Shown piece by piece: positions 1 to 64,000 of a stretch of 64,000 bases of DNA. The stretch is from a bacterium (GTDB lineage Bacteria; Planctomycetota; Planctomycetia; Planctomycetales; Planctomycetaceae). The translations under genes and the position numbers were made by a program. The stretch covers positions 44,848 through 108,847 of the forward strand of contig WGMU01000068.1 of the NCBI GenBank assembly GCA_016124895.1, written 5' to 3'. Positions within the stretch are counted from its first letter, which is position 1. Each line of letters starts with the position of its first letter. The notes under the pieces are model-generated. The model worked only from the letters and a program-made list of their open reading frames with translations. It was not told the DNA's origin and searched no databases.

Positions 1-1805
1 TCGTCACGAATCTTGTCGGCAATGCCATCAAGTTTACAGACGCGGGTGAAGTGACGATCGATGCTCAGATCGCAGACGCCGCCGAGTGCGAGGCAACTGA
101 TGCAGCCATTGCCGCCAACAGCCAGTCCAATCGTCCGCTGGTGGAGAATGCCGGGACCGACGTTTCAGCGAAGGCCCCTGCCCAGACTCTGCTGCATTTC
201 ACTGTCTCTGACACCGGTGTTGGCATCTCGCCGGAAGATCAGGATCGAATCTTTGCGGCCTTCACACAGGCGGACACGTCGAGCACGCGTCGCTTTCAGG
301 GTTCGGGGCTCGGCCTGGCGATCTGTCGCGAACTGATCACTCGCATGGGCGGCCGTATTTACGTCGACAGTGTTCCCGGCCAGGGCAGTCAGTTTCACTT
401 TACGGCGCGATTCCCAATCGTTCGCCAGTCGGTGTTCGACGATGCCGAATTGCGGCTCGCGGTCGCGAAACTGCGGGACACGCGAGTGCTCGTTGTTGAC
501 GACAACGCCTCGAACTGCCGCATTCTGGACGAGACGCTCAAGCAATGGCGGATGCGACCGTTTGTGACCGATCGAGCTGACGTCGCACTCGACGAGCTGC
601 GTCGCGTCAGAACTGTCGGCGACTCGTACTCGGTCGTTCTCGTCGACGCGTTGATGCCCGAAATGGACGGGCTCCTGCTACTGGAAGCTGCTCGCGCGGA
701 GAATCTGGTGGGTGATTCCGCCGTCCTGATGCTGTCGTCGGCTGACCGTCAGTCGCTCCGCCAGCGATGCGAGGAAGTCGGCGTTACGAGGTATCTCGAA
801 AAGCCTGTTTCTCAGTCGGATCTGCTCGATGCCGTCACGCAGGTGCTGCGCGGTGCCAGGTTTGAGATCGAAGAACGGACTCGGATGCGGAGTACCTCAC
901 GACCGCTGCGGCTGCTCGTTGCCGAAGATACGCTGGCCAATCAGAAGGTCGTGCGGGCGATTCTCGAAAAACGCGGCCACGAGGTCGTGATCGCGGACAA
1001 TGGCCAGCACGCGGTCGACCTGCTGAACGGGTCCGAGTTTGACGTCGTGCTGATGGATATTCAAATGCCGGTGATGGATGGGTATCGGGCCACCCGGTTG
1101 ATTCGGCAATCGAGTGATCCGGCTGTCGCGACAATCCCCATCATCGCGATGACAGCTCACGCTTTGCGGGAAGACATGGAGCGCTGCCTGACTTCGGGAA
1201 TGAACGCGTACGTGTCGAAACCGCTGCAAGCCGCGAAGTTGATCCGTGTCACGGAAGAAACCGCGACACGGGCTCATCAATTGAGAACGCAGAAGCCATA
1301 CGCTGAGCCCGGTGCTGAAAGCTCCGCTGCTGACGCCGGTCTCACTCCAGTGCCTGCCTCCTGCGAGGAAGGTGTTTCAGACGTTGCGACCGCTGAGAAA
1401 CCCGAACTCCTGGAAGACATCTGGGAGACACAATCGACAGTCGACGGCGAAGCCGCGTTGGAAACTGCCAGCGTTTGCTTCGATCGAAAGCAGGCTCTGC
1501 TGCGACTCGGCGGTGACGAGCAGTTACTGCGGGAGCTGATGAAATGTTTTGTCGAGGATGCTCCGACGCTGCTGTCGGAACTGGAGAAAGCGATCTCAGA
1601 AGCCCGTTTTGATGACGCCACACGAGCGGCTCACAGCCTCAAGAGCCTGGCTGCCAACTTCGAGGCCGTTCTCTGCCGCGACGCGGCCGCTGCCATGGAA
1701 CATGCCTGCGGTCACAGCGACCGCGAAGATGTCTCGACGAAAACTCCCCGGCTGCGTCGACACGTCGAAGAGCTGATCTCATTGCTGAAGAGCGATCCGG
1801 AATGA
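1..1805 (+). CDS. Hybrid sensor histidine kinase, C-terminal part (5' end outside window)
   Basis: The frame is already open at base 3, so the gene begins upstream; about 600 residues are visible. The first residues are the N box of the kinase ATPase domain (NLVGNAIKFT), followed by the G1 box DTGVGIS (near residue 70) and the G2 box GSGLGLAI (near 100). Two receiver domains follow: the first has VLVVDDN and a likely phosphoacceptor Asp in VLVDALMP (near 215), the second has LLVAED and Asp in VLMDIQMP (near 352). A C-terminal HPt domain carries the His in AAHSLKS (near 544). This is the order of a BarA/ArcB-type phosphorelay kinase (HATPase-REC-REC-HPt). The sensor and the HisKA dimerisation domain are not in the window, so the signal cannot be inferred. 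A hairpin follows the stop. The domain call is secure. Confidence 0.95.
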   Translation, partial: VTNLVGNAIKFTDAGEVTIDAQIADAAECEATDAAIAANSQSNRPLVENAGTDVSAKAPAQTLLHFTVSDTGVGISPEDQDRIFAAFTQADTSSTRRFQGSGLGLAICRELITRMGGRIYVDSVPGQGSQFHFTARFPIVRQSVFDDAELRLAVAKLRDTRVLVVDDNASNCRILDETLKQWRMRPFVTDRADVALDELRRVRTVGDSYSVVLVDALMPEMDGLLLLEAARAENLVGDSAVLMLSSADRQSLRQRCEEVGVTRYLEKPVSQSDLLDAVTQVLRGARFEIEERTRMRSTSRPLRLLVAEDTLANQKVVRAILEKRGHEVVIADNGQHAVDLLNGSEFDVVLMDIQMPVMDGYRATRLIRQSSDPAVATIPIIAMTAHALREDMERCLTSGMNAYVSKPLQAAKLIRVTEETATRAHQLRTQKPYAEPGAESSAADAGLTPVPASCEEGVSDVATAEKPELLEDIWETQSTVDGEAALETASVCFDRKQALLRLGGDEQLLRELMKCFVEDAPTLLSELEKAISEARFDDATRAAHSLKSLAANFEAVLCRDAAAAMEHACGHSDREDVSTKTPRLRRHVEELISLLKSDPE

Positions 1806-1812
1806 TCCCCTC

Positions 1813-1835
1813 GATTGATCGATGCGCGATCAATC
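1813..1835 (+). terminator. Perfect hairpin just after the histidine kinase stop
   Basis: Nine-base inverted repeat (GATTGATCG / CGATCAATC) around a five-base loop, seven bases after the TGA. There is no strong T run after it, so it could be a terminator or only a 3'-end stabiliser. Confidence 0.45.
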
Positions 1836-2131
1836 CGGTGTTTGAGCGGACGTCAGTAATCGCCCGACGGACTCAGTCAATCAAAACCCAGATACGGGCC
1901 TCGCGAGATCGTCTCGTCAGACCGAAGCTGTCCTGAGATCGCAGCAGTGCGTCACTTCGCTGCCAGTTCACATCCAATCGACGGAGCTGGAGCAGGTCGC
2001 TTCTGGGCAGGTCGTATGAGTCTGGCATGGTGGTTGCTTTTCCTCAGGCGACGGCCGCTTCAACGAACTCCGAGTTGACGACGCTCGATCTGCAGAGGAA
2101 TCAACCAGGCGAAACACGAGGTTCGCGAGCC
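1836..2131. other. Intergenic, no supported gene
   Basis: Together with the hairpin this makes a gap of about 326 bases between the kinase and the UspA gene. An in-frame ATG at 2027 would extend the UspA protein by 35 residues, but that extension is not like the family. No repeat or clear promoter was recognised. Confidence 0.4.
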
Positions 2132-2599
2132 ATGTTCAGTTTCCAGCGAATTCTTGTCCCCATCGACTTCGGCGAGGTCTCGCGTGCGGCTGTCAAAGCG
2201 GCCTGTGATCTGGCTGAGCGGATGTCGGGACAGATCGTGCTGCTGCATGTGCTGTCACCTGCGGCTGTCCTGCCGCCGCTGGAACGAGTTCCTGTGCGGG
2301 TTCGAGATGTCGACGGAGTCAGTCATGCTCAACGTCAGCTCAATCAGATCCCCGAGTCCACCGACTGGCGCGACCTGATCACTGAACGCTGCATTCAGAG
2401 CGGCGACCCGGCAACGACCATCGCAAAGTTCGCCAGCGAGAACGGAATCGACATCATCGTGATGGGCACACACAGCCGGTCGGGGCTCAAGCACCTGCTG
2501 CTCGGCAGCGTGACGGAGTCGGTCGTGTCGAAGGCGAGTTGCCCGGTACTGACCGTCCCAACCGCCGTGGCCGAGTACCGCTCTGCGATGGCGCACTGA
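2132..2599 (+). CDS. Universal stress protein, UspA family
   Basis: A 155-residue single-domain UspA protein. It opens with FQRILVPIDF, the usual first strand with the conserved Asp. Near the C-terminus it has the ATP-binding-type pattern GTHSRSGLKHLLLGSVTESV followed by CPVLTVP, that is G-2X-G-9X-G(S/T). UspA proteins of this ATP-binding class act in the cytoplasm as stress-induced nucleotide-binding proteins. The ATG at 2132 is chosen over 2027 because the family begins at this point. A second UspA gene lies at 6216-6680, so stress or starvation response recurs here. The specific role is unknown. Confidence 0.92.
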   Translation: MFSFQRILVPIDFGEVSRAAVKAACDLAERMSGQIVLLHVLSPAAVLPPLERVPVRVRDVDGVSHAQRQLNQIPESTDWRDLITERCIQSGDPATTIAKFASENGIDIIVMGTHSRSGLKHLLLGSVTESVVSKASCPVLTVPTAVAEYRSAMAH

Positions 2600-2638
2600 C
2601 GAAGCAGCCCGCCGTTTCAGTGCCGTGCAGCATCGGCA

Positions 2639-2689
2639 GCCTGCGGTTGCCGCAGGCCTGAACGATCGCCCCTGTGGCTTGCGGCAACC
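2639..2689 (+). promoter_or_regulatory. Mutually exclusive hairpins before the 2719 gene (terminator or attenuator-like)
   Basis: Bases 2639-2646 pair perfectly with 2650-2657 (GCCTGCGG / CCGCAGGC). The second arm is also part of 2645-2658, which can pair along 14 bases with 2676-2689, with one G-U pair in RNA. The two foldings exclude each other. The structure starts 40 bases after the UspA stop and ends 17 bases before the ribosome-binding site of the next gene. It could terminate the UspA transcript or modulate the downstream gene. Confidence 0.4.
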
Positions 2690-2718
2690 TGGAAATTCAG
2701 GGGCAAAGGACAGTCACC

Positions 2719-3027
2719 ATGCGAACTTTACATTTCCCTCACTATTCGACCGACTCCAGGAAGAAAGGCAGCCAGCAGGCAGAAGCCGGCAGTTCAGTCT
2801 TGCCTCATCTGTTTGTCGAGGCACGAAGCGCGATCAGCGGGCTGGCCACCACGATCGACGAAATGATCATGGTGGTGTTGTTCGCAGTCGGAAACGCCAT
2901 CGGCGCCGCTGCCGCCGCAATCATTGGCATCCTGCTGGTGGTGGCTGGCGGATGCGGCATCGTGCTCGCCTCGTCAGCACTGACTCTGGCGATCGGGTCG
3001 GTGTTCAGTTTTCTGCATCTCGTCTGA
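2719..3027 (+). CDS. Small hydrophobic membrane protein, unknown function
   Basis: A 102-residue protein. The ATG at 2719 has AAAGGA nine bases upstream and is preferred over an in-frame ATG at 2674 that lies inside the hairpin region. The first 45 residues are polar. The C-terminal half is a long, Ala/Gly-rich hydrophobic stretch from about residue 55 to the end, enough for two membrane segments joined by a short Gly-rich turn (VVAGGCG). No family was recognised. It lies between a UspA gene and glutamate dehydrogenase on the same strand. The composition and ribosome-binding site support a real gene; the function is open. Confidence 0.6.
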   Translation: MRTLHFPHYSTDSRKKGSQQAEAGSSVLPHLFVEARSAISGLATTIDEMIMVVLFAVGNAIGAAAAAIIGILLVVAGGCGIVLASSALTLAIGSVFSFLHLV

Positions 3028-3618
3028 TCTCTGATGCCGCGAGAGTCGACAGGAGCCCGTGACACTTCCCGAACGCAGGTCCCCCCCTGAGTCTGAACCG
3101 GAATCCGTCGTTTCAGAAGGAGCATTGACATGACCGTTACCGCCACCCTCACAGACAAACCGGGCTCTGGTTTGTCGCAATCTCCAGCCCCCGAGGAAGC
3201 CTTGCAGTCAGTTAATCCCGCTTCGGGTGAGGTCATCCCACAGCGAAACCGCGTCGCCGTCCGCTTCCAACAATCGGCGCACTGCAGCGCCGGCAGCCAG
3301 ACACGTGCCTGTCGCACGTCGAGGGGACTGGCGTCGCAGTCGATTGACCAGCGATCAGACCGCCCGGCCGTCAGGCGGTGCGAGCGCCCGGAGGACAATC
3401 AGTCTTCAGCCCGAAGGCCCGGCAGAACGCACGATCGAATTTGCTGAAAGTTCGGCATGGCGAATGCGTCGCGGATCGGTGCTTCTGAATCCGTTTGCGG
3501 GAGTTTCCGATCTTCGCCCGCCTGTAGACCGGACGATCAGGATCCGCCGCTGCATCTGACACCTCGCAACTTCGCCGGGATGATGTCCCTGGCTGATTCG
3601 CTGCGACAAGGAGTGACA
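3028..3618. other. 591-base gap with a possible degraded gene start
   Basis: No intact gene is supported. The only notable signal is the well-placed start at 3130 described separately. The rest holds conflicting short frames without recognisable domains. Confidence 0.4.
3130..3360 (+). pseudogene. Possible remnant of an aldehyde dehydrogenase gene (5' end only)
   Basis: An ATG at 3130 is preceded by AGAAGGAG with seven bases of spacing, one of the best ribosome-binding sites in the window. The frame contains SVNPASGEVI near residue 28, like the NPATGEVI motif at the start of many aldehyde dehydrogenases. It then turns into Arg/Ser-rich sequence without family character. In the +1 frame, near 3300, the stretch ARHVPVARRGDW resembles the next part of such proteins. 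No catalytic region follows before glutamate dehydrogenase begins. I read it tentatively as a frameshifted, truncated remnant; an unrelated small gene of 105 codons (3130-3447) is possible. Confidence 0.25.
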
Positions 3619-4920
3619 ATGACCACCGCGACGTTGCCGCAACCTTCTCAGCCCTCCACTGCCAATCGCCGGGAACGCCGCAAACTGGACGAGCGCTGCA
3701 GCGGCTTTCTCGATTGCGCCCTGCAGCGGCTGCAGGTCAACGACGAGATTCAGGCTTTGCTGCGTTCCCCTTTTCGTGAGATTAAGTTTGAACTGCCCAT
3801 TCGCATGGGAGATGGACAGATTCGGCTGTTTCACGGGTTCCGTGTGCAGCACGACAAGAGTCGCGGCCCCTTCAAAGGTGGTCTACGCTATCACCCGGAT
3901 GTCGATATGGAACACTTCCGGGCTCTTGCTTCGGTGATGACCTGGAAATGTGCGCTGGTTGACATTCCATTCGGCGGCGCGAAAGGGGGCATCAACTGCG
4001 ATCCGTCGAGTCTCAGCCGGCAGGACCGCGAAGTTCTGACGAAGCGGTTCACTGAACGGCTCGGTCACATGATCGGCCCCGATCGCGATATTCCGGCCCC
4101 GGACATGGGGACCGGCCAGCGTGAAATGGCCTGGATTCTTGAAGGGTACTCGGAGGAGAACGGATACACGCCCGACGTCGTCACCGGAAAGCCGATTCAA
4201 CTGGGCGGCTCGTACGGTCGCCAGGAAGCGACAGGCCGCGGCGTTTCGCTCGTCACCTCCTGGGCCGCAGAAGAAACCGGAATCGACCTGAAGAAAGCGA
4301 CCGTCGCGATCCAGGGTTTCGGAAAAGTCGGTCGTCACGCTGCCAAGTGTCTGTCTGAGAAAGGCGCAACGATTGTTGCCGTCAGCAATGTGAAGGGCGG
4401 CGTGTACTCCGCAGACGGCCTCGACATTCCCGAACTGTTCGCCGCAACGAGCGATTCCGAGAAACTGACGGATCTGTCGGCAGTTGCCACCTCGGCCGAC
4501 AAGCTCTCGAATAATGAACTGCTTGAGCTGAAGGTCGACATCCTGATCCCGGCGGCCGTGTCAGACGTCATCAACGAAGACAACGCGGATCACGTTCAGG
4601 CCGACATGATTGTCGAGGCCGCCAATCTGCCAATCACGTTCGACGGAGCGGCAATCCTGACGGATCGGCGCATCCGGGTCGTGCCGGACATTCTTGCCAA
4701 CGCCGGTGGCGTTACCGTTTCCTATCTGGAGTGGGTGCAGAACCGTCAGCGCTACCGCTGGTCGGAAAAGAAGGTGAATCGCAAACTGAATGACACGCTT
4801 CGGCGTGCCTGGCAGGCCATGCTCCGACGGGCCGACGAAGAAGAGGTCACCTTCCGCATGGCCGCACTGCTGATCGCGATTGAGCGAGTCTGCGAGGCGA
4901 CGGAACTTCGCGGCTTCTGA
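3619..4920 (+). CDS. gdhA: Glutamate dehydrogenase (Glu/Leu/Phe/Val dehydrogenase family)
   Basis: A 433-residue protein of normal length for the hexameric family. It catalyses reversible oxidative deamination of glutamate to 2-oxoglutarate and ammonia in the cytoplasm. The substrate domain contains KGGLRYHP, then WKCALVDIPFGGAKGGI with the catalytic Lys in the GGAKGG motif, and PAPDMGT. The dinucleotide domain has GFGKVG near residue 235 and ends with the family-like NAGGVTVSYLEWVQN. The ATG at 3619 has AAGGAG five bases upstream; an earlier in-frame ATG at 3457 would add 54 residues unlike the family. Coenzyme preference cannot be settled by eye. Confidence 0.95.
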   Translation: MTTATLPQPSQPSTANRRERRKLDERCSGFLDCALQRLQVNDEIQALLRSPFREIKFELPIRMGDGQIRLFHGFRVQHDKSRGPFKGGLRYHPDVDMEHFRALASVMTWKCALVDIPFGGAKGGINCDPSSLSRQDREVLTKRFTERLGHMIGPDRDIPAPDMGTGQREMAWILEGYSEENGYTPDVVTGKPIQLGGSYGRQEATGRGVSLVTSWAAEETGIDLKKATVAIQGFGKVGRHAAKCLSEKGATIVAVSNVKGGVYSADGLDIPELFAATSDSEKLTDLSAVATSADKLSNNELLELKVDILIPAAVSDVINEDNADHVQADMIVEAANLPITFDGAAILTDRRIRVVPDILANAGGVTVSYLEWVQNRQRYRWSEKKVNRKLNDTLRRAWQAMLRRADEEEVTFRMAALLIAIERVCEATELRGF

Positions 4921-5076
4921 CGACTGCGCCGATTCAGATGCTGGATCCCGACGCCCGGCGAACTGTTCCGAATCCCCACCGGATCGTTGAGACAGGCGCG
5001 GCGGGCAGAACTGCTGCAGACTGAACGCACTGTGTGGTCCTGCGCAAGACAGCGTCCGCAAGGTGGCTCGTGGCGT

Positions 5077-5535
5077 CTATCGAAATCCCTGCGGGTCACG
5101 AACGGCCCAGGACTGGTTCTGCATCCGGCTTTCGGTGTACTCGCGGAGGGTCCGAAACAGCTCCTGAACGCGCGGGACAGAGCACGACGATTCCAGTTGT
5201 CCGTAAAGCTGCAGTATCGCCACGTCAAACCGCTGCTTGCGGGCGACGACTTCGTCAATGGGCAGGTCCGCATCGAACCACAGTCCGTTGAGTGCGCCAG
5301 TCAGTTCGTCAGTTGGCGCGTACTGCAGCCAGGTATTCAGAACTGCCGCGTCTTCGTCTGCACCGATTCGTGTCAGGATGATCTGCAGTTCGCGCTCGTC
5401 CTGACAGAGTGCCTGCATCAGTTGAGATGTCGCGCCGTCGCTCGTCCCGGTCCGGGGAAGTTCGAGACACTCGTGCATATGCTGATGGCCGTTTCGAATG
5501 AGCGCGATGATGTCTTTGACCTGTTGAAATGTCAT
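5077..5535 (-). CDS. Conserved-looking hypothetical protein, helical
   Basis: A 152-residue protein, last of a four-gene minus-strand cluster (7195 to 5077). The ATG at 5535 is preceded by AGGAGGGC, a strong ribosome-binding site, so the longer frame to 5688 is not used. The sequence is rich in charged residues and Leu/Gln with no signal peptide or membrane segment, and looks all-helical. The N-terminal HQHMHECLE is His/Glu-rich and might bind metal, which is only a guess. No family was recognised. Being grouped with a UspA gene suggests a stress-related cytoplasmic role. Confidence 0.7.
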   Translation of the reverse strand: MTFQQVKDIIALIRNGHQHMHECLELPRTGTSDGATSQLMQALCQDERELQIILTRIGADEDAAVLNTWLQYAPTDELTGALNGLWFDADLPIDEVVARKQRFDVAILQLYGQLESSCSVPRVQELFRTLREYTESRMQNQSWAVRDPQGFR

Positions 5536-5650
5536 GAGAGTGCCCTCCTGGTTGGCAGTCAGGCTGTGTACCGAACCCGCGGAGTCCGGTGGGCGGGATG
5601 AGTGAGTCTGCAACCGTGGTCCGAAGTTCGTCTGCTCATCACGGTCGTCG

Positions 5651-6112
5651 TCAACCGACGCTGCCGCTGTCGCGATAAACGGACTCATTCATCCAGGTGT
5701 TGATGGCGACTTCCTGGCCCCGGACCGCCAGCACCAGTCGCAACCCGTCGTCGATTACGGTGAAGACTTCCGAGTCCATCTGGCCTTCGTCCGGCTCGAC
5801 CTCGCTGATCCTTTCCGGGATGTCGCTGCAGCGTGCCAGCAGGCTTTCGAGCAGCCTGAGGTTCTGCTCGTCAGTCTTCTTTAGATTGACTGCCTGCACC
5901 GTCAGCTCAGGGTCTTCGATGGCGATCTGCTTGATCGTCTGATGATGAACGCGTCGAACATGATCGTTCAGAACAGGAACCAGTGCCGTCAGACTGTCCC
6001 GCACGGAGTGCGCCCACGCGACCATCTCCCCCGGAACGATTGGCGAATCCAGACTGAATTCCAGTTCCTCAATCGCGTCAATCAAGCTGGAATTGGATTT
6101 CGTTCGAAGCAT
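5651..6112 (-). CDS. Hypothetical helical protein in the stress cluster
   Basis: A 153-residue soluble protein without signal peptide or membrane segment. The N-terminal part has a long acidic helix (DAIEELEFSLD) and WAHSVRDSLTALVPVL. A middle His-rich patch (HVRRVHHQTIKQI) recalls four-helix metal-binding proteins but has no diagnostic motif. It ends in a predicted beta-rich part with FTVIDDG. It lies 103 bases after the UspA gene and 115 bases before the last gene of the cluster, all on one strand. Family not recognised. Confidence 0.65.
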   Translation of the reverse strand: MLRTKSNSSLIDAIEELEFSLDSPIVPGEMVAWAHSVRDSLTALVPVLNDHVRRVHHQTIKQIAIEDPELTVQAVNLKKTDEQNLRLLESLLARCSDIPERISEVEPDEGQMDSEVFTVIDDGLRLVLAVRGQEVAINTWMNESVYRDSGSVG

Positions 6113-6215
6113 GACTGGATCCCTCTCTGTTTGTTGCCATGCGGCTGCTTCTCGTGAAGCGTTCGTCGATCGTTGTTCTATCTGTTCTTTTCAATCTTTC
6201 AGGTTCGGACGCCGG

Positions 6216-6680
6216 TTAGTGATTTCCAGGCGGCGGTACGATCAGCAGCGGGCACGGCGAATGTCTGAGAATCGCTTCGGCCACGCTGCCCAGCAGCAGT
6301 CGCTGCATGCCTCTGCGCGCGTGAGTCGCCAGCACGATCAGATCGATCTGGTGACTGCGTGCGTAATCGAGAATCTGAACGTCCGGCGGTCCCTGCCGGA
6401 CTTCGCGAACAACCTTGATCCCCCGTTTGTCAGGATCCCCCGCCTCGGCCACACCTTCCGGAAACTTCAGCAGCGTCCGATGAGCGTCCGATATGAGATC
6501 CTCACGCGACGGGATCGTGACAGCGGCGTCGAGCAGATGCCCGATCATCCCGCTGCTAACGATGTGAAGCAGGTGCAGAACTCCACTGCAACGCTCGGCC
6601 TCTTCCGCAGCGAAAGCGACTGTCCGCCGGGAACGGTCTGAGAAATCGGTCGGGGCGAGAATCTGGCGAAACTGAGTCAT
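6216..6680 (-). CDS. Universal stress protein, UspA family
   Basis: A 154-residue UspA domain. It begins FRQILAPTDFSD, and near the C-terminus has ATHARRGMQRLLLGSVAEAIL and CPLLIVP, the ATP-binding G-2X-G-9X-G(S) pattern in this paralogue. The ATG at 6680 is preceded by CAGGAGAAA and is favoured over an ATG at 6722 that would overlap the upstream gene. The upstream gene ends 14 bases before this start, so the two are almost certainly co-transcribed. It is a clear relative of the protein at 2132-2599 but divergent in the middle. Confidence 0.93.
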   Translation of the reverse strand: MTQFRQILAPTDFSDRSRRTVAFAAEEAERCSGVLHLLHIVSSGMIGHLLDAAVTIPSREDLISDAHRTLLKFPEGVAEAGDPDKRGIKVVREVRQGPPDVQILDYARSHQIDLIVLATHARRGMQRLLLGSVAEAILRHSPCPLLIVPPPGNH

Positions 6681-6694
6681 GGCTGTTTCTCCTG

Positions 6695-7195
6695 TCAACA
6701 GCAGCACAGTTGGTCGCTGCAATCTACCGATGCTTCCTCTGCTTCATCGTGGACGGCATTGTGATCGGCGTTGACTGCCGGGCCGGATCCAATTGCCGTA
6801 TCACACGGTGTGTCCGGAGCACTGTCATCAACGGACGACGACGCACTCCGGCCCACGTCTGCCTCCAGTCGTTGAAACCTTGCCTCGATCCTTCTGAGTT
6901 CGGTTACTGCCTCTTGAGCGAACTGCTTCCACTCCTCTCGGGCTGTCGCGTTGATCAACACAGTGGCCACACCGGCTGAATAAAAGCTGTGAACCCGCTG
7001 GCGCAGCCACCTCACTGTGACCAGCAGTTCGTGGACATCTTCCTCAAGCAATTGCTGCTCAGGACCGGAGACAGACTCCCGCAGCGCTTCGCCGCGTGTT
7101 TTGATTTCGGTTTCCACTTCGCGGCAGTAACGGCGGAGTTCGCACCGGATCGTTTCAAAGTTCAGTGACGGATGAATCTCGGAAATTGAAATCAT
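6695..7195 (-). CDS. Hypothetical coiled-coil-like protein, first gene of the stress cluster
   Basis: A 166-residue soluble protein. Residues 10-130 are highly charged and probably helical, with pieces such as LRRYCREVETEIKTRGEAL and AVTELRRIEARFQRLEAD that suggest coiled coil. The last 40 residues are acidic, low-complexity and end in CCC. The ATG at 7195 follows GGGAGA and is chosen over 7222. It is 14 bases upstream of a UspA gene. No family was recognised. The Cys tail could be a metal or redox site, which is inference. Confidence 0.65.
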   Translation of the reverse strand: MISISEIHPSLNFETIRCELRRYCREVETEIKTRGEALRESVSGPEQQLLEEDVHELLVTVRWLRQRVHSFYSAGVATVLINATAREEWKQFAQEAVTELRRIEARFQRLEADVGRSASSSVDDSAPDTPCDTAIGSGPAVNADHNAVHDEAEEASVDCSDQLCCC

Positions 7196-7429
7196 GGTGA
7201 TATCTCCCGGTGCTTCGCGCACGCTCCCCGGAGATTCGCCAGGGGCATTCCCTGCATCCGGGCACGATCACCGGTGCATACGAGCTGGTTATACAGACCT
7301 CGCGCTCCACCTCTTATGACGGCTCTTCCGCGACTGCCAGGGGACGTCCGCAGGCTTGATTCTGTAATTACGTGCCGATTGCGGCCGTGCCGCCAAAATC
7401 TGATCCGCAATGCTCATGCCATTCACCGT

Positions 7430-7872
7430 GAATCCCGATTGCCGCCGCAATCCACCGTCATCCCACCGGCGATCTGATGGCAGATCGACCGATCTGGTGG
7501 TCTGTCGGTCAACATTCTGATTCGGCAAAGTTCCCAGGCGTGCCGGTACTTTGCGGATTTGAGTAACCTCGCTGGACGATGCCAGCTCAAGCTGGCCGGT
7601 CTGAAATCAACCGGAACTGCCAACGCGCTGCGCGGCCAGCGACGGCCGATGGAACTCGCGACTCATTCATCCCGCATGTCGAGGAACCGGTCATTGCGAC
7701 CATACAGTTCGTCAAACGTCGAGGCCGAGACGCGGATGCCGTTGGCCAGAACTCGACCGATCAGATCCACGGCGATCTGCGGTTTGGTCTGAAAATGGAC
7801 AGCCTCGGGCACGTACGTTTTTCTCTGCGTGAGGTCGCCGACCAGGTGCTCGGGCAGGGGCAGCGCGCCCAT
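7430..7872 (-). pseudogene. Remnant of an IS701-like (DDE superfamily) transposase
   Basis: The minus frame 7872-7663 carries a stretch resembling the central part of IS701-type transposases: LPLPEHL, then FQTKPQIAVDLI and FDELYGRNDRFLD. The last motif matches the DE-YGR region around a catalytic acidic residue. The frame stops at 7663, and similarity appears to continue in another frame (7623-7430) with AVPVDFRPASLSWHRPARLL, where these enzymes have EVPVDFRxW and a following segment. The N- and C-terminal thirds are missing. So this is a truncated, frameshifted insertion-sequence relic beside the sulfotransferase gene. No terminal inverted repeats were found. Confidence 0.6.
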
Positions 7873-7911
7873 CGTAGCCTCCGACGAATTCTCAGGCGTC
7901 GCTGCTCCTGG

Positions 7912-8760
7912 TCAGTCACGGAGCATGGACGCGTAGGGCGTTCCGTCGAGCACCGCGCGAATCTCGTCGCAGTTCTCGATCAGATCGCGATGGCTCGTCG
8001 CGTTCAGCTTGCGGAGTTCCGATGTCAGGTGCTCAATGTTCGGGTCGACGCCCAGCAGTTTGAGCGTCGGGGCGAGACTCGCGACGTCCTGCACGACATC
8101 TTCATAAAAGACTTCGCACGTCGGCACGCCGAGCGTTCGGCAGTAGAGGCGCGCAGCCTTGATCTCGCTCGTTGCTTCGTCGAGGCGATACCGCAGCGAG
8201 TGTGCTTCTACCGGAATCTTCAACGTACCGACCGTCGCTCCCGAGGTTGCGTGCGCAATACCGCGAACACGGGCCGCTTCGGCGGACAGGATTGCGTCGA
8301 GACAATTTCGACGGATCAGATGAATCACCCGCACACCCCTCAGTTTCACGTAAAGGGGCACGGCAATCGACGATACTGCCTGGTTATACATCAGCTTCAA
8401 ACCGGTTGCCTTAACACCGGGTCTGTCGCGAAAGACTTCCTGATCGAGATATTGAAAGTAGAGCCGGGTGCGGGCGAGCCGCTGCGTCGGCCACCCGTGT
8501 GCGGCGCGGTATGAGTTCCAGAAATAGATCTCGCGGTGCCCGCCTATCGGCGGCCGGCCGAATTCATCTGAATGAAACAGCTCGGAAAATCCGATGATTT
8601 GCGGGTGGCTGTTGAGCAGGTCCATTACCCAGGTCGATCCGCTGCGCTGCCGGGCCAGCAGAACAAATGGCGTAGCGGTCAGGGCGGCAGGACACCTCGG
8701 CATCAGCAGGCCGGTCAGCGATGAGGCAGCGATGAGCGGCTTCCAGCGGCGAAGCAGCAT
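7912..8760 (-). CDS. Sulfotransferase family protein
   Basis: A 282-residue protein. Residues 32-46 (FVLLARQRSGSTWVM) contain the phosphate loop that binds the 5'-phosphosulfate of PAPS in sulfotransferases. VRVIHLIRRNCLDAILS (near 145) is the second PAPS-binding motif (the R-x7-S region). The C-terminal part GVPTCEVFYEDVV and the final helices fit the Sulfotransfer_3-like family. It would transfer sulfate from PAPS to a glycan or other acceptor. No ribosome-binding site is evident; an ATG at 8703 is an alternative. Neighbouring glycosyltransferase and epimerase genes suggest a carbohydrate target. Confidence 0.85.
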   Translation of the reverse strand: MLLRRWKPLIAASSLTGLLMPRCPAALTATPFVLLARQRSGSTWVMDLLNSHPQIIGFSELFHSDEFGRPPIGGHREIYFWNSYRAAHGWPTQRLARTRLYFQYLDQEVFRDRPGVKATGLKLMYNQAVSSIAVPLYVKLRGVRVIHLIRRNCLDAILSAEAARVRGIAHATSGATVGTLKIPVEAHSLRYRLDEATSEIKAARLYCRTLGVPTCEVFYEDVVQDVASLAPTLKLLGVDPNIEHLTSELRKLNATSHRDLIENCDEIRAVLDGTPYASMLRD

Positions 8761-9057
8761 GGGACAGTTGTTTCAAACTGAGGGGAAGTATCGTCCTGTC
8801 AGGCGGTCCGAGCATCGACTGAGTCGGCCGGTGACGGCGCGGGAGTTTCGTCAACGTTTCGAGGCCTGTCGACTCAACCGAACACGCGCGGTTCCGTCCG
8901 GTTCGACTGCGGGGACGCCCTTCTGATAGTGTGCCCGGATGCCGCACCTTGCTGCGGCCGCTGAGATATACTTCCGCCAGATGGACTCTGGTGACGACTG
9001 CGGCGTTCACCAGACTCAGGCACTTCTGCGTGACACAGCCAGAGAGTATTCCGACTG

Positions 9058-10212
9058 TTGACCGAAGCGGCATCTTCATCACCGATCCAACTCGAAACCG
9101 TTCCGTGTCCGCTGTGCGGCTCTGACCGTTTCCGCGTTTGTGCTCGTACAGAAGATGTTCTTCATGGAGTGCCGGGCGAGTTTCAGGACGTCCGGTGTCT
9201 TGACTGCGGCCACTTCTTTATGAATCCGCAACCGACAGCGGATTCACTCCCGGCGTGCTATCCGGCAACGTATGGTCCTCATGAGTCGCGACCGTTGATG
9301 CAGTCTGAGTCTGCCGGAGGGCCTCGACTGCTGGCACGGGATTCGTTGGGAGCAGCCGAAACAGCGCCGCTGGCTGCAGAGGTGACGGCAGCGCCCGTCG
9401 CACCGTGGTATCTGCGTTGCGGGCTGCGTCGTGTGCCGGGGTTGCGGGCGCTCTACCGCTGGCTGACCGAAAGCCGTTCGGAGTTCATCCCGCCAGTTGT
9501 CGGTGGCAGGAACCGGGCGCTCGAACTTGGCTGTGCGACAGGACGGTTTCTTGAGCGACTGCGCGAGCACGGCTGGAACGCGCGGGGTGTAGAACCAGCG
9601 GAATCGCCCGCTGGAGAAGCGCGACGCCGGGGATTTGACATCCACACGGGAACGCTGGAATCGGCAGCGTTTCCGGACGGTTCATTTGATGCTGTGTTCG
9701 GCTGGATGGTGCTCGAGCATCTGTCGCATCCGCGCGAAACGCTCTGGGAGATTGCCCGCACGCTGCGGCCGGACGGGTGGCTGGCGTTCAGCGTTCCCAA
9801 CGTCGCGTGCTGGGAACGCATCATATTCCGCAGTTGCTGGTATGTCTGGGAGCCGCCGCGGCATCTGCAGCACTTTTCGTCGGCCAGCCTGCGGCGCTTG
9901 CTCCGGGATGCCGGTTTCGACCGCGTCGAAGTTATTCACCAGCGGAATCTGCTGAACGTCGCTGGCAGTCTGGGGCTCGTCGTTCATCGTCTCGCTCCCC
10001 GCAGTCAACTTGCCCGCCGCCTGCTGGACTTTCCGGATAATCCGACCATGTGGTCGCAGCTCCTGATGGCTCCTCTGGCGATTCTGCTTGCAGCGTTGCG
10101 TCAGAGTGGCCGACTGACGATCGTCGCCCGCCGAACTGTGGGCACAGATGACCGGCCGGTCGAAACGACCGCGTCCACACGTTCCCCGGAATCCCAGCAA
10201 CCGGCATCGTGA
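9058..10212 (+). CDS. Class I SAM-dependent methyltransferase with N-terminal zinc ribbon
   Basis: A 384-residue protein. The N-terminus has two Cys pairs, CPLCG (near 17) and CLDCGH (near 46), a small zinc ribbon seen in sugar or lipid methyltransferases. The methyltransferase domain starts near residue 145 with the SAM motif ALELGCATGRF and includes VFGWMVLEHL. The C-terminal third has hydrophobic stretches (LMAPLAILLAALRQ). The start is taken as TTG at 9058 because no ATG is suitably placed; this is the weakest part of the call. The next gene starts six bases after the stop, so they form an operon with the glycosyltransferase. The substrate is probably a surface glycan or its lipid carrier. 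Confidence 0.85.
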   Translation: MTEAASSSPIQLETVPCPLCGSDRFRVCARTEDVLHGVPGEFQDVRCLDCGHFFMNPQPTADSLPACYPATYGPHESRPLMQSESAGGPRLLARDSLGAAETAPLAAEVTAAPVAPWYLRCGLRRVPGLRALYRWLTESRSEFIPPVVGGRNRALELGCATGRFLERLREHGWNARGVEPAESPAGEARRRGFDIHTGTLESAAFPDGSFDAVFGWMVLEHLSHPRETLWEIARTLRPDGWLAFSVPNVACWERIIFRSCWYVWEPPRHLQHFSSASLRRLLRDAGFDRVEVIHQRNLLNVAGSLGLVVHRLAPRSQLARRLLDFPDNPTMWSQLLMAPLAILLAALRQSGRLTIVARRTVGTDDRPVETTASTRSPESQQPAS

Positions 10213-10218
10213 ACTCGA

Positions 10219-11259
10219 ATGAGAATCCTCCTGCTCAGTTCCGGAGACCGCGTTCCGTCTTCGCGCTTCCGAATGCTGCCCTACGTGCCGCATTTCCGCA
10301 AAGCTGGACATCGATGTGTGCTGGCGTCGAGTTTTCCGCAGAAGTACGACTACTTTCGAGCGATCGGTTTCCGTCCGAGTCAGATGCTGAAGCAGGCGAC
10401 TCGCTGGCTGCACTGGCTGACTTCGCGCTGCCGCAGAGACGACATTGTCGTGATCGACCGCGAGATTTTTGACTCGCCCGATCTGACATTTGAGGAACGG
10501 TTTCGCTGGACAGCGAAACGGCTGGTGCTGGATCTCGATGATGCCGTGTTCCTGCGCTATCCCGAAAAGTTCGAGCGGCTGATCCGGTTTGCTGACCTGG
10601 TAATCTGCGGTAATGCCTTCATTGAGGAATGGGTCCAGGAACGCAACGCGTCGACAATCGTCATCCCCACCTGCGTCGAGATGGCCAGGTATCCTCAAAA
10701 GGACTGGTCAGTTACGACCGGTCGCCCCGTCCGAATCGGCTGGATCGGAACGACAGCCAATCTGCGGTACTTCGAGGTGGTCGCTCCGGCACTGCGGCAG
10801 CTCGCAGTCCGATACGACTTCGAGTTTCGCGTGATTGTCCCGGACGCTGCTCCGCTGGCGGAACTGAATCTCACCGGAGTCAACGTTTGCCCGGTGACGT
10901 GGGACAAGGCTTGCGAAGTCGACCAACTGAGCGAAATCGACATTGGCATCATGCCTCTGTTCCAGACTGACGACTGGGATCGCTACAAGTGCGGCCTCAA
11001 GCTGGTTCAGTACATGGCCGTCGGAATGCCAGCGGTTGCGTCACCGGTCGGAGTCAATGGCTCAATCGTTTCACCGGGTGTCAACGGCTTCCTCGCGGCA
11101 AATGACAACGAATGGACCGACAGCCTGCAACGGCTGCTTGAGGATGCTGAGTTGCGCGAGTCAATCGGCACGGGAGCCCGGGAAACTGTCCGGACCGGAT
11201 ACTCGATCGAAGCCAACTTTCCCCGCTACGAGGCGGCGCTTAAGAACCTGTTCGCGTAG
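10219..11259 (+). CDS. Glycosyltransferase, GT4-like (GT-B fold)
   Basis: A 346-residue protein. It starts MRILLLSSGDRVPSSRFRML, a GT-B N-terminus. The C-terminal Rossmann domain has IGWIGTTANLRYF, then IGIMPLFQTDDWDRYKCGLK and QYMAVGMPAVASPVG, which correspond to the nucleotide-sugar binding E/K-x7-E region of family GT4. It sits in the cytoplasm or on the inner membrane and transfers a sugar from a nucleotide donor. It follows the methyltransferase by six bases. Donor and acceptor are unknown, but a role in an exopolysaccharide or O-antigen-like glycan fits the sulfotransferase and epimerase nearby. Confidence 0.88.
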   Translation: MRILLLSSGDRVPSSRFRMLPYVPHFRKAGHRCVLASSFPQKYDYFRAIGFRPSQMLKQATRWLHWLTSRCRRDDIVVIDREIFDSPDLTFEERFRWTAKRLVLDLDDAVFLRYPEKFERLIRFADLVICGNAFIEEWVQERNASTIVIPTCVEMARYPQKDWSVTTGRPVRIGWIGTTANLRYFEVVAPALRQLAVRYDFEFRVIVPDAAPLAELNLTGVNVCPVTWDKACEVDQLSEIDIGIMPLFQTDDWDRYKCGLKLVQYMAVGMPAVASPVGVNGSIVSPGVNGFLAANDNEWTDSLQRLLEDAELRESIGTGARETVRTGYSIEANFPRYEAALKNLFA

Positions 11260-11313
11260 CTGGAACGCTCGGCCTGAGCCGGCATGTGCAGGTCAGGCAG
11301 CGTGACGTGACGC

Positions 11314-12357
11314 TCAATGCTGTGTCGTCACGTCGCTCCAGGACGGCGGCAGATTCCGCGTGACTTCAATGCTGGAAAACCGTCGGCTCTCGCGAGGGCC
11401 GACGGCGCGAGCCCATTCGGCCATTCGCCGGACGCCCTCGGTCAGCGGCGTCTCGGGTGCCGGATCGAAGACCCGTTGCGCCTTGGAATGATCTGCCCAG
11501 GCGAGGTCGACTTCAACTCGGGGTGGGAGATAGTTGATAGCCGGATCGACTCCGAATTCCGCGGCGACGGTCCGAGCAAGCTCGTTGACGGAAACAGCCT
11601 GGTTCGCACCCACATTGAAAGCTTCGTTACGGGATGCTGGAACAAACGGCGCTGCAGCAATCTGGGGTGAGACATCACTGACGTAGGAAAACGCCCGCCT
11701 CTGCTCACCCGTTCCGAACACCGGCAGCGACTGACCGCGCATGATCCGGTTCATGAAGATCCCGACAACGTTGCGGTACCGGTCTCCGATGTTCTGAAAC
11801 TCGCCATACACGTTGTGAGGACGGAACACCGTATAATCGAGGCCGAACGTTTCATGCGCCGCCTTCAGATCCAGTTCGACGGCATACTTCGCGACTCCAT
11901 ACGGGTCTTCGGGGCATGGAACGGTTTGCTCAGTCATCGGGACCTGAGCACTCCCGTAGACTGCGATGGAACTCGTAAAGACGAACCGTTCGGTCTCATG
12001 CCGGATCGACGCATTGATCAGATTGACGCTGCCGATCAGATTGTTCGTGTAGTTAAACCGGCGGATAAAGTGACTCAGCCCTTCGGCAGCATACGCAGCC
12101 AGATGCCAGACAAAGCGGAACGAGTGTACGTCGAACATCTGGTTGATAAGTGTTTCGTCGGTCACTGAGCCCTGCACGAAGCAGACGCGAGGATCGTCCG
12201 GAACGTTTTCACGAAAGCCGCCGGAAAGATCGTCCAGAACGACGATCCGGGCGTCCTGGAGTTCGGGGCGGCTCAGCAGATCGCGCGTCACGTGCGCTCC
12301 CATAAAGCCGGCACCGCCCGTCACCAGGCACGTCGCGGGCTGCTCCGTCAGAGTCAT
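11314..12357 (-). CDS. NAD-dependent epimerase/dehydratase (extended SDR, UDP-sugar epimerase type)
   Basis: A 347-residue extended short-chain dehydrogenase. The NAD-binding motif VTGGAGFMGAHV is at residues 12-23. Asp in VVLDDLSGG fits NAD specificity. The catalytic pair is YGVAK (near 152), with FTSSIAVYG supplying the Ser. This is the UDP-glucose 4-epimerase/UDP-glucuronate epimerase group; the exact sugar cannot be assigned. The ATG has GGGAG seven bases upstream. The gene converges with the glycosyltransferase (54-base gap) and diverges from the gene at 12530, so 12358-12529 must hold two promoters. Confidence 0.88.
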   Translation of the reverse strand: MTLTEQPATCLVTGGAGFMGAHVTRDLLSRPELQDARIVVLDDLSGGFRENVPDDPRVCFVQGSVTDETLINQMFDVHSFRFVWHLAAYAAEGLSHFIRRFNYTNNLIGSVNLINASIRHETERFVFTSSIAVYGSAQVPMTEQTVPCPEDPYGVAKYAVELDLKAAHETFGLDYTVFRPHNVYGEFQNIGDRYRNVVGIFMNRIMRGQSLPVFGTGEQRRAFSYVSDVSPQIAAAPFVPASRNEAFNVGANQAVSVNELARTVAAEFGVDPAINYLPPRVEVDLAWADHSKAQRVFDPAPETPLTEGVRRMAEWARAVGPRESRRFSSIEVTRNLPPSWSDVTTQH

Positions 12358-12400
12358 TTTGAGGCTCCCGTCCGTCCGTCCGGCCCTGATTTTCCGGTAT

Positions 12401-12430
12401 TTGACATGCTACAAACGCGCAGAATACGAT
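12401..12430 (+). promoter_or_regulatory. Candidate sigma-70-like promoter for the 12530 gene
   Basis: TTGACA at 12401-12406 and TACGAT at 12425-12430, 18 bases apart, in the 172-base divergent intergenic region. The -35 is a perfect match and the -10 matches four of six. It lies about 100 bases upstream of the start codon. Confidence 0.35.
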
Positions 12431-12529
12431 CTTGCGACCTTTCCGCAAAGCAGCCATTCACGGTCACATTTCCGAATGCTGCTCGCTCAGGCCTCCTGCC
12501 AGACCGGCACGTCCCCGGGAGTTGACGCC

Positions 12530-14218
12530 ATGCTGCGAACCATGTTGCTCGCCGCAGTTCTGTTCGCGCTGAACTCCGTAGCCTCTGAGGCTGCTGCGCC
12601 ACCGACGGGAGTTCCTCAGTACGACCAGGCGGTTGCCAGAGGTGTCACCTGGCTCAAGCAGGAAATCACTGAACGGGTCCCGCACGGCGGCTACCGATCG
12701 CTGGCGGCCTATGCACTGCTGAAAGCCGGCGAGCCCGCGTCGTCTCCCGCCATTCGGGATGCGATTGCCGACGTGCGGAAAAAGGTGACCGACGGCGTTT
12801 ACAAGCCGACAAACACCGAGCACCACATCTATGAGGCTGGCGTCGACGGGATGCTGCTGGCTGACGCCGACGAAAACGGAACACGCGCCGAAGTATTCGC
12901 AATCGGCAGCTACATCGTCTCACAACAGGGAGCGGACGGATCCTGGGACTATCCCGCCCGCACCGTGGGTGACACAAGTATGGCCCAGTACGCCCTGCTG
13001 GGGCTGTGGGCTGCAAAGCGTTCAGGATTTGATGTGCCGCTCGAAGTGTGGGACAAGGCCGCGGCATGGCATCTCAAAACGCAAGACTCCACCGGTGGCT
13101 TTATATATCACCCCGGTGTTTCCGTGAGCGCAGGGACCGGCGGCGCCGCTCCGACACTGAATATGACAGCGGGAGCAACCGGCACGCTGGCCATAGCCCG
13201 AATGCAGTTGTTCGGAAACAGGCCGAAAACCTCACAGCCCGAAGAATCTCAAAAGTTGTTCGGAGTGCTTGAAGCGAAGACGGAAGAACCAGGGAAACCA
13301 TCGTCGGCCTATCGACCGCAAATGACGGAATCCAACGTCAGCAGCGCCATCTCCCGCGGGCTTGGCTGGTTGTCAGGGCGGTTTCTTCCAGTCAGTGATC
13401 TTCCTCACAAGCTGTACTTCACATACGCGCTGGAACGCACCTGCGCTTTGAATGAAATCAAAGAACTGGGCGGCAAAATCGACTGGTTTCGGGCCACCGG
13501 TGATACGCTGCTCAAGTTGCAGGCGAGCGACGGAAGCTGGGACACAATTGATGGCCCGGTCGTCGGCACTTCATTCGCGGTGCTGTTCTATATCCGGCCG
13601 ACAAAGAAGACGATTGTCGAACAGTACGGTGCTGGTCTGCTGACCGGTGGTCGTGGGTTGCCGGAAGACCTGTCGAAAGCAGAACTTGACGGCGGCACGC
13701 TCAAGGAACGCAAAATGCAGGGGCCGCTGGATGATCTGCTGACGGAGTTGTCGAAGGTTGATCCGGACAAACTCGAAGCCGCGCAGGCGGCCATTGTCGA
13801 AAAAGTTCAAATCGGTAATCGCGAAGAACTCCTCGGCCAGATTGACCAGATCCGCAAACTGATCAATCACTCCAGCCCGGACGTCCGCCGAACCGCCATC
13901 TGGGCGCTCGGCCGCAGCGGAGACCTGAAGGATGCGAATCTCCTGATCAGGGCTCTGCAGGACAACAACGTCGACGTTCTGGTCGAAGCGTACAACGCGC
14001 TGTGTTATCTCAGCCGTAAGATCACCGGTGTCGGTCTACCATCGAATCCACTGGACGACCTCCCCGTTAACGCGTCTCAGGCACAGATTGATGCGGCTGT
14101 GAATCGCTGGCGTGAAGAGGCCGTCAAACGCTGGACTGCTTGGTATCTGCGAATTCGCCCCTACGAGGAGAAGAACGACCTCTTCCAGTTACAGTTTGGA
14201 TCGCAGAAGAAGGGTTGA
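12530..14218 (+). CDS. Secreted prenyltransferase/squalene-oxidase-repeat protein with C-terminal HEAT repeats
   Basis: A 562-residue protein. The ATG at 12530 has GGGAG eight bases upstream and begins a clean signal peptide (LRTMLLAAVLFALNSVASEAAA). Residues about 25-390 contain alpha/alpha-toroid repeats of the prenyltransferase/squalene cyclase type: ADGSWDYPARTVGDTSMAQYALL and LQASDGSWDTIDGPVVGTSFA are typical. Residues about 440-510 are HEAT-like (VRRTAIWALGRSGD). Catalytic DXDD or zinc residues of true cyclases or prenyltransferases are not evident, so a binding or structural role in the periplasm is more likely. Proteins of this kind are frequent in planctomycetes and usually uncharacterised. 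Confidence 0.75.
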   Translation: MLRTMLLAAVLFALNSVASEAAAPPTGVPQYDQAVARGVTWLKQEITERVPHGGYRSLAAYALLKAGEPASSPAIRDAIADVRKKVTDGVYKPTNTEHHIYEAGVDGMLLADADENGTRAEVFAIGSYIVSQQGADGSWDYPARTVGDTSMAQYALLGLWAAKRSGFDVPLEVWDKAAAWHLKTQDSTGGFIYHPGVSVSAGTGGAAPTLNMTAGATGTLAIARMQLFGNRPKTSQPEESQKLFGVLEAKTEEPGKPSSAYRPQMTESNVSSAISRGLGWLSGRFLPVSDLPHKLYFTYALERTCALNEIKELGGKIDWFRATGDTLLKLQASDGSWDTIDGPVVGTSFAVLFYIRPTKKTIVEQYGAGLLTGGRGLPEDLSKAELDGGTLKERKMQGPLDDLLTELSKVDPDKLEAAQAAIVEKVQIGNREELLGQIDQIRKLINHSSPDVRRTAIWALGRSGDLKDANLLIRALQDNNVDVLVEAYNALCYLSRKITGVGLPSNPLDDLPVNASQAQIDAAVNRWREEAVKRWTAWYLRIRPYEEKNDLFQLQFGSQKKG

Positions 14219-14259
14219 GTCTGTCTTCGATTTTTGTCGGGACTCAATCCTGACCGACT

Positions 14260-15528
14260 TCAGTGACTGCTTCCGACGGCGATCAGATTGCCTTCGCCAT
14301 CAAACGGCATTTCAAACGGGCCGTCAACAATTTCCAGATCGTCACGGGCTTCGACATCCGACAGGTACGCCTCGCTGACGAGGACCTCGCCCAGGTGCAG
14401 CGTATTGGCGATGTGGACGACGCGGGCGTTTTCCGGTTCGACCAGGCCGATCGTCTGCAGAGCCTGTTCCAGAACCTGCTGATCGGTTTCGTACCAAGCC
14501 GGGATTGCGGCCGACGTCGGATGGTTGCCAGTCATCGAGTTGATCTGAGTGATCGCCCGGTCGACAGAATTCACGCAGCGTTTGTTCGTGAACTCGGCCA
14601 TGCCCAGCCCGCAGGCGTTGCCGTGAGTTGCTTCGGTCAAACCGCGAACGAAGATGCGGCGGACTCGGACCTTGTCCTGCTCCGTGGCCGCGTGGTCGTT
14701 GTATTTGCGGCCGATCACGTTGGTATCCATGCCGGATCCGCTGATGTCCTTGCCGATCTCATCGACGATCAGCAGACCGACGTCCCGGAACGGCAGGCGC
14801 GGCATCCAGGCTGTCGCGGTTTTCAGGAGTTCAACTTCACGCTCGTAGAAGTCCGCCGGAGCGACAGCCGCGATCATCCCGGTTTCGTCGTACGCATTTT
14901 CGACGATAGCGACACCCGCGATGACGCCGCACTTCTGCAGCACGGACGCGGCGACGGCGCGAATGATTTCCAGAAAGCTGAAATCGGCGATCGCGCGATG
15001 ATAAATCTTCGCACCATTATGTTTGCCCAGGCCGATCAACATCATCTTGTGCAGACCGGATTCGATCGGGCCGACGAAACCGGTATGCGGTTTGACGCGG
15101 CCGGCAACGATCACATGATCGCACTCGAAGGCGTTTCGGTCAAAGTGGACCGGGATGCCCTGGGGCGTTTCGTCGACGACGACCGTCTCCATGCTCGACC
15201 GGATTTCCGCTCCACAGAAATCCGACGTAATGCCATAGCCTTCGAGGATTTCCCGCTGGCCTTCCGCCGTTCCGCCACCGTGGCTGCCCATCGCGGGAAT
15301 GACGATCGGCACTCCGCCGATCTTCTTCACGTGATCGCAGATGGCTTTCGTGATGACGGCGATGTTCGCAATGCCGCGACTGCCGGCGGTGATCGCGACG
15401 GTCTGGCCGGGCTGGACGACCTGACCAAGCTGCAGCCGGTCGAGTTGCGAATCGACCTCAGCCGGGATGTTTTCAACTCGCTGAGCGTCAAACTTCTGCC
15501 GCACGCGGAGCATTCGGGGAAACGCCAT
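14260..15528 (-). CDS. LarA-like (DUF2088 / lactate racemase domain) protein
   Basis: A 422-residue cytoplasmic protein. LarA enzymes are nickel-pincer 2-hydroxyacid racemases or epimerases. Here AGSRGI, PAMGSHGGGTAEGQ, GRVKPHTGF and GLHKMMLIGLGKHNGA match the His/Lys-rich conserved blocks of the family's N-terminal domain. The C-terminal part is the family's second domain, with DVGLLIVDEIGKDISGSGMD. The substrate is unknown; many relatives are not lactate racemases. The ATG at 15528 fits the family N-terminus. An ATG at 15588 would add 20 residues encoded by an inverted repeat and is less likely. Maturation genes larB/C/E are not in the window. Confidence 0.85.
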   Translation of the reverse strand: MAFPRMLRVRQKFDAQRVENIPAEVDSQLDRLQLGQVVQPGQTVAITAGSRGIANIAVITKAICDHVKKIGGVPIVIPAMGSHGGGTAEGQREILEGYGITSDFCGAEIRSSMETVVVDETPQGIPVHFDRNAFECDHVIVAGRVKPHTGFVGPIESGLHKMMLIGLGKHNGAKIYHRAIADFSFLEIIRAVAASVLQKCGVIAGVAIVENAYDETGMIAAVAPADFYEREVELLKTATAWMPRLPFRDVGLLIVDEIGKDISGSGMDTNVIGRKYNDHAATEQDKVRVRRIFVRGLTEATHGNACGLGMAEFTNKRCVNSVDRAITQINSMTGNHPTSAAIPAWYETDQQVLEQALQTIGLVEPENARVVHIANTLHLGEVLVSEAYLSDVEARDDLEIVDGPFEMPFDGEGNLIAVGSSH

Positions 15529-15560
15529 AATGGGGGCCTTGAGAGGGTTTGAAATCGGTA

Positions 15561-15618
15561 GCGAAACTCGCGAAGGGTTTCGGTTCATTGTCAGGCCGAA
15601 ACTCTCCGCGAGTTTCGC
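15561..15618. repeat. Long near-perfect inverted repeat between the PLD-like and LarA-like genes
   Basis: Arms 15561-15583 and 15596-15618 (23 bases, about three mismatches) flank a 12-base loop. On the minus strand it follows the end of the PLD-like gene by 30 bases and precedes the LarA-like start by 32 bases. It could terminate the upstream transcript. The loop contains the ATG of the alternative longer LarA-like frame. Confidence 0.6.
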
Positions 15619-15648
15619 TGCGACGACTGACGAACGCGTTGCTCTACT

Positions 15649-16344
15649 TTAAAACGGGTCGCACGAGTTCCACAGTTTGTCGAACTCCCGCCGAAATGGT
15701 CCAACGAGTCGCGGGTCGCCGGTGACGATCAGGTTCTCCGAATTGTACTCGGCGGCCGACCGCGTCCAGTTATAGCTGCCGGTGACCAGCCGGGCATCGT
15801 CGAACAACGCGAACTTATGGTGCATGTGGTAGCTGGTCCGGTCGATACGGACAGGGATGCCGGCTCGCGCCAGACGGGCCGCATCCGAACCTTCGTCATT
15901 CGCTTTATCGTTGTCGGTAACGACGTGAACGGCGACGCCGCGAGCGTGTGTGTCGAGGATCTCCGTCGTGATCCGGTTGTCTGTCACCGTAAACACGCAG
16001 ATATCGACACTCTCCCTTGCCGTCCGCAACAGACCGACAATGCGATTCCAGCAGGCGTCACCCGGACTGAAACACGCATCGGCCTCGTGTCCGGTCGAGT
16101 CCCCGGCTGCCGCGCGTCTCAATACGCCCGTCACGTCACGCAGCCACTCAAGAACGTCTGAGACATTCGTCGCATCGACCGCCTGCTCGGCGAGTTCAAA
16201 CGCGACCTTCTGTAGCAGGACGAGGTCCGCTTCCGACTGTGAAGCCTCATCCAGCCGGCTGCTCAACGCCCGCTTTTCAGTTCGCGACAGTCGGTAATCG
16301 TCGAGCGTGTCACTGAGCAGTTTTCGCAGTTCGTCGGGAGTCAT
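15649..16344 (-). CDS. Phospholipase D-like nuclease with single HKD motif
   Basis: A 231-residue soluble protein. Residues 1-90 are a helical, charged N-terminal region. The C-terminal half is a PLD-fold domain with one catalytic H-x-K-x4-D motif (HHKFALFD, near 190) and GSYNWT after it, as in Nuc endonuclease and PLD6-like proteins, which dimerise to complete the active site. A nuclease or phosphodiesterase activity is expected; the substrate is unknown. The ATG at 16344 is chosen because the open frame further upstream (to 16530) runs through a repeat-like element and is not protein-like. Confidence 0.8.
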   Translation of the reverse strand: MTPDELRKLLSDTLDDYRLSRTEKRALSSRLDEASQSEADLVLLQKVAFELAEQAVDATNVSDVLEWLRDVTGVLRRAAAGDSTGHEADACFSPGDACWNRIVGLLRTARESVDICVFTVTDNRITTEILDTHARGVAVHVVTDNDKANDEGSDAARLARAGIPVRIDRTSYHMHHKFALFDDARLVTGSYNWTRSAAEYNSENLIVTGDPRLVGPFRREFDKLWNSCDPF

Positions 16345-16410
16345 CGTGACGGCTTTTGTCAGAACAGATCGTGGGGCGGGCAGATTCTCTGCTGACAATG
16401 CAGTCGTCTG

Positions 16411-16501
16411 ACGCAAAGTCGCAAAGACGTCGAGAAACGCAAAGTACAGCCAGGTTCGTTTTCGCAAATTGTCTGTGGACCTGGACATGTTTGTCTTTGC
16501 G
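16411..16501. repeat. Degenerate inverted-repeat element (GCAAAGAC type)
   Basis: CGCAAAGAC at 16420-16428 and GTCTTTGCG at 16493-16501 form a nine-base inverted repeat. The surrounding bases are similar in style to the element at 46780-46941. It fills most of the 235-base gap between the PLD-like and ABC genes. Confidence 0.35.
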
Positions 16502-16579
16502 GGAAAGACGGAAGACTTCATCTCCACCACCTCGCGAACCTTCGCGTCTCTGCGGCCGCGTCTGTCTGGTCTGAATCTG

Positions 16580-18139
16580 TCATCGGATCGCCAGGTTCAT
16601 GATGTCTTCCTGCGTGGCTGACTCGACATCGGTAATCTCGCCAGTCACGCGGCCTTCGTGCATCACGATGATGCGGTCGGCCATGCCGAGCACTTCGGGC
16701 AGCTCGCTGCTGATCATCAGGACGGCCTTGCCATCGGCGGCGAGCTGCTGCATCAGCAGGTAGATCTCGTACTTTGCTCCGACGTCGATGCCGCGCGTTG
16801 GTTCGTCGAAGATGACGACTTCAGCGTTGCGCTCAAGCCATTTCGCCAGAACGACCTTCTGCTGATTTCCGCCCGAGAGGTTTCCCGCCCGCTGGTCCGG
16901 GCTCGAAACACGGATGCGGAGCTGTCCAACATAACGCTCAAAAGCCGAGCGTTCTCGACGTCGATCAATCACTCCGCCATGCGAAAACGACAGCAGGTTC
17001 GGCAGGCCGAAGTTCTCCAGTACGCTGCGATTCAGCACGAGCCCCTGATGCTTGCGGTCTTCAGTCAGCAGGCAGATGCCCGCACGAATCGCATCACGCG
17101 GACTGCGGATCGACAATTCGCGGCCATCCAGTTTGATCGTTCCTGAGGCGCGCTGATCGGCTCCGAAGATCAACCGCACGGTTTCCGTTCGACCGGCTCC
17201 AACCAGTCCGGTCAACGCGACGATCTCGCCGCGCCGTACGGCAAAAGAAACGTCCTGCACGTCGTGACCGCGGTTCAGGTTCGAGACAACCAGTCCCTCG
17301 CCTGGGTTACGGTCTTCAGCCAGCGGCTCGCGATGAGGAAACTCGTTTTCGAGTTTGCGGCCGACCATCAGTTCGATGATCGACTCGCGTGTCAGTTCGC
17401 TGATCGGCCGAGTCGCGACGTGTTCGCCGTCGCGGTAAATCGTCGCCCGGTCGCAGATCTCGAAGATCTCATCGAGGCGATGGCTGACGTAAACGATGCC
17501 GATGCCCTGCGACTTCAGTTCGCGGATGATCCGGAACAGGCCCTCGACTTCGCGCGGCGACAGTGCGGCGCTTGGCTCGTCCATGACGATGATCCGCGAT
17601 TCGAGCAGCAGGGCTTTGGCGATTTCGACGACCTGCTGCTGTGCGACGGTCAGCCGGCGGATGAGTGATTCCGGATTGAGATCGACGCCCAGCCGCTCGA
17701 ACAGTTCGCGCGTCTTTTGGCGTTCTTCCCGGACCGGCAGGATGCCGATGCTGGAACGCTCCTGACCGAGGAAGATGTTCTCCCGCGCGGTCATCGCCGG
17801 GACGAGATTGAATTCCTGGTAAATGACCCCGACGCCGGCCCGCTGCGAATCGGCTGGACTGGCGATCTCGACAGAATGACCGTCGATTTCGATCGAGCCT
17901 TCGTCCGGTCGATGAGCCCCGCCGAGCACCTTGATCAGTGTGCTCTTGCCAGCCCCGTTTTCACCCAGCAGGGCATGAACCTCGCCGGGGAGCAGGTCGA
18001 GTTCAACCCCCTTCAGCGCCCGCACGCCGGGAAACGACTTGACGATCCCACGCATCGACAGCAACGGGGCAGAAGTGGCAGTGGCGGAATCGGTCACGGG
18101 CGATCTCGATCGAACATCCACGAATCGAAGGTCGAACAA
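16580..18139 (-). CDS. Sugar ABC transporter ATP-binding protein, two fused ATPase domains (RbsA/MglA type)
   Basis: A 519-residue protein with two ABC domains in tandem, normal for ribose/galactose/xylose-type importers. Domain one (about 25-260) has Walker A GENGAGKST, Walker B IIVMDEPSAAL, and a degenerate signature (LTVAQQQ). Domain two (about 285-515) has the degenerate Walker A GLVGAGRTE typical of the family, a good signature LSGGNQQK and Walker B VVIFDEPTRGID. It energises import at the inner membrane. The start may instead be GTG at 18097. It follows the binding-protein gene by 126 bases, but no permease gene is adjacent, which is unusual. Confidence 0.93.
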   Translation of the reverse strand: MFDLRFVDVRSRSPVTDSATATSAPLLSMRGIVKSFPGVRALKGVELDLLPGEVHALLGENGAGKSTLIKVLGGAHRPDEGSIEIDGHSVEIASPADSQRAGVGVIYQEFNLVPAMTARENIFLGQERSSIGILPVREERQKTRELFERLGVDLNPESLIRRLTVAQQQVVEIAKALLLESRIIVMDEPSAALSPREVEGLFRIIRELKSQGIGIVYVSHRLDEIFEICDRATIYRDGEHVATRPISELTRESIIELMVGRKLENEFPHREPLAEDRNPGEGLVVSNLNRGHDVQDVSFAVRRGEIVALTGLVGAGRTETVRLIFGADQRASGTIKLDGRELSIRSPRDAIRAGICLLTEDRKHQGLVLNRSVLENFGLPNLLSFSHGGVIDRRRERSAFERYVGQLRIRVSSPDQRAGNLSGGNQQKVVLAKWLERNAEVVIFDEPTRGIDVGAKYEIYLLMQQLAADGKAVLMISSELPEVLGMADRIIVMHEGRVTGEITDVESATQEDIMNLAIR

Positions 18140-18169
18140 TTCAGTGATTCAGAGTTGACAGAATAATGC

Positions 18170-18251
18170 GGGGCAGAATGACGAAGTGCAGAATTGTTGA
18201 GAGACTCTGTCCGCGTCGCACTGAAATCATTCTGCCCCGAATCATTCTGCC
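18170..18251. repeat. Intercistronic palindrome (GGCAGAATGA type)
   Basis: Twelve-base arms 18170-18181 (GGGGCAGAATGA) and 18227-18238, with a further copy of the right-arm core at 18242-18251. It lies between the binding-protein gene and the ATPase gene of the ABC transporter, where hairpins often protect the binding-protein mRNA. Confidence 0.55.
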
Positions 18252-18265
18252 AATTCCCGCTCCGA

Positions 18266-19321
18266 TTATTCGGCAGTTGCTTCTGCGGCAGGCTCGGAAG
18301 CGGCGCCGCTGAGTTCCGGGTCGGTTTCGGCGTCGGCTTTGCGGTACAGTTCGGTCGGGATGAGTTCGACCTGCTCGAACTCTTCGCCGTCCAGATATTT
18401 GATGATGTTCTGCACCGAGACCGCGCCCATCTTCCTGGGGAACTGAATCGGGTCGGCGTAAATCTTCCCATCGCGGATCGCCTGTTTGCCTTCGAGTTGT
18501 CCGTCGAAACCGACGATGGTGATCGTGTCGGTTTTGTTCGCCTGCCTGAGCGCCGTCCAGGCTCCCAGGGCAGACGGGTCATTGATGGCGAAGATGCCTT
18601 TCAGATCCGGATGGGCCTGCAGTGCGTCCGAGGTCGCGCGAAAGCCTTCGTCCTGCAAACCGCCGCCTTCGAGTTCCGCAACAATCTCGATCTTCCCGTT
18701 CTCGCGGTCAGCGTTGTGCGCCTCGATGACTTCGCGGAATCCCTGAACCCGCAGCACACACGAGTTCGCCTGTTTGAAGTGCAGAATGAGGACCTGGCCA
18801 CCGTCCTCGCCGAGTGCTTCGATCATCGCGTCGCCAGCGAGCTTGCCGCCCTGGAAATTATCTGTGCCGATGTGTCCGGCGATTCTGGCATCCTCAGCAG
18901 TGCATTGCAGATCGCAGGTGAAAACAGGGATGCCGGCGTCGTTGGCTTTACGGATCGCCGGGCCGATCGCCAGACGGTCGGCCGGATTCAGTACGATTGC
19001 CGTGACGCCCTGGGCAATGTACGCGTCGATGTGTTTCGACTGTTCGCTGACGTCGCGCGCGGCATCGTTGACGACAACGGTGAAACCATTCTTCTCCGCT
19101 TCCTGAGTCATACTGTCGGCGATGATTTTGAAGAACGGATTCTTCAGTTCGAGCGCCGAGAACCCGATCGTGCCGCGTGATTCCGGTGCGAGCGTCTCTG
19201 CCGGCGCACCGGTCTCGACTCCGCTGTGACCGGATGGAGTTGTCGATTTCGAGCAGCCGACGGCGTAAGTCAGCAGTCCACTGAGCAGGAAAAACCACAT
19301 CAGACAACCGGGACGATTCAT
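18266..19321 (-). CDS. Sugar-binding lipoprotein of ABC transporter (RbsB-like, periplasmic binding protein)
   Basis: A 351-residue protein. The ATG at 19321 has GAGGA nine bases upstream. The N-terminus is a lipoprotein signal (FFLLSGLLTYAVGCSKS); Cys would be lipidated, though the residue at -3 is Ala rather than Leu. The mature part is a type I periplasmic binding protein: IGFSALELKNPFF, then VTAIVLNPAD, GHIGTDNFQGGKLAG and FAINDPSALGAW are characteristic of ribose/galactose-type receptors. It delivers a sugar to the importer whose ATPase is at 16580-18139. The specific ligand is unknown. Confidence 0.92.
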   Translation of the reverse strand: MNRPGCLMWFFLLSGLLTYAVGCSKSTTPSGHSGVETGAPAETLAPESRGTIGFSALELKNPFFKIIADSMTQEAEKNGFTVVVNDAARDVSEQSKHIDAYIAQGVTAIVLNPADRLAIGPAIRKANDAGIPVFTCDLQCTAEDARIAGHIGTDNFQGGKLAGDAMIEALGEDGGQVLILHFKQANSCVLRVQGFREVIEAHNADRENGKIEIVAELEGGGLQDEGFRATSDALQAHPDLKGIFAINDPSALGAWTALRQANKTDTITIVGFDGQLEGKQAIRDGKIYADPIQFPRKMGAVSVQNIIKYLDGEEFEQVELIPTELYRKADAETDPELSGAASEPAAEATAE

Positions 19322-19463
19322 TATGGGAATCCTCATGAAAGGAAGGTCTGTCATTCAGTAGCGGGCGAGCTTAGCGCTGCGGGTCCTCTCCGGCAAATCC
19401 CGGCACCTTGGCGCAATGTCGCTGCTGTATCGATCGATCGTGGTCGATGACCATCTGTCACAA

Positions 19464-21935
19464 TTACTCGAAGCCAGACTCGCGAGCCGGCAGAAAGCGG
19501 TAGACGGTGTCGATGATCCGCTGGTGATGTTTCGTCCGTCCGACCGTATTGCTCTGCATCAGCAGTACGCCGGAAAGATCGCGGTCGAAGTCGATCCATG
19601 CGACCGGGCCGGAATAGCCGGGGTGTGAGAGCCAGCGTGAGTGGCCGTTGACATTGCTCTCGTGAATCTGAAACGCCAGGCCATAACGGCTGTCGGTGCC
19701 AGGCTGTGACTCGTAAAGCTGACGCAGTGTTTCCGCGCGGATCAGTTGCTGGCCGTTGTGCATTCCGCGATGCAGATGAAGCTGCATCAGGACGCCCAGA
19801 TCATCGAGTGTTGAATACACGCCGCCGCCGGCCGTCGACAGCCGCTTGTTCTGCCGCTCGGCGACTTCCAGTCCGAACGGGTCCGGCTCAAAGACGTGTG
19901 GCTTTTTCGACTGATACAGCGGGGCGAGCCGTTTCAATTCGGCCGCCGTCGGCTGGATCGTCGAGTCGTGCAGACCGAGCGGTTTGAAAACCCGCTCCTG
20001 CATGAGTTGGATAAACGTCTGCCCGGTCTGCTTCTCGGCGACGCAGGCACACAGGTCGATCGGGCGACCGTACATCATCTTCGTTCCCGGTTCAGACACC
20101 AGACCGAGCTGCACGCACGCGGTGACGAAGTCCTGCGGCGTCTGCGGGAAGTAGTAGCCTGCGTATTTCGGATCGTCCTGGGCGAAACCGTGCTGCTGCA
20201 TCCAGCCGTCGTTGGGAATGCCGGACGTATGGCTCATCGCCTGCCGCAGAAGCACGGGACGCTGTGGCTTTCCGCCGTCAATCAGCCGGATGTCAGCGAA
20301 CTCGGGAAACGTCTTCGAAATCGGGTCGTCGAACGAAACAACGCCGTCGTCGACCAGTCGAGCCATCAGCGTGGCCGTAAAGATTTTGCCGGTCGAGGCC
20401 AGCCAGCAGAGTTCATCCACTGTGAACGGCGCCTTTGTTTTGAGGTTCGCAACACCGTGCGCTTCCCGCATAACAACCTGATCGCGATGGATCAGCAGGA
20501 TCGAGATGCCGGGGTAGTAACCTTCGTTGATGACTGCGTTGATCTCGGCACGAATAGCCGCGCGAGCTTCGTTGGTCAGTATTGCGGAAGCGGTCGATGA
20601 CTCATTGTCACTCAGCTTCTTCAATCGAATGCGGCGATACTCCATCTGACCACGGTCACCTTCGAGTCCGATTGGGCCGGTTTCGGGCACCACCAGGTCG
20701 TCGGTCAGCAGTTCGCCGTTGCAGGTCGCGCGAGCGACTCCGCCTTCCACCGTGACGACCAGTTCGTTCCAGTCGCCTTCGCGGAACCGCTGCAGCTCGG
20801 TGTACGGTCCGGCGAGCAGATAGTCGCGGCACTGAAGCTGCGGCTTGCGGATGAAGACTCCACTGTCGGCGTTCGGCGTTGCGCGGAACTCCAGTTTGAG
20901 GACGAAGTCGTCGCCGAATTCCTGAGTCGTCCACAGTTGCTGGATGCGGCGACCTTCGGGCGGCGTCTTCACCACCAGCCGGCCATTGATCGCCGCGTAT
21001 CGCCCGTCACTGCTGACGGTCTTTCCGTCGAACGAAATGGCTTCTGCGACCTCGACAAACACCGGCGCAGAGGGGCGTGGATTCTTCGGCTGCTTGCGTG
21101 GCGGCGTCGGCCGGAATCCCCAGCCGGTCAGGTCGCGGCCGTTGAAGAGACTGACGAAGCCGGGCTCGGGCTGGAAATCGTCCGCTTCGGTTTCGAGGAA
21201 GCCGAGCGTCGCAAACACGGGCCGCAAGGCCGCCGCCCAGCGCTGATAGCCAGCCGCATTCAGATGCAGCAGATCGGGGAAGTATTTCGGATCGGCGTCG
21301 CCTTCCTGATTCGCAAACAGCGTCCAGGTATCGACGACGGTGATCTGCGAATCGCCTTTGACCGTCGCGTCGTAAAGCTGATTGACGTGGTCGATGGTCT
21401 CTTTGGGCCGCTTCTTCTGCGCCGAACTGGGAAACATCCGACACAGCACGATCGGCGTCTGCGGATTGTGCTTCTTGATCGCCTGAATGATCTTCTGGAA
21501 ATTGCGGCCGATCGCCTCGGTGTCGATGCCGACTTCGATGTCATTCGTCCCGGCCAGAATCACGATGGCACTCGGGTTGAGCGCGAGCACGTCCTCGTTG
21601 AGCCGGATCAGCATTCCACGCGTCGTGTCGCCGCCGATGCCGCGGTTGGCGAGCTTCATTCCCGGAAACTGCTCGCGAAACTTCTCGCCCCAGCCCTGCG
21701 TGATCGAATCGCCCAGAAAGACAACGGCCGTCTGATCCTGTTCGATCCGTTGCGCCCACGCGGCACGTGACTCGGCCCAGCGTTTGACGTACCCCTCATA
21801 ACGCCGCAGCGCCCCTTCGCCGGGCAGTCCGTCTTCAGACGTTGGCAACGCAAACCGGTCCGCCGCCAGCAGCGCAGTGTTCAGCAGAGTGAGACAGACA
21901 AAACTTGCGGTGAGGATTCGAGCAAGGTGTTTCAT
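19464..21935 (-). CDS. Three-domain secreted hydrolase: SGNH esterase + DUF1080 + beta-lactamase-like
   Basis: An 823-residue exported protein with a signal peptide at the ATG at 21935. Residues about 40-240 are an SGNH/GDSL hydrolase: FLGDSITQGW (Ser), GGDT, AGTNDIE and FPDLLHLN (Asp, His). Residues about 255-440 form a 3-keto-disaccharide hydrolase/DUF1080 domain starting SLFNGRDLTGW. Residues about 460-820 are a class C beta-lactamase/penicillin-binding-like esterase with the SxxK motif in LASTGK; the expected Y-x-N appears as YGR, so the second motif is altered. Probably deacetylates and processes carbohydrate substrates in the periplasm. The separate parts are common in planctomycetes. 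Confidence 0.85.
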   Translation of the reverse strand: MKHLARILTASFVCLTLLNTALLAADRFALPTSEDGLPGEGALRRYEGYVKRWAESRAAWAQRIEQDQTAVVFLGDSITQGWGEKFREQFPGMKLANRGIGGDTTRGMLIRLNEDVLALNPSAIVILAGTNDIEVGIDTEAIGRNFQKIIQAIKKHNPQTPIVLCRMFPSSAQKKRPKETIDHVNQLYDATVKGDSQITVVDTWTLFANQEGDADPKYFPDLLHLNAAGYQRWAAALRPVFATLGFLETEADDFQPEPGFVSLFNGRDLTGWGFRPTPPRKQPKNPRPSAPVFVEVAEAISFDGKTVSSDGRYAAINGRLVVKTPPEGRRIQQLWTTQEFGDDFVLKLEFRATPNADSGVFIRKPQLQCRDYLLAGPYTELQRFREGDWNELVVTVEGGVARATCNGELLTDDLVVPETGPIGLEGDRGQMEYRRIRLKKLSDNESSTASAILTNEARAAIRAEINAVINEGYYPGISILLIHRDQVVMREAHGVANLKTKAPFTVDELCWLASTGKIFTATLMARLVDDGVVSFDDPISKTFPEFADIRLIDGGKPQRPVLLRQAMSHTSGIPNDGWMQQHGFAQDDPKYAGYYFPQTPQDFVTACVQLGLVSEPGTKMMYGRPIDLCACVAEKQTGQTFIQLMQERVFKPLGLHDSTIQPTAAELKRLAPLYQSKKPHVFEPDPFGLEVAERQNKRLSTAGGGVYSTLDDLGVLMQLHLHRGMHNGQQLIRAETLRQLYESQPGTDSRYGLAFQIHESNVNGHSRWLSHPGYSGPVAWIDFDRDLSGVLLMQSNTVGRTKHHQRIIDTVYRFLPARESGFE

Positions 21936-22052
21936 ACGAGTGGACAGCTTTCTCGATGAGCGATTGAGGTCGTTCACAACGTGGGCGACTGAGGGTTCGC
22001 AAGCTCGATCTCAGCCACCCCGGAGAAGAACCGGCGGACGATTCTGACGCGG

Positions 22053-23669
22053 TCACTCGGCCTTGAGCTTCGTGATCAGGTAGTCGGTTGTGGATTCGTC
22101 TTCGACGTCTGGAGCGCCGGGATAGACGAGCTGACACTCGACACCGGCTTTGCGGCAGTGTTCCTGCAGCTTGACGCCAAAGTTCGCCGTGTGCGTCGGA
22201 TCCTTCTCCGGCTGACCGAGATTCGGCGGTGACGAGTAGACCAGGTGGACGGGCGGGTCATCGGAACTGACCAGGGCGTACGGCGAATACTCGGCGATCC
22301 ACGGCAGGATGGTGTCGCGCTTTGCGAGAAACTCGTCGAACTGCGAGAGCTTCTTTTCCGCGTCGCCGGTGAAGCCAAACGCGTGGCCACCGTAGCGACT
22401 GTTGGGCGTCCAGTCTTTCATCTGCTGCGGGTCGAGCGTGGTCTGAGCACCTCGCACCGACGCGCACCACAGTCGAGTCGATTCGCGGGCGACCGGGTCG
22501 TCGCTGTTCGGGTCGGCCATGTCCGGATGGAACGCCAGCCAGAGACTCGAACACGCGCCGGCCGAACCGCCCGATGCGCCGATCCGCTGCTTGTCGATGT
22601 TCCACTCGGCGGCCTTGCTGCGCACAAACTGCAGCGCGCGAGCGGCATCGTGCAGCGGGCCTTTGACCGGCGGGACGACTCCATCGGCCGACGCTTCCGG
22701 AATGAAGCGGTACTCGACCGAGACAACCGAAATCCCGTTGTCGAGGAAATCCTGCAGCATTCCCGACAGTCCGCTCAACCGACCGCCAGCCATCCAGCCG
22801 CCGCCGTGAATGAAAAACAGCACCGGCGTTGGCTTGTCCGATTCGGCCTTCCAGAAGTGCAGCAGTTGTTTGGGATGCGGCCCGTAGGCGACGTCGTACG
22901 CGGTTGGCGTCGGCAGCAGTGGATTGGCGGCGAGGAACTGCTCGGCTTCCTGCTCACGGATCTCGCGGATGAAGATGTTCCGCCAGCGAATCTCGCCACC
23001 GTGCGTCTGCAGCATGATCGGGCCTTTGGCCGGCAGTGGCTTTTCGCGGTCCCAGTAGTTCTCCATGATCGCGCCTTCGACGACCAGGCGATTATTCAGC
23101 CACACCCAGGTGCGGGCTCCGATCTGTCGGATGCGGAACTGGTTCCACTGACCAAAGGGCTTATCGACGCGGGAGATCGGATCGCGGCCCAGCGTGCCGG
23201 GCGTATTGTTGAACAGCCCGCCCGACCCCAGATGTGGGCGCCGCGTCGGTCGCTTCGGATCGAATTCCTGGTTCCAGTCCCAGATCTGCACCTGCGGCGT
23301 CCCGCGCAGATAGATGCCGCTGTCAGCCTTCGGTACCGTTTTGTATTCGAGGTGCAGCTCGATATCGCCGAAGTCCTCGTCCGTCGTTGCGTATGGTCCG
23401 TGCCCGTCGTTGACGAGTTCGCCGTTTTCGATCCGCCAGTGATTCGGGAAGTCGGCCCGCTGCTCTTCGAGATTCGCCGTCAGCTTCTCGCCGGTCAGCT
23501 TCGCCGACTGATGCGGATTCAGCCCGTGCCAGCCAGTGAGGCTGTGCCCGTTAAAGATCGCTCGAAAGCCTTTCGGCGGCTGCGGCTCTTCGGTTTGAGC
23601 TGCTCGCGGAACTGAGGTGGCAAGACTGACCAACAGAACCAGCAGGACGTTTCCGAGGGGGCGTTTCAT
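22053..23669 (-). CDS. Secreted DUF1080 + alpha/beta-hydrolase (esterase) fusion
   Basis: A 538-residue protein with a signal peptide (LLVLLVSLATSVPRAAQ). Residues 35-240 are a DUF1080/3-keto-disaccharide hydrolase domain (FNGHSLTGWHG; WIENG-like turns; WDREKPLPAKGPIMLQTHGG). Residues about 250-535 are an alpha/beta-hydrolase of the HSL type with the oxyanion motif HGGGW and a nucleophile elbow GASGG. The C-terminal catalytic His is not obvious; the region where it is expected reads YPGAPDVEDES. So activity of the esterase half is uncertain. The adjacent gene at 19464 has the same DUF1080 domain, and both run in the same direction. Confidence 0.85.
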   Translation of the reverse strand: MKRPLGNVLLVLLVSLATSVPRAAQTEEPQPPKGFRAIFNGHSLTGWHGLNPHQSAKLTGEKLTANLEEQRADFPNHWRIENGELVNDGHGPYATTDEDFGDIELHLEYKTVPKADSGIYLRGTPQVQIWDWNQEFDPKRPTRRPHLGSGGLFNNTPGTLGRDPISRVDKPFGQWNQFRIRQIGARTWVWLNNRLVVEGAIMENYWDREKPLPAKGPIMLQTHGGEIRWRNIFIREIREQEAEQFLAANPLLPTPTAYDVAYGPHPKQLLHFWKAESDKPTPVLFFIHGGGWMAGGRLSGLSGMLQDFLDNGISVVSVEYRFIPEASADGVVPPVKGPLHDAARALQFVRSKAAEWNIDKQRIGASGGSAGACSSLWLAFHPDMADPNSDDPVARESTRLWCASVRGAQTTLDPQQMKDWTPNSRYGGHAFGFTGDAEKKLSQFDEFLAKRDTILPWIAEYSPYALVSSDDPPVHLVYSSPPNLGQPEKDPTHTANFGVKLQEHCRKAGVECQLVYPGAPDVEDESTTDYLITKLKAE

Positions 23670-23967
23670 CTGAGACTGCTCCGGGATAATTCGAGTTCAA
23701 CAGATCAGGATCGGCGAATTCTAACGGGCTCTCGCCGTGACTGTCGCTTCCGGCGACTGGAAGTTCTCAGTGGATCTGTTTCAACTTTCCAGCATGAACA
23801 GCGTCAGGAAAACCATCTCGCCCGCTGAATGCTTCCGGATCGACGTCCCCAGTTCTTCAGATTTTCAGAATCCAGTGTCTGACACTTCGTGGAAGCTTCA
23901 CGAACGACGCGTACCATCCCGTCTGACGGGCGCGACCCTGGTCACACCTGACTCCAACGAGAGCATC

Positions 23968-24891
23968 ATGCGTCGAGGCTTCACGCTGATCGAACTGTTG
24001 GTCGTGATGGCGATTATCGCCATTCTGGTCGCTCTGCTGCTGCCGGCAGTCCAGGCAGCCCGGGAAGCCGCTCGGCGCAGCCAGTGCCGCAACAATCTCA
24101 AACAGATCGGCATCGCTCTGCACAGCTACCACGAAACGGCAACCCGGCTGCCGTTCGGCTGGGACACGCGCGGCACAAGCTGGACGACATTCCTGCTGCC
24201 CGGTATCGATCAGGCTCCGCTGTACGAGACTCTGTATTTCCAGGAAAGCGGTCCGGGGAACTGGGCGGCCAATGGAGCGAACGAGGTCGCCTGTGGGACG
24301 CTGATTGAGACGTTTCGCTGCCCGACGATGCCGGTATCCGAGCACATCAACAATCAAAATATCGATCATCGAGTGCCGTCGAGTTACCGCGGCAACGCTG
24401 GCTCACAGGCGAGTTCCGATGACACATCGACGATTGTCATATCCGGATCGAAGTCGCTGGAGAATACTCAACAGGATGGAGTCTTCTTTGCCTGCAGCAG
24501 TGTCAGCTTCGGCGACGTCACCGACGGACTGTCGAACACGTTTCTGGTGGGTGAGTCGCGGACTGAGCCGGACTTTGTCAAAGATGGCCAGGCGATGGAT
24601 TACTGGTATCTGGGCTCGCCGCAGGCTGATCCGTGCAACTGTGATGGTGGTACCGGCGGCACCGAGTTCTCGGAATTCGTCGGGACAACTCAAGCGAAGA
24701 TCAATGCCCGCTTTGTGACGCCTGCGGCTCACGGCCGCCTGATCGAACTCGCCTTCGGCAGTTACCACGACGGCGGCGCCTTCTTCCTGTTCGGCGATGG
24801 CCGCGTTCGGTTTATCAGCGAAGCGATCGACGACCCGGCGTACCGTGCTCTGTCAACACGCGACGCGAACGACGACATCGGGGACTTCTGA
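23968..24891 (+). CDS. DUF1559 domain protein with type IV pilin-like N-terminus
   Basis: A 307-residue protein. The ATG at 23968 begins [20 protein letters not shown], a prepilin signal: cleavage after Gly, Glu at +5, then one hydrophobic helix. [18 protein letters not shown] and [16 protein letters not shown] are the DUF1559 hallmark that follows. The C-terminus has the conserved [17 protein letters not shown]. Such proteins are abundant in planctomycetes and are thought to be pseudopilins or surface filaments; function is not established. The stop overlaps the start of the next gene by one base. Confidence 0.95.
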
Positions 24892-25316
24892 TGCTCCGGG
24901 CTGCGATGTTGTTTCTGATACTATTGCTGACTGGCTGCGGCGGACAGAAGCCCGATTACGGCAGTCTGAATCTGGTCGACGTGTCCGGCACTGTGACGCT
25001 CGATGGCGAACCGCTGGCCGGTGCGGCGGTCTTATTCGAGTCCAAAGACCAGTCGTTTTCGTACGCCGAAACTGACAGCAGCGGCCATTACTTGCTGCAG
25101 TTCAATTCTGAGATTTCCGGAGTGATGCCCGGCCCGAAAACCGTCCGCATTCGCTCGACCGGCCTGGCGTTTGAAGACGGCAGCGAGGAGCCTTCGGAAT
25201 CGGACGAGGGCGACGGTCCGGAACGCGTGCCGGCGCGATACAACTCGGCGTCCGAGCTGACCGTGACCGTGAGTGAATCCGAACGACGGTTCGACTTCGA
25301 GCTGACGTCCCACTGA
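24891..25316 (+). CDS. Small lipoprotein with transthyretin-like / carboxypeptidase regulatory fold
   Basis: A 141-residue protein whose ATG overlaps the previous stop (TGATG), so translation is coupled to the DUF1559 gene. The N-terminus is a lipoprotein signal (MLFLILLLTGCGG). The mature protein has VSGTVTLDGEPLAGAAVLFE, typical of the beta-sandwich repeats of the carboxypeptidase regulatory or transthyretin-like group found next to DUF1559 proteins in planctomycetes. An acidic stretch (EEPSESDEGDG) follows. It is probably an outer-membrane or periplasmic accessory to the pilin-like protein. Confidence 0.85.
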   Translation: MLRAAMLFLILLLTGCGGQKPDYGSLNLVDVSGTVTLDGEPLAGAAVLFESKDQSFSYAETDSSGHYLLQFNSEISGVMPGPKTVRIRSTGLAFEDGSEEPSESDEGDGPERVPARYNSASELTVTVSESERRFDFELTSH

Positions 25317-25368
25317 GGCAGACCGGGCTGACGCGAAACTCTGGCGGCTCTGCAGGGGTTTATCGTTG

Positions 25369-25490
25369 GACAGTGCCACTTGGGCGAAATCTGCGAGGTG
25401 ACAAGCACGCAGCGCAAGCGAGTGTGTTTGTCGTAACTGACTCACTCGCTTGCGCTTCGTGCTTGTACTGCAACCGAAAGTGGCGCTGTC
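25369..25490. repeat. MITE-like element with nested inverted repeats
   Basis: About 122 bases. The outer ends are GACAGTGCCACTT (25369-25381) and its complement-like AAGTGGCGCTGTC (ending 25490). Inner arms 25401-25424 and 25443-25466 are 24 bases with one mismatch. No protein is encoded and no target duplication is clear. It lies between the lipoprotein gene and the esterase gene. Confidence 0.6.
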
Positions 25491-25531
25491 TAAATCGAGA
25501 CAATTCGTCCTGTTCAGAAAGGATCGTCGCT

Positions 25532-26440
25532 ATGAATCGTCTGCCAGTTCTCGTGGCCGCCGCTTTGCTGCTCGTCCTGGCTCAACATCCGACGAATGCT
25601 CAGACGCTGCGGGACCGACTGCTCGAACGCTTCGACAAGGACGGCGACGGAAAGCTCTCACAACAGGAACGGCGGGCGGCATTTCAAAGTCTGCGGCGGA
25701 ATTCCGATGGCCGCACTCCGGAAACTCTGACGTGGACGATCGACGGACTCGAACGTCAGGCACTCGTCTATCTGCCCAAAGACAGTAACGACGAGCCCGC
25801 GCCGCTGGTCTTCGGATTTCATGGTCACGGCGGCTCGATGCAGAATGCGGACCGCAGTTTCGGTCTGCAGAACCACTGGCCGGAAGCGATCGTCGTTTAT
25901 ATGCAGGGCGTGCCGACACCGGGTCAGCTCACCGATCCGGAAGGCAAACGCAACGGCTGGCAGAGCAGCATCGGCGATCAGGGCGACCGCGATCTGAAGT
26001 TCTTCGACGCCGTGCTGAAGACGCTGCGCGAGAAATACAAGGTCGACAATTCGCGTATCTATTCGACCGGTCACTCGAACGGCGGCGGTTTCACCTACCT
26101 GTTATGGGTGGCCCGCGGCGAGCAGTTCGCCGCGTTCGCGCCGTGCGCGGCGGTCAATCGAGCCTTCCTCAAACAGCCCCCCGAGCCCAGACCGATCCTG
26201 CACATCGCCGGCACGCATGACGCACTCGTCAAGTTCGCCTGGCAGGAACGCATGATCGACACCGTCCGTCGGCACAACGCCTGTAGCTCCGAAGGCACCG
26301 AATGGGCGTCTGACTGCACTCTGTACCCGTCAGAAAAAGACGCCCCGGTCGTCACGATGATCCACAACGGCACGCACAAATACCCGCCCGAGGCCCCCCC
26401 GTTGATTGTGAAGTTCTTCAAAGAACATCAGAAGCCATAG
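25532..26440 (+). CDS. Secreted PHB-depolymerase-like esterase with an EF-hand
   Basis: A 302-residue protein. The ATG at 25532 has AAAGGA upstream and begins a signal peptide ending near QHPTNAQ. Residues about 30-45 form an EF-hand loop (DKDGDGKLSQQE). The remaining part is an alpha/beta hydrolase of the LpqC/poly(3-hydroxybutyrate) depolymerase family: VFGFHGHGG, nucleophile elbow GHSNGG, Asp in GTHDALV and His in NGTHKYP. It probably cleaves ester bonds in polyesters or feruloylated polysaccharides outside the cytoplasm. A longer frame back to 25373 runs into the MITE-like element and is not used. Confidence 0.88.
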   Translation: MNRLPVLVAAALLLVLAQHPTNAQTLRDRLLERFDKDGDGKLSQQERRAAFQSLRRNSDGRTPETLTWTIDGLERQALVYLPKDSNDEPAPLVFGFHGHGGSMQNADRSFGLQNHWPEAIVVYMQGVPTPGQLTDPEGKRNGWQSSIGDQGDRDLKFFDAVLKTLREKYKVDNSRIYSTGHSNGGGFTYLLWVARGEQFAAFAPCAAVNRAFLKQPPEPRPILHIAGTHDALVKFAWQERMIDTVRRHNACSSEGTEWASDCTLYPSEKDAPVVTMIHNGTHKYPPEAPPLIVKFFKEHQKP

Positions 26441-26758
26441 GTCGCTTCTACCAGATCGCCAGACCATCGCTGTCTGAGCGATACTGTACCGGTGGTTCGG
26501 GGCTCGGTGTGAATCACTCGAATCAGACTTGTCACTGCGTCGACGGAGGTGACAGCACAAGCGTCGGTAACGACCTGCATCCGGTCGGCAGCCGTTCCCG
26601 CGGACGGTTACGACTTCGTATGCGTCCCACGAAATCAGGGTCACTCATTGGGTGGCCGCGGCTGGACTGAGCCTGCGAAGGAAGCCCCGGGGATTTCGCT
26701 CGTTCCTCGCTCCAACCCCGGCCACCCGGTTTTCAACCCTTTATCTCTGGGATGTGTA
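26441..26758. other. 318-base gap holding one copy of a dispersed palindrome
   Basis: Between the esterase gene and the end of the TIR-SIR2-ATPase operon. Contents recognised: the palindrome at 26650-26727. No gene is supported. Confidence 0.5.
26650..26727. repeat. Dispersed palindromic repeat, copy 1
   Basis: 78 bases beginning GGGTGGCC and ending GGCCACCC. The core CTGGACTGAGCCTGCGA followed by GGAAGCCCCG is shared with copies at 43311-43384 and 58835-58937. It lies 32 bases beyond the 3' end of the ATPase gene. Confidence 0.8.
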
Positions 26759-29700
26759 CTAAGTCCGATCGCGTCCTTTCGGCGAGACGATTTCTGTCAG
26801 CAGGCTCGTCAGCGGGGCGAGATCACTGGCTGAACCGGGCCTCAGCGGTGCCAGGATGCGGGTTTCATAGCTCGGAATATGGGCCTGTTTTCCACGTTGC
26901 GACTCTGCGTACTGGAGGTGCGGCACATGAAACGGCAGCTTGTGAGATGTGCCCGGTATCTCGTGACGCAGCCGTTCAAACGCGGTGCGGCTATGGACGA
27001 AGACCAGCAACTGCCACCCGTTCTCCGTCACTCGAAAGATGCGGTCCAGTCGCGCGAGTCCGCGAGCGATTGCGGCAATGGTCAGCTCGTCCATCCCGTC
27101 AAATGGATCATCCAGAACCAGCAGCCGCAGGCTGTTGTTCATTCGGATCCCGCTCAGCAGGAACATGGCCAGAGTCCGCGTATTCAATTGCGCCGTGTTA
27201 AACCGCAGAGACGCGTTTTCTTTGTCCCCCGCCGTGCGCCACTCAATGGACATCGCGTCGCGGGGCTCGGCCTGACTCTCTGACCTGGAACCGCTTCCCC
27301 GTTTCTGACGGACAATGAGATCCTCATACGCCCAGCGTGCCGGTGTGAACATTGCCATCAATTCATTGAGTGGGAGATCCGCACGCTCAAGCTGCGCGAT
27401 GAATGAGCGGTTCAGTTGCGAGCGAAGTCTGTCGAGGTCTTTCGCTTCTTTGAGCACTCGTTCGAGCCGGGCGATCATGCTTACTCCGGTACGCGACCGA
27501 TCGCGTCTTAACTGGTCCGGCTGATCGAGCAGTTCGAGCCTGCGGTCGAGTTCCTGCAACTGATCCGTCAGCTCCGCCGCCCAGTTGCCTTCACCGATTG
27601 CAATCTTTCCAAACGCGCGTGGTTCGTGAGAGGCGATCACGTCGCTGATCAACTGGTCCAGAGGGGCCGATGGCCCGTCGACGAGTTGACAAACCAGTTC
27701 AGCGTCATGGCTGACATCCTGCAGCGCTTTAAGCTGCAGCGCCGACAGTCGTGCGGGCCGGGAGCCTGCTGCTTTCGCCGCCGCCAGTGATTCTTCCGCG
27801 GAACTTTTCCGCGGCAGTCTGGCGCAGGCATCCTTCGCTCGGGTCTGCATTTCGTCGCGCCAGCTTTGCAGCCTGGAACCAGATAACTCAATGACGGGGC
27901 GCAGAGACGGCGGGTGAGTCCCCGGAAAAATTTCGCGGGACTCCGCGAGCTTTTCGACCACAGTGCGGACCTGTAGCTGCCGCGTTGCCAGATCTTCTGC
28001 CGCGGTCGTTTCCAGCCACTCATCCAGATCACGCCGAAAGCCCTCATCGTCATGCGAAGACGACCTCTCGATCTGCCAGTCGATCAGTCCATTAAGGACA
28101 GAGACAGCTTCAGCAATCTGCTTGCGGCGTCTGGGAGCCGACGAAATCAGTCCGTTCAGAACACTCTCCAGTTCACTGAGCAAACTGGAGAATGCTTCTT
28201 TGGGAATCTCGCTCTCCATGTGGCCAATCGTGTGAGACAGAGATGGCATCGCTGCATCCAGCACGTCCAGCCGGGACAGCTCTTCGAGGTCCTGAAGCTT
28301 CGGCAACGTCGCCTGCACACAGGCAGTGATCAGGTCGCGCGGCACGGCGGAATTGCGCCGATCCAGCCAGGCCAGCCGGCGGGAAATCGCCTCGGGCTTC
28401 AAAGCGTCGTCAGACAACGGGGCATCGCCGTCGTGATTCGCCAGCCACCGCCAGACAGATTCCGGCAGTTCACTCAGCGCCGTCTGCAGGCTTGTCTGGC
28501 GTTCGGCGAAGTTTCTGCGAAGCGCAATTTCCTCGTTCGGAAAGAACGCTCGTAAAAACGCAGCCGACCGATCAGCTGGCCGGGCATTCGTCAGACGATC
28601 CATCAGCACCTGATCGAGAATAAACGCCAGCCTGTCGATTGGCTCGAAACCCGTTTTCCGGTGATGGGTTCGTTCGTCGAGCTTCAGCGTGCAGACCCGA
28701 GTCTTTCCGTCTGTGGATTTCACTCCGGTCGAACGCTGCAACCAACTGACTCTGGCTGTCGCGACAGCAGCTTCATTCGACTTCCGCACAGTTCGATTCA
28801 CGATGGCTTTCCGGAAGGTGTCGTCATCTTCGACTTCGCCCAGCCGTTCAATTCTGCGGGTCACGGCGTACTCCAGGGCTTCCACAAACGACGACTTTCC
28901 GCTGCCGTTGGGGCCGTGAATGACCTGAACCACGTCCCGCGAATTCGGAGCGGTCCCGTCGTCCGGGACAAACGTCAGTGTTCGTGTCCCCGGCAATCGG
29001 AAGTGATTGACCTCAATGCTCTGCAAGTGCCGATGAATTCGGCGTCCCGTCCGGCCTGAATGCTGATCCGCCTCCGCCACCCACTTCCGAACCTCGATCA
29101 GCAGCCAGGCGAACGCGCGCCGAAAATGTCCACTCCACGCGGCCTTTGTGTCACGGCCCGAAACCGAATCCGCCGACACCGTGGCTGACTCTGGAGCCGG
29201 CAACGCGCGGCTGATGACTCTTTTGAAATCCTCGTCATTCCACTCGGGCGGCCAGACAAATTCATTGATCCCGATCGAGTACAGAAAACTTGTTTGTAAC
29301 TGGATTGCCCGAAAGACTTCGCCAACTTCGGATCTCAGCTCGGGCTGCTTTGCATCGAGGTCGGTGACGAAAACCAGCTCCACAGACCAGACCTGATGCG
29401 TCCGTGCCGTCGCATGATTCAGAAACAGTTGCCGGACATGCGCTGCTTCATCAATGCAGACATTCATCAGCTCGCGCAGCATCTCACGTTCGCCGCCCTG
29501 AAAGTTCGAGTCCTGCCGACGCCAACTCGCTCTGAAATGCTCGCGAATCGGTGACGTCACCAGATACACCAGCCCCAGCGAACCGGTGCAGGGATCGATC
29601 ACCAGCAGGTCAGGATGGATCAGCTTCTGGCCGGCTGCTTTGATTCGGCTGACGCGGATCATCGACGGATTCGTTGTTCCACTCGCCTCTTCGAGCGACT

Positions 29701-29779
29701 TCCGCGGCGCGACGCCGAAACGTTCCAGCGCAAACATCAGCCGCTCAATCCGGTCATTCAGATCAAGAGATGGGCTCAC
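26759..29779 (-). CDS. SMC/RecN-like ATPase, third gene of the TIR-SIR2 operon
   Basis: A 1006-residue protein. Start: GTG at 29779, seven bases after AGGAG and overlapping the previous stop as GTGA; the open frame further upstream lies within the SIR2 gene. Residues 1-260 are a soluble region of unknown function. Walker A GPNGSGKSS is at about 289-297. A long helical middle (about 380-780) resembles an SMC coiled-coil region, rich in Leu/Arg/Glu. At the C-terminus a signature-like LNTRTLAMFLLSG precedes Walker B LRLLVLDDPFDGMD (about 884-897) and an H-loop candidate FVHSRT. This arrangement is that of SMC/RecN/LmuB-type ABC ATPases, which sense or act on DNA. It probably regulates the two NAD-enzyme partners, which is inference. 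Confidence 0.85.
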   Translation of the reverse strand: MSPSLDLNDRIERLMFALERFGVAPRKSLEEASGTTNPSMIRVSRIKAAGQKLIHPDLLVIDPCTGSLGLVYLVTSPIREHFRASWRRQDSNFQGGEREMLRELMNVCIDEAAHVRQLFLNHATARTHQVWSVELVFVTDLDAKQPELRSEVGEVFRAIQLQTSFLYSIGINEFVWPPEWNDEDFKRVISRALPAPESATVSADSVSGRDTKAAWSGHFRRAFAWLLIEVRKWVAEADQHSGRTGRRIHRHLQSIEVNHFRLPGTRTLTFVPDDGTAPNSRDVVQVIHGPNGSGKSSFVEALEYAVTRRIERLGEVEDDDTFRKAIVNRTVRKSNEAAVATARVSWLQRSTGVKSTDGKTRVCTLKLDERTHHRKTGFEPIDRLAFILDQVLMDRLTNARPADRSAAFLRAFFPNEEIALRRNFAERQTSLQTALSELPESVWRWLANHDGDAPLSDDALKPEAISRRLAWLDRRNSAVPRDLITACVQATLPKLQDLEELSRLDVLDAAMPSLSHTIGHMESEIPKEAFSSLLSELESVLNGLISSAPRRRKQIAEAVSVLNGLIDWQIERSSSHDDEGFRRDLDEWLETTAAEDLATRQLQVRTVVEKLAESREIFPGTHPPSLRPVIELSGSRLQSWRDEMQTRAKDACARLPRKSSAEESLAAAKAAGSRPARLSALQLKALQDVSHDAELVCQLVDGPSAPLDQLISDVIASHEPRAFGKIAIGEGNWAAELTDQLQELDRRLELLDQPDQLRRDRSRTGVSMIARLERVLKEAKDLDRLRSQLNRSFIAQLERADLPLNELMAMFTPARWAYEDLIVRQKRGSGSRSESQAEPRDAMSIEWRTAGDKENASLRFNTAQLNTRTLAMFLLSGIRMNNSLRLLVLDDPFDGMDELTIAAIARGLARLDRIFRVTENGWQLLVFVHSRTAFERLRHEIPGTSHKLPFHVPHLQYAESQRGKQAHIPSYETRILAPLRPGSASDLAPLTSLLTEIVSPKGRDRT

Positions 29780-32259
29780 TTCGGTGCTCCTCGATCGCTG
29801 TCCACAGCTTCGCTGTTCGAGAGACACTGGCGAATTCGGAGGATCAGCCGGGAGTCCGGCTTCGACGCTTCCAGCAACCCACCTGCCTGAAGTTTCGCGA
29901 TGTCCCACAGCAACTCCGCTCCGGGGGTCTGCCGGAAATCGCTGTCGGTCTTCTGGCGGCTCTCGTGTTCCTCATCTGGCCACGGTATCGCGGTGTCGGC
30001 CAGACTCCAGACCCGGCGGTCGCGATGCAGGACGATGGAGTCCGCCATCAGTTCCTCGTCCCGGGACGATCTCACTCGAATCACCAGCTCACTCGGCGCA
30101 CTGCCGAGCCGCTCGCAGTTGAATTCAAGCGTCGGACAGAATTTTCTCCACGCATTGTCGTCCGGAGTGCTGGCCGTGCGGAGCGACGCGTCAGAGTCGG
30201 CTGGGTCAAACTTCTGATCGTTCGGCTGTCGATCGACCGGCCAGATCAGTCGCGTCTCGGAGGCCCATCGCGCAAGCCTGTTTTTCGCGAGTTCGTCATC
30301 CTGCGGCCCAAGAGCAAAATGCAGCATCGAGACCATTCGTCGCAGCGCAATTTCAACGACAACACTCCACGCGGCCCACGCCGGACGATCAGCCAGCGGG
30401 AAGTACCACGGAGACTCCCGCAGACATTTTTCAACCTTTGTGCGTTGCGACAGCGTGGGAGATTCGATGGCTTCCGCCAGCGCGAACTCACGCATCAGCA
30501 GCCGATGAAACACCGTGATCCAGGGAGTCAGCCGACGGCACACTTCCGGAGCCCTTTTCCTGCGGTGCGCTCTGGAGGCGGCGTTCTGCTCGGCATCCAC
30601 CATCTCGTCGAACGTCGTGATGACATCCTGAATTTCTTCCACCGGTTGAGGTCCATGCCAGATCGTCCGCGTCACTGACCAGAGGTGCATCTTCAGAATC
30701 TGCCGCTGTTGCTTGCGCATGGCGCAGCGGAAGATCCACTCCTGCAATTCGTCGAGTGTCGGCGTACCACCGCCGGCTCTCCCGCGGTTTTCCATCTGGA
30801 AACTGAATTGATTGGGGTGCTGGCTGAGTCGCGGCAGGCGTTCTCCGACGCTGCGGCTGGCTGACCGCAGGATTTCCATGCCGTGAAACTCGTTCTTCCC
30901 GATCAGGTCCATCAGGAAGGCCGGGGCGAGCTTCGCGATCTCGTCCGGCCGATCAGGCAGCCCGCGAGCAGTTGTGTCGTCTCCGTTGGCCCGGCGATCC
31001 GCCATGTCCTCGTAGACCGACCGGAACGTGTCATGAATGACCGGGTCAGCCGCGCTGTAACCGGCGAACGCGACGGTACGCGTCCTCAGCAGCGTGTAGA
31101 GCAGATCCCGTGACCACGAATCCTCGCGCCAGTTCTGGATCTCACGAAAGGTGAAGACCACCGACTTGAGGTAGTTCTTCCAGTCGCCGACGTGGTGCGT
31201 CGCCTTGCGGTAAGTCTGAGCGCAGCCGTGAATCTTGTAGATCAGCGCGGTCTGGTGAGCCCCTCCGGCATTGAAGAACTGCACGTCTCGCGCGACGCGC
31301 GTGCATTCTGCGTAACGGGTTGCCGGCAGAACCTCGATGTGGCGATCACGGCAGCGGGCTTCCACATTGCGGGCCACGTCGACTTCCGAAGGCACATTGA
31401 GCCGGAATCCGGCCAGCCGGAACGCGCCTTCCAGAAGCAGGTCATAATTCGTCGTCAGCAGCGTTGGACACAACCCCTCGCGAGCCATCCAGGCCAGCAC
31501 GAGATGTCGTGGCCGAATCAGCGCTTTGTCCGGCTGCGCATCTTTCTGAAACTTCATTTCATGCACGGGCCGTTCTGGATCGCCCGACATGATGGCCGCA
31601 TCTTCAAAGCCCATGGTGGCCAGAAACAACGCCTTGCCCATGCAGACGTGATCCCCGAGCGCGAACATGCCACGCAGATTGACGAGCGGCGATGCCGTGA
31701 GGCTCCGGGCCGAATCATCGGTCTCGACTGCCCGCAGCGCCGCATAGAGTGCCCTCTCACGCCGGTTGACGAAGTCCATCACGTGCTTCTCGTCACCCAG
31801 CCGTTCGACCAGAGCCATCAGAATACTGCAGGCATTGCACATCCAGTCGTTCAGCTCGTAATACCGCTGTGTCAGCTTTCGCGCGATCGCCCAGCAGAAC
31901 AGAGGGAACTTCACCGGATTCCCGTACAGATCAGGATCGCTGAATTTCTTCTCGGGATCGAGTTCGTCCCGGCTGATCCAGAACGTTCTGATCATGCCCT
32001 CACGCAGGCTTGCGACTTCTTCGCGACAGCGGGCTTCAAACGCTTCCCCGTCTTTCGGAAGAAGCTGATGCCGCAGTGGCAGATGCTTCTGCAGGAAGTA
32101 TTCACACAGGACATCAAACCGCGCCAGCAGTCGAGCGATGAGCACGGTGCCGGAGTTGCCTTCGCTTTCCAGCGAGTACCCGGCGCCGATGAAGAACACG
32201 ACGTCCCCGTCAATGATCCGCTGCGAGAGCCGGTTTGCCGCGTCCAGCCAGTCCGTCAT
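29776..32259 (-). CDS. Large SIR2-domain protein, second gene of the TIR-SIR2 operon
   Basis: An 827-residue soluble protein. The N-terminal 410 residues hold a SIR2-like NAD-binding domain: VVFFIGAGYSLES (GAG at 25-27), TTNYD (Asn 271), KIHGC (His 344) and AFAGYSAADP (near 397). Asn and His match the catalytic pair of NAD-cleaving SIR2 domains in defence proteins such as ThsA and DSR2. The remaining 400 residues contain Trp-rich helical stretches with no recognised domain; residues 490-640 look like an all-helical sensor. The ATG overlaps the TIR gene stop by four bases (ATGA). It is probably an NADase or NAD-binding effector held inactive until triggered, inferred from family and context. 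Confidence 0.88.
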   Translation of the reverse strand: MTDWLDAANRLSQRIIDGDVVFFIGAGYSLESEGNSGTVLIARLLARFDVLCEYFLQKHLPLRHQLLPKDGEAFEARCREEVASLREGMIRTFWISRDELDPEKKFSDPDLYGNPVKFPLFCWAIARKLTQRYYELNDWMCNACSILMALVERLGDEKHVMDFVNRRERALYAALRAVETDDSARSLTASPLVNLRGMFALGDHVCMGKALFLATMGFEDAAIMSGDPERPVHEMKFQKDAQPDKALIRPRHLVLAWMAREGLCPTLLTTNYDLLLEGAFRLAGFRLNVPSEVDVARNVEARCRDRHIEVLPATRYAECTRVARDVQFFNAGGAHQTALIYKIHGCAQTYRKATHHVGDWKNYLKSVVFTFREIQNWREDSWSRDLLYTLLRTRTVAFAGYSAADPVIHDTFRSVYEDMADRRANGDDTTARGLPDRPDEIAKLAPAFLMDLIGKNEFHGMEILRSASRSVGERLPRLSQHPNQFSFQMENRGRAGGGTPTLDELQEWIFRCAMRKQQRQILKMHLWSVTRTIWHGPQPVEEIQDVITTFDEMVDAEQNAASRAHRRKRAPEVCRRLTPWITVFHRLLMREFALAEAIESPTLSQRTKVEKCLRESPWYFPLADRPAWAAWSVVVEIALRRMVSMLHFALGPQDDELAKNRLARWASETRLIWPVDRQPNDQKFDPADSDASLRTASTPDDNAWRKFCPTLEFNCERLGSAPSELVIRVRSSRDEELMADSIVLHRDRRVWSLADTAIPWPDEEHESRQKTDSDFRQTPGAELLWDIAKLQAGGLLEASKPDSRLILRIRQCLSNSEAVDSDRGAPK

Positions 32260-34517
32260 TTCCGCACCTCGTCTGCGACGCGAATCAGACGCCGTTCATA
32301 GACGGTTCGAATCCAGGTGTCCCAGAGAGGCGGCGGTTCGAGCCCTTGCAGCCGCTCGCCGAGCAGTTCGTTCGCGTCGCGCAGCGGCTGGTCGCTGTCC
32401 GGACACAACTCGGCCGCCGCCCGACGAATCTCCTCCGCAGCGTGTCGCATTTCAGTGTACGCCGCAGATTTGCCGTCCCCTCGAAGACTCGACAGCAGCG
32501 TCCACTCGGACCGTCGAGCCGCCACCAGCCGATAAGCCAGCGTCACCAGATCCGGGACTTCCAGATCGACTGGCGAGGCCAGGTTCGGTTTCGGGACACC
32601 ACGGATTTCCGCGAGTCGCGTCTCGGCTTCCAGAATCCGCGGATGATCGCTGTCGAAACTGCTCCGATAGATCTCCAGGGCCCGCATGAACAGCAGCTCT
32701 GCTTCTGACAACCTGCCGTTCGCCTGATGAATCTTCGCCAGCATGCAGAGATCACGGGCATGATCCGGATGGTCTGGTCCCGGCGGCTGTTCACTGATCT
32801 CCGCCGCCCGTCGAGCTTCGGCTTCCGCGCCCGAAAGATCATTCTGCTCGAATAACACCTCAGCCAGCCGGTTCAAGTCACGCGACAACTTCGGATGCGG
32901 TGACGAAAACGACGCCTCGTCAATCTCCAGCGCGCGACGCACATGCCGCTCGGCCTCGTCCAGCTCACCGAGTTCCTGCCGCACTTCAGCCAGTGTGACC
33001 AGCACGTCTGCGAGTTGAGGATGCGGCCCCAGCCAGGTCCTTTCTTGAATCGACAACGCTCGTTCGGCGAGCGGCAGAGCGTCTGCTGTTCGCCCTGCCG
33101 TCGTCAGAAGCCTCGCCAGGTTGTTGAGGCAATTGGCGACGTGAGGATGCTCCATGCCGTAGGCTTGCTCGTCGATCGCCAGCGCGCGACGCAGCAACGG
33201 TTCGGCCTCCACCAGACGGTTCGTGGCAAGGAGCAACTGCGCCAGGTTGTTGAGGCAGTTGGCGATGTGGGGGTGTTCCTTGCCGTAGGCCCGCTCGTCA
33301 ATCGCCAGCGCGCGACGCAGCAGCGGTTCGGCCTCCGCCAGACGGTTCGTGGCAAGGAGCAGCTTCGCCAGGTTGATCAGGCAGTTGGCGACATGGGGGT
33401 GCTCCATCCCGTAGGCCCGCTCGTCGATCACCAGCGCGCGACGCAGCAGCGGTTCGGCCTCCGCCAGACGGTTCGTGTCCAGAAACAACTGCGCCAGGTT
33501 GCTGAGGCCGATGACGACTTTGGGGTGTTCGGCTCCGTAGGACTGCTCGTTGATCGCCAACATGCGACGCAGCAGCGGCTCGGCCTCTTCAAGTTCAGCC
33601 TTCTCGTACAGAATGTGAACTACGTGGCCCATCAGCGCTGCGGTCGGGCTGGTAATTCCATGAGCTTCCGCGTGGGCAATCAGCAATCGCAAATGCGGCA
33701 GGAGAGAGTTCCCCACAGGCCAGCCCCGCACGTGTTCTTCGGGAAGCGCCTCCATCGCGGCATTGAGTGCCGATTGCAGGGACTCCAGCCGCAACTCCTC
33801 TCGGATCGATCGGCGCGTCAACTGCTGGATAACGCTTTCCACCGACAGCGTGGGAGTGTCGGTGTCCTGGACCACCAGCGAGTGCTTGACCAGTTCCGAA
33901 ACAGTGTCTTCCAGCCCGGTGATCAGCGAGAACGGCACCGGAGCAGCCGCCATCCAACTCAGCCGTTGAAGTAGAGCCCGCCCATTTGGGGAAAGCACCG
34001 TTCGTACCTGGTCCCACTGCTTGACCCGTCTGGCAATTCCTTCCAACCGATTCTCAAACGTGATGGCAAGATTCCGGGCCACGATCGATGCGTCAGTCTC
34101 TGTCCGTATGACGGACAATTCGACGTCAGCAAATACTTTGGGAACGTCACCGTTATCGAGTCGAATTGGAAAAATGCGGTCACGCAATTCACCGCCAGAT
34201 TCCCGCAAAAACGCGTCGCGTTCATGCTGGCAGGTTTGAGACGATGCATAAGCCGGGCTGATCACAGGGACAAAAAGCACGGATCGTTCTGCAAACCACA
34301 CTCTGGACTTTTCTTCGCCCTCATGCTTTTTTGAGAACTCCTCATCGAAGATCCGAATGCGATAGTTCCCGAGAAACCCTGTTTCTTGACCACGTTGCAG
34401 CCATCCTTTGAACCAGCGGATCCATCGAGATTCAACTTCGCCACTTGCGAAGCTGACGAAAACGTCGCACTCGAAGGCGGGTTCGAGTTCTGCATTGTCC
34501 AGCAGGAGCAGCACCAT
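32256..34517 (-). CDS. TIR domain + tetratricopeptide repeat protein, first gene of the operon
   Basis: A 753-residue protein. Residues 15-150 are a TIR domain: CDVFVSFASGE (first strand), then PVISPAYASSQTCQHERDAF, where Glu 99 after the Cys fits the catalytic Glu of NADase TIR domains. Residues about 165-290 are a helical, possibly winged-helix linker. Residues about 300-610 are kinesin-light-chain-like TPRs of 42 residues (AEPLLRRALAIDERAYG... NCLNNLAQLLLATNRL), several almost identical even in DNA. The C-terminal 130 residues are unassigned. The first in-frame ATG after an upstream stop is at 34517; no strong ribosome-binding site is seen. TPRs likely bind a partner or trigger, the TIR being sensor-signalling or effector. 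Confidence 0.88.
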   Translation of the reverse strand: MVLLLLDNAELEPAFECDVFVSFASGEVESRWIRWFKGWLQRGQETGFLGNYRIRIFDEEFSKKHEGEEKSRVWFAERSVLFVPVISPAYASSQTCQHERDAFLRESGGELRDRIFPIRLDNGDVPKVFADVELSVIRTETDASIVARNLAITFENRLEGIARRVKQWDQVRTVLSPNGRALLQRLSWMAAAPVPFSLITGLEDTVSELVKHSLVVQDTDTPTLSVESVIQQLTRRSIREELRLESLQSALNAAMEALPEEHVRGWPVGNSLLPHLRLLIAHAEAHGITSPTAALMGHVVHILYEKAELEEAEPLLRRMLAINEQSYGAEHPKVVIGLSNLAQLFLDTNRLAEAEPLLRRALVIDERAYGMEHPHVANCLINLAKLLLATNRLAEAEPLLRRALAIDERAYGKEHPHIANCLNNLAQLLLATNRLVEAEPLLRRALAIDEQAYGMEHPHVANCLNNLARLLTTAGRTADALPLAERALSIQERTWLGPHPQLADVLVTLAEVRQELGELDEAERHVRRALEIDEASFSSPHPKLSRDLNRLAEVLFEQNDLSGAEAEARRAAEISEQPPGPDHPDHARDLCMLAKIHQANGRLSEAELLFMRALEIYRSSFDSDHPRILEAETRLAEIRGVPKPNLASPVDLEVPDLVTLAYRLVAARRSEWTLLSSLRGDGKSAAYTEMRHAAEEIRRAAAELCPDSDQPLRDANELLGERLQGLEPPPLWDTWIRTVYERRLIRVADEVRK
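33154..33570. repeat. 126-base tandem repeats inside the TPR region
   Basis: Units such as the one beginning near 33296 and the next near 33422 are nearly identical over long runs, and partial units continue on both sides. The period of 126 bases equals one 42-residue TPR. The DNA-level identity implies recent duplication or recombination. Confidence 0.8.
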
Positions 34518-34768
34518 CGGAGACTCGACGCAGGCGAAACAGGAATAATGGGGGTTCGTCCAGAGTGCCTGGCCTTACCTGCATTCGCAAGCCAATGCTG
34601 ACAGATTCGGCGTCCGGATTAAGCACCGGGAGGAAGAATCCAGTTTGACACAATTCTCCTTCAACCCGGCTTGCGTGACTCGTCAGAGCGACCTGACCGA
34701 AGCAGTCTCTCACCTTTCAATGCCGGCCCTCGTTCTGCGTCGCAGCCGTTTCAGACGGAGCGCTGGCG

Positions 34769-37021
34769 TCACTGCAACAGCGTCAGAGTTGGATGGGCAG
34801 CGCACCTGGCGGTCACCTGGCCAATGACGGCTGACTTGAAATCGGAATCTTCGGCGGCCGTCAGAGTTGACAGCTTGTCGGCAGCGATGCCGATTAAGAG
34901 TCCGCCCGACGTTTGCGGATCAAACAGAGCGCGCCACCGGGGACTGCGTTCGAGTTCCTCTGTTCCGCCGGTAATTCGGTCGGCGACGTTGCGGTTGGCA
35001 GGAGCGAGAGTGCTTTCAACGCCAGCGGCCGACAGCTCGGCGAAACCATCAAGCAGCGGCAGGCTCTGCAGTGAAACTTCGGCAGCGACGCCACTGGCGT
35101 CGAGCATCTCGAACAGGTGACCGGCCAGGCCGAAGCCGGTCACATCGGTCATGGCCGTCGCTCCGGCGGCGCGGGCAGCCGTTGCCGCGCGAGCGTTTGC
35201 CTGCAGCATCGTCTGCAGCATTCGATCAACCCAGACAGCTTCTGCCTTCGCCAGAGGAATGCCTGCGAGCAGCGTGCCGGTTCCCAGTGGCTTGGTCAGA
35301 ACGAGCAGATCACCGGGTTGCAGACCCGACTTGCGGAGCGGCAACTGCTCATCAAGCGACCCGAGTACCGTAAAGCCGATACTCAGTTCGCTGCCTTCGG
35401 TTGTGTGTCCACCGAGCAGTTCGACTTCGGCCGTGTCGAATTCGGCCAGACTGCCGGCCAGCAACTGATAGAGCAGTTCAGACTGCTGTCGCGGCACACC
35501 TTCCGGAAGCTGGACGGTCGCCAGCGCCGCGAACGGCCTTCCGCCCGTTGCCCACAGGTCACTCAGCGCGTTCAAGGCTGCGACGCGACCAATGAGCCAC
35601 GGGTCATCCAGAAACGGCTGGAAGAAGTCGACGGAGATCAGCTCGGGGGTTCCGGCCTGAGGATCCAGCCAGGCGGCATCTTCAGGAGCCTGCAGAGCCC
35701 GATGCTGCACTCTGGAACTGACCGTCCGCGACTCACTCAGCCGCTCAAACGCCGCCCGCAGGACGTTCGCGCCGGCTTTGCCTCCGCAGCCACGACAGCG
35801 CATCTGAGGCGTCCCGGAGTTCGCGTCGGCCAAGACCGCAATCGTCGACGGACGCGATATCGGCGACATCGGACGGTAGTCCTGATACATCCGCATGAAT
35901 CTGCGGTCGATATGATCCTTGTACCGCCAGCACCAGCGCCCCGACGCGGCGAGCCGTTTGTAATTCAGAAAGGCACCACCCTCGCCATCCGCCAGCAGCG
36001 AGAGGAAGCCGGGCTGCGGTACGTATGGCTGCAGCGGTTCGTTTCGCAGAAACCGCTGCAGGTTCTCCCACAGAATCGGACCTTCGCGGACGGCATAGAC
36101 GCCGGACTTCGCAACGGGCGAGTCGATCAGCGATGCGGAATCGCCGACAGCAAACACGGGAAGGCCGGACGTCGAACGCAGCGTCAGATCAACAGCCAGA
36201 AACCCATCATCGGCTTTCGGAAGCTCGGTGCTCTGAATCAGTGCCGACGGCGATGCACTGGTCGCCCAGACGACGAGGTCGGACGGCAGCGAGGTTGCAT
36301 CGGACAGTTGAAGCTGTTGCGAGTCGATATCAACAACTCGGACCGACGACCGCACTTCGATGCCGCGACGTTTCAATGCGCCGGCAACGCGCTTTACTGT
36401 GCCGGGCAGATACCCGCGAAGGATCGATTCGCCGGAATCAACCAGCGTGACGTGTGCCGCAACCTTCTGGTGTCGCAGCACTGCTTCGAGGCACAGGCAG
36501 ATTTCGATGCCCGCTGCACCAGCACCGGCAACGACGACTCTGACCGGCGAGTCAGCCGAGGAGCCGCGGCCTGCGCGCTGCAGATCAGCAAGCCGTGTTG
36601 CCAGCCGCTGCCGGAACGTCGCCATCGGTTTGATGAGCAGGCAGCCTGCGACATCGCTCCAGCGATCGCCGCCTGCGGGAACCGAGCCGACCCCGACAGA
36701 CGCCACGTCGAAACGGATCGGCGCACGGTCGCGGAAATGAACACGCTGCCGCCTGGCGTCGATCCGCAGCGCCTCGTCAATGATCAGTCGCACGCCACTC
36801 GGAGCCGCAAACCGCCAGAGGTCGATCTCCATTTCTGCGGGCTGATACAGACCGGCCAGCGTACCGGGAAGCATTCCGGAATAAGTCGCTCGACTGAACG
36901 GTGAGATCAGCGTCAGCCGAGTTTCCGGCAGCGGACTCATCCGCCACATCCGGACAATGTGCATGTTCGTATGGCCGGCCCCAACAAGCACAATATCCCG
37001 GCTGGGAAGTCGTTCATCCAT
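34769..37021 (-). CDS. selD: NADH dehydrogenase-like FAD protein fused to selenide, water dikinase
   Basis: A 750-residue fusion. Residues 1-400 are a pyridine-nucleotide-disulfide oxidoreductase-type domain: VLVGAGHTNMHIV (FAD) and VVVAGAGAAGIEI (NAD), with VFAVGDSA. Residues about 415-750 are SelD, which makes selenophosphate from selenide and ATP: RGCGGKAG (Cys and Lys of the active site), SVDFFQPFLDDPWLIGRVAALNALSD-type region, LLGGHTTEGSEL and TDVTGFGLAGHL. Cys replaces selenocysteine, so no TGA recoding is needed. The FAD half may reduce selenium species, as inferred from the fusion. The ATG at 37021 fits the FAD motif. Start of a longer frame at 37090 is less likely. Confidence 0.92.
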   Translation of the reverse strand: MDERLPSRDIVLVGAGHTNMHIVRMWRMSPLPETRLTLISPFSRATYSGMLPGTLAGLYQPAEMEIDLWRFAAPSGVRLIIDEALRIDARRQRVHFRDRAPIRFDVASVGVGSVPAGGDRWSDVAGCLLIKPMATFRQRLATRLADLQRAGRGSSADSPVRVVVAGAGAAGIEICLCLEAVLRHQKVAAHVTLVDSGESILRGYLPGTVKRVAGALKRRGIEVRSSVRVVDIDSQQLQLSDATSLPSDLVVWATSASPSALIQSTELPKADDGFLAVDLTLRSTSGLPVFAVGDSASLIDSPVAKSGVYAVREGPILWENLQRFLRNEPLQPYVPQPGFLSLLADGEGGAFLNYKRLAASGRWCWRYKDHIDRRFMRMYQDYRPMSPISRPSTIAVLADANSGTPQMRCRGCGGKAGANVLRAAFERLSESRTVSSRVQHRALQAPEDAAWLDPQAGTPELISVDFFQPFLDDPWLIGRVAALNALSDLWATGGRPFAALATVQLPEGVPRQQSELLYQLLAGSLAEFDTAEVELLGGHTTEGSELSIGFTVLGSLDEQLPLRKSGLQPGDLLVLTKPLGTGTLLAGIPLAKAEAVWVDRMLQTMLQANARAATAARAAGATAMTDVTGFGLAGHLFEMLDASGVAAEVSLQSLPLLDGFAELSAAGVESTLAPANRNVADRITGGTEELERSPRWRALFDPQTSGGLLIGIAADKLSTLTAAEDSDFKSAVIGQVTARCAAHPTLTLLQ

Positions 37022-37253
37022 GCGGTCAGTCTCAGAGCAGCGTCGACATGAGTTCGTCGGGATCGAAAAACCGCCCGACAACTGGTTCATGGGAGGTTCA
37101 GCAGGTCAGGCTGAAGCGAGTGTATCGAATCGTTGGATTGTGCAGACAGAGACTGCAGCTTCCGCTTGACGAGCACCCGACCTCTGCCGCCCGCACGTCC
37201 TATTCTCCTCACACCAGGCGAGTCGCCGCGCAGGCTGTCGCTCGCGCTGATCA

Positions 37254-38306
37254 ATGACAGGGACAGCAGTGGCCAGACTCAGCAAGCGACAGATTCTGCG
37301 ACAGATACTGAATCGCTCAGGTGGACTGCGACTGCTTGAGGCCGTACCGGCGTGGAGCGGACTCGTCGCGCTCAATTACCACCGCATCGGGGCGCCGACG
37401 CATTCGCTGCTCAATCACGCCCTGTGGAGCGCTTCCGAGACGGACTTCGACGCGCACGTGCGGACGCTCAAATCCAACTTCGATCTGATCGGCCTCAACG
37501 ATCTGAATGCCGCCATCGGAGATGCCTCACGCGACGCCACGCGGCGTCGGCACCGCTTCGCCATGATCACATTCGACGATGGCTACATCGACAACTACGA
37601 ACTGGCGTTTCCGATCCTGCAGGCACACAACGCTCCGGCAACGTTCTTTATCACGACGGATTTCGTCGGTCGGCGGCGTCTGAGCTGGTGGGACGAAATC
37701 GCCTGGATGGTCCGATCGAGTCCACGCCGAATGCTGCGTCTTTCGACACCGTGGTTCGACGGGTCTGTCGACGTGCCGACCGAACCATCGAGCGTCCTGA
37801 TTCACCGTCTGCTGCAAACGTTTTACTTACTGCCGGCTCAACAGACAGAGAACTACCTCGACTGGATTGCTGCGGCGACAGGCAGCGGTCGCGCTCCGGC
37901 AGTTCTCTCCGAGACACTGTGGATGAACTGGGATCAGGTCAACGAACTGGCGGATGCCGGCATGGGAATTGGTGCTCACTCGGTGACGCACTCCGTCATG
38001 ACCAGTCTTTCGGCGGAAGAGCAGTTGTTCGAGATTCTCGAATCACGACTGATCATTGAACACGCCATCGGTCGTTCCGTCTCGACCTTCAGCTACCCGC
38101 TTGGACGCCGATCAACATTCAATGTCGAGACCCGCAACGCACTCTCACGGGCCGGATTCGACTGGGCCTTCAGTCAGTACGGCGGATTCGTCAGCGGACA
38201 ACCGGCAGACCGCTTTGACATTCCGCGCGTTGCCGTCGAGACCGATCTCGATCTTTCCGATGTTCGCGCGATTTGCGCGCTGCCTCAGGCGTTTGCCCGA
38301 CACTGA
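37254..38306 (+). CDS. Polysaccharide deacetylase (NodB/CE4 family)
   Basis: A 350-residue protein. It has the CE4 motif 1 as FAMITFDDGYIDN (Asp-Asp, catalytic base and metal ligand) near residue 105, preceded by ALNYHRIG, and motif 2 as GIGAHSVTHSVM with the H-x3-H metal pair near 240. These support a divalent-metal-dependent N- or O-deacetylase acting on polysaccharide. No clear signal peptide: the N-terminus is basic (RLSKRQILRQILNRSGG), so it may act in the cytoplasm or be membrane-linked. GTG at 37269 is another start. It diverges from the SelD fusion (232-base gap) and fits the glycan-related content of the window. Confidence 0.9.
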   Translation: MTGTAVARLSKRQILRQILNRSGGLRLLEAVPAWSGLVALNYHRIGAPTHSLLNHALWSASETDFDAHVRTLKSNFDLIGLNDLNAAIGDASRDATRRRHRFAMITFDDGYIDNYELAFPILQAHNAPATFFITTDFVGRRRLSWWDEIAWMVRSSPRRMLRLSTPWFDGSVDVPTEPSSVLIHRLLQTFYLLPAQQTENYLDWIAAATGSGRAPAVLSETLWMNWDQVNELADAGMGIGAHSVTHSVMTSLSAEEQLFEILESRLIIEHAIGRSVSTFSYPLGRRSTFNVETRNALSRAGFDWAFSQYGGFVSGQPADRFDIPRVAVETDLDLSDVRAICALPQAFARH

Positions 38307-38358
38307 GTTCCGGTCGCCGTGAAGAACGGCCATCGGGGTCATCAAGAGCTACGGACTG

Positions 38359-39732
38359 CTACTTGCTGGAAGTCTGAGAACCAGCCTGTCTGGAAGCGAC
38401 GGCGTCACGATCGCGGCTCGCCATCTGCTCAAGAACCGCCAGCAGGTCCGCAACGCGTTCCGCTTCTGCGTCTGCCAGATTGTTTGACTCGCCGAGGTCC
38501 TTTGCGAGATTGAATAGTTCGACGCGTCGACTTTTGCCTTCGCCGTGAACGACCAGCTTCCAGTCACCGTGACGCAGCGACCTTGCTCGCCAGCCAGGGC
38601 CGACGGTGTAAAGTGACCGTTCGGGCAACGGCGTCTGACTGGTCAGTAGCGAGGCGAGACTTGTTCCGTCCCACTTGAGGTCCGAGTGCGCTTCGTAACC
38701 GGCCAGCGAGCAGAACGTCGGCATCCAGTCGATAATCTGCGCGGGGCTGCTGGCTCGGCCGGACTTTACGCGAGCGGGCCAGGAAACGAGTGTCGGGACG
38801 CGCGTGCCGCCTTCATAAACGTCGCCCTTCTGACCTCGCAGCGGCTTGTTGTTACCGACCAGCCGACCGTTGGGGCAGTTGTCGTCGGGGTATTTCAGGT
38901 CGTTGTTTTCTGCCGTACTGCCGCCATTGTCGCTGGTGAAAACGAGCAGCGTGTTGTCGCGAACGCCCTTCGCTTCCAGAGCGGCGATGATCCGCGCAAC
39001 CGACGCGTCAAGGTGCATCACGCAGGCTGCGTAATGCCGAGGCACCTCGCCGGCGATCGATTTCGGCACGCGCTGCAGCCACTCCTCGGGCTCTTTGATC
39101 GGCAGATGAACCGCGGTGTAGGGCACATAAAGAAAGAAGGGAGCTTCGCCGCGCGACTCGATCCACTTGACGGCTTCGTTCGTCAGCAGGTCCGTGACGT
39201 GTCCGGTCTCTTCGATCAGCTTCTCGTCGCGGTGCCAGGTCACCGTGTATGGCCCCTTCTTGTAGAAGTGGTTCCACGGACTGATGCCGCCGGCCAGTGA
39301 TCCGTATGAGTGATCGAAGCCAAAGTGATTCGGTCCCCATTCGGGCAGCGAACCGAGATGCCATTTGCCGATCAGACACGTGTCGTAGCCGACGCTCTTG
39401 AGGGCGCGTGGCAGCGTGACCGTGTCCATTGGCAAAGCGAGCGTATTCGTCGGCGCGGTCACACCAAAGCGGCTCCAGCAGCGACCGGTCATCAGACCGG
39501 ACCGAGTCGGACTGCAGACCGGAGCCACGTAGTGCTGGTCCAGTTCGAGACTGTTCTTCGCGAGCCGGTCAAGGTTCGGCGTCGGCGCGTTGCCTCCATG
39601 AAACGCGACGTCCGCCCAGCCAAGATCGTCGGCCATGATGAACACGATGTTCGGACGAGGTGACTCGGCCGCCAGGGCGCCGGAGTTCAACACCAGCAAC
39701 AATCCGGTCACCAGAAACAAATGCAATTTCAT
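38359..39732 (-). CDS. Secreted type I sulfatase (arylsulfatase family)
   Basis: A 457-residue protein with a signal peptide (LHLFLVTGLLLVLNSGALA). IVFIMADDLGWADV gives the two metal-binding Asp, and PVCSPTRSGLMTG contains the C-x-P-x-R sulfatase signature, Cys being converted to formylglycine by an anaerobic-type or FGE maturase elsewhere. KWHLGSLPEWGPNHFGFD and TSDNGGSTAENN are further conserved blocks. It cleaves sulfate esters, probably from sulfated polysaccharides; planctomycetes have many. It follows the DUF1549/DUF1553 protein gene with a gap of 52 bases on the same strand, so they are probably one operon. ATG 39732 is chosen; 39747 is possible. Confidence 0.95.
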   Translation of the reverse strand: MKLHLFLVTGLLLVLNSGALAAESPRPNIVFIMADDLGWADVAFHGGNAPTPNLDRLAKNSLELDQHYVAPVCSPTRSGLMTGRCWSRFGVTAPTNTLALPMDTVTLPRALKSVGYDTCLIGKWHLGSLPEWGPNHFGFDHSYGSLAGGISPWNHFYKKGPYTVTWHRDEKLIEETGHVTDLLTNEAVKWIESRGEAPFFLYVPYTAVHLPIKEPEEWLQRVPKSIAGEVPRHYAACVMHLDASVARIIAALEAKGVRDNTLLVFTSDNGGSTAENNDLKYPDDNCPNGRLVGNNKPLRGQKGDVYEGGTRVPTLVSWPARVKSGRASSPAQIIDWMPTFCSLAGYEAHSDLKWDGTSLASLLTSQTPLPERSLYTVGPGWRARSLRHGDWKLVVHGEGKSRRVELFNLAKDLGESNNLADAEAERVADLLAVLEQMASRDRDAVASRQAGSQTSSK

Positions 39733-39784
39733 CGGAGGGACTTCCATTGGAGTTTCATTTGGATCTCAGGACCCGATAAGACCG

Positions 39785-42700
39785 TCAACCGCGAGTGATC
39801 ATTTCGTCGAGGTTGAGCAGCACTTCGGCGACGCGGAACCAGACAGCGAGTTCGGTTTCGTCGAGCTTCGGCTTCGGCGTCCAGTACGAGTTCAACTCTT
39901 TGACCTGCGACAGATCGGTGGCGAGGTTCGCTCGTTCGTCGGCGAGGACCGACCGCAGCACAGCCAGTTCGTCGTCGGTCGGCTTCCGAACCAGACAGCA
40001 GCGGAACGCGTATTCGAGCCGTGTTGCGTCATCGGCTGAAGGCTGCTCAGTCAGGACGCGTTCGGCGAGACCGAATGCCAGCTCGACGTAGGCCTGATCG
40101 TTGAGCAGGTTCAGCGCCTGCAGCGGCGTGTTGGTGCGCGAGCGACTCACCGTGCAGACGCCTCGGTCGGTCGCATCAAAGTTGACGAAGCTCGCGTACG
40201 GAGCACCTCGCCGCCACACCGTATAAATGCCGCGGCGGAATCGATCGACACCGGTCGACGTGTCGTACTTCGGCGCGTTGCGGCCAACGTGCCGCCAGAT
40301 GCCGTCCGGCTGCGGCGGGTAAACCGGTTCGCCGAACATCTTGCTCTGCAGCAGGCCGCTCGCAGCGAGCGCGTTGTCGCGGATGGTCTCCGCCGGCAGC
40401 CGCAGCCGGTTCGCCCGTCCGAGCAGCTTGTTCTTCGGATCGCGTTCGAGTAATTCCGGTGTGACGCGCGACGACTGACGATACGTTGCCGACATGACCA
40501 GCAGCCGATGAACGTGCTTCATCGACCAGCCGTTCTCAACAAAGTCGACGGCCAGCCAGTCGAGTAGTTGCGGATGCGTCGGTGCCTCCCCCTGCGTGCC
40601 GAAGTCTTCGAGTGTTTCAACGATGCCGTGTCCGAAAATCTCTGCCCACCAGCGGTTGACCGTCACGCGAGCGACCAGCGGGTTCTGCGGATCGACGAGC
40701 CACTTGGCCAGGCCGAGCCGGTTCCGCGGCAGGCTCGGCGAAAACGCGTGCAGGAATTCCGGTGTGTCCGACTGCACCTCGGGTCCAGGATTCAGGAACT
40801 CGCCGCGTTTCATGATGTGTGTCGTCCGCGTCTCGTCCTGCTCGACCATGACCAGCGTCGTTTCCGGCTGCACCTGGTTGAGCTGCTTCTTCAGCGCGTC
40901 GACCTGAGTCCGAAGCTGCGTTGCCTCGCCGTCCTGGTCGCGGTGAAAGTCCACAAGCTGCTTCTGTTCTTTCTTTGATCGCTTGTCAGCCGGTTTTTTG
41001 ACAATCGCCAGCACGTCTGCGGGCAGTGAATCGCTCGACGGATCGCCTGTCATCGCAACCAGCCGGAAGCGGCCGAGCGATCTCTTGTTGCCGAGCTTGA
41101 AGTCGAGTTCAAACTGCAGCCGGGTGCCGGCCTCGAAGCCGATCGGCTCGCTGGTGAGGAACGTGATCTCGTGCGGCTTGTGAACCTCCGTGTGGATCGA
41201 CCAGCCGGTTTCGTCGTTGCCGTCGATGGCGGTGGCGGCTTCAAACCGCTTTGGCTCCAGGTCGGCTTTCGCCGAGTGCAGCACGACCTTCGTTGCGTCG
41301 ACGGAATCGTCTTCGCACGGGCAGGCTTTGACGCGGAACTCGGTCATGACAAAGTTCGCCCTGCTGCCCTGTGTCTGCCGTCCTGGACCTTTGCCCGGCA
41401 GCGAATCATCGAGCAGGGCTTCGAGACGGAAACCCGTGATGCCGCGCAGTTCGGTCCGAGCGGTCACCGAGTACGAGTCGTTCTCGTCGAGTTTGCCACC
41501 AACAAGGATCGACTGATCCGTGAGTGCCGTATGCGTCGCCCCGGCTTCTGACTTGAAGTCCGCCGGTTCGAGGACGTGCCATTCGGGCTGCGTGCCGAGG
41601 CTCGCGACGAACTTCTGTTCCCACTCGGTTTGCGACTTGTCGAGTTCGGCGAGGCGTGCCTTGAGTTGCTGCTCGGCATTTTCCAGTTGTGGCTGCAGTT
41701 CGGCCCGCTGTTTCCGCTGCTCGGGCGTCAGCGGGAGGTCCATCGTTGGGCCGTAAAAGTCGTACGTGACACCGCTGGTCAGTTTCACTTCCAGCGGCGT
41801 CTGATTGAAGAACGAGAAGATCTGGTAGTAGTCCCGCATTGTGAACGGGTCGTACTTGTGGTTGTGGCACTGGGCGCATTCGAGCGTCGTGCCGAGCCAC
41901 ACCGTGCCCGTCGTGTTGACGCGGTCGACGATCTGATTGACGCGGTTCTCTTCCGGATCGACGCCGGCCTCGACATTGCACGTTGTGCAGCGGTGAAACC
42001 CGGTCGCGATCTTCTGGTCGAGCGTCGCGTCCGGCAGCAGGTCGCCGGCGATCTGCTCGATTGTGAACTCGTTGTACGGCATGTCTTTGTTGATCGACTT
42101 GATGACCCAGTCACGAAACGCCCACATGCTGCGGAACTGGTCCGCCTGGAAGCCGTTCGAGTCCGCATACCTCGCCAGGTCGAGCCACGGCCGCGCCCAG
42201 CGTTCTCCGTACTTCGGAGAGGCCAGTAGCCGGTCAACAACGCGCTCATACGCCTGCGGGGAATCGTCAGCCAGAAAAGCATCGACATCCTGCGGCGACG
42301 GTGGAATCCCGATCAGGTCGAGATAGACGCGGCGAAGCAGCCTCGCCCAGTCGGTCTCCGGCGACGGCTGCATTCCGGCTTCGTCCAGCTTCGCAAGTAC
42401 GAAGTAATCGATCTCGTTACGCGGCCACTTCGAGTTCGAGACGTTCGGCAGCGGAGCCTTCTGCGGCAGTTCGTACGCCCAGTGCCGCTCGCGAACGATC
42501 AACTCTTCCGGCCACGGCAGTCCGGCGTCGATCCACTGTTTGAGCTTGTCGATTTCGGCCTTGCTGAGTGGATCGCCCTCCGGCGGCATCCGTTCGTCAC
42601 CGGTTTCCGTCACGCGGCGAATGAGTTCACTCTCACCCGGCTTGCCAGCAACGACTGCTGGAATTCCGGAATCGTTCAGCCGCAGCAGGTCTTTCGGCTC

Positions 42701-42901
42701 CGTGAACCGCAATCCGCCTTCGCGATCGTCGCGGTTGTGGCAGTCGAGGCAATGCGTTTCGAGGATCGGCAGAATGTCGCGCTCAAAGTCGACGGCGCCG
42801 GCTGCCGGGGCGTCCTTCTTTGAGTCAGCAGCTCGGCCCGACGACGGACACAGAAGGAGACACAGACCAGCAAGAACTGCGAGGCGAAGAAACATTCGCA
42901 T
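39785..42901 (-). CDS. Large PSCyt1-DUF1549-DUF1553 protein (planctomycete cytochrome-type)
   Basis: A 1038-residue secreted protein with a signal peptide (LRLAVLAGLCLLLCPSSGRA). Residues about 38-130 are a planctomycete cytochrome C-like domain with one heme-type site CLDCH, then DUF1549 (about 145-360), containing a second CxxCH as CAQCHNHKYDP, and a CTTC pair. The middle has Gln/Glu-rich coiled coil and a lectin-like insertion. DUF1553 (about 700-1010) has RVTVNRWWAEIFGHGIV and NTPLQALNLLNDQAYVE. These proteins are near-universal in planctomycetes but their reaction is not known. The ATG has GGAG nine bases upstream. It lies upstream of the sulfatase gene. Confidence 0.93.
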   Translation of the reverse strand: MRMFLRLAVLAGLCLLLCPSSGRAADSKKDAPAAGAVDFERDILPILETHCLDCHNRDDREGGLRFTEPKDLLRLNDSGIPAVVAGKPGESELIRRVTETGDERMPPEGDPLSKAEIDKLKQWIDAGLPWPEELIVRERHWAYELPQKAPLPNVSNSKWPRNEIDYFVLAKLDEAGMQPSPETDWARLLRRVYLDLIGIPPSPQDVDAFLADDSPQAYERVVDRLLASPKYGERWARPWLDLARYADSNGFQADQFRSMWAFRDWVIKSINKDMPYNEFTIEQIAGDLLPDATLDQKIATGFHRCTTCNVEAGVDPEENRVNQIVDRVNTTGTVWLGTTLECAQCHNHKYDPFTMRDYYQIFSFFNQTPLEVKLTSGVTYDFYGPTMDLPLTPEQRKQRAELQPQLENAEQQLKARLAELDKSQTEWEQKFVASLGTQPEWHVLEPADFKSEAGATHTALTDQSILVGGKLDENDSYSVTARTELRGITGFRLEALLDDSLPGKGPGRQTQGSRANFVMTEFRVKACPCEDDSVDATKVVLHSAKADLEPKRFEAATAIDGNDETGWSIHTEVHKPHEITFLTSEPIGFEAGTRLQFELDFKLGNKRSLGRFRLVAMTGDPSSDSLPADVLAIVKKPADKRSKKEQKQLVDFHRDQDGEATQLRTQVDALKKQLNQVQPETTLVMVEQDETRTTHIMKRGEFLNPGPEVQSDTPEFLHAFSPSLPRNRLGLAKWLVDPQNPLVARVTVNRWWAEIFGHGIVETLEDFGTQGEAPTHPQLLDWLAVDFVENGWSMKHVHRLLVMSATYRQSSRVTPELLERDPKNKLLGRANRLRLPAETIRDNALAASGLLQSKMFGEPVYPPQPDGIWRHVGRNAPKYDTSTGVDRFRRGIYTVWRRGAPYASFVNFDATDRGVCTVSRSRTNTPLQALNLLNDQAYVELAFGLAERVLTEQPSADDATRLEYAFRCCLVRKPTDDELAVLRSVLADERANLATDLSQVKELNSYWTPKPKLDETELAVWFRVAEVLLNLDEMITRG

Positions 42902-43568
42902 GGCAGGAAACTCCGAGGCGGGCAGGTTCGGCGGATGAAACGCCGGGAAGGATCAGCAAAACTGGATCGACAGCCTACCAGAGAAAAGCGGTGACGTCAC
43001 AGTGATTGACTCTCGGTGATTGACGAGGTGGGCTGACGGCACAAGTTGCCTGTGGAATAGCCGCGAAGCGGCGACAGGCTGTAGCCTCGGGCGTAAGCCC
43101 GAGGTCGGGTGTTCCACAGATCGCCTGAGCCGCGAAGCGGCGGCAGACGAGACACTCTGCTGCCGCCGCTATCGCGACTCAAGGGCTTGATTTGTCGTCG
43201 GCCACTGCGGGCTCACGCCCGCAGTTACGTGCATTCGCCGCTTCGCGGCTGAAACTCAACGATCGCCGTACTTCGATCGATACTGCAGCGATGGCTGACA
43301 CTCGATACGCGTGGCCGGGGCTGGACTGAGCCTGCGAAGGAAGCCCCGAGGCTTCGCTCGTGCCTCGCTCCAAGCCCGGCCACACGCCCCGCAAACCGTT
43401 CGTTGCAAAGGTTTCGGGGGTCCATAACACTCCTCGACCAGTCAGCGAACCAGACGCCAACCGCGTCAGACCGCTACTGCCCCTGCTTTTTCAGGGCTCG
43501 AACTGCCATCAATCAGCCCGTTTGAAACTCCGCCTCTGGCGACCTGGAACTGACGAAAGAACTCCGCG
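42902..43568. other. 667-base gap filled with palindromic repeats
   Basis: Divergent promoter region of the DUF1549/DUF1553 gene and leuS. It contains hairpins such as 43085-43104 (CCTCGGGC-GTAA-GCCCGAGG), copies of CGCGAAGCGGCG, a hairpin near 43204-43224 (CTGCGGGC-TCAC-GCCCGCAG) and the dispersed palindrome copy 2. The same hairpin types recur near 62413-62440. No gene is supported here. Confidence 0.6.
43311..43384. repeat. Dispersed palindromic repeat, copy 2
   Basis: 74 bases from GTGGCC to GGCCAC. Core identical to copy 1 over CTGGACTGAGCCTGCGA and GGAAGCCCCG; the middle differs slightly. It is 185 bases upstream of the leuS start. Confidence 0.8.
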
Positions 43569-46769
<3,201 letters not shown>

Positions 46770-46779
46770 CGTACCGATT

Positions 46780-46941
46780 GCAGCGCAAAGACGCGAAGAC
46801 GCTGAGAATCGCAACGAAGCCAGGTAGACTTAAGAAGTTGGAAACACTTCTGGTGCGGAACGCCTTCGTTACGCTTTGAATTGCAGATGCCCCATCAACA
46901 GATTCTTTGCGAAGCTTTGTGCCACTGCGTCTTTGCGCTGC
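46780..46941. repeat. MITE-like element with 15-base terminal inverted repeats
   Basis: Perfect ends GCAGCGCAAAGACGC (46780-46794) and GCGTCTTTGCGCTGC (46927-46941) enclose 162 bases with no protein. It lies between leuS and the propeller gene. Confidence 0.6.
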
Positions 46942-46979
46942 ACGACCGCCTCGCTCAAGCAGATCAAAGAGGCATAATC

Positions 46980-47930
46980 ATGCTGCGCTCCATTTGTCTG
47001 ATCTCTGTCCTGTTATCGCTGGTTGGATCCCCGCCGCTGATCGAGGCCGCACACCGGGTTGTGATGCAGGGTAACGGGAAGCTGGCGATGGTGGCTGGCG
47101 ATGGTTCGGTTGAGTGGGAGATGAAGTGGGGTGGGATTCATGACATCCATGTGCTGCCGAACGGGCACATCATGGTGCAGCAGCAGATGCACAAGGTCGT
47201 TGAGATCGACCCGGCGACGAAGCAGGTCGTCTGGTCGTATGACTCGTCGCAGCAGAATGGCAATGCCGGGAAGAAAGTCGAAGTCCATGCGTTTCAGCCG
47301 CTGCCGAATGGCCACGTGATGATTGCCGAATCCGGGCCGGCGAGAATCATTGAAGTTGACCGTGACGGGAAGCTGCTCCACGAGGTCAAGCTGCAGATCG
47401 CGCATCCGCATCCGCACCGGGACACGCGACTCGTGCGGAAGCTCGACAGCGGCAACTACCTGGTCTGCCAGGAAGGCGACGGTGTCGTGCGTGAGTACGA
47501 TGGGCAGTCCGGGAAGATCGTGTGGGATTATGACGTGCCGCTGTTTGGTAAAGCTCCGGCGGGCGGACACGGTCCCGAGGCGTTCGGCAATCAGGCATTC
47601 GCGGCAGTGCGGCTGAAGAATGGCAACACGCTGATCGCAACCGGCAACGGTCACAGCGTGCTGGAAGTCACGCCGGAGAAGAAGATCGTCTGGGAGATTC
47701 ATCAGCACGATCTGCCGGGGATTACGCTCGCGTGGGTGACAACGCTCGAAGTCCTGCCGAACGGTCATTACGTCATCGGCAACTGTCACGCCGGGCCGGA
47801 TAATCCACTACTGATCGAGCTTGATCCGCAGACGAAGAAAGTCGTCTGGCAGTTCGACCGCTTCGACCTGTTCGGCAACTCGGCTCCGAACTCGCAACTG
47901 CTGGACGTGCAGGGAGACGTTATCCGGTAG
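46980..47930 (+). CDS. Secreted beta-propeller-like protein (PQQ/arylsulfotransferase-type repeats)
   Basis: A 316-residue protein. The ATG at 46980 has AGAGG about nine bases upstream and starts a signal peptide (MLRSICLISVLLSLVGSPPLIEA). The rest is made of repeated beta blades with motifs like VLPNGHIMV, LPNGHVMIAE, LDSGNYLVCQE, LKNGNTLIATG and VLPNGHYVIGNC, each followed by D/E and V-W (KQVVWSYD, KIVWDYD, KKIVWEIH, KKVVWQFD). This is a six-bladed, PQQ/arylsulfotransferase-like propeller without recognised catalytic residues. It probably binds or displays a periplasmic ligand. It converges with the gene at 47920-48417, overlapping by 11 bases. Confidence 0.75.
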   Translation: MLRSICLISVLLSLVGSPPLIEAAHRVVMQGNGKLAMVAGDGSVEWEMKWGGIHDIHVLPNGHIMVQQQMHKVVEIDPATKQVVWSYDSSQQNGNAGKKVEVHAFQPLPNGHVMIAESGPARIIEVDRDGKLLHEVKLQIAHPHPHRDTRLVRKLDSGNYLVCQEGDGVVREYDGQSGKIVWDYDVPLFGKAPAGGHGPEAFGNQAFAAVRLKNGNTLIATGNGHSVLEVTPEKKIVWEIHQHDLPGITLAWVTTLEVLPNGHYVIGNCHAGPDNPLLIELDPQTKKVVWQFDRFDLFGNSAPNSQLLDVQGDVIR

Positions 47931-48417
47931 CGCCGGCGTCAGACGCGGATGTTGACCGTCGAGGCTCAACGACCGACAGCAGTGCGGCGACGAGGCACGT
48001 GCAGGCGGCAATCGCGTTGATGTTTTTCGACCAGACGTGGTAGCTGTGAAACTCGGCCGGAACTGTCCCATCCGGGCGAAGCATCATCGATTCGAGCGGG
48101 CTGTAAATCCAAAGGTAGTCGGCGGCCATAATCAGCAGTGTCAGGATGCCGAAGACGGCGATGACGCTCAGCCGGCGACGACACTTCGGGTTCCAGCCCG
48201 AGCACCGCAGCAGAACGCTCGATAGCGTTCCGATGCCGACCAGCGAGAAGCCGAACAGGTAGTATGGTGGGAAGCGCAGCGTGACGAGCAGGTTCTTCGT
48301 CGGCTGATCGATGCCCGGTGAGGTGACCTCACGAATGCCCGCGACGACAAACAGAGCGGCGGCTCCGAGCCAGGCACACAGACAGAATCGCATCGCGATC
48401 CACAGGCAACGATTCAT
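47920..48417 (-). CDS. Small integral membrane protein, unknown function
   Basis: A 165-residue protein with about four membrane helices: LCAWLGAAALFVVAGI, YYLFGFSLVGIGTLSSVLL, SVIAVFGILTLLIMAADYLWIY and INAIAACTCLVAALLSVV. The loop between helices three and four has HSYHVWSKN. It resembles uncharacterised DUF4149-like membrane proteins of planctomycetes, but that is a weak match by eye. The last 11 bases overlap the 3' end of the convergent propeller gene. No operon partner is obvious; the protease gene starts on the same strand 2.4 kb upstream and ends 147 bases before this start. Confidence 0.7.
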   Translation of the reverse strand: MNRCLWIAMRFCLCAWLGAAALFVVAGIREVTSPGIDQPTKNLLVTLRFPPYYLFGFSLVGIGTLSSVLLRCSGWNPKCRRRLSVIAVFGILTLLIMAADYLWIYSPLESMMLRPDGTVPAEFHSYHVWSKNINAIAACTCLVAALLSVVEPRRSTSASDAGATG

Positions 48418-48564
48418 CCGGACGTCTCAGTAGAAGTAGCGAAAGTTGCGCAGGCTTGCGGTTGTGGATGGTCAGAAAATGCAGCGAACAGCAGCATTGC
48501 GGACGCCGGTTTCGTGCGTGACCGCCGGAACTCTGCGCAAGTTTCGCGACCGAGGGCAGTCAGC

Positions 48565-50877
48565 TCAAACACTGCGGCGGACGATGACGCGGTTTCCGGC
48601 GACGTCAACCACTTCGATGGGAGTGCCCGGATCCAGGAATTCGCCTTCGGCGACAACGTCAACGAGCTTCCCGCCGATTCGGGCGCGACCAGACGGGCGT
48701 AACGTCGTGAACGCCGCGCCGCTTTGACCAATCAGTGCGGCGTCCTGCTCGATCGCCGCCGTCCGTGACCGTCTGCCGGCGAGTGTCGGATTCAGCTTCG
48801 GACCGCCTGCCGTTTCGTGTTGCGGGGCGAGGATCAGGTTACGGAGGAACGGGATCCGCGGCATGAAGTGGCTCATCAGAATGCCGCCCACAACAACAGT
48901 GACAATCGCGCTGCTGAGCGTTCCCAGAGACCAACTGAACTGCGTGAATTCCTCGGCGCTGTGAGGGATCACGAATGTCTGACTCGCCAGGACCAGCGAG
49001 CAGATGATGGCCAGGCCGCCGGTCAGTCCGAATACCCCGAAACCGGGAATCACGAAGATTTCAATTCCCAGCAGAACGGCCCCGAAGACGAACAACACGA
49101 TCTCCAGCCAGTCGGCCGTGCCGCCAAGGAAGCGGCTCCAGAAGAACAGCGAAAAGCACAGGGCCGCACCAATGCCGAAAAACCCCGAGGTCGTGTGAAC
49201 TTCCAGGTAGATGCAGAAGAATCCAACGAGAATCAGCAGAAAGGCCGCGGCGGGCGATTTCAGCAGCGTGACCGTCGTATCGACCCATGTCTGTCGGGCC
49301 GCGGGCACCACTTCTTCCTGAGGAATACCGAGCCGCTGTTTCAGGTCATCGAATCCGGCCACGGGTTCGCCCGCGATCTTGAGCTGGTGCGCGCGACGGC
49401 CGTTCAGCGTCAGCAGATTGTCTTCGCGCGATTCAGCAACCAGCGGACCTTTCACCCACTCGCCGCCTGCCGCGTCGATCTCAGCTTCGGACAGATACCA
49501 CACTCGGCCGGTTTCCGCATGAGTCACCTGATAGACACGGAGGTCTTTATCCGCCATCGCCTCAACAAGTGCCGGCGGACGGCTCTTGCGTTCGGCCAGG
49601 GTCTTCAGCGTCTCACGTAACTCGCTGAGCACCTTTTCGGGAGCCCGCTCAAACGGCTCGCCGGGGCGGACTTCAATCGGAGCCGCGTCGCCGATCGTTG
49701 CTTCCGGATGCAGATAAATCTCGTCGCAGCCGAGTGAGATAATCGCCGCACCACTGAGGGCGTGATCCGGGATGTATGCAACGGTCCGATGTTTCTGCGG
49801 ATCGAGCTGCGAGATCTCATCGGCGAGCTGCTCACTGTCGAGCAGGTATCCGCCAGGCGATTCAATTTCGAAGATGATCAGGTTCGCGCGGTCAGCAACG
49901 GCGCGACGGATTTCCCGCGACGCGAATTCATGCAGAATCGGATCGATCACCCCTTCCAGTCGGATGAGCCGGACCTTCGGAATATCGCCACCGGTCACAT
50001 CCTCGCGCAGATACATTCGGTCGAAGCCGTACAGGTCAGCGAGGTCAACGCGATCTTCAGCGGTTTGCGAAATCAGAATGTCGAGCGCCCGCGCATGGCG
50101 ACCGGACAGCAACAGTACGTCACCTTTTTCTTTGAAGGTCTCGACGGCCAGAATCGCGACATTGCTCTCCTGCAGGGTGCGCAGTTCCTCATCAGTCACG
50201 ACCCGGGTTTCCGCCGCGGCACCGGCCGCAGGTTCGAGCTTGATCTTGTGCAGCACTCGCGCCGGGTCGACAAAGCCCGCCGCCAGCGCTCCGTTGACTT
50301 TGCGGTTGTGCCGCTTCTCGACCATGTTGATGACCGAGAGCCGTTCGTCGTCGTCAAGGGCTTTGCCGCGGCCAATGTCTCCGAACTCCGCGTCCGGGTG
50401 CATGACGATTTCCTGGCAGGCCAGTGCGAGAATGGCGATGTAGCCATCAACCGGCCGGTCCTTGTGCTGATCGATCCAGGCGACGGTGCGGACTCCGGGA
50501 TAAGCGGTCGAGGTCAACTCCTTGGCCAGATCGCGAACCTGACCGAACATGCTGATTCCCGGCTGGATGTCGAGAATCAGAAGTGCGTCCCGTTGCTCCT
50601 GCTCCGTCTGATGCTGCAGTGTGACGAGCGTGTTGCGGACGCGTGTAAAAACAGCCTCGTTCACCGGGTTATTGATGGTGATGAATCTCGCAACGGGGTC
50701 TTTTGCTGCCGACTGAGCGTCGTCGGCTTTGTTCTGCTCCGGCGTGACCGAATCCGTCGCGGCAGCGGGTTGTCTGCCGGCTTCTTCCTGAGCACCGACC
50801 GGAGCGGCGACGACCGTTAGCGTCGCGGCGGCCAGAAGCAATCGAGCAAAAGCGGGAAACAGAGTTTCTTCAGTCAT
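48565..50877 (-). CDS. Membrane-bound serine protease, ClpP-class with NfeD C-terminus
   Basis: A 770-residue protein. The ATG at 50877 begins a signal sequence (FARLLLAAATLTVVAAPVGA). Two ClpP/SDH-fold domains follow: a first degenerate one (about 55-290, ALLILDIQPG...LALACQEIVMHPDAEFGDIG) and a second (about 310-500) with IFEIESPGGYLLDSEQLADEI, DHALSGAAIISLGCDEIYLHPEATIGD; the Ser in SGAAI is a candidate nucleophile. Four to five membrane helices come next (about 560-690) and an NfeD OB-fold at the end. The relatives cleave membrane proteins such as stomatins at hydrophobic sites. The duplicate first domain is unusual. It is divergent from the sigma factor gene. Confidence 0.9.
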   Translation of the reverse strand: MTEETLFPAFARLLLAAATLTVVAAPVGAQEEAGRQPAAATDSVTPEQNKADDAQSAAKDPVARFITINNPVNEAVFTRVRNTLVTLQHQTEQEQRDALLILDIQPGISMFGQVRDLAKELTSTAYPGVRTVAWIDQHKDRPVDGYIAILALACQEIVMHPDAEFGDIGRGKALDDDERLSVINMVEKRHNRKVNGALAAGFVDPARVLHKIKLEPAAGAAAETRVVTDEELRTLQESNVAILAVETFKEKGDVLLLSGRHARALDILISQTAEDRVDLADLYGFDRMYLREDVTGGDIPKVRLIRLEGVIDPILHEFASREIRRAVADRANLIIFEIESPGGYLLDSEQLADEISQLDPQKHRTVAYIPDHALSGAAIISLGCDEIYLHPEATIGDAAPIEVRPGEPFERAPEKVLSELRETLKTLAERKSRPPALVEAMADKDLRVYQVTHAETGRVWYLSEAEIDAAGGEWVKGPLVAESREDNLLTLNGRRAHQLKIAGEPVAGFDDLKQRLGIPQEEVVPAARQTWVDTTVTLLKSPAAAFLLILVGFFCIYLEVHTTSGFFGIGAALCFSLFFWSRFLGGTADWLEIVLFVFGAVLLGIEIFVIPGFGVFGLTGGLAIICSLVLASQTFVIPHSAEEFTQFSWSLGTLSSAIVTVVVGGILMSHFMPRIPFLRNLILAPQHETAGGPKLNPTLAGRRSRTAAIEQDAALIGQSGAAFTTLRPSGRARIGGKLVDVVAEGEFLDPGTPIEVVDVAGNRVIVRRSV

Positions 50878-51471
50878 CGTTGGCCTTTCCGGCACAAACG
50901 GACATACGCGTTGAAGTCGATGCGGCAGACGTGCCTGGCGGCTCGCTGAGCTGAATTGAGAACCAGCCGAACGGCCACTTGCCCAGGCGGATCCAGAGGC
51001 ACAATTCTCCCGCTCGACCAACAGTCAGTGCAAGCTCCGCTCGCGAGTTCCTGGAGGATGACGCCCATGACCGGGAACCGGGAACCCGTGAGCCCGTCAA
51101 ATACTCACGCTCGGAGATTGCAGGTCATCGAAAGCGAGCGACGACTCCGCAGATTACCGATCGAGCCTGCGGACAGGTCCATTCGATTTGCAGATCCCTC
51201 AAACGCGTCCGCATCTGATCACGTCATCGCCGGACGCGGCAGTAACCTCAACGCAGTCCAGCCGCAACGCCGACCTTGCCCCGTTTTTCACTTTGCCTGC
51301 GAATCTCTGTCAGCAAAGAACCGTATTGCCTCTGATTTGAGAATCCGCTTACAGTGGCTGAAGTCGTCCGCAGGCGGAAAATCCGGCGATTATTCGTTGT
51401 CTGAATGACGTCTGTTGGTCGTAGACAGCATTTCTGTCGCGGTTCCGCACTTTCAGATTCGGAGCCCTGCT
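50878..51471. other. 594-base divergent intergenic region
   Basis: Between the NfeD protease and the sigma factor genes. An open frame of 113 codons from an ATG at 51067 follows GGAGG, but its composition is Arg/Ser-rich and unlike a protein, so it is not called. The 3' part (51260-51400) is lower in GC and may hold the sigma-gene promoter. No repeat was recognised. Confidence 0.4.
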
Positions 51472-52053
51472 GTGGCCCTGACCGAAATCGATCGCAATCT
51501 GCTGAAACGCTGCCTGGCGGAAGAGCCCGGTGCGTGGAAGGATTTTGTCGATCGATTTATCGGCCTGTTCATTCACGTGATCAATCACGTTGGCCATTCG
51601 CGCAGCGTGCGTCTTTCGGCCGATGACGTTGACGATCTGTGTGCTGAAGTCTTCGTCGCTCTGCTGGCCGAGGACTTTGCCATTCTGCGACGCTTCCGCG
51701 GGAACAGTTCGCTGGCAACGTATCTGACCGTTATCGCGCGGCGGATTGTCGTGCGTGAAGTCGCCAAACGGCGCAAGGCTGAAGCACTCGGCCATGTGAA
51801 CGCTCATCAGTCATCGATTGAGCAGGCTCATGCAACCGGTAACCGCGACGTCCAGCGGATTGAAAACACGGAGCAGGTTGAGCGGATGTTGCGTGATCTG
51901 CCCGAACGCGACGCTGACATCGTCCGACAGTTTCATCTCGAAGGCCGCAGTTACGGAGAGATCAGTTCGCGTCTGGGCATTCCGGAGAACACGATTGGCC
52001 CGACACTCTCCCGCGCCCGGGAACTGCTCCGCAACGGCGCCTCGCGTCACTGA
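51472..52053 (+). CDS. RNA polymerase sigma factor, ECF-like (sigma-70 family)
   Basis: A 193-residue regulator. The GTG at 51472 is preceded by GGAG seven bases upstream; an ATG at 51415 would add 19 unrelated residues. Region 2 has DDVDDLCAEVFVALLAEDFAILRRFRGNSSLATYLTVIARR, with the D-D-L-xQ/E-type motif of sigma region 2.2. Region 4 has LPERDADIVRQFHLEGRSYGEISSRLGIPENTI, a helix-turn-helix for the -35 element. No anti-sigma gene is adjacent, and the downstream gene is a giant cytochrome/HEAT protein, possibly co-regulated. Target promoters unknown. Confidence 0.9.
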   Translation: MALTEIDRNLLKRCLAEEPGAWKDFVDRFIGLFIHVINHVGHSRSVRLSADDVDDLCAEVFVALLAEDFAILRRFRGNSSLATYLTVIARRIVVREVAKRRKAEALGHVNAHQSSIEQAHATGNRDVQRIENTEQVERMLRDLPERDADIVRQFHLEGRSYGEISSRLGIPENTIGPTLSRARELLRNGASRH

Positions 52054-52171
52054 GCGACGTGCTTGCGACCGGACTCAGGTTTGCTGAGAATCCCCGCCCC
52101 GCCGATTCTGCCTCTCAGCAATCGCCCGCTCGACGCTTCCGTTTCCCTTTTTTGCTAACGGTATCTCCCCG

Positions 52172-55100
52172 ATGGATCTCCCGCTGATTCTCTGCGCCGT
52201 GCTGGTGCTGACTTGCCTGCCGATGACGGCTTTCTCTGACGACAAGCCGGAATACCAGCCGGGCGTCGCCGCGGCCTCGAACGAAGGCGAACTCGCGCTG
52301 CAGGGATTCCAACTGCCTGAAGGGATGCGTGGCGAACTGTTTGCCGCCGAGCCACTGCTGGCCAATCCCGTCGCGTTCTGCATTGATGCAAAAGGTCGCA
52401 TTTACGTCGCGGAAACGTACCGGCAGCAGCACGGCGTCGAGGACAACCGGTCGCACATGAACTGGCTGCACGATGACCTCGCACTGAAATCCGTCGACCA
52501 GCGGGTCGAGATGTTCAAGAAGTATCTCGGCGACAAAGTCAGCGACTACACCGCGCAGCAGGACCGCATTCGCCTGCTGACGGATTCCGACGGCGACGGC
52601 CGCGCCGATCAGTCGACGGTCTTCGCGGACGGCTTCAACGCGATTGAAGACGGAACCGGCGCCGGAGTACTCGCGCGAAATGGCGAGGTCTTCTACACCT
52701 GCATTCCGAAACTGTGGAAGCTCGCCGACAAGGACGGCGACGGTGTCGCTGATGAGAAAGTCGCTCTGCAGGATGGTTATGGCGTCCGCGTTGCGTTTCG
52801 CGGGCACGATATGCACGGCCTGGTGATGGGACCGGACGGCCGCGTTTACTTCAGCATCGGCGACCGCGGTTACAACGTGACGACGGCTGAAGGCCGGCAT
52901 CTGTTCCGACCCGATACGGGGGCCGTGTTTCGCTGTGAACTCGACGGCTCGAACCTCGAAGTGTTCGCCTATGGGTTGCGGAATCCACAGGAGCTGGCCT
53001 TCGACGACTTCGGGAACCTGTTCACCGGCGACAACAACTCCGACAGCGGCGATCAGGCCCGCTGGGTTTACGTGGTCGAAGGCGGCGATACGGGCTGGCG
53101 AATGTACTATCAGTATCTGAAAGATCGAGGCCCCTGGAACCGCGAGAAGCTCTGGCATCCGTATCACGCAGGACAGGCGGCCTACATCGTGCCGCCGGTG
53201 ATCAACATCGCCGACGGGCCGTCGGGACTTGCGTATTACCCAGGCGTCGGTTTACCTGATCGTTACAGCGGCCACTTCTTTCTCTGTGATTTCCGCGGCG
53301 GTCCGGCGAACAGCGGCGTGCGGTCGTTTGCCGTCGAGCCGAATGGAGCGTCGTTCAAGCTGGTCGACGCGCATCAGTTCATCTGGAAGATTCTCGGCAC
53401 CGACGTCGACTTCGGATACGACGGTGGTGTCTACATTTCGGACTGGGTCAACGGCTGGGACGGTCTGGGCAAAGGCCGCATCTACCGGTTCACTCACGCA
53501 GCAGCAGCGGCCGATCCCGGCGTGACCGGGACGGCGAAGCTGATGAGTGACGGCTTCGCTCAACGGTCGACCGCCGAACTGCTCAAGCTACTCGAACATT
53601 CCGACCGCCGAGTGCGCCAGGAAGCTCAGTTCGCACTGGCCGATCGCGACGCTGCCGAGGAATTACTGAGGACCGTTCGGGAATCAACGCACCGCTTTGC
53701 ACGGATTCACTCCGTCTGGGCACTCGGCCAGATCGGACGCCGCGACCGACGAATACTTTCGGACGTTGTGCCGCTGCTCACCGACGCTGACGAGGAAATC
53801 CGCACACAGACCGCGCGAGTGCTCGGCGATGCCCGCTTCGCTCCGGCGGCAACACGTCTGACCGACCGTTTGAACGACGAGAGCCTGCGGGTGCAGTCAC
53901 TGGCCGCGCTTGCGCTCGGACGCATCGGGGCGAAGAACTCCGTGCCGGAACTGTTCAGACTGCTCGACCGGAATGCGAACAGGGATCCTGTCCTGCGACA
54001 CGCGGCGTCGTTTGCACTCGAATCCGTGCCGAGTGGCGACCTGCTCGACGCGCTGAAAGACGTCGGACCAGCGGCGCGACTGGGCGTGGTCGTCGCACTG
54101 CGGCGTCAGCAGTCGCCGAGCGTCGCTGCGTTTCTGAACGACGCCGAGCCGGCCGTCGTCCTCGAAACCGCGCGAGCAATTCACGACGAACCGATCGACG
54201 CAGCAATGCCGCAGCTCGCGGCGCTCGCCGAGCGCCCGCTGCTGACCGGTGACGATTCGTACGTTGACGCGCTGCTGCGGCGCGTGCTGAGCGCGAACTA
54301 TCGACTCGGAACGGAGCAGGCCGCTGAACGCGTTGTCGCCCTGGCCGCGAGTGAACAACTCTCGCCGACGCTTCGTCAGGAAGCGCTGCTCGAACTGAAG
54401 AGCTGGGACCAGCCTGAACCGCTTGATCGAGTGCTCGGTGACTGGCGCCCGCTCGAACCGCGCAACGCCGACTTTGTCGCGAGCGTACTGCGGCCGAGGC
54501 TCGGCGGCATCCTGACCGGCGGCGACGAGCTGCGTCAGGCCGGCGCAGACCTTGCCGCGAAGTACGGGATTCGGGAAGTCGAGCCTGTCCTGCGCGGCGT
54601 GGCTGTCGACAGACAGACGGCTCCGTCGGGTCGCGTTGCGGCTCTGTCGGCGCTCGATCAGCTCGGTTCGAAACAACTTGGCGAGATCGTCACCGCTGCA
54701 CTGCAGGACGAACTGCCCGAGGTCTGTGTCGAAGCGAGACGGCTTGCCGTGAAGCTGCATCCGGAAACCGCCGTCGATACGCTCGCTGCCGCGATCAATA
54801 CCGGAACGCAGCTCGAACAGCAGGGAGCGATTCAGCTTCTTGCTGAGCTGAAGTCAGACGCTGCCGACAAGGTGCTCGGCCAGTGGCTCGACAAGCTGGT
54901 GGATGGCACCGCGCCGGCGGCAATTCAGCTCGACCTGATTGAAGCTGCGACCGCGCGCAAGGTGCCGGCTCTGCTCACTCACGTTGAGAAGTACCGCAAC
55001 ACGCTGTCGGCCGACGACCCGCTCGCTCAATACCGAGTCGCGCTCGAAGGCGGCGATTACGCGCGCGGGTATGAGATCTTTTTCGGTCGCAGTTCCGCTT

Positions 55101-55495
55101 CCTGCCGCCGCTGCCACAAAGTGCAGGGTTCCGGTGGCGAGGTTGGTCCGGATCTGTCGGTCGTCGGCAAGGAAAAGAACCGCGAGTATCTGCTCGAAGC
55201 GATCGTCACTCCGTCCGCGAAGATCGCGAAGGGTTTCGAGACGGTGATCGCTATTATGGACAGTGGCAAGGTTTACTCGGGCATCGTCCGGTCCGACGAA
55301 GGCGACACGCTGAAGCTGATGCTCGCTGACGGCAGCATCGTCGATCTAAAAAAAGATGAGATCGACGAAACCGCGAAAGGCCAGTCTGCAATGCCCGCTG
55401 ACCTGATCAAACACCTGTCCGCGGCTGACCTGCGGGATCTGGTCGAGTATCTCTCGCGGCAGAAGACGCCGGCACCGCAGGGCGAACATCGCTGA
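52172..55495 (+). CDS. Giant PVC-type heme-binding protein: propeller + HEAT repeats + CxxCH
   Basis: A 1107-residue secreted protein, signal peptide LPLILCAVLVLTCLPMTAFS. Residues 40-440 form a propeller-like domain of the membrane-bound dehydrogenase type (FCIDAKGRIYVAETYR, GHDMHGLVMGPDGRVYFSIGDRG, YGLRNPQELAFDDFGNLFTGDNNSD, YISDWVNGWDG). DSDGDGRAD and DKDGDGVAD are calcium-type loops. Residues about 470-920 are HEAT repeats. Near 975 lies the heme site CRRCHKVQG, with GPDLSVVGK after it and HLSAADLRDLVEYLS at the end. This order is typical of planctomycete DUF7133 proteins; a periplasmic redox role is likely, the substrate unknown. Confidence 0.92.
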   Translation: MDLPLILCAVLVLTCLPMTAFSDDKPEYQPGVAAASNEGELALQGFQLPEGMRGELFAAEPLLANPVAFCIDAKGRIYVAETYRQQHGVEDNRSHMNWLHDDLALKSVDQRVEMFKKYLGDKVSDYTAQQDRIRLLTDSDGDGRADQSTVFADGFNAIEDGTGAGVLARNGEVFYTCIPKLWKLADKDGDGVADEKVALQDGYGVRVAFRGHDMHGLVMGPDGRVYFSIGDRGYNVTTAEGRHLFRPDTGAVFRCELDGSNLEVFAYGLRNPQELAFDDFGNLFTGDNNSDSGDQARWVYVVEGGDTGWRMYYQYLKDRGPWNREKLWHPYHAGQAAYIVPPVINIADGPSGLAYYPGVGLPDRYSGHFFLCDFRGGPANSGVRSFAVEPNGASFKLVDAHQFIWKILGTDVDFGYDGGVYISDWVNGWDGLGKGRIYRFTHAAAAADPGVTGTAKLMSDGFAQRSTAELLKLLEHSDRRVRQEAQFALADRDAAEELLRTVRESTHRFARIHSVWALGQIGRRDRRILSDVVPLLTDADEEIRTQTARVLGDARFAPAATRLTDRLNDESLRVQSLAALALGRIGAKNSVPELFRLLDRNANRDPVLRHAASFALESVPSGDLLDALKDVGPAARLGVVVALRRQQSPSVAAFLNDAEPAVVLETARAIHDEPIDAAMPQLAALAERPLLTGDDSYVDALLRRVLSANYRLGTEQAAERVVALAASEQLSPTLRQEALLELKSWDQPEPLDRVLGDWRPLEPRNADFVASVLRPRLGGILTGGDELRQAGADLAAKYGIREVEPVLRGVAVDRQTAPSGRVAALSALDQLGSKQLGEIVTAALQDELPEVCVEARRLAVKLHPETAVDTLAAAINTGTQLEQQGAIQLLAELKSDAADKVLGQWLDKLVDGTAPAAIQLDLIEAATARKVPALLTHVEKYRNTLSADDPLAQYRVALEGGDYARGYEIFFGRSSASCRRCHKVQGSGGEVGPDLSVVGKEKNREYLLEAIVTPSAKIAKGFETVIAIMDSGKVYSGIVRSDEGDTLKLMLADGSIVDLKKDEIDETAKGQSAMPADLIKHLSAADLRDLVEYLSRQKTPAPQGEHR

Positions 55496-55517
55496 CGTGC
55501 GGGTTTGGCAGGCTTGA

Positions 55518-55581
55518 ATTTCACAGATGAGCACGGATTTGTGTTCCTGTCCGTTGACTGATCCGTGCCCATCCGTGAAAT
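55518..55581. repeat. Palindromic repeat (ATCCGTG type)
   Basis: TTTCACAGATGAGCACGGAT-like left arm (55518-55538) and complementary right arm (55561-55581) with two mismatches and a 22-base loop. It lies in the 155-base gap after the giant cytochrome gene. Confidence 0.6.
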
Positions 55582-55650
55582 CCGTGGTTTGGCTTTCGGA
55601 TCGCCGTACGCCGTGAGACCTGCGGTTGTTTTGCCACAGAGAAATTCAAG

Positions 55651-56421
55651 ATGTCTGACGTTGAATCAGCAGCCTGCGTTTCAGACGACTCACCGCGACG
55701 CGGGCTGCTCGTCACGCTGTGTACTTACAACGAGATCGAGAACCTGCCGAAGCTGATCCCCGAGATCCACCAGTTCGCGCCCGACGCGCACGTGCTCGTC
55801 GTTGATGACAATTCGCCGGACGGTACGGGCAGGCTGGCTGACGAACTGGCTTCGCAGGACGAACGGATCCATGCGATTCATCGTCAGGGGAAACTCGGGC
55901 TGGGCACAGCGATCGTCGCTGGCTTCCGCTACGGCATCGAGCACGGCTACGAGACGCTGATCAACATGGATGCCGACTTCAGTCACCATCCGCGGCACAT
56001 TCCAGCGCTGCGTGAGTGTCTGAACTCGGCGGACGTCGGCATCGGGTCGCGCTATGTGCCGGGTGGTGGCGTCGTTGGCTGGAACTGGAAGCGGCACTTC
56101 ATGAGCACATCGATCAACCTCTACGCACGCCTGCTGCTCGGCCTGCCTAATAAGGACAACAGTGGCAGCTTCCGCTGCTACCGTGTCGCCGACCTCGCGA
56201 AACTTGACTTCGATCAGGTGCGTTCGCGCGGCTATTCGTTTCAGGAAGAGATCCTTTACATGTGCCGCCGCATTGGCTGCCGTCAGCTCGAAACTCCGAT
56301 CACATTCGAAGATCGCCGCTTCGGCACGTCAAAGATCGACTGGAAAGAGTCGGTCTCAGCACTGTGGGTCATCTTCCGTCTGACAATCGATCGTATTGGG
56401 CGACGCCGTGTGACTCACTGA
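55651..56421 (+). CDS. Polyprenol-phosphate mannosyltransferase-like glycosyltransferase (GT2)
   Basis: A 256-residue protein. The GT2 domain has LVTLCTYNEIENLP, then VDDNSPDGTG and INMDADFSHHP with the metal-binding D-x-D, GSRYVPGGGVVGWNWKR and DNSGSFRCYR, which closely match dolichol/polyprenol phosphate mannose synthases (DPM1-like). It transfers a sugar from a nucleotide donor to polyprenyl phosphate at the inner membrane. There is no membrane anchor; the C-terminal ends ...RIGRRRVTH, so it is the single-domain bacterial type. The start has AGAGAAA upstream. It supplies glycan precursors, fitting the glycosyltransferase and deacetylase elsewhere in the window. Confidence 0.92.
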   Translation: MSDVESAACVSDDSPRRGLLVTLCTYNEIENLPKLIPEIHQFAPDAHVLVVDDNSPDGTGRLADELASQDERIHAIHRQGKLGLGTAIVAGFRYGIEHGYETLINMDADFSHHPRHIPALRECLNSADVGIGSRYVPGGGVVGWNWKRHFMSTSINLYARLLLGLPNKDNSGSFRCYRVADLAKLDFDQVRSRGYSFQEEILYMCRRIGCRQLETPITFEDRRFGTSKIDWKESVSALWVIFRLTIDRIGRRRVTH

Positions 56422-56468
56422 TTCTGATGCAGGCCGAACCTGGTTTTGTTCTGTTTCGACAATCACCG

Positions 56469-59400
56469 TCAATGATTCGTCAGGAATTCCTGCGAGTTGA
56501 TCAGTGCCCAGAGCAGGTCGCGCAGGCCATCGACGGTGTTCTCCGCAGTCTCAAGATACTGCTTTGCCCGTTCGATCTCGGCGGCGTCAGGTTCGTGTGA
56601 TTGAGTCCGCAGCCACGCCTTTCGAATCAGCATGTCGAGATCGTCAGTCACTGCGTCGTCACTCGACGCGTTCCCGGCGGTGACCTGAGTCAGCCAGCCG
56701 TCTTTGCGGTCGATCCAGCCGAGCACTTCCTCGTCGTTGCGGACATACAGCGACTGCAGCAGCGTCGGTTGAGCCTGCCGTTCGCAGTCGCAGTTGGTTG
56801 TGCGCAGCGGCTTGCCGAAAACCAGCAGCGAATAATCGATTCCCTGAGCCTGAATCGATCTTGGATGCTGCGCGATCCTGCGGACACCGACGCTGTCCGA
56901 CCACTGACTCGCGGCCTTGTCGTTCGCAGTTGCCTGCAGAATCACGTCGATCGTCACTTCAGCCGGCAGCCGACGGACCAGTGACCGGCTGAAGTTGCGT
57001 TCGTCGGTGCCGTTCGTCGCGTTTGGTTCGATGCTGCGCTGGTAGGTCTGACTGTTCGCGATCGTGCGGTGCAGCCATTTCATGTCGTAACCGCGGGCAA
57101 TGAACTCGCGGCTCAGCCAGTCGAGCAGCGGGCGGTTGCGCGGCGGATTGGCTCGGTTGAAATCGTCCGGCGGCTCGACGATGCCGACGCCGAAGTAGTG
57201 ATGCCAGATCCGGTTGACGAACGACGGTGCGAAGTACGGGTTGTCTTTCTGCAGCAGCCAGGCCATCAGGGGCTCGCGCGGATCGGCGAAGTCGTTGAGG
57301 TTCAGCTCGTCGCCGCCGAGCAGCCGCGCGATCTGCGGTTCGTCGCCGGGCTGCTCGATGTAGATCTCGTTCCAGGGAATCGGCAGGCCTTCCGCGGAAA
57401 CGCGCAGATACATCTGCCGTCGCAGGGCCGCGGTGTCGAGCTTGACCGGCACGCCGAGTTTCGTCTTGAGCTGGTCCTGCGCCGGCTTTGCATCTGGAGC
57501 AACGCCGGACTTGATCCGTGTGAAGAACTCGGTGAACTGCTCGAAGTCCTGCTTCGACCATTCGTCGAACGGATGTTTGTGGCACTGAGCGCACTGCAGC
57601 CGAACGCCCAGAAACACATAGCCGAATGACAGCGTCCGATCGACTGGCAACTGGTTATTGCTGCGGAACCAGTAGTAGTGCATCGGGTTGTCGAGCGCCG
57701 TGAAGTCGGTTGGCTCGACGCGGCTCAAGTGACGGCTCTGTTCGCTGGCGTAGTCGGCATACGACTGACCGGGGCGGCGGCTTTCGGCGAGGATGATGCC
57801 CGCAGCGATCCGGTCCCAGCCGACGTTGTCCTGCACGCGGCGCCGTAGCCAGGCGGTCCATTGGCCGGCGGCCGGTGAGTTCATATCGGTCGTGCCGAGG
57901 TACTGCGAATTGCAGCCGGTCAGATCGCTCAGCCGCATCGTCCACCACTCGGTATACGCCGGTGTTTGGAGCAGTTCGTCAATCTTCCTCGCCCGTTTAT
58001 CCGGCGATGGATCGGCGACAAACGTGGTGACTTCGTCGGCGGTTGGCAGCGTGCCGATCATGTCCAGGCTGACGCGCCGCAGGAACTCCGTGTCCGAGCA
58101 GACGTCCGACGGCACGATGCCCAGCTTGGCCAGCTTGTCGATGACGAAACCATCGATCTCTGTGGGCCGGTCGAGCGTCGGATACTTCTCGCCGATGCGG
58201 TCGCTCACCGGCCGCAGAACCGGAGCGGCGAAGATGCCGTTGTCGTAAAACGCGACGATGTGCGTGTCGCCGGTGCCGGCGTTTGTGACGACACCATCCG
58301 TTGAGACTTCCGCAACAGCATCGTCGTTTGACTGAAACCGCGTCAGGCGAGTGACGTCTTCAACCGAACCGTCTTCCCACTCGGCCACGCAGCGCAGCCG
58401 CACGGTTTCTCCGGCTGCCTTGAACTGAATCTCGCGCGGCGACACTTCAAACCGGATCAGCTTGCGCGGCGAGCCGTCAACGCCTTTCGCTCCGGCGGCG
58501 ATCCAGCGCCGCAATAAGTGATACTCCCAGCCGCCGCGTTCAAACCGCTGCCCGCCGCCGTGATTTTCGTCGCTGGTCGGCTTGTTGAGGATGAGACTCT
58601 TTTCCGGCTCGACCTTATTGACGCGTGGCTCGTCGCCGCCGGTGAGAGCTTCCAGATCCGCCGCGAAGTCGTACCCGAACATCGACAGACTGAAGCCACC
58701 CTTGCCCTGAAACGATCCGTGGCACGTCCGACCGTTACAGCCGAGCCGGCCGAACAGCGGCAGAACATGTTTCTGAAAATCGGGTGTGGAGTCGTCTGCA
58801 ACAAATGCTTCCGTCGCGTCGCTGTCTGCTCCGCGGGGTGGCTTAGGCTGGACTGAGCCTGCGAGGGAAGCCCCGGCGTTGTCGGGTTGCGTCGAGCCGG
58901 GGCTTCGCTCGTGCCTCGCTCCAGCCCCGGCCACCCCGTCGGGTTGAATTCGCAGCGTCTCGCCGGCCAGCAGTCGCTCGAACGCGCTGCGCTGCCGGTC
59001 GGGAGTCGGGTTGAGTACGACATTGAGTTTCGTGTTCGTCGCTCGAAGCGGCGCAACGTCGGCAGCCGTCAGTTGAGTTCCCGTCAGCAGAAGCTGCGTC
59101 AGCTTCGGATGTCCTTTCAAGACGAGCAGCGAGTCTGCTGTGACGTGCGTTCCTCGCAGGCTCAGGTGGCTCAACTCTTTCAGTTCCTTCAGTCCTGCCA
59201 GAGCAGTGCCGGTGATGCTGTTCCCGTCGAGCGCGAGCGACCGCAATTGCGTCAGTCCGGCGAGGTGCTTCAGCCCGGCGTCCGAGATGCGCGTCCCGTT
59301 CAGCGAAAGCGTTTCCAGCGTCGTCAACCCGGTCAGGTGCTGCAGTCCGTCGTCGGTGATCGCGGTCCCGTCGAGCGAGAGCGTTGTCAGTTCCGTCAGG

Positions 59401-59825
59401 CCAGCGAGGTGCTGCAACCCGTCGTCGGTCACGGCCGTTCGATCAAGATACAGCCGCTGCAGTTTCTTCAGGTCAGCGAGTGCCGGCATGGCCACGTCGG
59501 TCAGGCCCGAGTCCGACAGGAACAGTGTGTCGAGATTCGTCAGCCCGGCGACGTGCTTTAACCCGGCGTCAGTCACGGTCGGCGTGACAACCGCCAGATA
59601 ATCGAGCTGCTGGAACGCCGCGACGTGTTCAAGATGCTCGTCAGTGACCGTCGACCTGCTGAAGCGAACAAAGCGAACGGTGCCGTCGCGATTCTTCTGA
59701 AGGTTCGACGCGATGCCGCTCAGCGCTTTGATGGCGGCCTCCTGCTCAGGCGGCGTCTCGGCGGTCACAATCACAGGAACGAGCAGTGAAGCGAGGACGC
59801 TCAGCAGAACGGAGAACCGAGTCAT
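56469..59825 (-). CDS. LRR + Big_2 + DUF1549/DUF1553 protein with palindromic insertion
   Basis: An 1118-residue secreted protein, signal peptide LLSVLASLLVPVIVTA. Residues about 45-270 are leucine-rich repeats of 24 residues with pattern LxxLxxLxLxGTxITDxGL. Residues 290-345 are a linker partly encoded by the dispersed palindrome copy 3. Near 355 is the family heme-like C-x4-CH (GCNGRTCHGSFQGKGGFSL). An Ig-like Big_2 domain (VSTDGVVTNAGTGDTHIVAFYDNGI) precedes DUF1549 (near 560-760), which has a CxxCH site as CAQCHKHPFDEW. DUF1553 (near 830-1100) ends the protein. The LRR half probably binds a partner or substrate. Function is otherwise unknown. Confidence 0.92.
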   Translation of the reverse strand: MTRFSVLLSVLASLLVPVIVTAETPPEQEAAIKALSGIASNLQKNRDGTVRFVRFSRSTVTDEHLEHVAAFQQLDYLAVVTPTVTDAGLKHVAGLTNLDTLFLSDSGLTDVAMPALADLKKLQRLYLDRTAVTDDGLQHLAGLTELTTLSLDGTAITDDGLQHLTGLTTLETLSLNGTRISDAGLKHLAGLTQLRSLALDGNSITGTALAGLKELKELSHLSLRGTHVTADSLLVLKGHPKLTQLLLTGTQLTAADVAPLRATNTKLNVVLNPTPDRQRSAFERLLAGETLRIQPDGVAGAGARHERSPGSTQPDNAGASLAGSVQPKPPRGADSDATEAFVADDSTPDFQKHVLPLFGRLGCNGRTCHGSFQGKGGFSLSMFGYDFAADLEALTGGDEPRVNKVEPEKSLILNKPTSDENHGGGQRFERGGWEYHLLRRWIAAGAKGVDGSPRKLIRFEVSPREIQFKAAGETVRLRCVAEWEDGSVEDVTRLTRFQSNDDAVAEVSTDGVVTNAGTGDTHIVAFYDNGIFAAPVLRPVSDRIGEKYPTLDRPTEIDGFVIDKLAKLGIVPSDVCSDTEFLRRVSLDMIGTLPTADEVTTFVADPSPDKRARKIDELLQTPAYTEWWTMRLSDLTGCNSQYLGTTDMNSPAAGQWTAWLRRRVQDNVGWDRIAAGIILAESRRPGQSYADYASEQSRHLSRVEPTDFTALDNPMHYYWFRSNNQLPVDRTLSFGYVFLGVRLQCAQCHKHPFDEWSKQDFEQFTEFFTRIKSGVAPDAKPAQDQLKTKLGVPVKLDTAALRRQMYLRVSAEGLPIPWNEIYIEQPGDEPQIARLLGGDELNLNDFADPREPLMAWLLQKDNPYFAPSFVNRIWHHYFGVGIVEPPDDFNRANPPRNRPLLDWLSREFIARGYDMKWLHRTIANSQTYQRSIEPNATNGTDERNFSRSLVRRLPAEVTIDVILQATANDKAASQWSDSVGVRRIAQHPRSIQAQGIDYSLLVFGKPLRTTNCDCERQAQPTLLQSLYVRNDEEVLGWIDRKDGWLTQVTAGNASSDDAVTDDLDMLIRKAWLRTQSHEPDAAEIERAKQYLETAENTVDGLRDLLWALINSQEFLTNH
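58835..58937. repeat. Dispersed palindromic repeat, copy 3, inside a coding sequence
   Basis: 103 bases with the same ends and core as copies 1 and 2 (CTGGACTGAGCCTGCGA, GGAAGCCCCG) but with an extra 25-base middle. It is translated in frame as part of the Gly/Ala/Ser/Pro-rich linker of the LRR-DUF1549 protein. Confidence 0.8.
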
Positions 59826-59933
59826 GGCGTGATCTCACCGGCGGGAACACGAAGGCAGGTCAACCTGACCACGATAGGCCGATCACCCCACGCGAACAAT
59901 CCGATCGTGCCTCGATCGGAAGCACCAGTTGCC

Positions 59934-62045
59934 TCAGTACCGCTCCGTGAGCACGAACACGCCGGTCACATAAAACGCCGAGAACGCGGTGACGACAGCG
60001 AGGAATTCGACCGTGGCTGAAAGGCGTCCCGTCCGGTTTCGGAATCCGGCGGCAATCCGGCAGAACGGCAGCGCCGCTGGATAGCCGGCCAGGAAGACCC
60101 ACTCGAACACGAGGCTCAGACGGCGGCACAGCAGGAAGTAACCGAGCGACACCGCCAGCAGCAGGGCCACGTTGAGCCATTCGGTTCCGAGCCTCTGCCT
60201 GCCGATTGTCCGGCGGCTCCAGCGCAGCGAACCGGCAGTCACGTCAAACACGACGAACAGACACAGCGGCCAGGTGAAGTAGAACTCGCGCGTCCAGGCA
60301 CTCAGAGCCGTCGTTCCGACCAGGCCGAGACCGAAGGCGGTCAGTCGGAAGGTCAGCCGGCGGGTCACGTCGCTGCGATGGAGAGCAATGCCGCGCGATA
60401 CCAGCCCGGCGAACACTGCAGCAGCGATCAGAAACGCCAGCGACGCCAGATACCAGTTCCGCAACCACGCATCCGATGGGATGTCGAACGCGTACTCCGG
60501 TTCGATCGCCAGAATCGTGCTGGCCAGATCGCGGTACTGCGACTGCGGCACGTCTCGAAGCGACAGGACCGGCCGCGTTCCCGTCTGCAGGAGATCGGGC
60601 TCGCCGACGTAAACGCAGACCGCGTGCGAATGATTCCGCAGATAAACGCGTCCGCGATGCAGGATGGGCGGCGTCCAGACCAGCTCGCCGCCGAGCACGG
60701 TCGCCCGCGCGAGTTCCTCGTAAGACTGCGGGTTCGTCCGCGCGAGGATCAGTTCTCCGAGTTCGTTGAAGATGATCAGCTTGCCGTCGGCGACGATGAT
60801 CCCTGCCTGTCCGATCTCCGGTTCGCCGTCGGTGTCCCGCTCTGAGTTCTCTCGCCGTGGACGGCCAGTCCCGACCGACCAGCGTTCTGTTCCCGTCAGA
60901 AAATCAACGCAGCGAAAGATGCCGCGCGACGGCCGATGCGTCTTCGACTGGGCGTCGAAGATGTCGAAGCCGTACAGAAAGCCGTCGACCAGAACGCTTG
61001 ATGTTACGTCGTTCGACAGCGTGTTCGACTTCCAGACGGTGTCGAGTTCTGGCAGCTCAGTGGTGGCTTTGGCATCGAGTGACAGAGGCAGTGTCAGCAG
61101 TTGCGAACCCGAGCGAAACGGGCCGGAGATCCACAGATGCGGATCCTGAAAGATCGGCCACGCGGAGTGCTCATCGTAACCGTGCGACAGATCCAGTCGC
61201 GCGAGCCAGGTGCCATCAGTACGATCGGCGACGACCAGCGAGTTCTGCAGATAGCCAACGACGAGTTTCCGGCCACCTGATTCGATCGGAAACGCCGGCG
61301 TGTAACTCGCGGGGTCGCTGCCGGAGGCCCAGACCTCGCGGCCAGACTTTGCATCGAGTGCAACAAGGCTCGCGTCCTTTCCGCCAACCGGCAGCAGAAC
61401 CAGACTGTCGATCACTGTCGGCGAACACGCGTAACCGAAGCCGACTCCCTGTCCGTCGTACTTCGCGATGACGTTGACCGACCAGCGCTCTTTGCCGGTC
61501 GCTGCGTCCAGGCAACCGATCAGGCCACTCGGTCCCGCAAAGTAAACGATGCCCTCCACGATCGTCGGAGTCGCTCGCGGGCCGGGATAGACACCGGCGG
61601 CTTCGTACGGCCAGTCGTAACGGTGCTCCCAGATCGTCTCGCCGGAATCGGCATCCAGACAGACGACGTACTGCCCGGTCAGCGTCTGCGTCTGCGTGAA
61701 GACCCGCTCTCCAACAGCGACGAACGCCGAGTACCCCTGCCCCAGCGGACGAGTCCACAAAACCGGCGGCCCGTCGTCTGGCCACTGATCGGCCAGGTTG
61801 ATCTCTGGCGAGTGAGCATCAAACGCCGCCCCTCGCACGAACGGCCAGCCACGATCAGACACACCCTCCGGCAGGAACGGGTTCTCTGCCGCAGACACGA
61901 ACGACGACGCCAGCAGGCACGCCGCGGCAACCAGATACAGAGTTCTCGCGGCGTTCCAAACGCCCAGACAACGAGATGTCGACACGGCCCGCTCTCCGGC
62001 TCTGACTGAAACAGCCACGCTGCGGATGTCCGGAACAGACGTCAT
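59934..62045 (-). CDS. PQQ-propeller membrane protein
   Basis: A protein of 703 residues from the ATG at 62045. A GTG at 61985 with GGAGAG upstream gives a tidier signal peptide (ARTLYLVAAACLLASSFVSAAE) and may be the true start. The longer open frame from 62165 begins inside an inverted repeat and is rejected. The middle (about 100-500) has PQQ-type blades: LDADSGETIWEHRYD, LDAATGKERWSVN, LDAKSGREVWASG and FLTGTERWSVG. The C-terminal third has about six membrane helices (LASLAFLIAAAVFAGLV, FGLGLVGTTALS, TWPLCLFVVFDV, VALLLAVSLGYFLL...). It may be an anchored quinoprotein-like or scaffold propeller. No catalytic residues were identified. Confidence 0.85.
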   Translation of the reverse strand: MTSVPDIRSVAVSVRAGERAVSTSRCLGVWNAARTLYLVAAACLLASSFVSAAENPFLPEGVSDRGWPFVRGAAFDAHSPEINLADQWPDDGPPVLWTRPLGQGYSAFVAVGERVFTQTQTLTGQYVVCLDADSGETIWEHRYDWPYEAAGVYPGPRATPTIVEGIVYFAGPSGLIGCLDAATGKERWSVNVIAKYDGQGVGFGYACSPTVIDSLVLLPVGGKDASLVALDAKSGREVWASGSDPASYTPAFPIESGGRKLVVGYLQNSLVVADRTDGTWLARLDLSHGYDEHSAWPIFQDPHLWISGPFRSGSQLLTLPLSLDAKATTELPELDTVWKSNTLSNDVTSSVLVDGFLYGFDIFDAQSKTHRPSRGIFRCVDFLTGTERWSVGTGRPRRENSERDTDGEPEIGQAGIIVADGKLIIFNELGELILARTNPQSYEELARATVLGGELVWTPPILHRGRVYLRNHSHAVCVYVGEPDLLQTGTRPVLSLRDVPQSQYRDLASTILAIEPEYAFDIPSDAWLRNWYLASLAFLIAAAVFAGLVSRGIALHRSDVTRRLTFRLTAFGLGLVGTTALSAWTREFYFTWPLCLFVVFDVTAGSLRWSRRTIGRQRLGTEWLNVALLLAVSLGYFLLCRRLSLVFEWVFLAGYPAALPFCRIAAGFRNRTGRLSATVEFLAVVTAFSAFYVTGVFVLTERY

Positions 62046-62131
62046 TCCGAACGATGGAAGCGTGCGTACGACGACGGCTCGCCGAACGCGGGCCGAATTG
62101 CGCCCGATCGTGAAGAACTGTCCGATCACTC

Positions 62132-62209
62132 GTAGGGCCGGTTCCAACCGGCCGAACAGGATCAAGACTCTTCTTCAACAATTAGACGGCCGGTGGGAAC
62201 CGGCCCTAC
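62132..62209. repeat. Inverted-repeat element, 23-base arms
   Basis: Arms 62132-62154 and 62187-62209 (GTAGGGCCGGTTCC-type) differ at one base and flank a 32-base loop. It lies upstream of the PQQ-propeller gene. Confidence 0.65.
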
Positions 62210-62806
62210 CCGGCTGTCCGCATTGCGACGGGAAGAGGCCCAACGGGCCGGTCCGATGACAGTCCAGGAAATCGGTCCCCGGAAAAGGAACAAAGCCCCA
62301 ACGGGCAACGCCGTTAAGGATTTCAGCGGCGAAGCCGCGACAGCACGTAGCCGCACGCGTCAGCGTGCGGAACGAATTCGCAATGAGTCATTTAGCCGCG
62401 AAGCGGCGACAGCCTGTTCTGCGGGCTCACGCCCGCAGCTACCTGCTGTCGCGGCTTCGCCGCTGGCCCAGAACCACAGTTTTGACAGACTCAAAATCAT
62501 TAACGGCGTTGCCCAACGGGGCGACCCGAATGCGGTCGGGATTAGCGTCGCCCCTCCGGGGCTTTGACGATTTGTTTGCCGTGTTCCCCAGGCTTCGCCT
62601 GGGGCTGACATCGGACCGACCCTTCGGGCCTGAACGCAGAATCTGTTGCCACCAAACCAGAGGCGAAGTCACACAGGGTGCGTGGAGCGGGCTTAATTTC
62701 AACACGGTGCGTTACGCGGACAGCACTCATACGACGAACAGTTAACCACCTCGCCAAAGCTGCCCGCGTAACGCACCGTTTTCCACTTGTGTCCACTCCA
62801 CCCGCC
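62166..62806. other. 641-base repeat-rich gap
   Basis: Contains the 23-base inverted repeat above, the composite element 62295-62522 and several smaller palindromes near 62540-62640. Several open frames here are only translations of repeats. No gene is supported. Confidence 0.6.
62295..62522. repeat. Composite repeat element bounded by 28-base inverted repeats
   Basis: Left arm 62295-62322 and right arm 62495-62522 (GGGCAACGCCGTTAA core) are near-complementary. The interior contains nested hairpins related to those at 43.1-43.2 kb, such as CTGCGGGC-TCAC-GCCCGCAG near 62413-62440 and GCGAAGCGGCGACAG with its complement near 62398-62460. It looks like a MITE-like or REP-cluster element. Confidence 0.55.
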
Positions 62807-63643
62807 CTACGGAACTAGTGCCTCTAAGACGCTTCGAAGTTCGAGGACTTCAAGAGGGCAGTCGCCCCAATTGTGCTCCCAGCAGACGATCAGGTCGCAC
62901 CCATTGACTGGATGTCCGTGGTCGACGAAGTTCCGGCTACAGAATTCGAACTCGATGCGCACTCGTTCCCATCGATTCCCGGTCTTACTGATTCGGCGTT
63001 TGGCTTCGCAATCGGGAAAGCCGGTGGCGACGCTTTCGACGAGAAACCCCAGCTCCAATGCCAACATGCCGAACAGAAACACTACACCCTGTTCATTGAC
63101 CGGTGCGTGCTGGAGCCCACGGAAATTAAGGACTGGTCCGTAGGCACGCCCACCAAGCGACGGCCACGTTGTCGTTCCAGATGCGGAGACCGTAGTGTTC
63201 GGCTGCTCCTCATTCGGGGTCGATTCTGGTTGAACCAATTGATCCGCGTAATCGACGCTTTGTCCCGTGTTGGTCAGCCATTCTGCGAATGCGTACAACA
63301 TGTCGTTCCAACCGCTGCCGAATCTCTTGCGATAGGTGGTGAGGCTGTGCCGACATTTCTTTTGGAATTTTTGTTGAGTTGGAACACAGCCTTCGTCGTC
63401 GAATACCCGTTTCATCTCAACAAGCAGGCTTGTCTCGTCGATTGCTCCAACGTCCGTCGGAGTAAGCCCCGCCGCTTCCACGAGGCTATTCCAATAGTCA
63501 AAGTGCTTGACGATTTGCCACTCTGAGACACCGGTTTCCCGGATAAATTCAACTTTGGAAAGTGAATCTTTACCAAGTCGCTGCGCGAGTTCACGCGCTT
63601 TCTGAATCAGCGTGTCAGCGTCTGCGTTAGTGGACGATTCCAT
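62807..63643 (-). CDS. Homing-endonuclease-associated-repeat protein with PD-(D/E)xK-like C-terminus
   Basis: A 278-residue protein. The N-terminal 115 residues contain two copies of a DNA-binding repeat of the homing endonuclease associated type: KVEFIRETGVSEWQIVKHFDYWNSLVEAAGL and the later CVPTQQKFQKKC...YRKRFGSGWNDML. The C-terminal part (about 165-275) has GRAYGPVLNFRGLQHAPVNEQGVVFLFG, DCEAK, RVRIEFEFCSRNFVDHGH and CDLIVCWEHNWGDCP, with Asp and Glu residues in the order of a PD-(D/E)xK nuclease fold. So it may cleave DNA. It is a lone gene between repeat DNA and an insertion sequence, as accessory genes often are. Function in defence or mobility is inference. Confidence 0.75.
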   Translation of the reverse strand: MESSTNADADTLIQKARELAQRLGKDSLSKVEFIRETGVSEWQIVKHFDYWNSLVEAAGLTPTDVGAIDETSLLVEMKRVFDDEGCVPTQQKFQKKCRHSLTTYRKRFGSGWNDMLYAFAEWLTNTGQSVDYADQLVQPESTPNEEQPNTTVSASGTTTWPSLGGRAYGPVLNFRGLQHAPVNEQGVVFLFGMLALELGFLVESVATGFPDCEAKRRISKTGNRWERVRIEFEFCSRNFVDHGHPVNGCDLIVCWEHNWGDCPLEVLELRSVLEALVP

Positions 63644-63968
63644 ATGTGTTTAGTGGCAAGACTAAGTTGTATCCCGGTCGAACGGAGATAATCCCGGTTG
63701 ACGGGGGGACTATTCAGTGGAGGTCCGTTTGGGGATAACCACCTTACTCACGCGAGATATGCCGGTAAAGCTCTCCGTTGACTGCTGAGCGTCCTGGCGG
63801 TTGGATGGATTCGGAGTCGGTGCAGCGGCACGGTGATCCGATGGCGGACGGGTGACGCGGCTAGGAGTCTGTCCGAGAATCAAAACAGACCTGGATTTTC
63901 CGCAGGGAATGCGCTACAGGGTGACGTGGCTGTGGGGGGTATTTCCGGTGGCAGTGGTGAGGTCAGGG
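63644..63968. other. Gap with lower-quality DNA before a transposase start
   Basis: No gene supported. The left end of an insertion sequence probably begins near 63864 (GGAGTCTGTCCGAGAATC), after a 220-base stretch that should include the promoter of the nuclease gene. Confidence 0.4.
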
Positions 63969-64000
63969 ATGAGCAAGACGTTTCGCAAGTGGGCTCCGGA
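63864..64000 (+). mobile_element. Probable left end of an insertion sequence (truncated by window)
   Basis: A GGAGTCTGTCCGAGAATC-type end precedes the transposase start at 63969 by about 105 bases, consistent with an IS end. The right end is outside the window, so the terminal repeat cannot be confirmed. Confidence 0.4.
63969..64000 (+). CDS. Transposase, N-terminal fragment at the window edge (IS1182-like)
   Basis: ATG at 63969 after an AGGTCAGGG sequence. Only ten codons are visible, MSKTFRKWAP. This beginning matches the N-terminus of IS1182-type transposases (MSKTFR-W-P...), which start with exactly such a motif. The rest lies beyond the window. With so few residues the family is tentative. 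Confidence 0.5.
   Translation, partial: MSKTFRKWAP

What the first reader, a model, noticed from the sequence alone, without database searches (positions are those of the whole stretch)
26759..34517. TIR-TPR, SIR2 and SMC-like ATPase in one tightly coupled operon: candidate new anti-phage system
Seen: three minus-strand genes with a 4-base ATGA overlap and a 4-base GTGA overlap. The TIR protein has a candidate catalytic Glu, the SIR2 protein has Asn and His of NADase SIR2 domains, and the third has Walker A, signature-like and Walker B motifs of SMC/RecN ATPases. Known: TIR plus SIR2 make Thoeris, SMC-like ATPases with effectors make Lamassu/ABC-3C, and SIR2 domains are defence effectors. Inference: both NAD enzymes act as a coupled signal-effector pair gated by an SMC-type DNA sensor, giving NAD depletion on infection. 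I do not recall this three-gene combination as described.
Basis: partly seen in the sequence, partly recalled or inferred. Interest (0 to 1): 0.88.

Follow-up and report, generated by a model that had tools for sequence, protein, structure and literature searches.

The report
Swappable-head NAD-killing defence operon
Three overlapping bacterial genes (TIR–TPR, SIR2 and a Rad50/SMC-type ATPase) belong to a rare gene family, found in several unrelated bacterial groups, in which the SIR2–ATPase pair stays constant while the first gene changes its front part but nearly always keeps one shared tail; it is likely an unrecognised anti-phage system that would destroy NAD in infected cells.

Summary
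In detail: TIR–TPR, SIR2 and Rad50/SMC-type genes sit at the stated coordinates with 4-base overlaps and intact motifs. The trio is not a chance cluster. In 18 of 18 loci where both genes could be seen, the ATPase gene follows SIR2 directly. The gene before SIR2 is variable: TIR alone or with TPR, NB-ARC–TPR or WD40 repeats in 8 of 19 loci, otherwise response-regulator, MBL-like, DUF4062, WD40 or unknown domains. The new finding is that this variable gene nearly always ends in the same ~100-residue domain (…PxPLWxAWM…), detected in 18 of 19 loci. In 19 whole genomes it was found once in 17 and not in 2, each time beside SIR2. Sister SIR2 proteins carry different heads. So this is a modular system, a fixed SIR2–Rad50-like core with exchangeable heads on a dedicated adaptor, rather than an obligate TIR–SIR2 signal pair. 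Defence by NAD+ depletion is inferred, not shown. It resembles Lamassu and Thoeris but misses defining features of both; a divergent Lamassu remains the main rival. I found no description of the trio in the papers searched, and no Pfam model of the adaptor. Best filed as a new variant of SMC-plus-effector immunity.

The parts
32256..34517 (-). Head gene: TIR - winged-helix-like remnant - TPR repeats - C-terminal adaptor (753 aa)
   Evidence: ATGA overlap with SIR2
34122..34463 (-). TIR domain (residues 19-132); Glu99 (about 34221-34223) at the catalytic position
   Evidence: Pfam TIR_2 30.3 bits; invariant column in 8 aligned heads, loose alignment
33795..33911 (-). Weak DUF7779-like stretch (residues 203-241), the domain that follows NB-ARC in the L006 head; no NB-ARC match here
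   Evidence: Pfam E 0.0083, 16.8 bits against a cut-off of 27; L006 has NB-ARC plus DUF7779
32598..33590 (-). TPR repeats (about residues 310-640)
   Evidence: Pfam TPR_12, six stretches, E 2.6e-65
32259..32570 (-). C-terminal adaptor domain shared by the variable heads (LAYRLVAAR...PPPLWDTW...)
   Evidence: Leave-one-out HMM E 2e-13; the only match in this genome at E <= 0.01 (window row in the profile); no Pfam match
29776..32259 (-). SIR2 protein, predicted NADase: SIR2 domain up to about residue 520 with Asn271 and His344, then a region predicted mostly helical
26759..29779 (-). Rad50/SMC-type ATPase (1006 aa)
   Evidence: Pfam AAA_23; AF2 pLDDT 77; Rad50/SMC heads
29045..29779 (-). N-terminal alpha/beta region (residues 1-245) before the ATPase head, conserved in the family
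   Evidence: Predicted strands and helices; conserved; no Pfam match, no convincing PDB sequence match to this part; fold not searched alone
28892..28915 (-). Walker A GPNGSGKS (residues 289-296)
   Evidence: Lys295 identical in 30 of 30
27182..27202 (-). Signature-like FNTAQLN (residues 860-866)
   Evidence: Asn861 and Ala863 identical in 30 of 30
27104..27124 (-). Walker B LLVLDDP (residues 886-892), Asp-Asp in place of Asp-Glu
   Evidence: Asp890 and Asp891 identical in 30 of 30

Best explanation
The locus is one member of a modular three-gene family: a constant SIR2 + Rad50/SMC-type ATPase pair that is likely a DNA-sensing NADase core, preceded by a variable 'head' protein (here TIR–TPR) whose shared C-terminal adaptor is predicted to dock it on that core, so that infection would trigger NAD+ destruction and abort phage growth. 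Shown from sequence: adjacency of SIR2 and ATPase, conserved active-site and ATP-binding residues, the shared adaptor behind variable heads, and different heads on sister SIR2 proteins. Inferred: the ATPase binds foreign or damaged DNA or DNA ends as Rad50/LmuB are thought to; its Asp-for-Glu Walker B gives slow hydrolysis and a latch-like ON state; the head (TIR plus a repeat sensor) acts as input module and, when it is TIR, possibly as a second NADase; the adaptor contacts SIR2 rather than the ATPase (its divergence tracks SIR2 a little better). Untested: any anti-phage activity.
Against: No experiment. The 14 flanking window ORFs scanned with Pfam are ordinary genes, with no defence or mobile gene among them. 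The family was not found in viral contigs or phage records, and plasmids gave one weak SIR2 hit. One head carries a response-regulator domain (L005), which could mean a non-phage input. L017 lacks a detectable adaptor and L039 is weak; neither genome gave a hit. Related loci (L009/L011/L013; L018/L038) are not independent, and the leave-one-out runs kept close kin in training. [quoted passage not shown] Distance correlations do not correct for shared ancestry. LmuB profiles hit the ATPase in all 30 members, which keeps a Lamassu origin open.
Confidence: 0.55

Rival explanations
1. It is a divergent Lamassu (ABC-3C) system: the upstream gene is an LmuA-like effector with a C-terminal docking part, the ATPase is LmuB, and SIR2 takes the middle position of LmuC.
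For: All 30 ATPase family members hit LmuB profiles (best E 3.1e-19); one LmuB profile (PDLC03861, 1213 positions) also has its P-loop part behind some 200 positions, as here (16 of 30 members match it). Foldseek lists Lamassu chains 9hqu_A (E 2.5e-6) and 9ux7_A (E 6.3e-4). Passages of PMC10586767 describe variable LmuA N-terminal effectors including TIR and SIR2, a docking C-terminus, LmuC in the middle, and a Walker B Glu-to-Gln change; here it is Glu-to-Asp.
Against: LmuB matches of the window protein are local around the P-loop (other members' ranges are not shown). Rad50 and SMC heads match as well or better. No PADLOC match for the window head at E <= 0.1; LmuA hits 1 of 30 SIR2 proteins (7.9e-5). 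No small middle protein.
Confidence: 0.28
2. Thoeris-like relay: the TIR head makes a cyclic ADP-ribose signal that switches on the SIR2 NADase, with the ATPase as trigger.
For: TIR passes the Pfam cut-off in 8 of 19 heads, in L008 also ThsB_TIR, and the Glu position is kept in the 8 heads aligned. SIR2 is the enzyme of ThsA effectors (start of the abstract of PMC11204291).
Against: Other or unknown N-terminal domains in 11 of 19 loci (L012 sub-threshold TIR). ThsA profiles match only the SIR2 part; the region from residue 500 to about 665 is predicted helical. A dedicated adaptor suggests contact rather than a diffusible signal.
Confidence: 0.12
3. Not phage defence: a stress- or DNA-damage-triggered cell-death or growth-arrest module, with heads as general signal inputs.
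For: Response-regulator head in L005; no mobile or defence gene among the 14 flanking window ORFs scanned; rare.
Against: TIR, NB-ARC, WD40 and TPR heads; SIR2 domains closest to defence enzymes; among 6 hand-picked neighbour genes, nucleotidyltransferase (L005), recombinase and HicB-like (L006), PIN (L007), caspase-like and a second SIR2 (L017) domains (not a systematic count).
Confidence: 0.08

Closest known systems
Lamassu / ABC-3C (LmuA-LmuC-LmuB)
   Same: Rad50/SMC-like ATPase; variable upstream protein with a C-terminal docking part; TIR and SIR2 are among its effector types; altered Walker B Glu (PMC10586767 passages)
   Different: Constant 827-aa SIR2 protein in the middle, no LmuC; Asp instead of Gln; no LmuA match for the window head. 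The region before the ATPase head may not be a difference, since one LmuB profile also has a leading part
Thoeris (ThsA SIR2-SLOG + ThsB TIR)
   Same: TIR and SIR2 in one operon
   Different: ThsA profiles match only in the SIR2 part; an ATPase gene was present in every locus where it could be seen; TIR is optional across the family; head carries an adaptor
SPARSA, SIR2-HerA, DSR2 and Kongming (KomC) SIR2 effectors
   Different: Different gating partner; the family profile finds no PDB relative by sequence below E 0.05
Bacterial NLR-like TIR-NB-ARC-TPR proteins
   Same: L006, L018 and (NB-ARC sub-threshold) L038 heads have this build; the window head looks like one without NB-ARC
   Different: They end in the adaptor and overlap the SIR2 gene
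Effector-associated domains (EADs) of MoxR-vWA conflict systems (PMC7159879 passages)
   Same: Small non-enzymatic domains that connect variable parts with a core
   Different: EADs are described as working by two copies meeting; here one copy per genome was found

Membership tests
Lamassu / ABC-3C | Rad50/SMC-like ATPase related to LmuB | tested here: inconclusive
   30 of 30 hit LmuB profiles, best 3.1e-19; in the window protein local to the P-loop; Rad50/SMC rank above in fold searches
Lamassu / ABC-3C | LmuA-type effector protein | tested here: not met
   Window head: no PADLOC family at E <= 0.1. SIR2: LmuA for 1 of 30 members, 7.9e-5. By sequence profile only
Lamassu / ABC-3C | Small middle protein LmuC (absent in some systems) | tested here: not met
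   The middle gene is an 827-aa SIR2 protein
Lamassu / ABC-3C | LmuB of about 650 aa with the head at its N-terminus | tested here: inconclusive
   1006 aa with 245 residues before the head; 93 of 98 hits are 800-1208 aa. LmuB size from PMC10586767, but PADLOC LmuB profiles run from 610 to 1213 positions and one has a leading part
Lamassu / ABC-3C | Walker B Glu replaced by Gln in LmuB (described as general) | tested here: not met
   Asp in 30 of 30; similar effect possible
Thoeris | ThsA effector: SIR2 plus SLOG | tested here: not met
   ThsA profiles match only residues 328-413 (E 0.0016-0.0028); Pfam shows only SIR2_2. By sequence; fold of the C-terminal part not tested alone
Thoeris | ThsB TIR protein as signal maker | tested here: inconclusive
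   TIR_2 above cut-off in the window and in 8 of 19 loci in all; ThsB_TIR passes its cut-off in L008; signal not testable
SIR2 NADase effectors | SIR2 fold with catalytic Asn and His | tested here: met
SIR2 NADase effectors | NAD+ hydrolysis | not testable with these tools
   Needs assay
NLR-like STAND proteins | NB-ARC/NACHT NTPase in the head | tested here: not met
   No NB-ARC match in the window head at E <= 0.1; present in L006 and L018, sub-threshold in L038

The most novel reading that the evidence does not exclude
A new kind of immune platform: a single SIR2–Rad50-like killing core with a dedicated docking port, onto which bacteria plug exchangeable sensor heads (TIR-NLR, TIR-WD40, response regulator, MBL-like hydrolase) through one conserved adaptor domain, so that one NAD-destroying machine can be retargeted by swapping heads.
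Probability: 0.4. Interest if true: 0.86.

Novelty: new variant of a known kind. Interest (0 to 1): 0.74.

Why it matters
It would link three immune parts (TIR or NLR-like sensors, SIR2 NADases, Rad50/SMC-type DNA machines) in one operon and show how they are wired: by an exchangeable head with a fixed adaptor. It gives a searchable handle (the adaptor HMM and the SIR2–ATPase pair) for finding more heads, and a direct test of whether one effector core can be retargeted by swapping sensors. It would also help place Lamassu-like and Thoeris-like systems in one framework.

Tried and rejected
Thoeris-type TIR–SIR2 relay as main model: set aside because TIR is optional in the family. Filing as Lamassu: not done because some defining features were tested and not met; on a second look one LmuB profile also has a leading part before its P-loop, so I moved size and leading region from 'not met' to 'inconclusive' and raised this rival from 0.25 to 0.28. 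A PD-(D/E)XK-like reading of the ATPase N-terminal region was considered from the strand order; no profile or PDB sequence result supports it, and fold searches of the whole model did not cover it. A third protein search with the L004 adaptor region returned one protein, at 100% identity to the query, so the protein database gave no wider census of heads. Broad genome searches gave two new genomes, G1105 and G1300; with many genomes the tool scores only 2-13 candidates per genome, and the species scan needs one of two short peptide patterns, so frequencies are lower bounds. In one search, 150 of up to 234 candidates were scored in 6 of the 19 genomes. L002 and L019 (weak or partial SIR2 hits) were dropped from all locus counts; the L002 genome G096 has no ATPase match at E <= 1e-10. 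L038 and L013 were left out as near-duplicates, and L009 because its ATPase lies on another contig (16 of 19 loci used). In A1 and A2, 30 of 120 listed SIR2 and 30 of 98 ATPase homologues were aligned. The two TIR-TPR-like ORFs downstream in L004 were looked at as controls: the adaptor profile does not match them at E < 0.05. The first gene of L005 (a response-regulator/NtrC-like protein by eye) and the L015 head were not scanned with Pfam. Flanking genes were scanned only as a hand-picked few in relatives and as 14 ORFs in the window; the window flanks were not scanned with PADLOC.

The adaptor segments were first cut by eye at the last LWxxW motif, and the upstream reading frames of L013 and L015 were chosen with that motif in view; the leave-one-out searches scanned whole proteins (E-values for about 1,576 sequences) and kept close kin of L009/L011/L013 in training. 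13 of the 17 genomes with a match supplied rows to the profile; G398, G399, G404 and G1300 did not (E 8.3e-8, 4.0e-9, 1.1e-3, 4.4e-22).

Literature: 10 searches. Passages were read of PMC10586767, PMC7159879, PMC10952713, PMC11084316 and PMC12265719; none of these passages describes this trio. All other hits were seen as listings or starts of abstracts. The ABC-ATPase classification paper that defined ABC-3C (recalled) was not among the 8 of 26 hits listed and was not read. So absence from print is not proved.

Full report
Observation. The three minus-strand genes are as described: TIR–TPR 32256-34517, SIR2 29776-32259, Rad50/SMC-type ATPase 26759-29779, with ATGA and GTGA four-base overlaps. 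Pfam gives TIR_2 and TPR for the first, SIR2_2 for the second, AAA_23 for the third. PADLOC gives no hit at E <= 0.1 for the TIR–TPR protein, marginal SIR2/ThsA hits for the second, and LmuB (E 6.8e-16, local to the P-loop) for the third. NCBIfam has no model above its cut-off for any of the three.

A conserved pair. The SIR2 search listed 120 of 250 homologues and the ATPase search 98; 18 contig-length values, one of them the window's own contig, are shared between the lists, against 0-1 for shifted controls. A pattern-based scan of genomes of 84,980 species gave 17 loci. Sixteen are strong, from Azospirillum and Skermanella, Magnetococcales, Acidobacteriota, Myxococcota (Plesiocystis, Enhygromyxa), Verrucomicrobiota, Binatia and Aminicenantes; the 17th (L019, Actinomycetota) is a partial weak match and was dropped. 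In 15 of the 16 the ATPase gene follows SIR2 directly; in the 16th (Plesiocystis, L009) SIR2 is cut by a contig end and the ATPase lies at the edge of another contig. Two loci fetched later, L038 and L039, show the same order. With the window this makes 18 of 18 loci where it could be seen. No relatives were found in viral contigs or phage records; plasmids gave one weak hit covering 26% of SIR2.

Distribution. Protein search of 392 genomes of the window's phylum: the window's own genome plus one weak hit, G096, which has no ATPase match. In draws around the other loci at E <= 1e-30: 1 of 396 (the seed), 2 of 282 (both known), 2 of 141 (one new, G1105) and 3 of 82 (one new, G1300). The family is rare and scattered; these are lower bounds, because few candidates per genome are scored.

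Variable heads. The gene just before SIR2 differs from locus to locus: TIR–TPR (window, L014), TIR–NB-ARC–TPR (L006, L018; L038 with NB-ARC sub-threshold), TIR–WD40 (L007, L008), TIR alone (L004), DUF4062 with sub-threshold TIR (L012), unknown–WD40 (L010), response regulator (L005), MBL-like (sub-threshold) after a subtilase gene (L003), and proteins without a Pfam match (L009, L011, L013, L016, L017, L039) or not scanned (L015). TIR_2 passes the Pfam cut-off in 8 of 19. In the 8 TIR or TIR-like heads aligned (L012 included, L038 not; low identity) the glutamate column at window residue 99 is invariant.

Shared adaptor. Despite this variety the heads share a C-terminal region of about 100 residues, centred on PxPLWxAW. 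In leave-one-out tests, HMMs built from the other loci recovered 15 of 17 at E 2e-6 or better, L015 at 1e-4, and failed for L017 (E 1). A profile from 15 loci matched 16 of 1557 ORFs of loci L001-L019 at E < 0.05, all of them head genes (15 in the profile, plus L015), and found the heads of the later loci L038 (4.7e-21) and L039 (2.4e-4). So 18 of 19 heads are recognised, L017 being the miss. In whole-genome searches of 19 genomes with a second profile (13 rows), 17 had exactly one match, each at the head gene beside SIR2; the genomes of L017 and L039 had none. Thirteen of those 17 supplied rows. In 392 same-phylum genomes only the window's own had a match (at most 12 candidates scored per genome in the rows shown). 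Pfam has no model for it.

Heads differ while the core is kept. In a tree of 19 SIR2 proteins most deep forks are unresolved (10 of 16 inner branches open), but some sister groups are firm: L006 and L008 (55% identical, 100/100) carry NB-ARC–TPR versus WD40 behind TIR; L003 (subtilase gene and MBL-like head) is sister to L018 and L038 (TIR–NB-ARC–TPR). Distance matrices agree: SIR2 and ATPase r = 0.88; adaptor with SIR2 0.53 (p 4e-4) and with ATPase 0.40 (p 0.007); first 150 residues of the head with SIR2 0.22 (p 0.04) and ATPase 0.14 (p 0.15) (16 loci, no correction for shared ancestry). An in-frame SIR2 start codon overlaps the head's stop by exactly four bases in 13 of 19 loci, a sign of tight coupling.

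Mechanism. Most likely the SIR2–ATPase pair is an NADase held in check by a Rad50-like DNA clamp, and the head is an input module docked through its adaptor. On infection, head and/or ATPase would release SIR2, NAD+ would fall and phage growth would stop. In the window the TIR could add a second NADase. Shown: architecture, motifs, conservation, and different heads on sister SIR2s. Inferred: DNA sensing, docking partner, NADase activity, anti-phage role.

Comparison. Lamassu shares the SMC-like ATPase and a variable protein with a docking tail. LmuA relation, small LmuC and the Gln in Walker B were tested and not met; size and leading region are inconclusive, because PADLOC LmuB profiles range from 610 to 1213 positions and one has a leading part. 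This keeps a divergent Lamassu as the main rival. Thoeris shares TIR and SIR2, but no SLOG is evident and TIR is optional. The layout also recalls effector-associated domains (PMC7159879, passages). A 2023 review of shared defence domains lists TIR, Sir2 and SMC systems, and the passages shown do not include this combination (PMC10952713); nor do those of PMC11084316 and PMC12265719. Searches gave no paper on the trio, within the limits of that library.

Limits. The 14 flanking window ORFs scanned are ordinary genes, so no local island is seen. L017 and L039 heads are unresolved. No function has been tested.

Noticed in passing
L017:6903-8729 (-) and L017:15334-19974 (-): In the Verrucomicrobia locus a caspase-like (Peptidase_C14) gene and a second, 1546-aa SIR2_2 protein flank the operon, which looks like a defence cluster.
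   Followed up: no
L004:10242-14874 (+): Two TIR-TPR-like ORFs downstream of the operon resemble the window head but do not match the adaptor profile.
   Followed up: partly
L006:3878-5197 and 14904-15311: A serine recombinase and a HicB-like antitoxin flank this copy, hinting at mobility.
   Followed up: no
window 34769-37090 (-): Oxidoreductase/SelD fusion gene: TIGR04369 matches over nearly its whole length (408 bits) but below its cut-off of 700.
   Followed up: no
window 19464-21977 (-): Unusual fusion of GDSL lipase, 3-keto-disaccharide hydrolase and beta-lactamase-fold domains.
   Followed up: no
window 29045-29779 (-): Alpha/beta N-terminal region of the ATPase, conserved in the family (Glu134 invariant and Arg116 in 90% or more of 30), without a Pfam or convincing PDB sequence match.
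   Followed up: partly
L003:6791-8725 (+): A subtilase gene stands before the MBL-like head in Azospirillum, a possible four-gene version with a protease.
   Followed up: no
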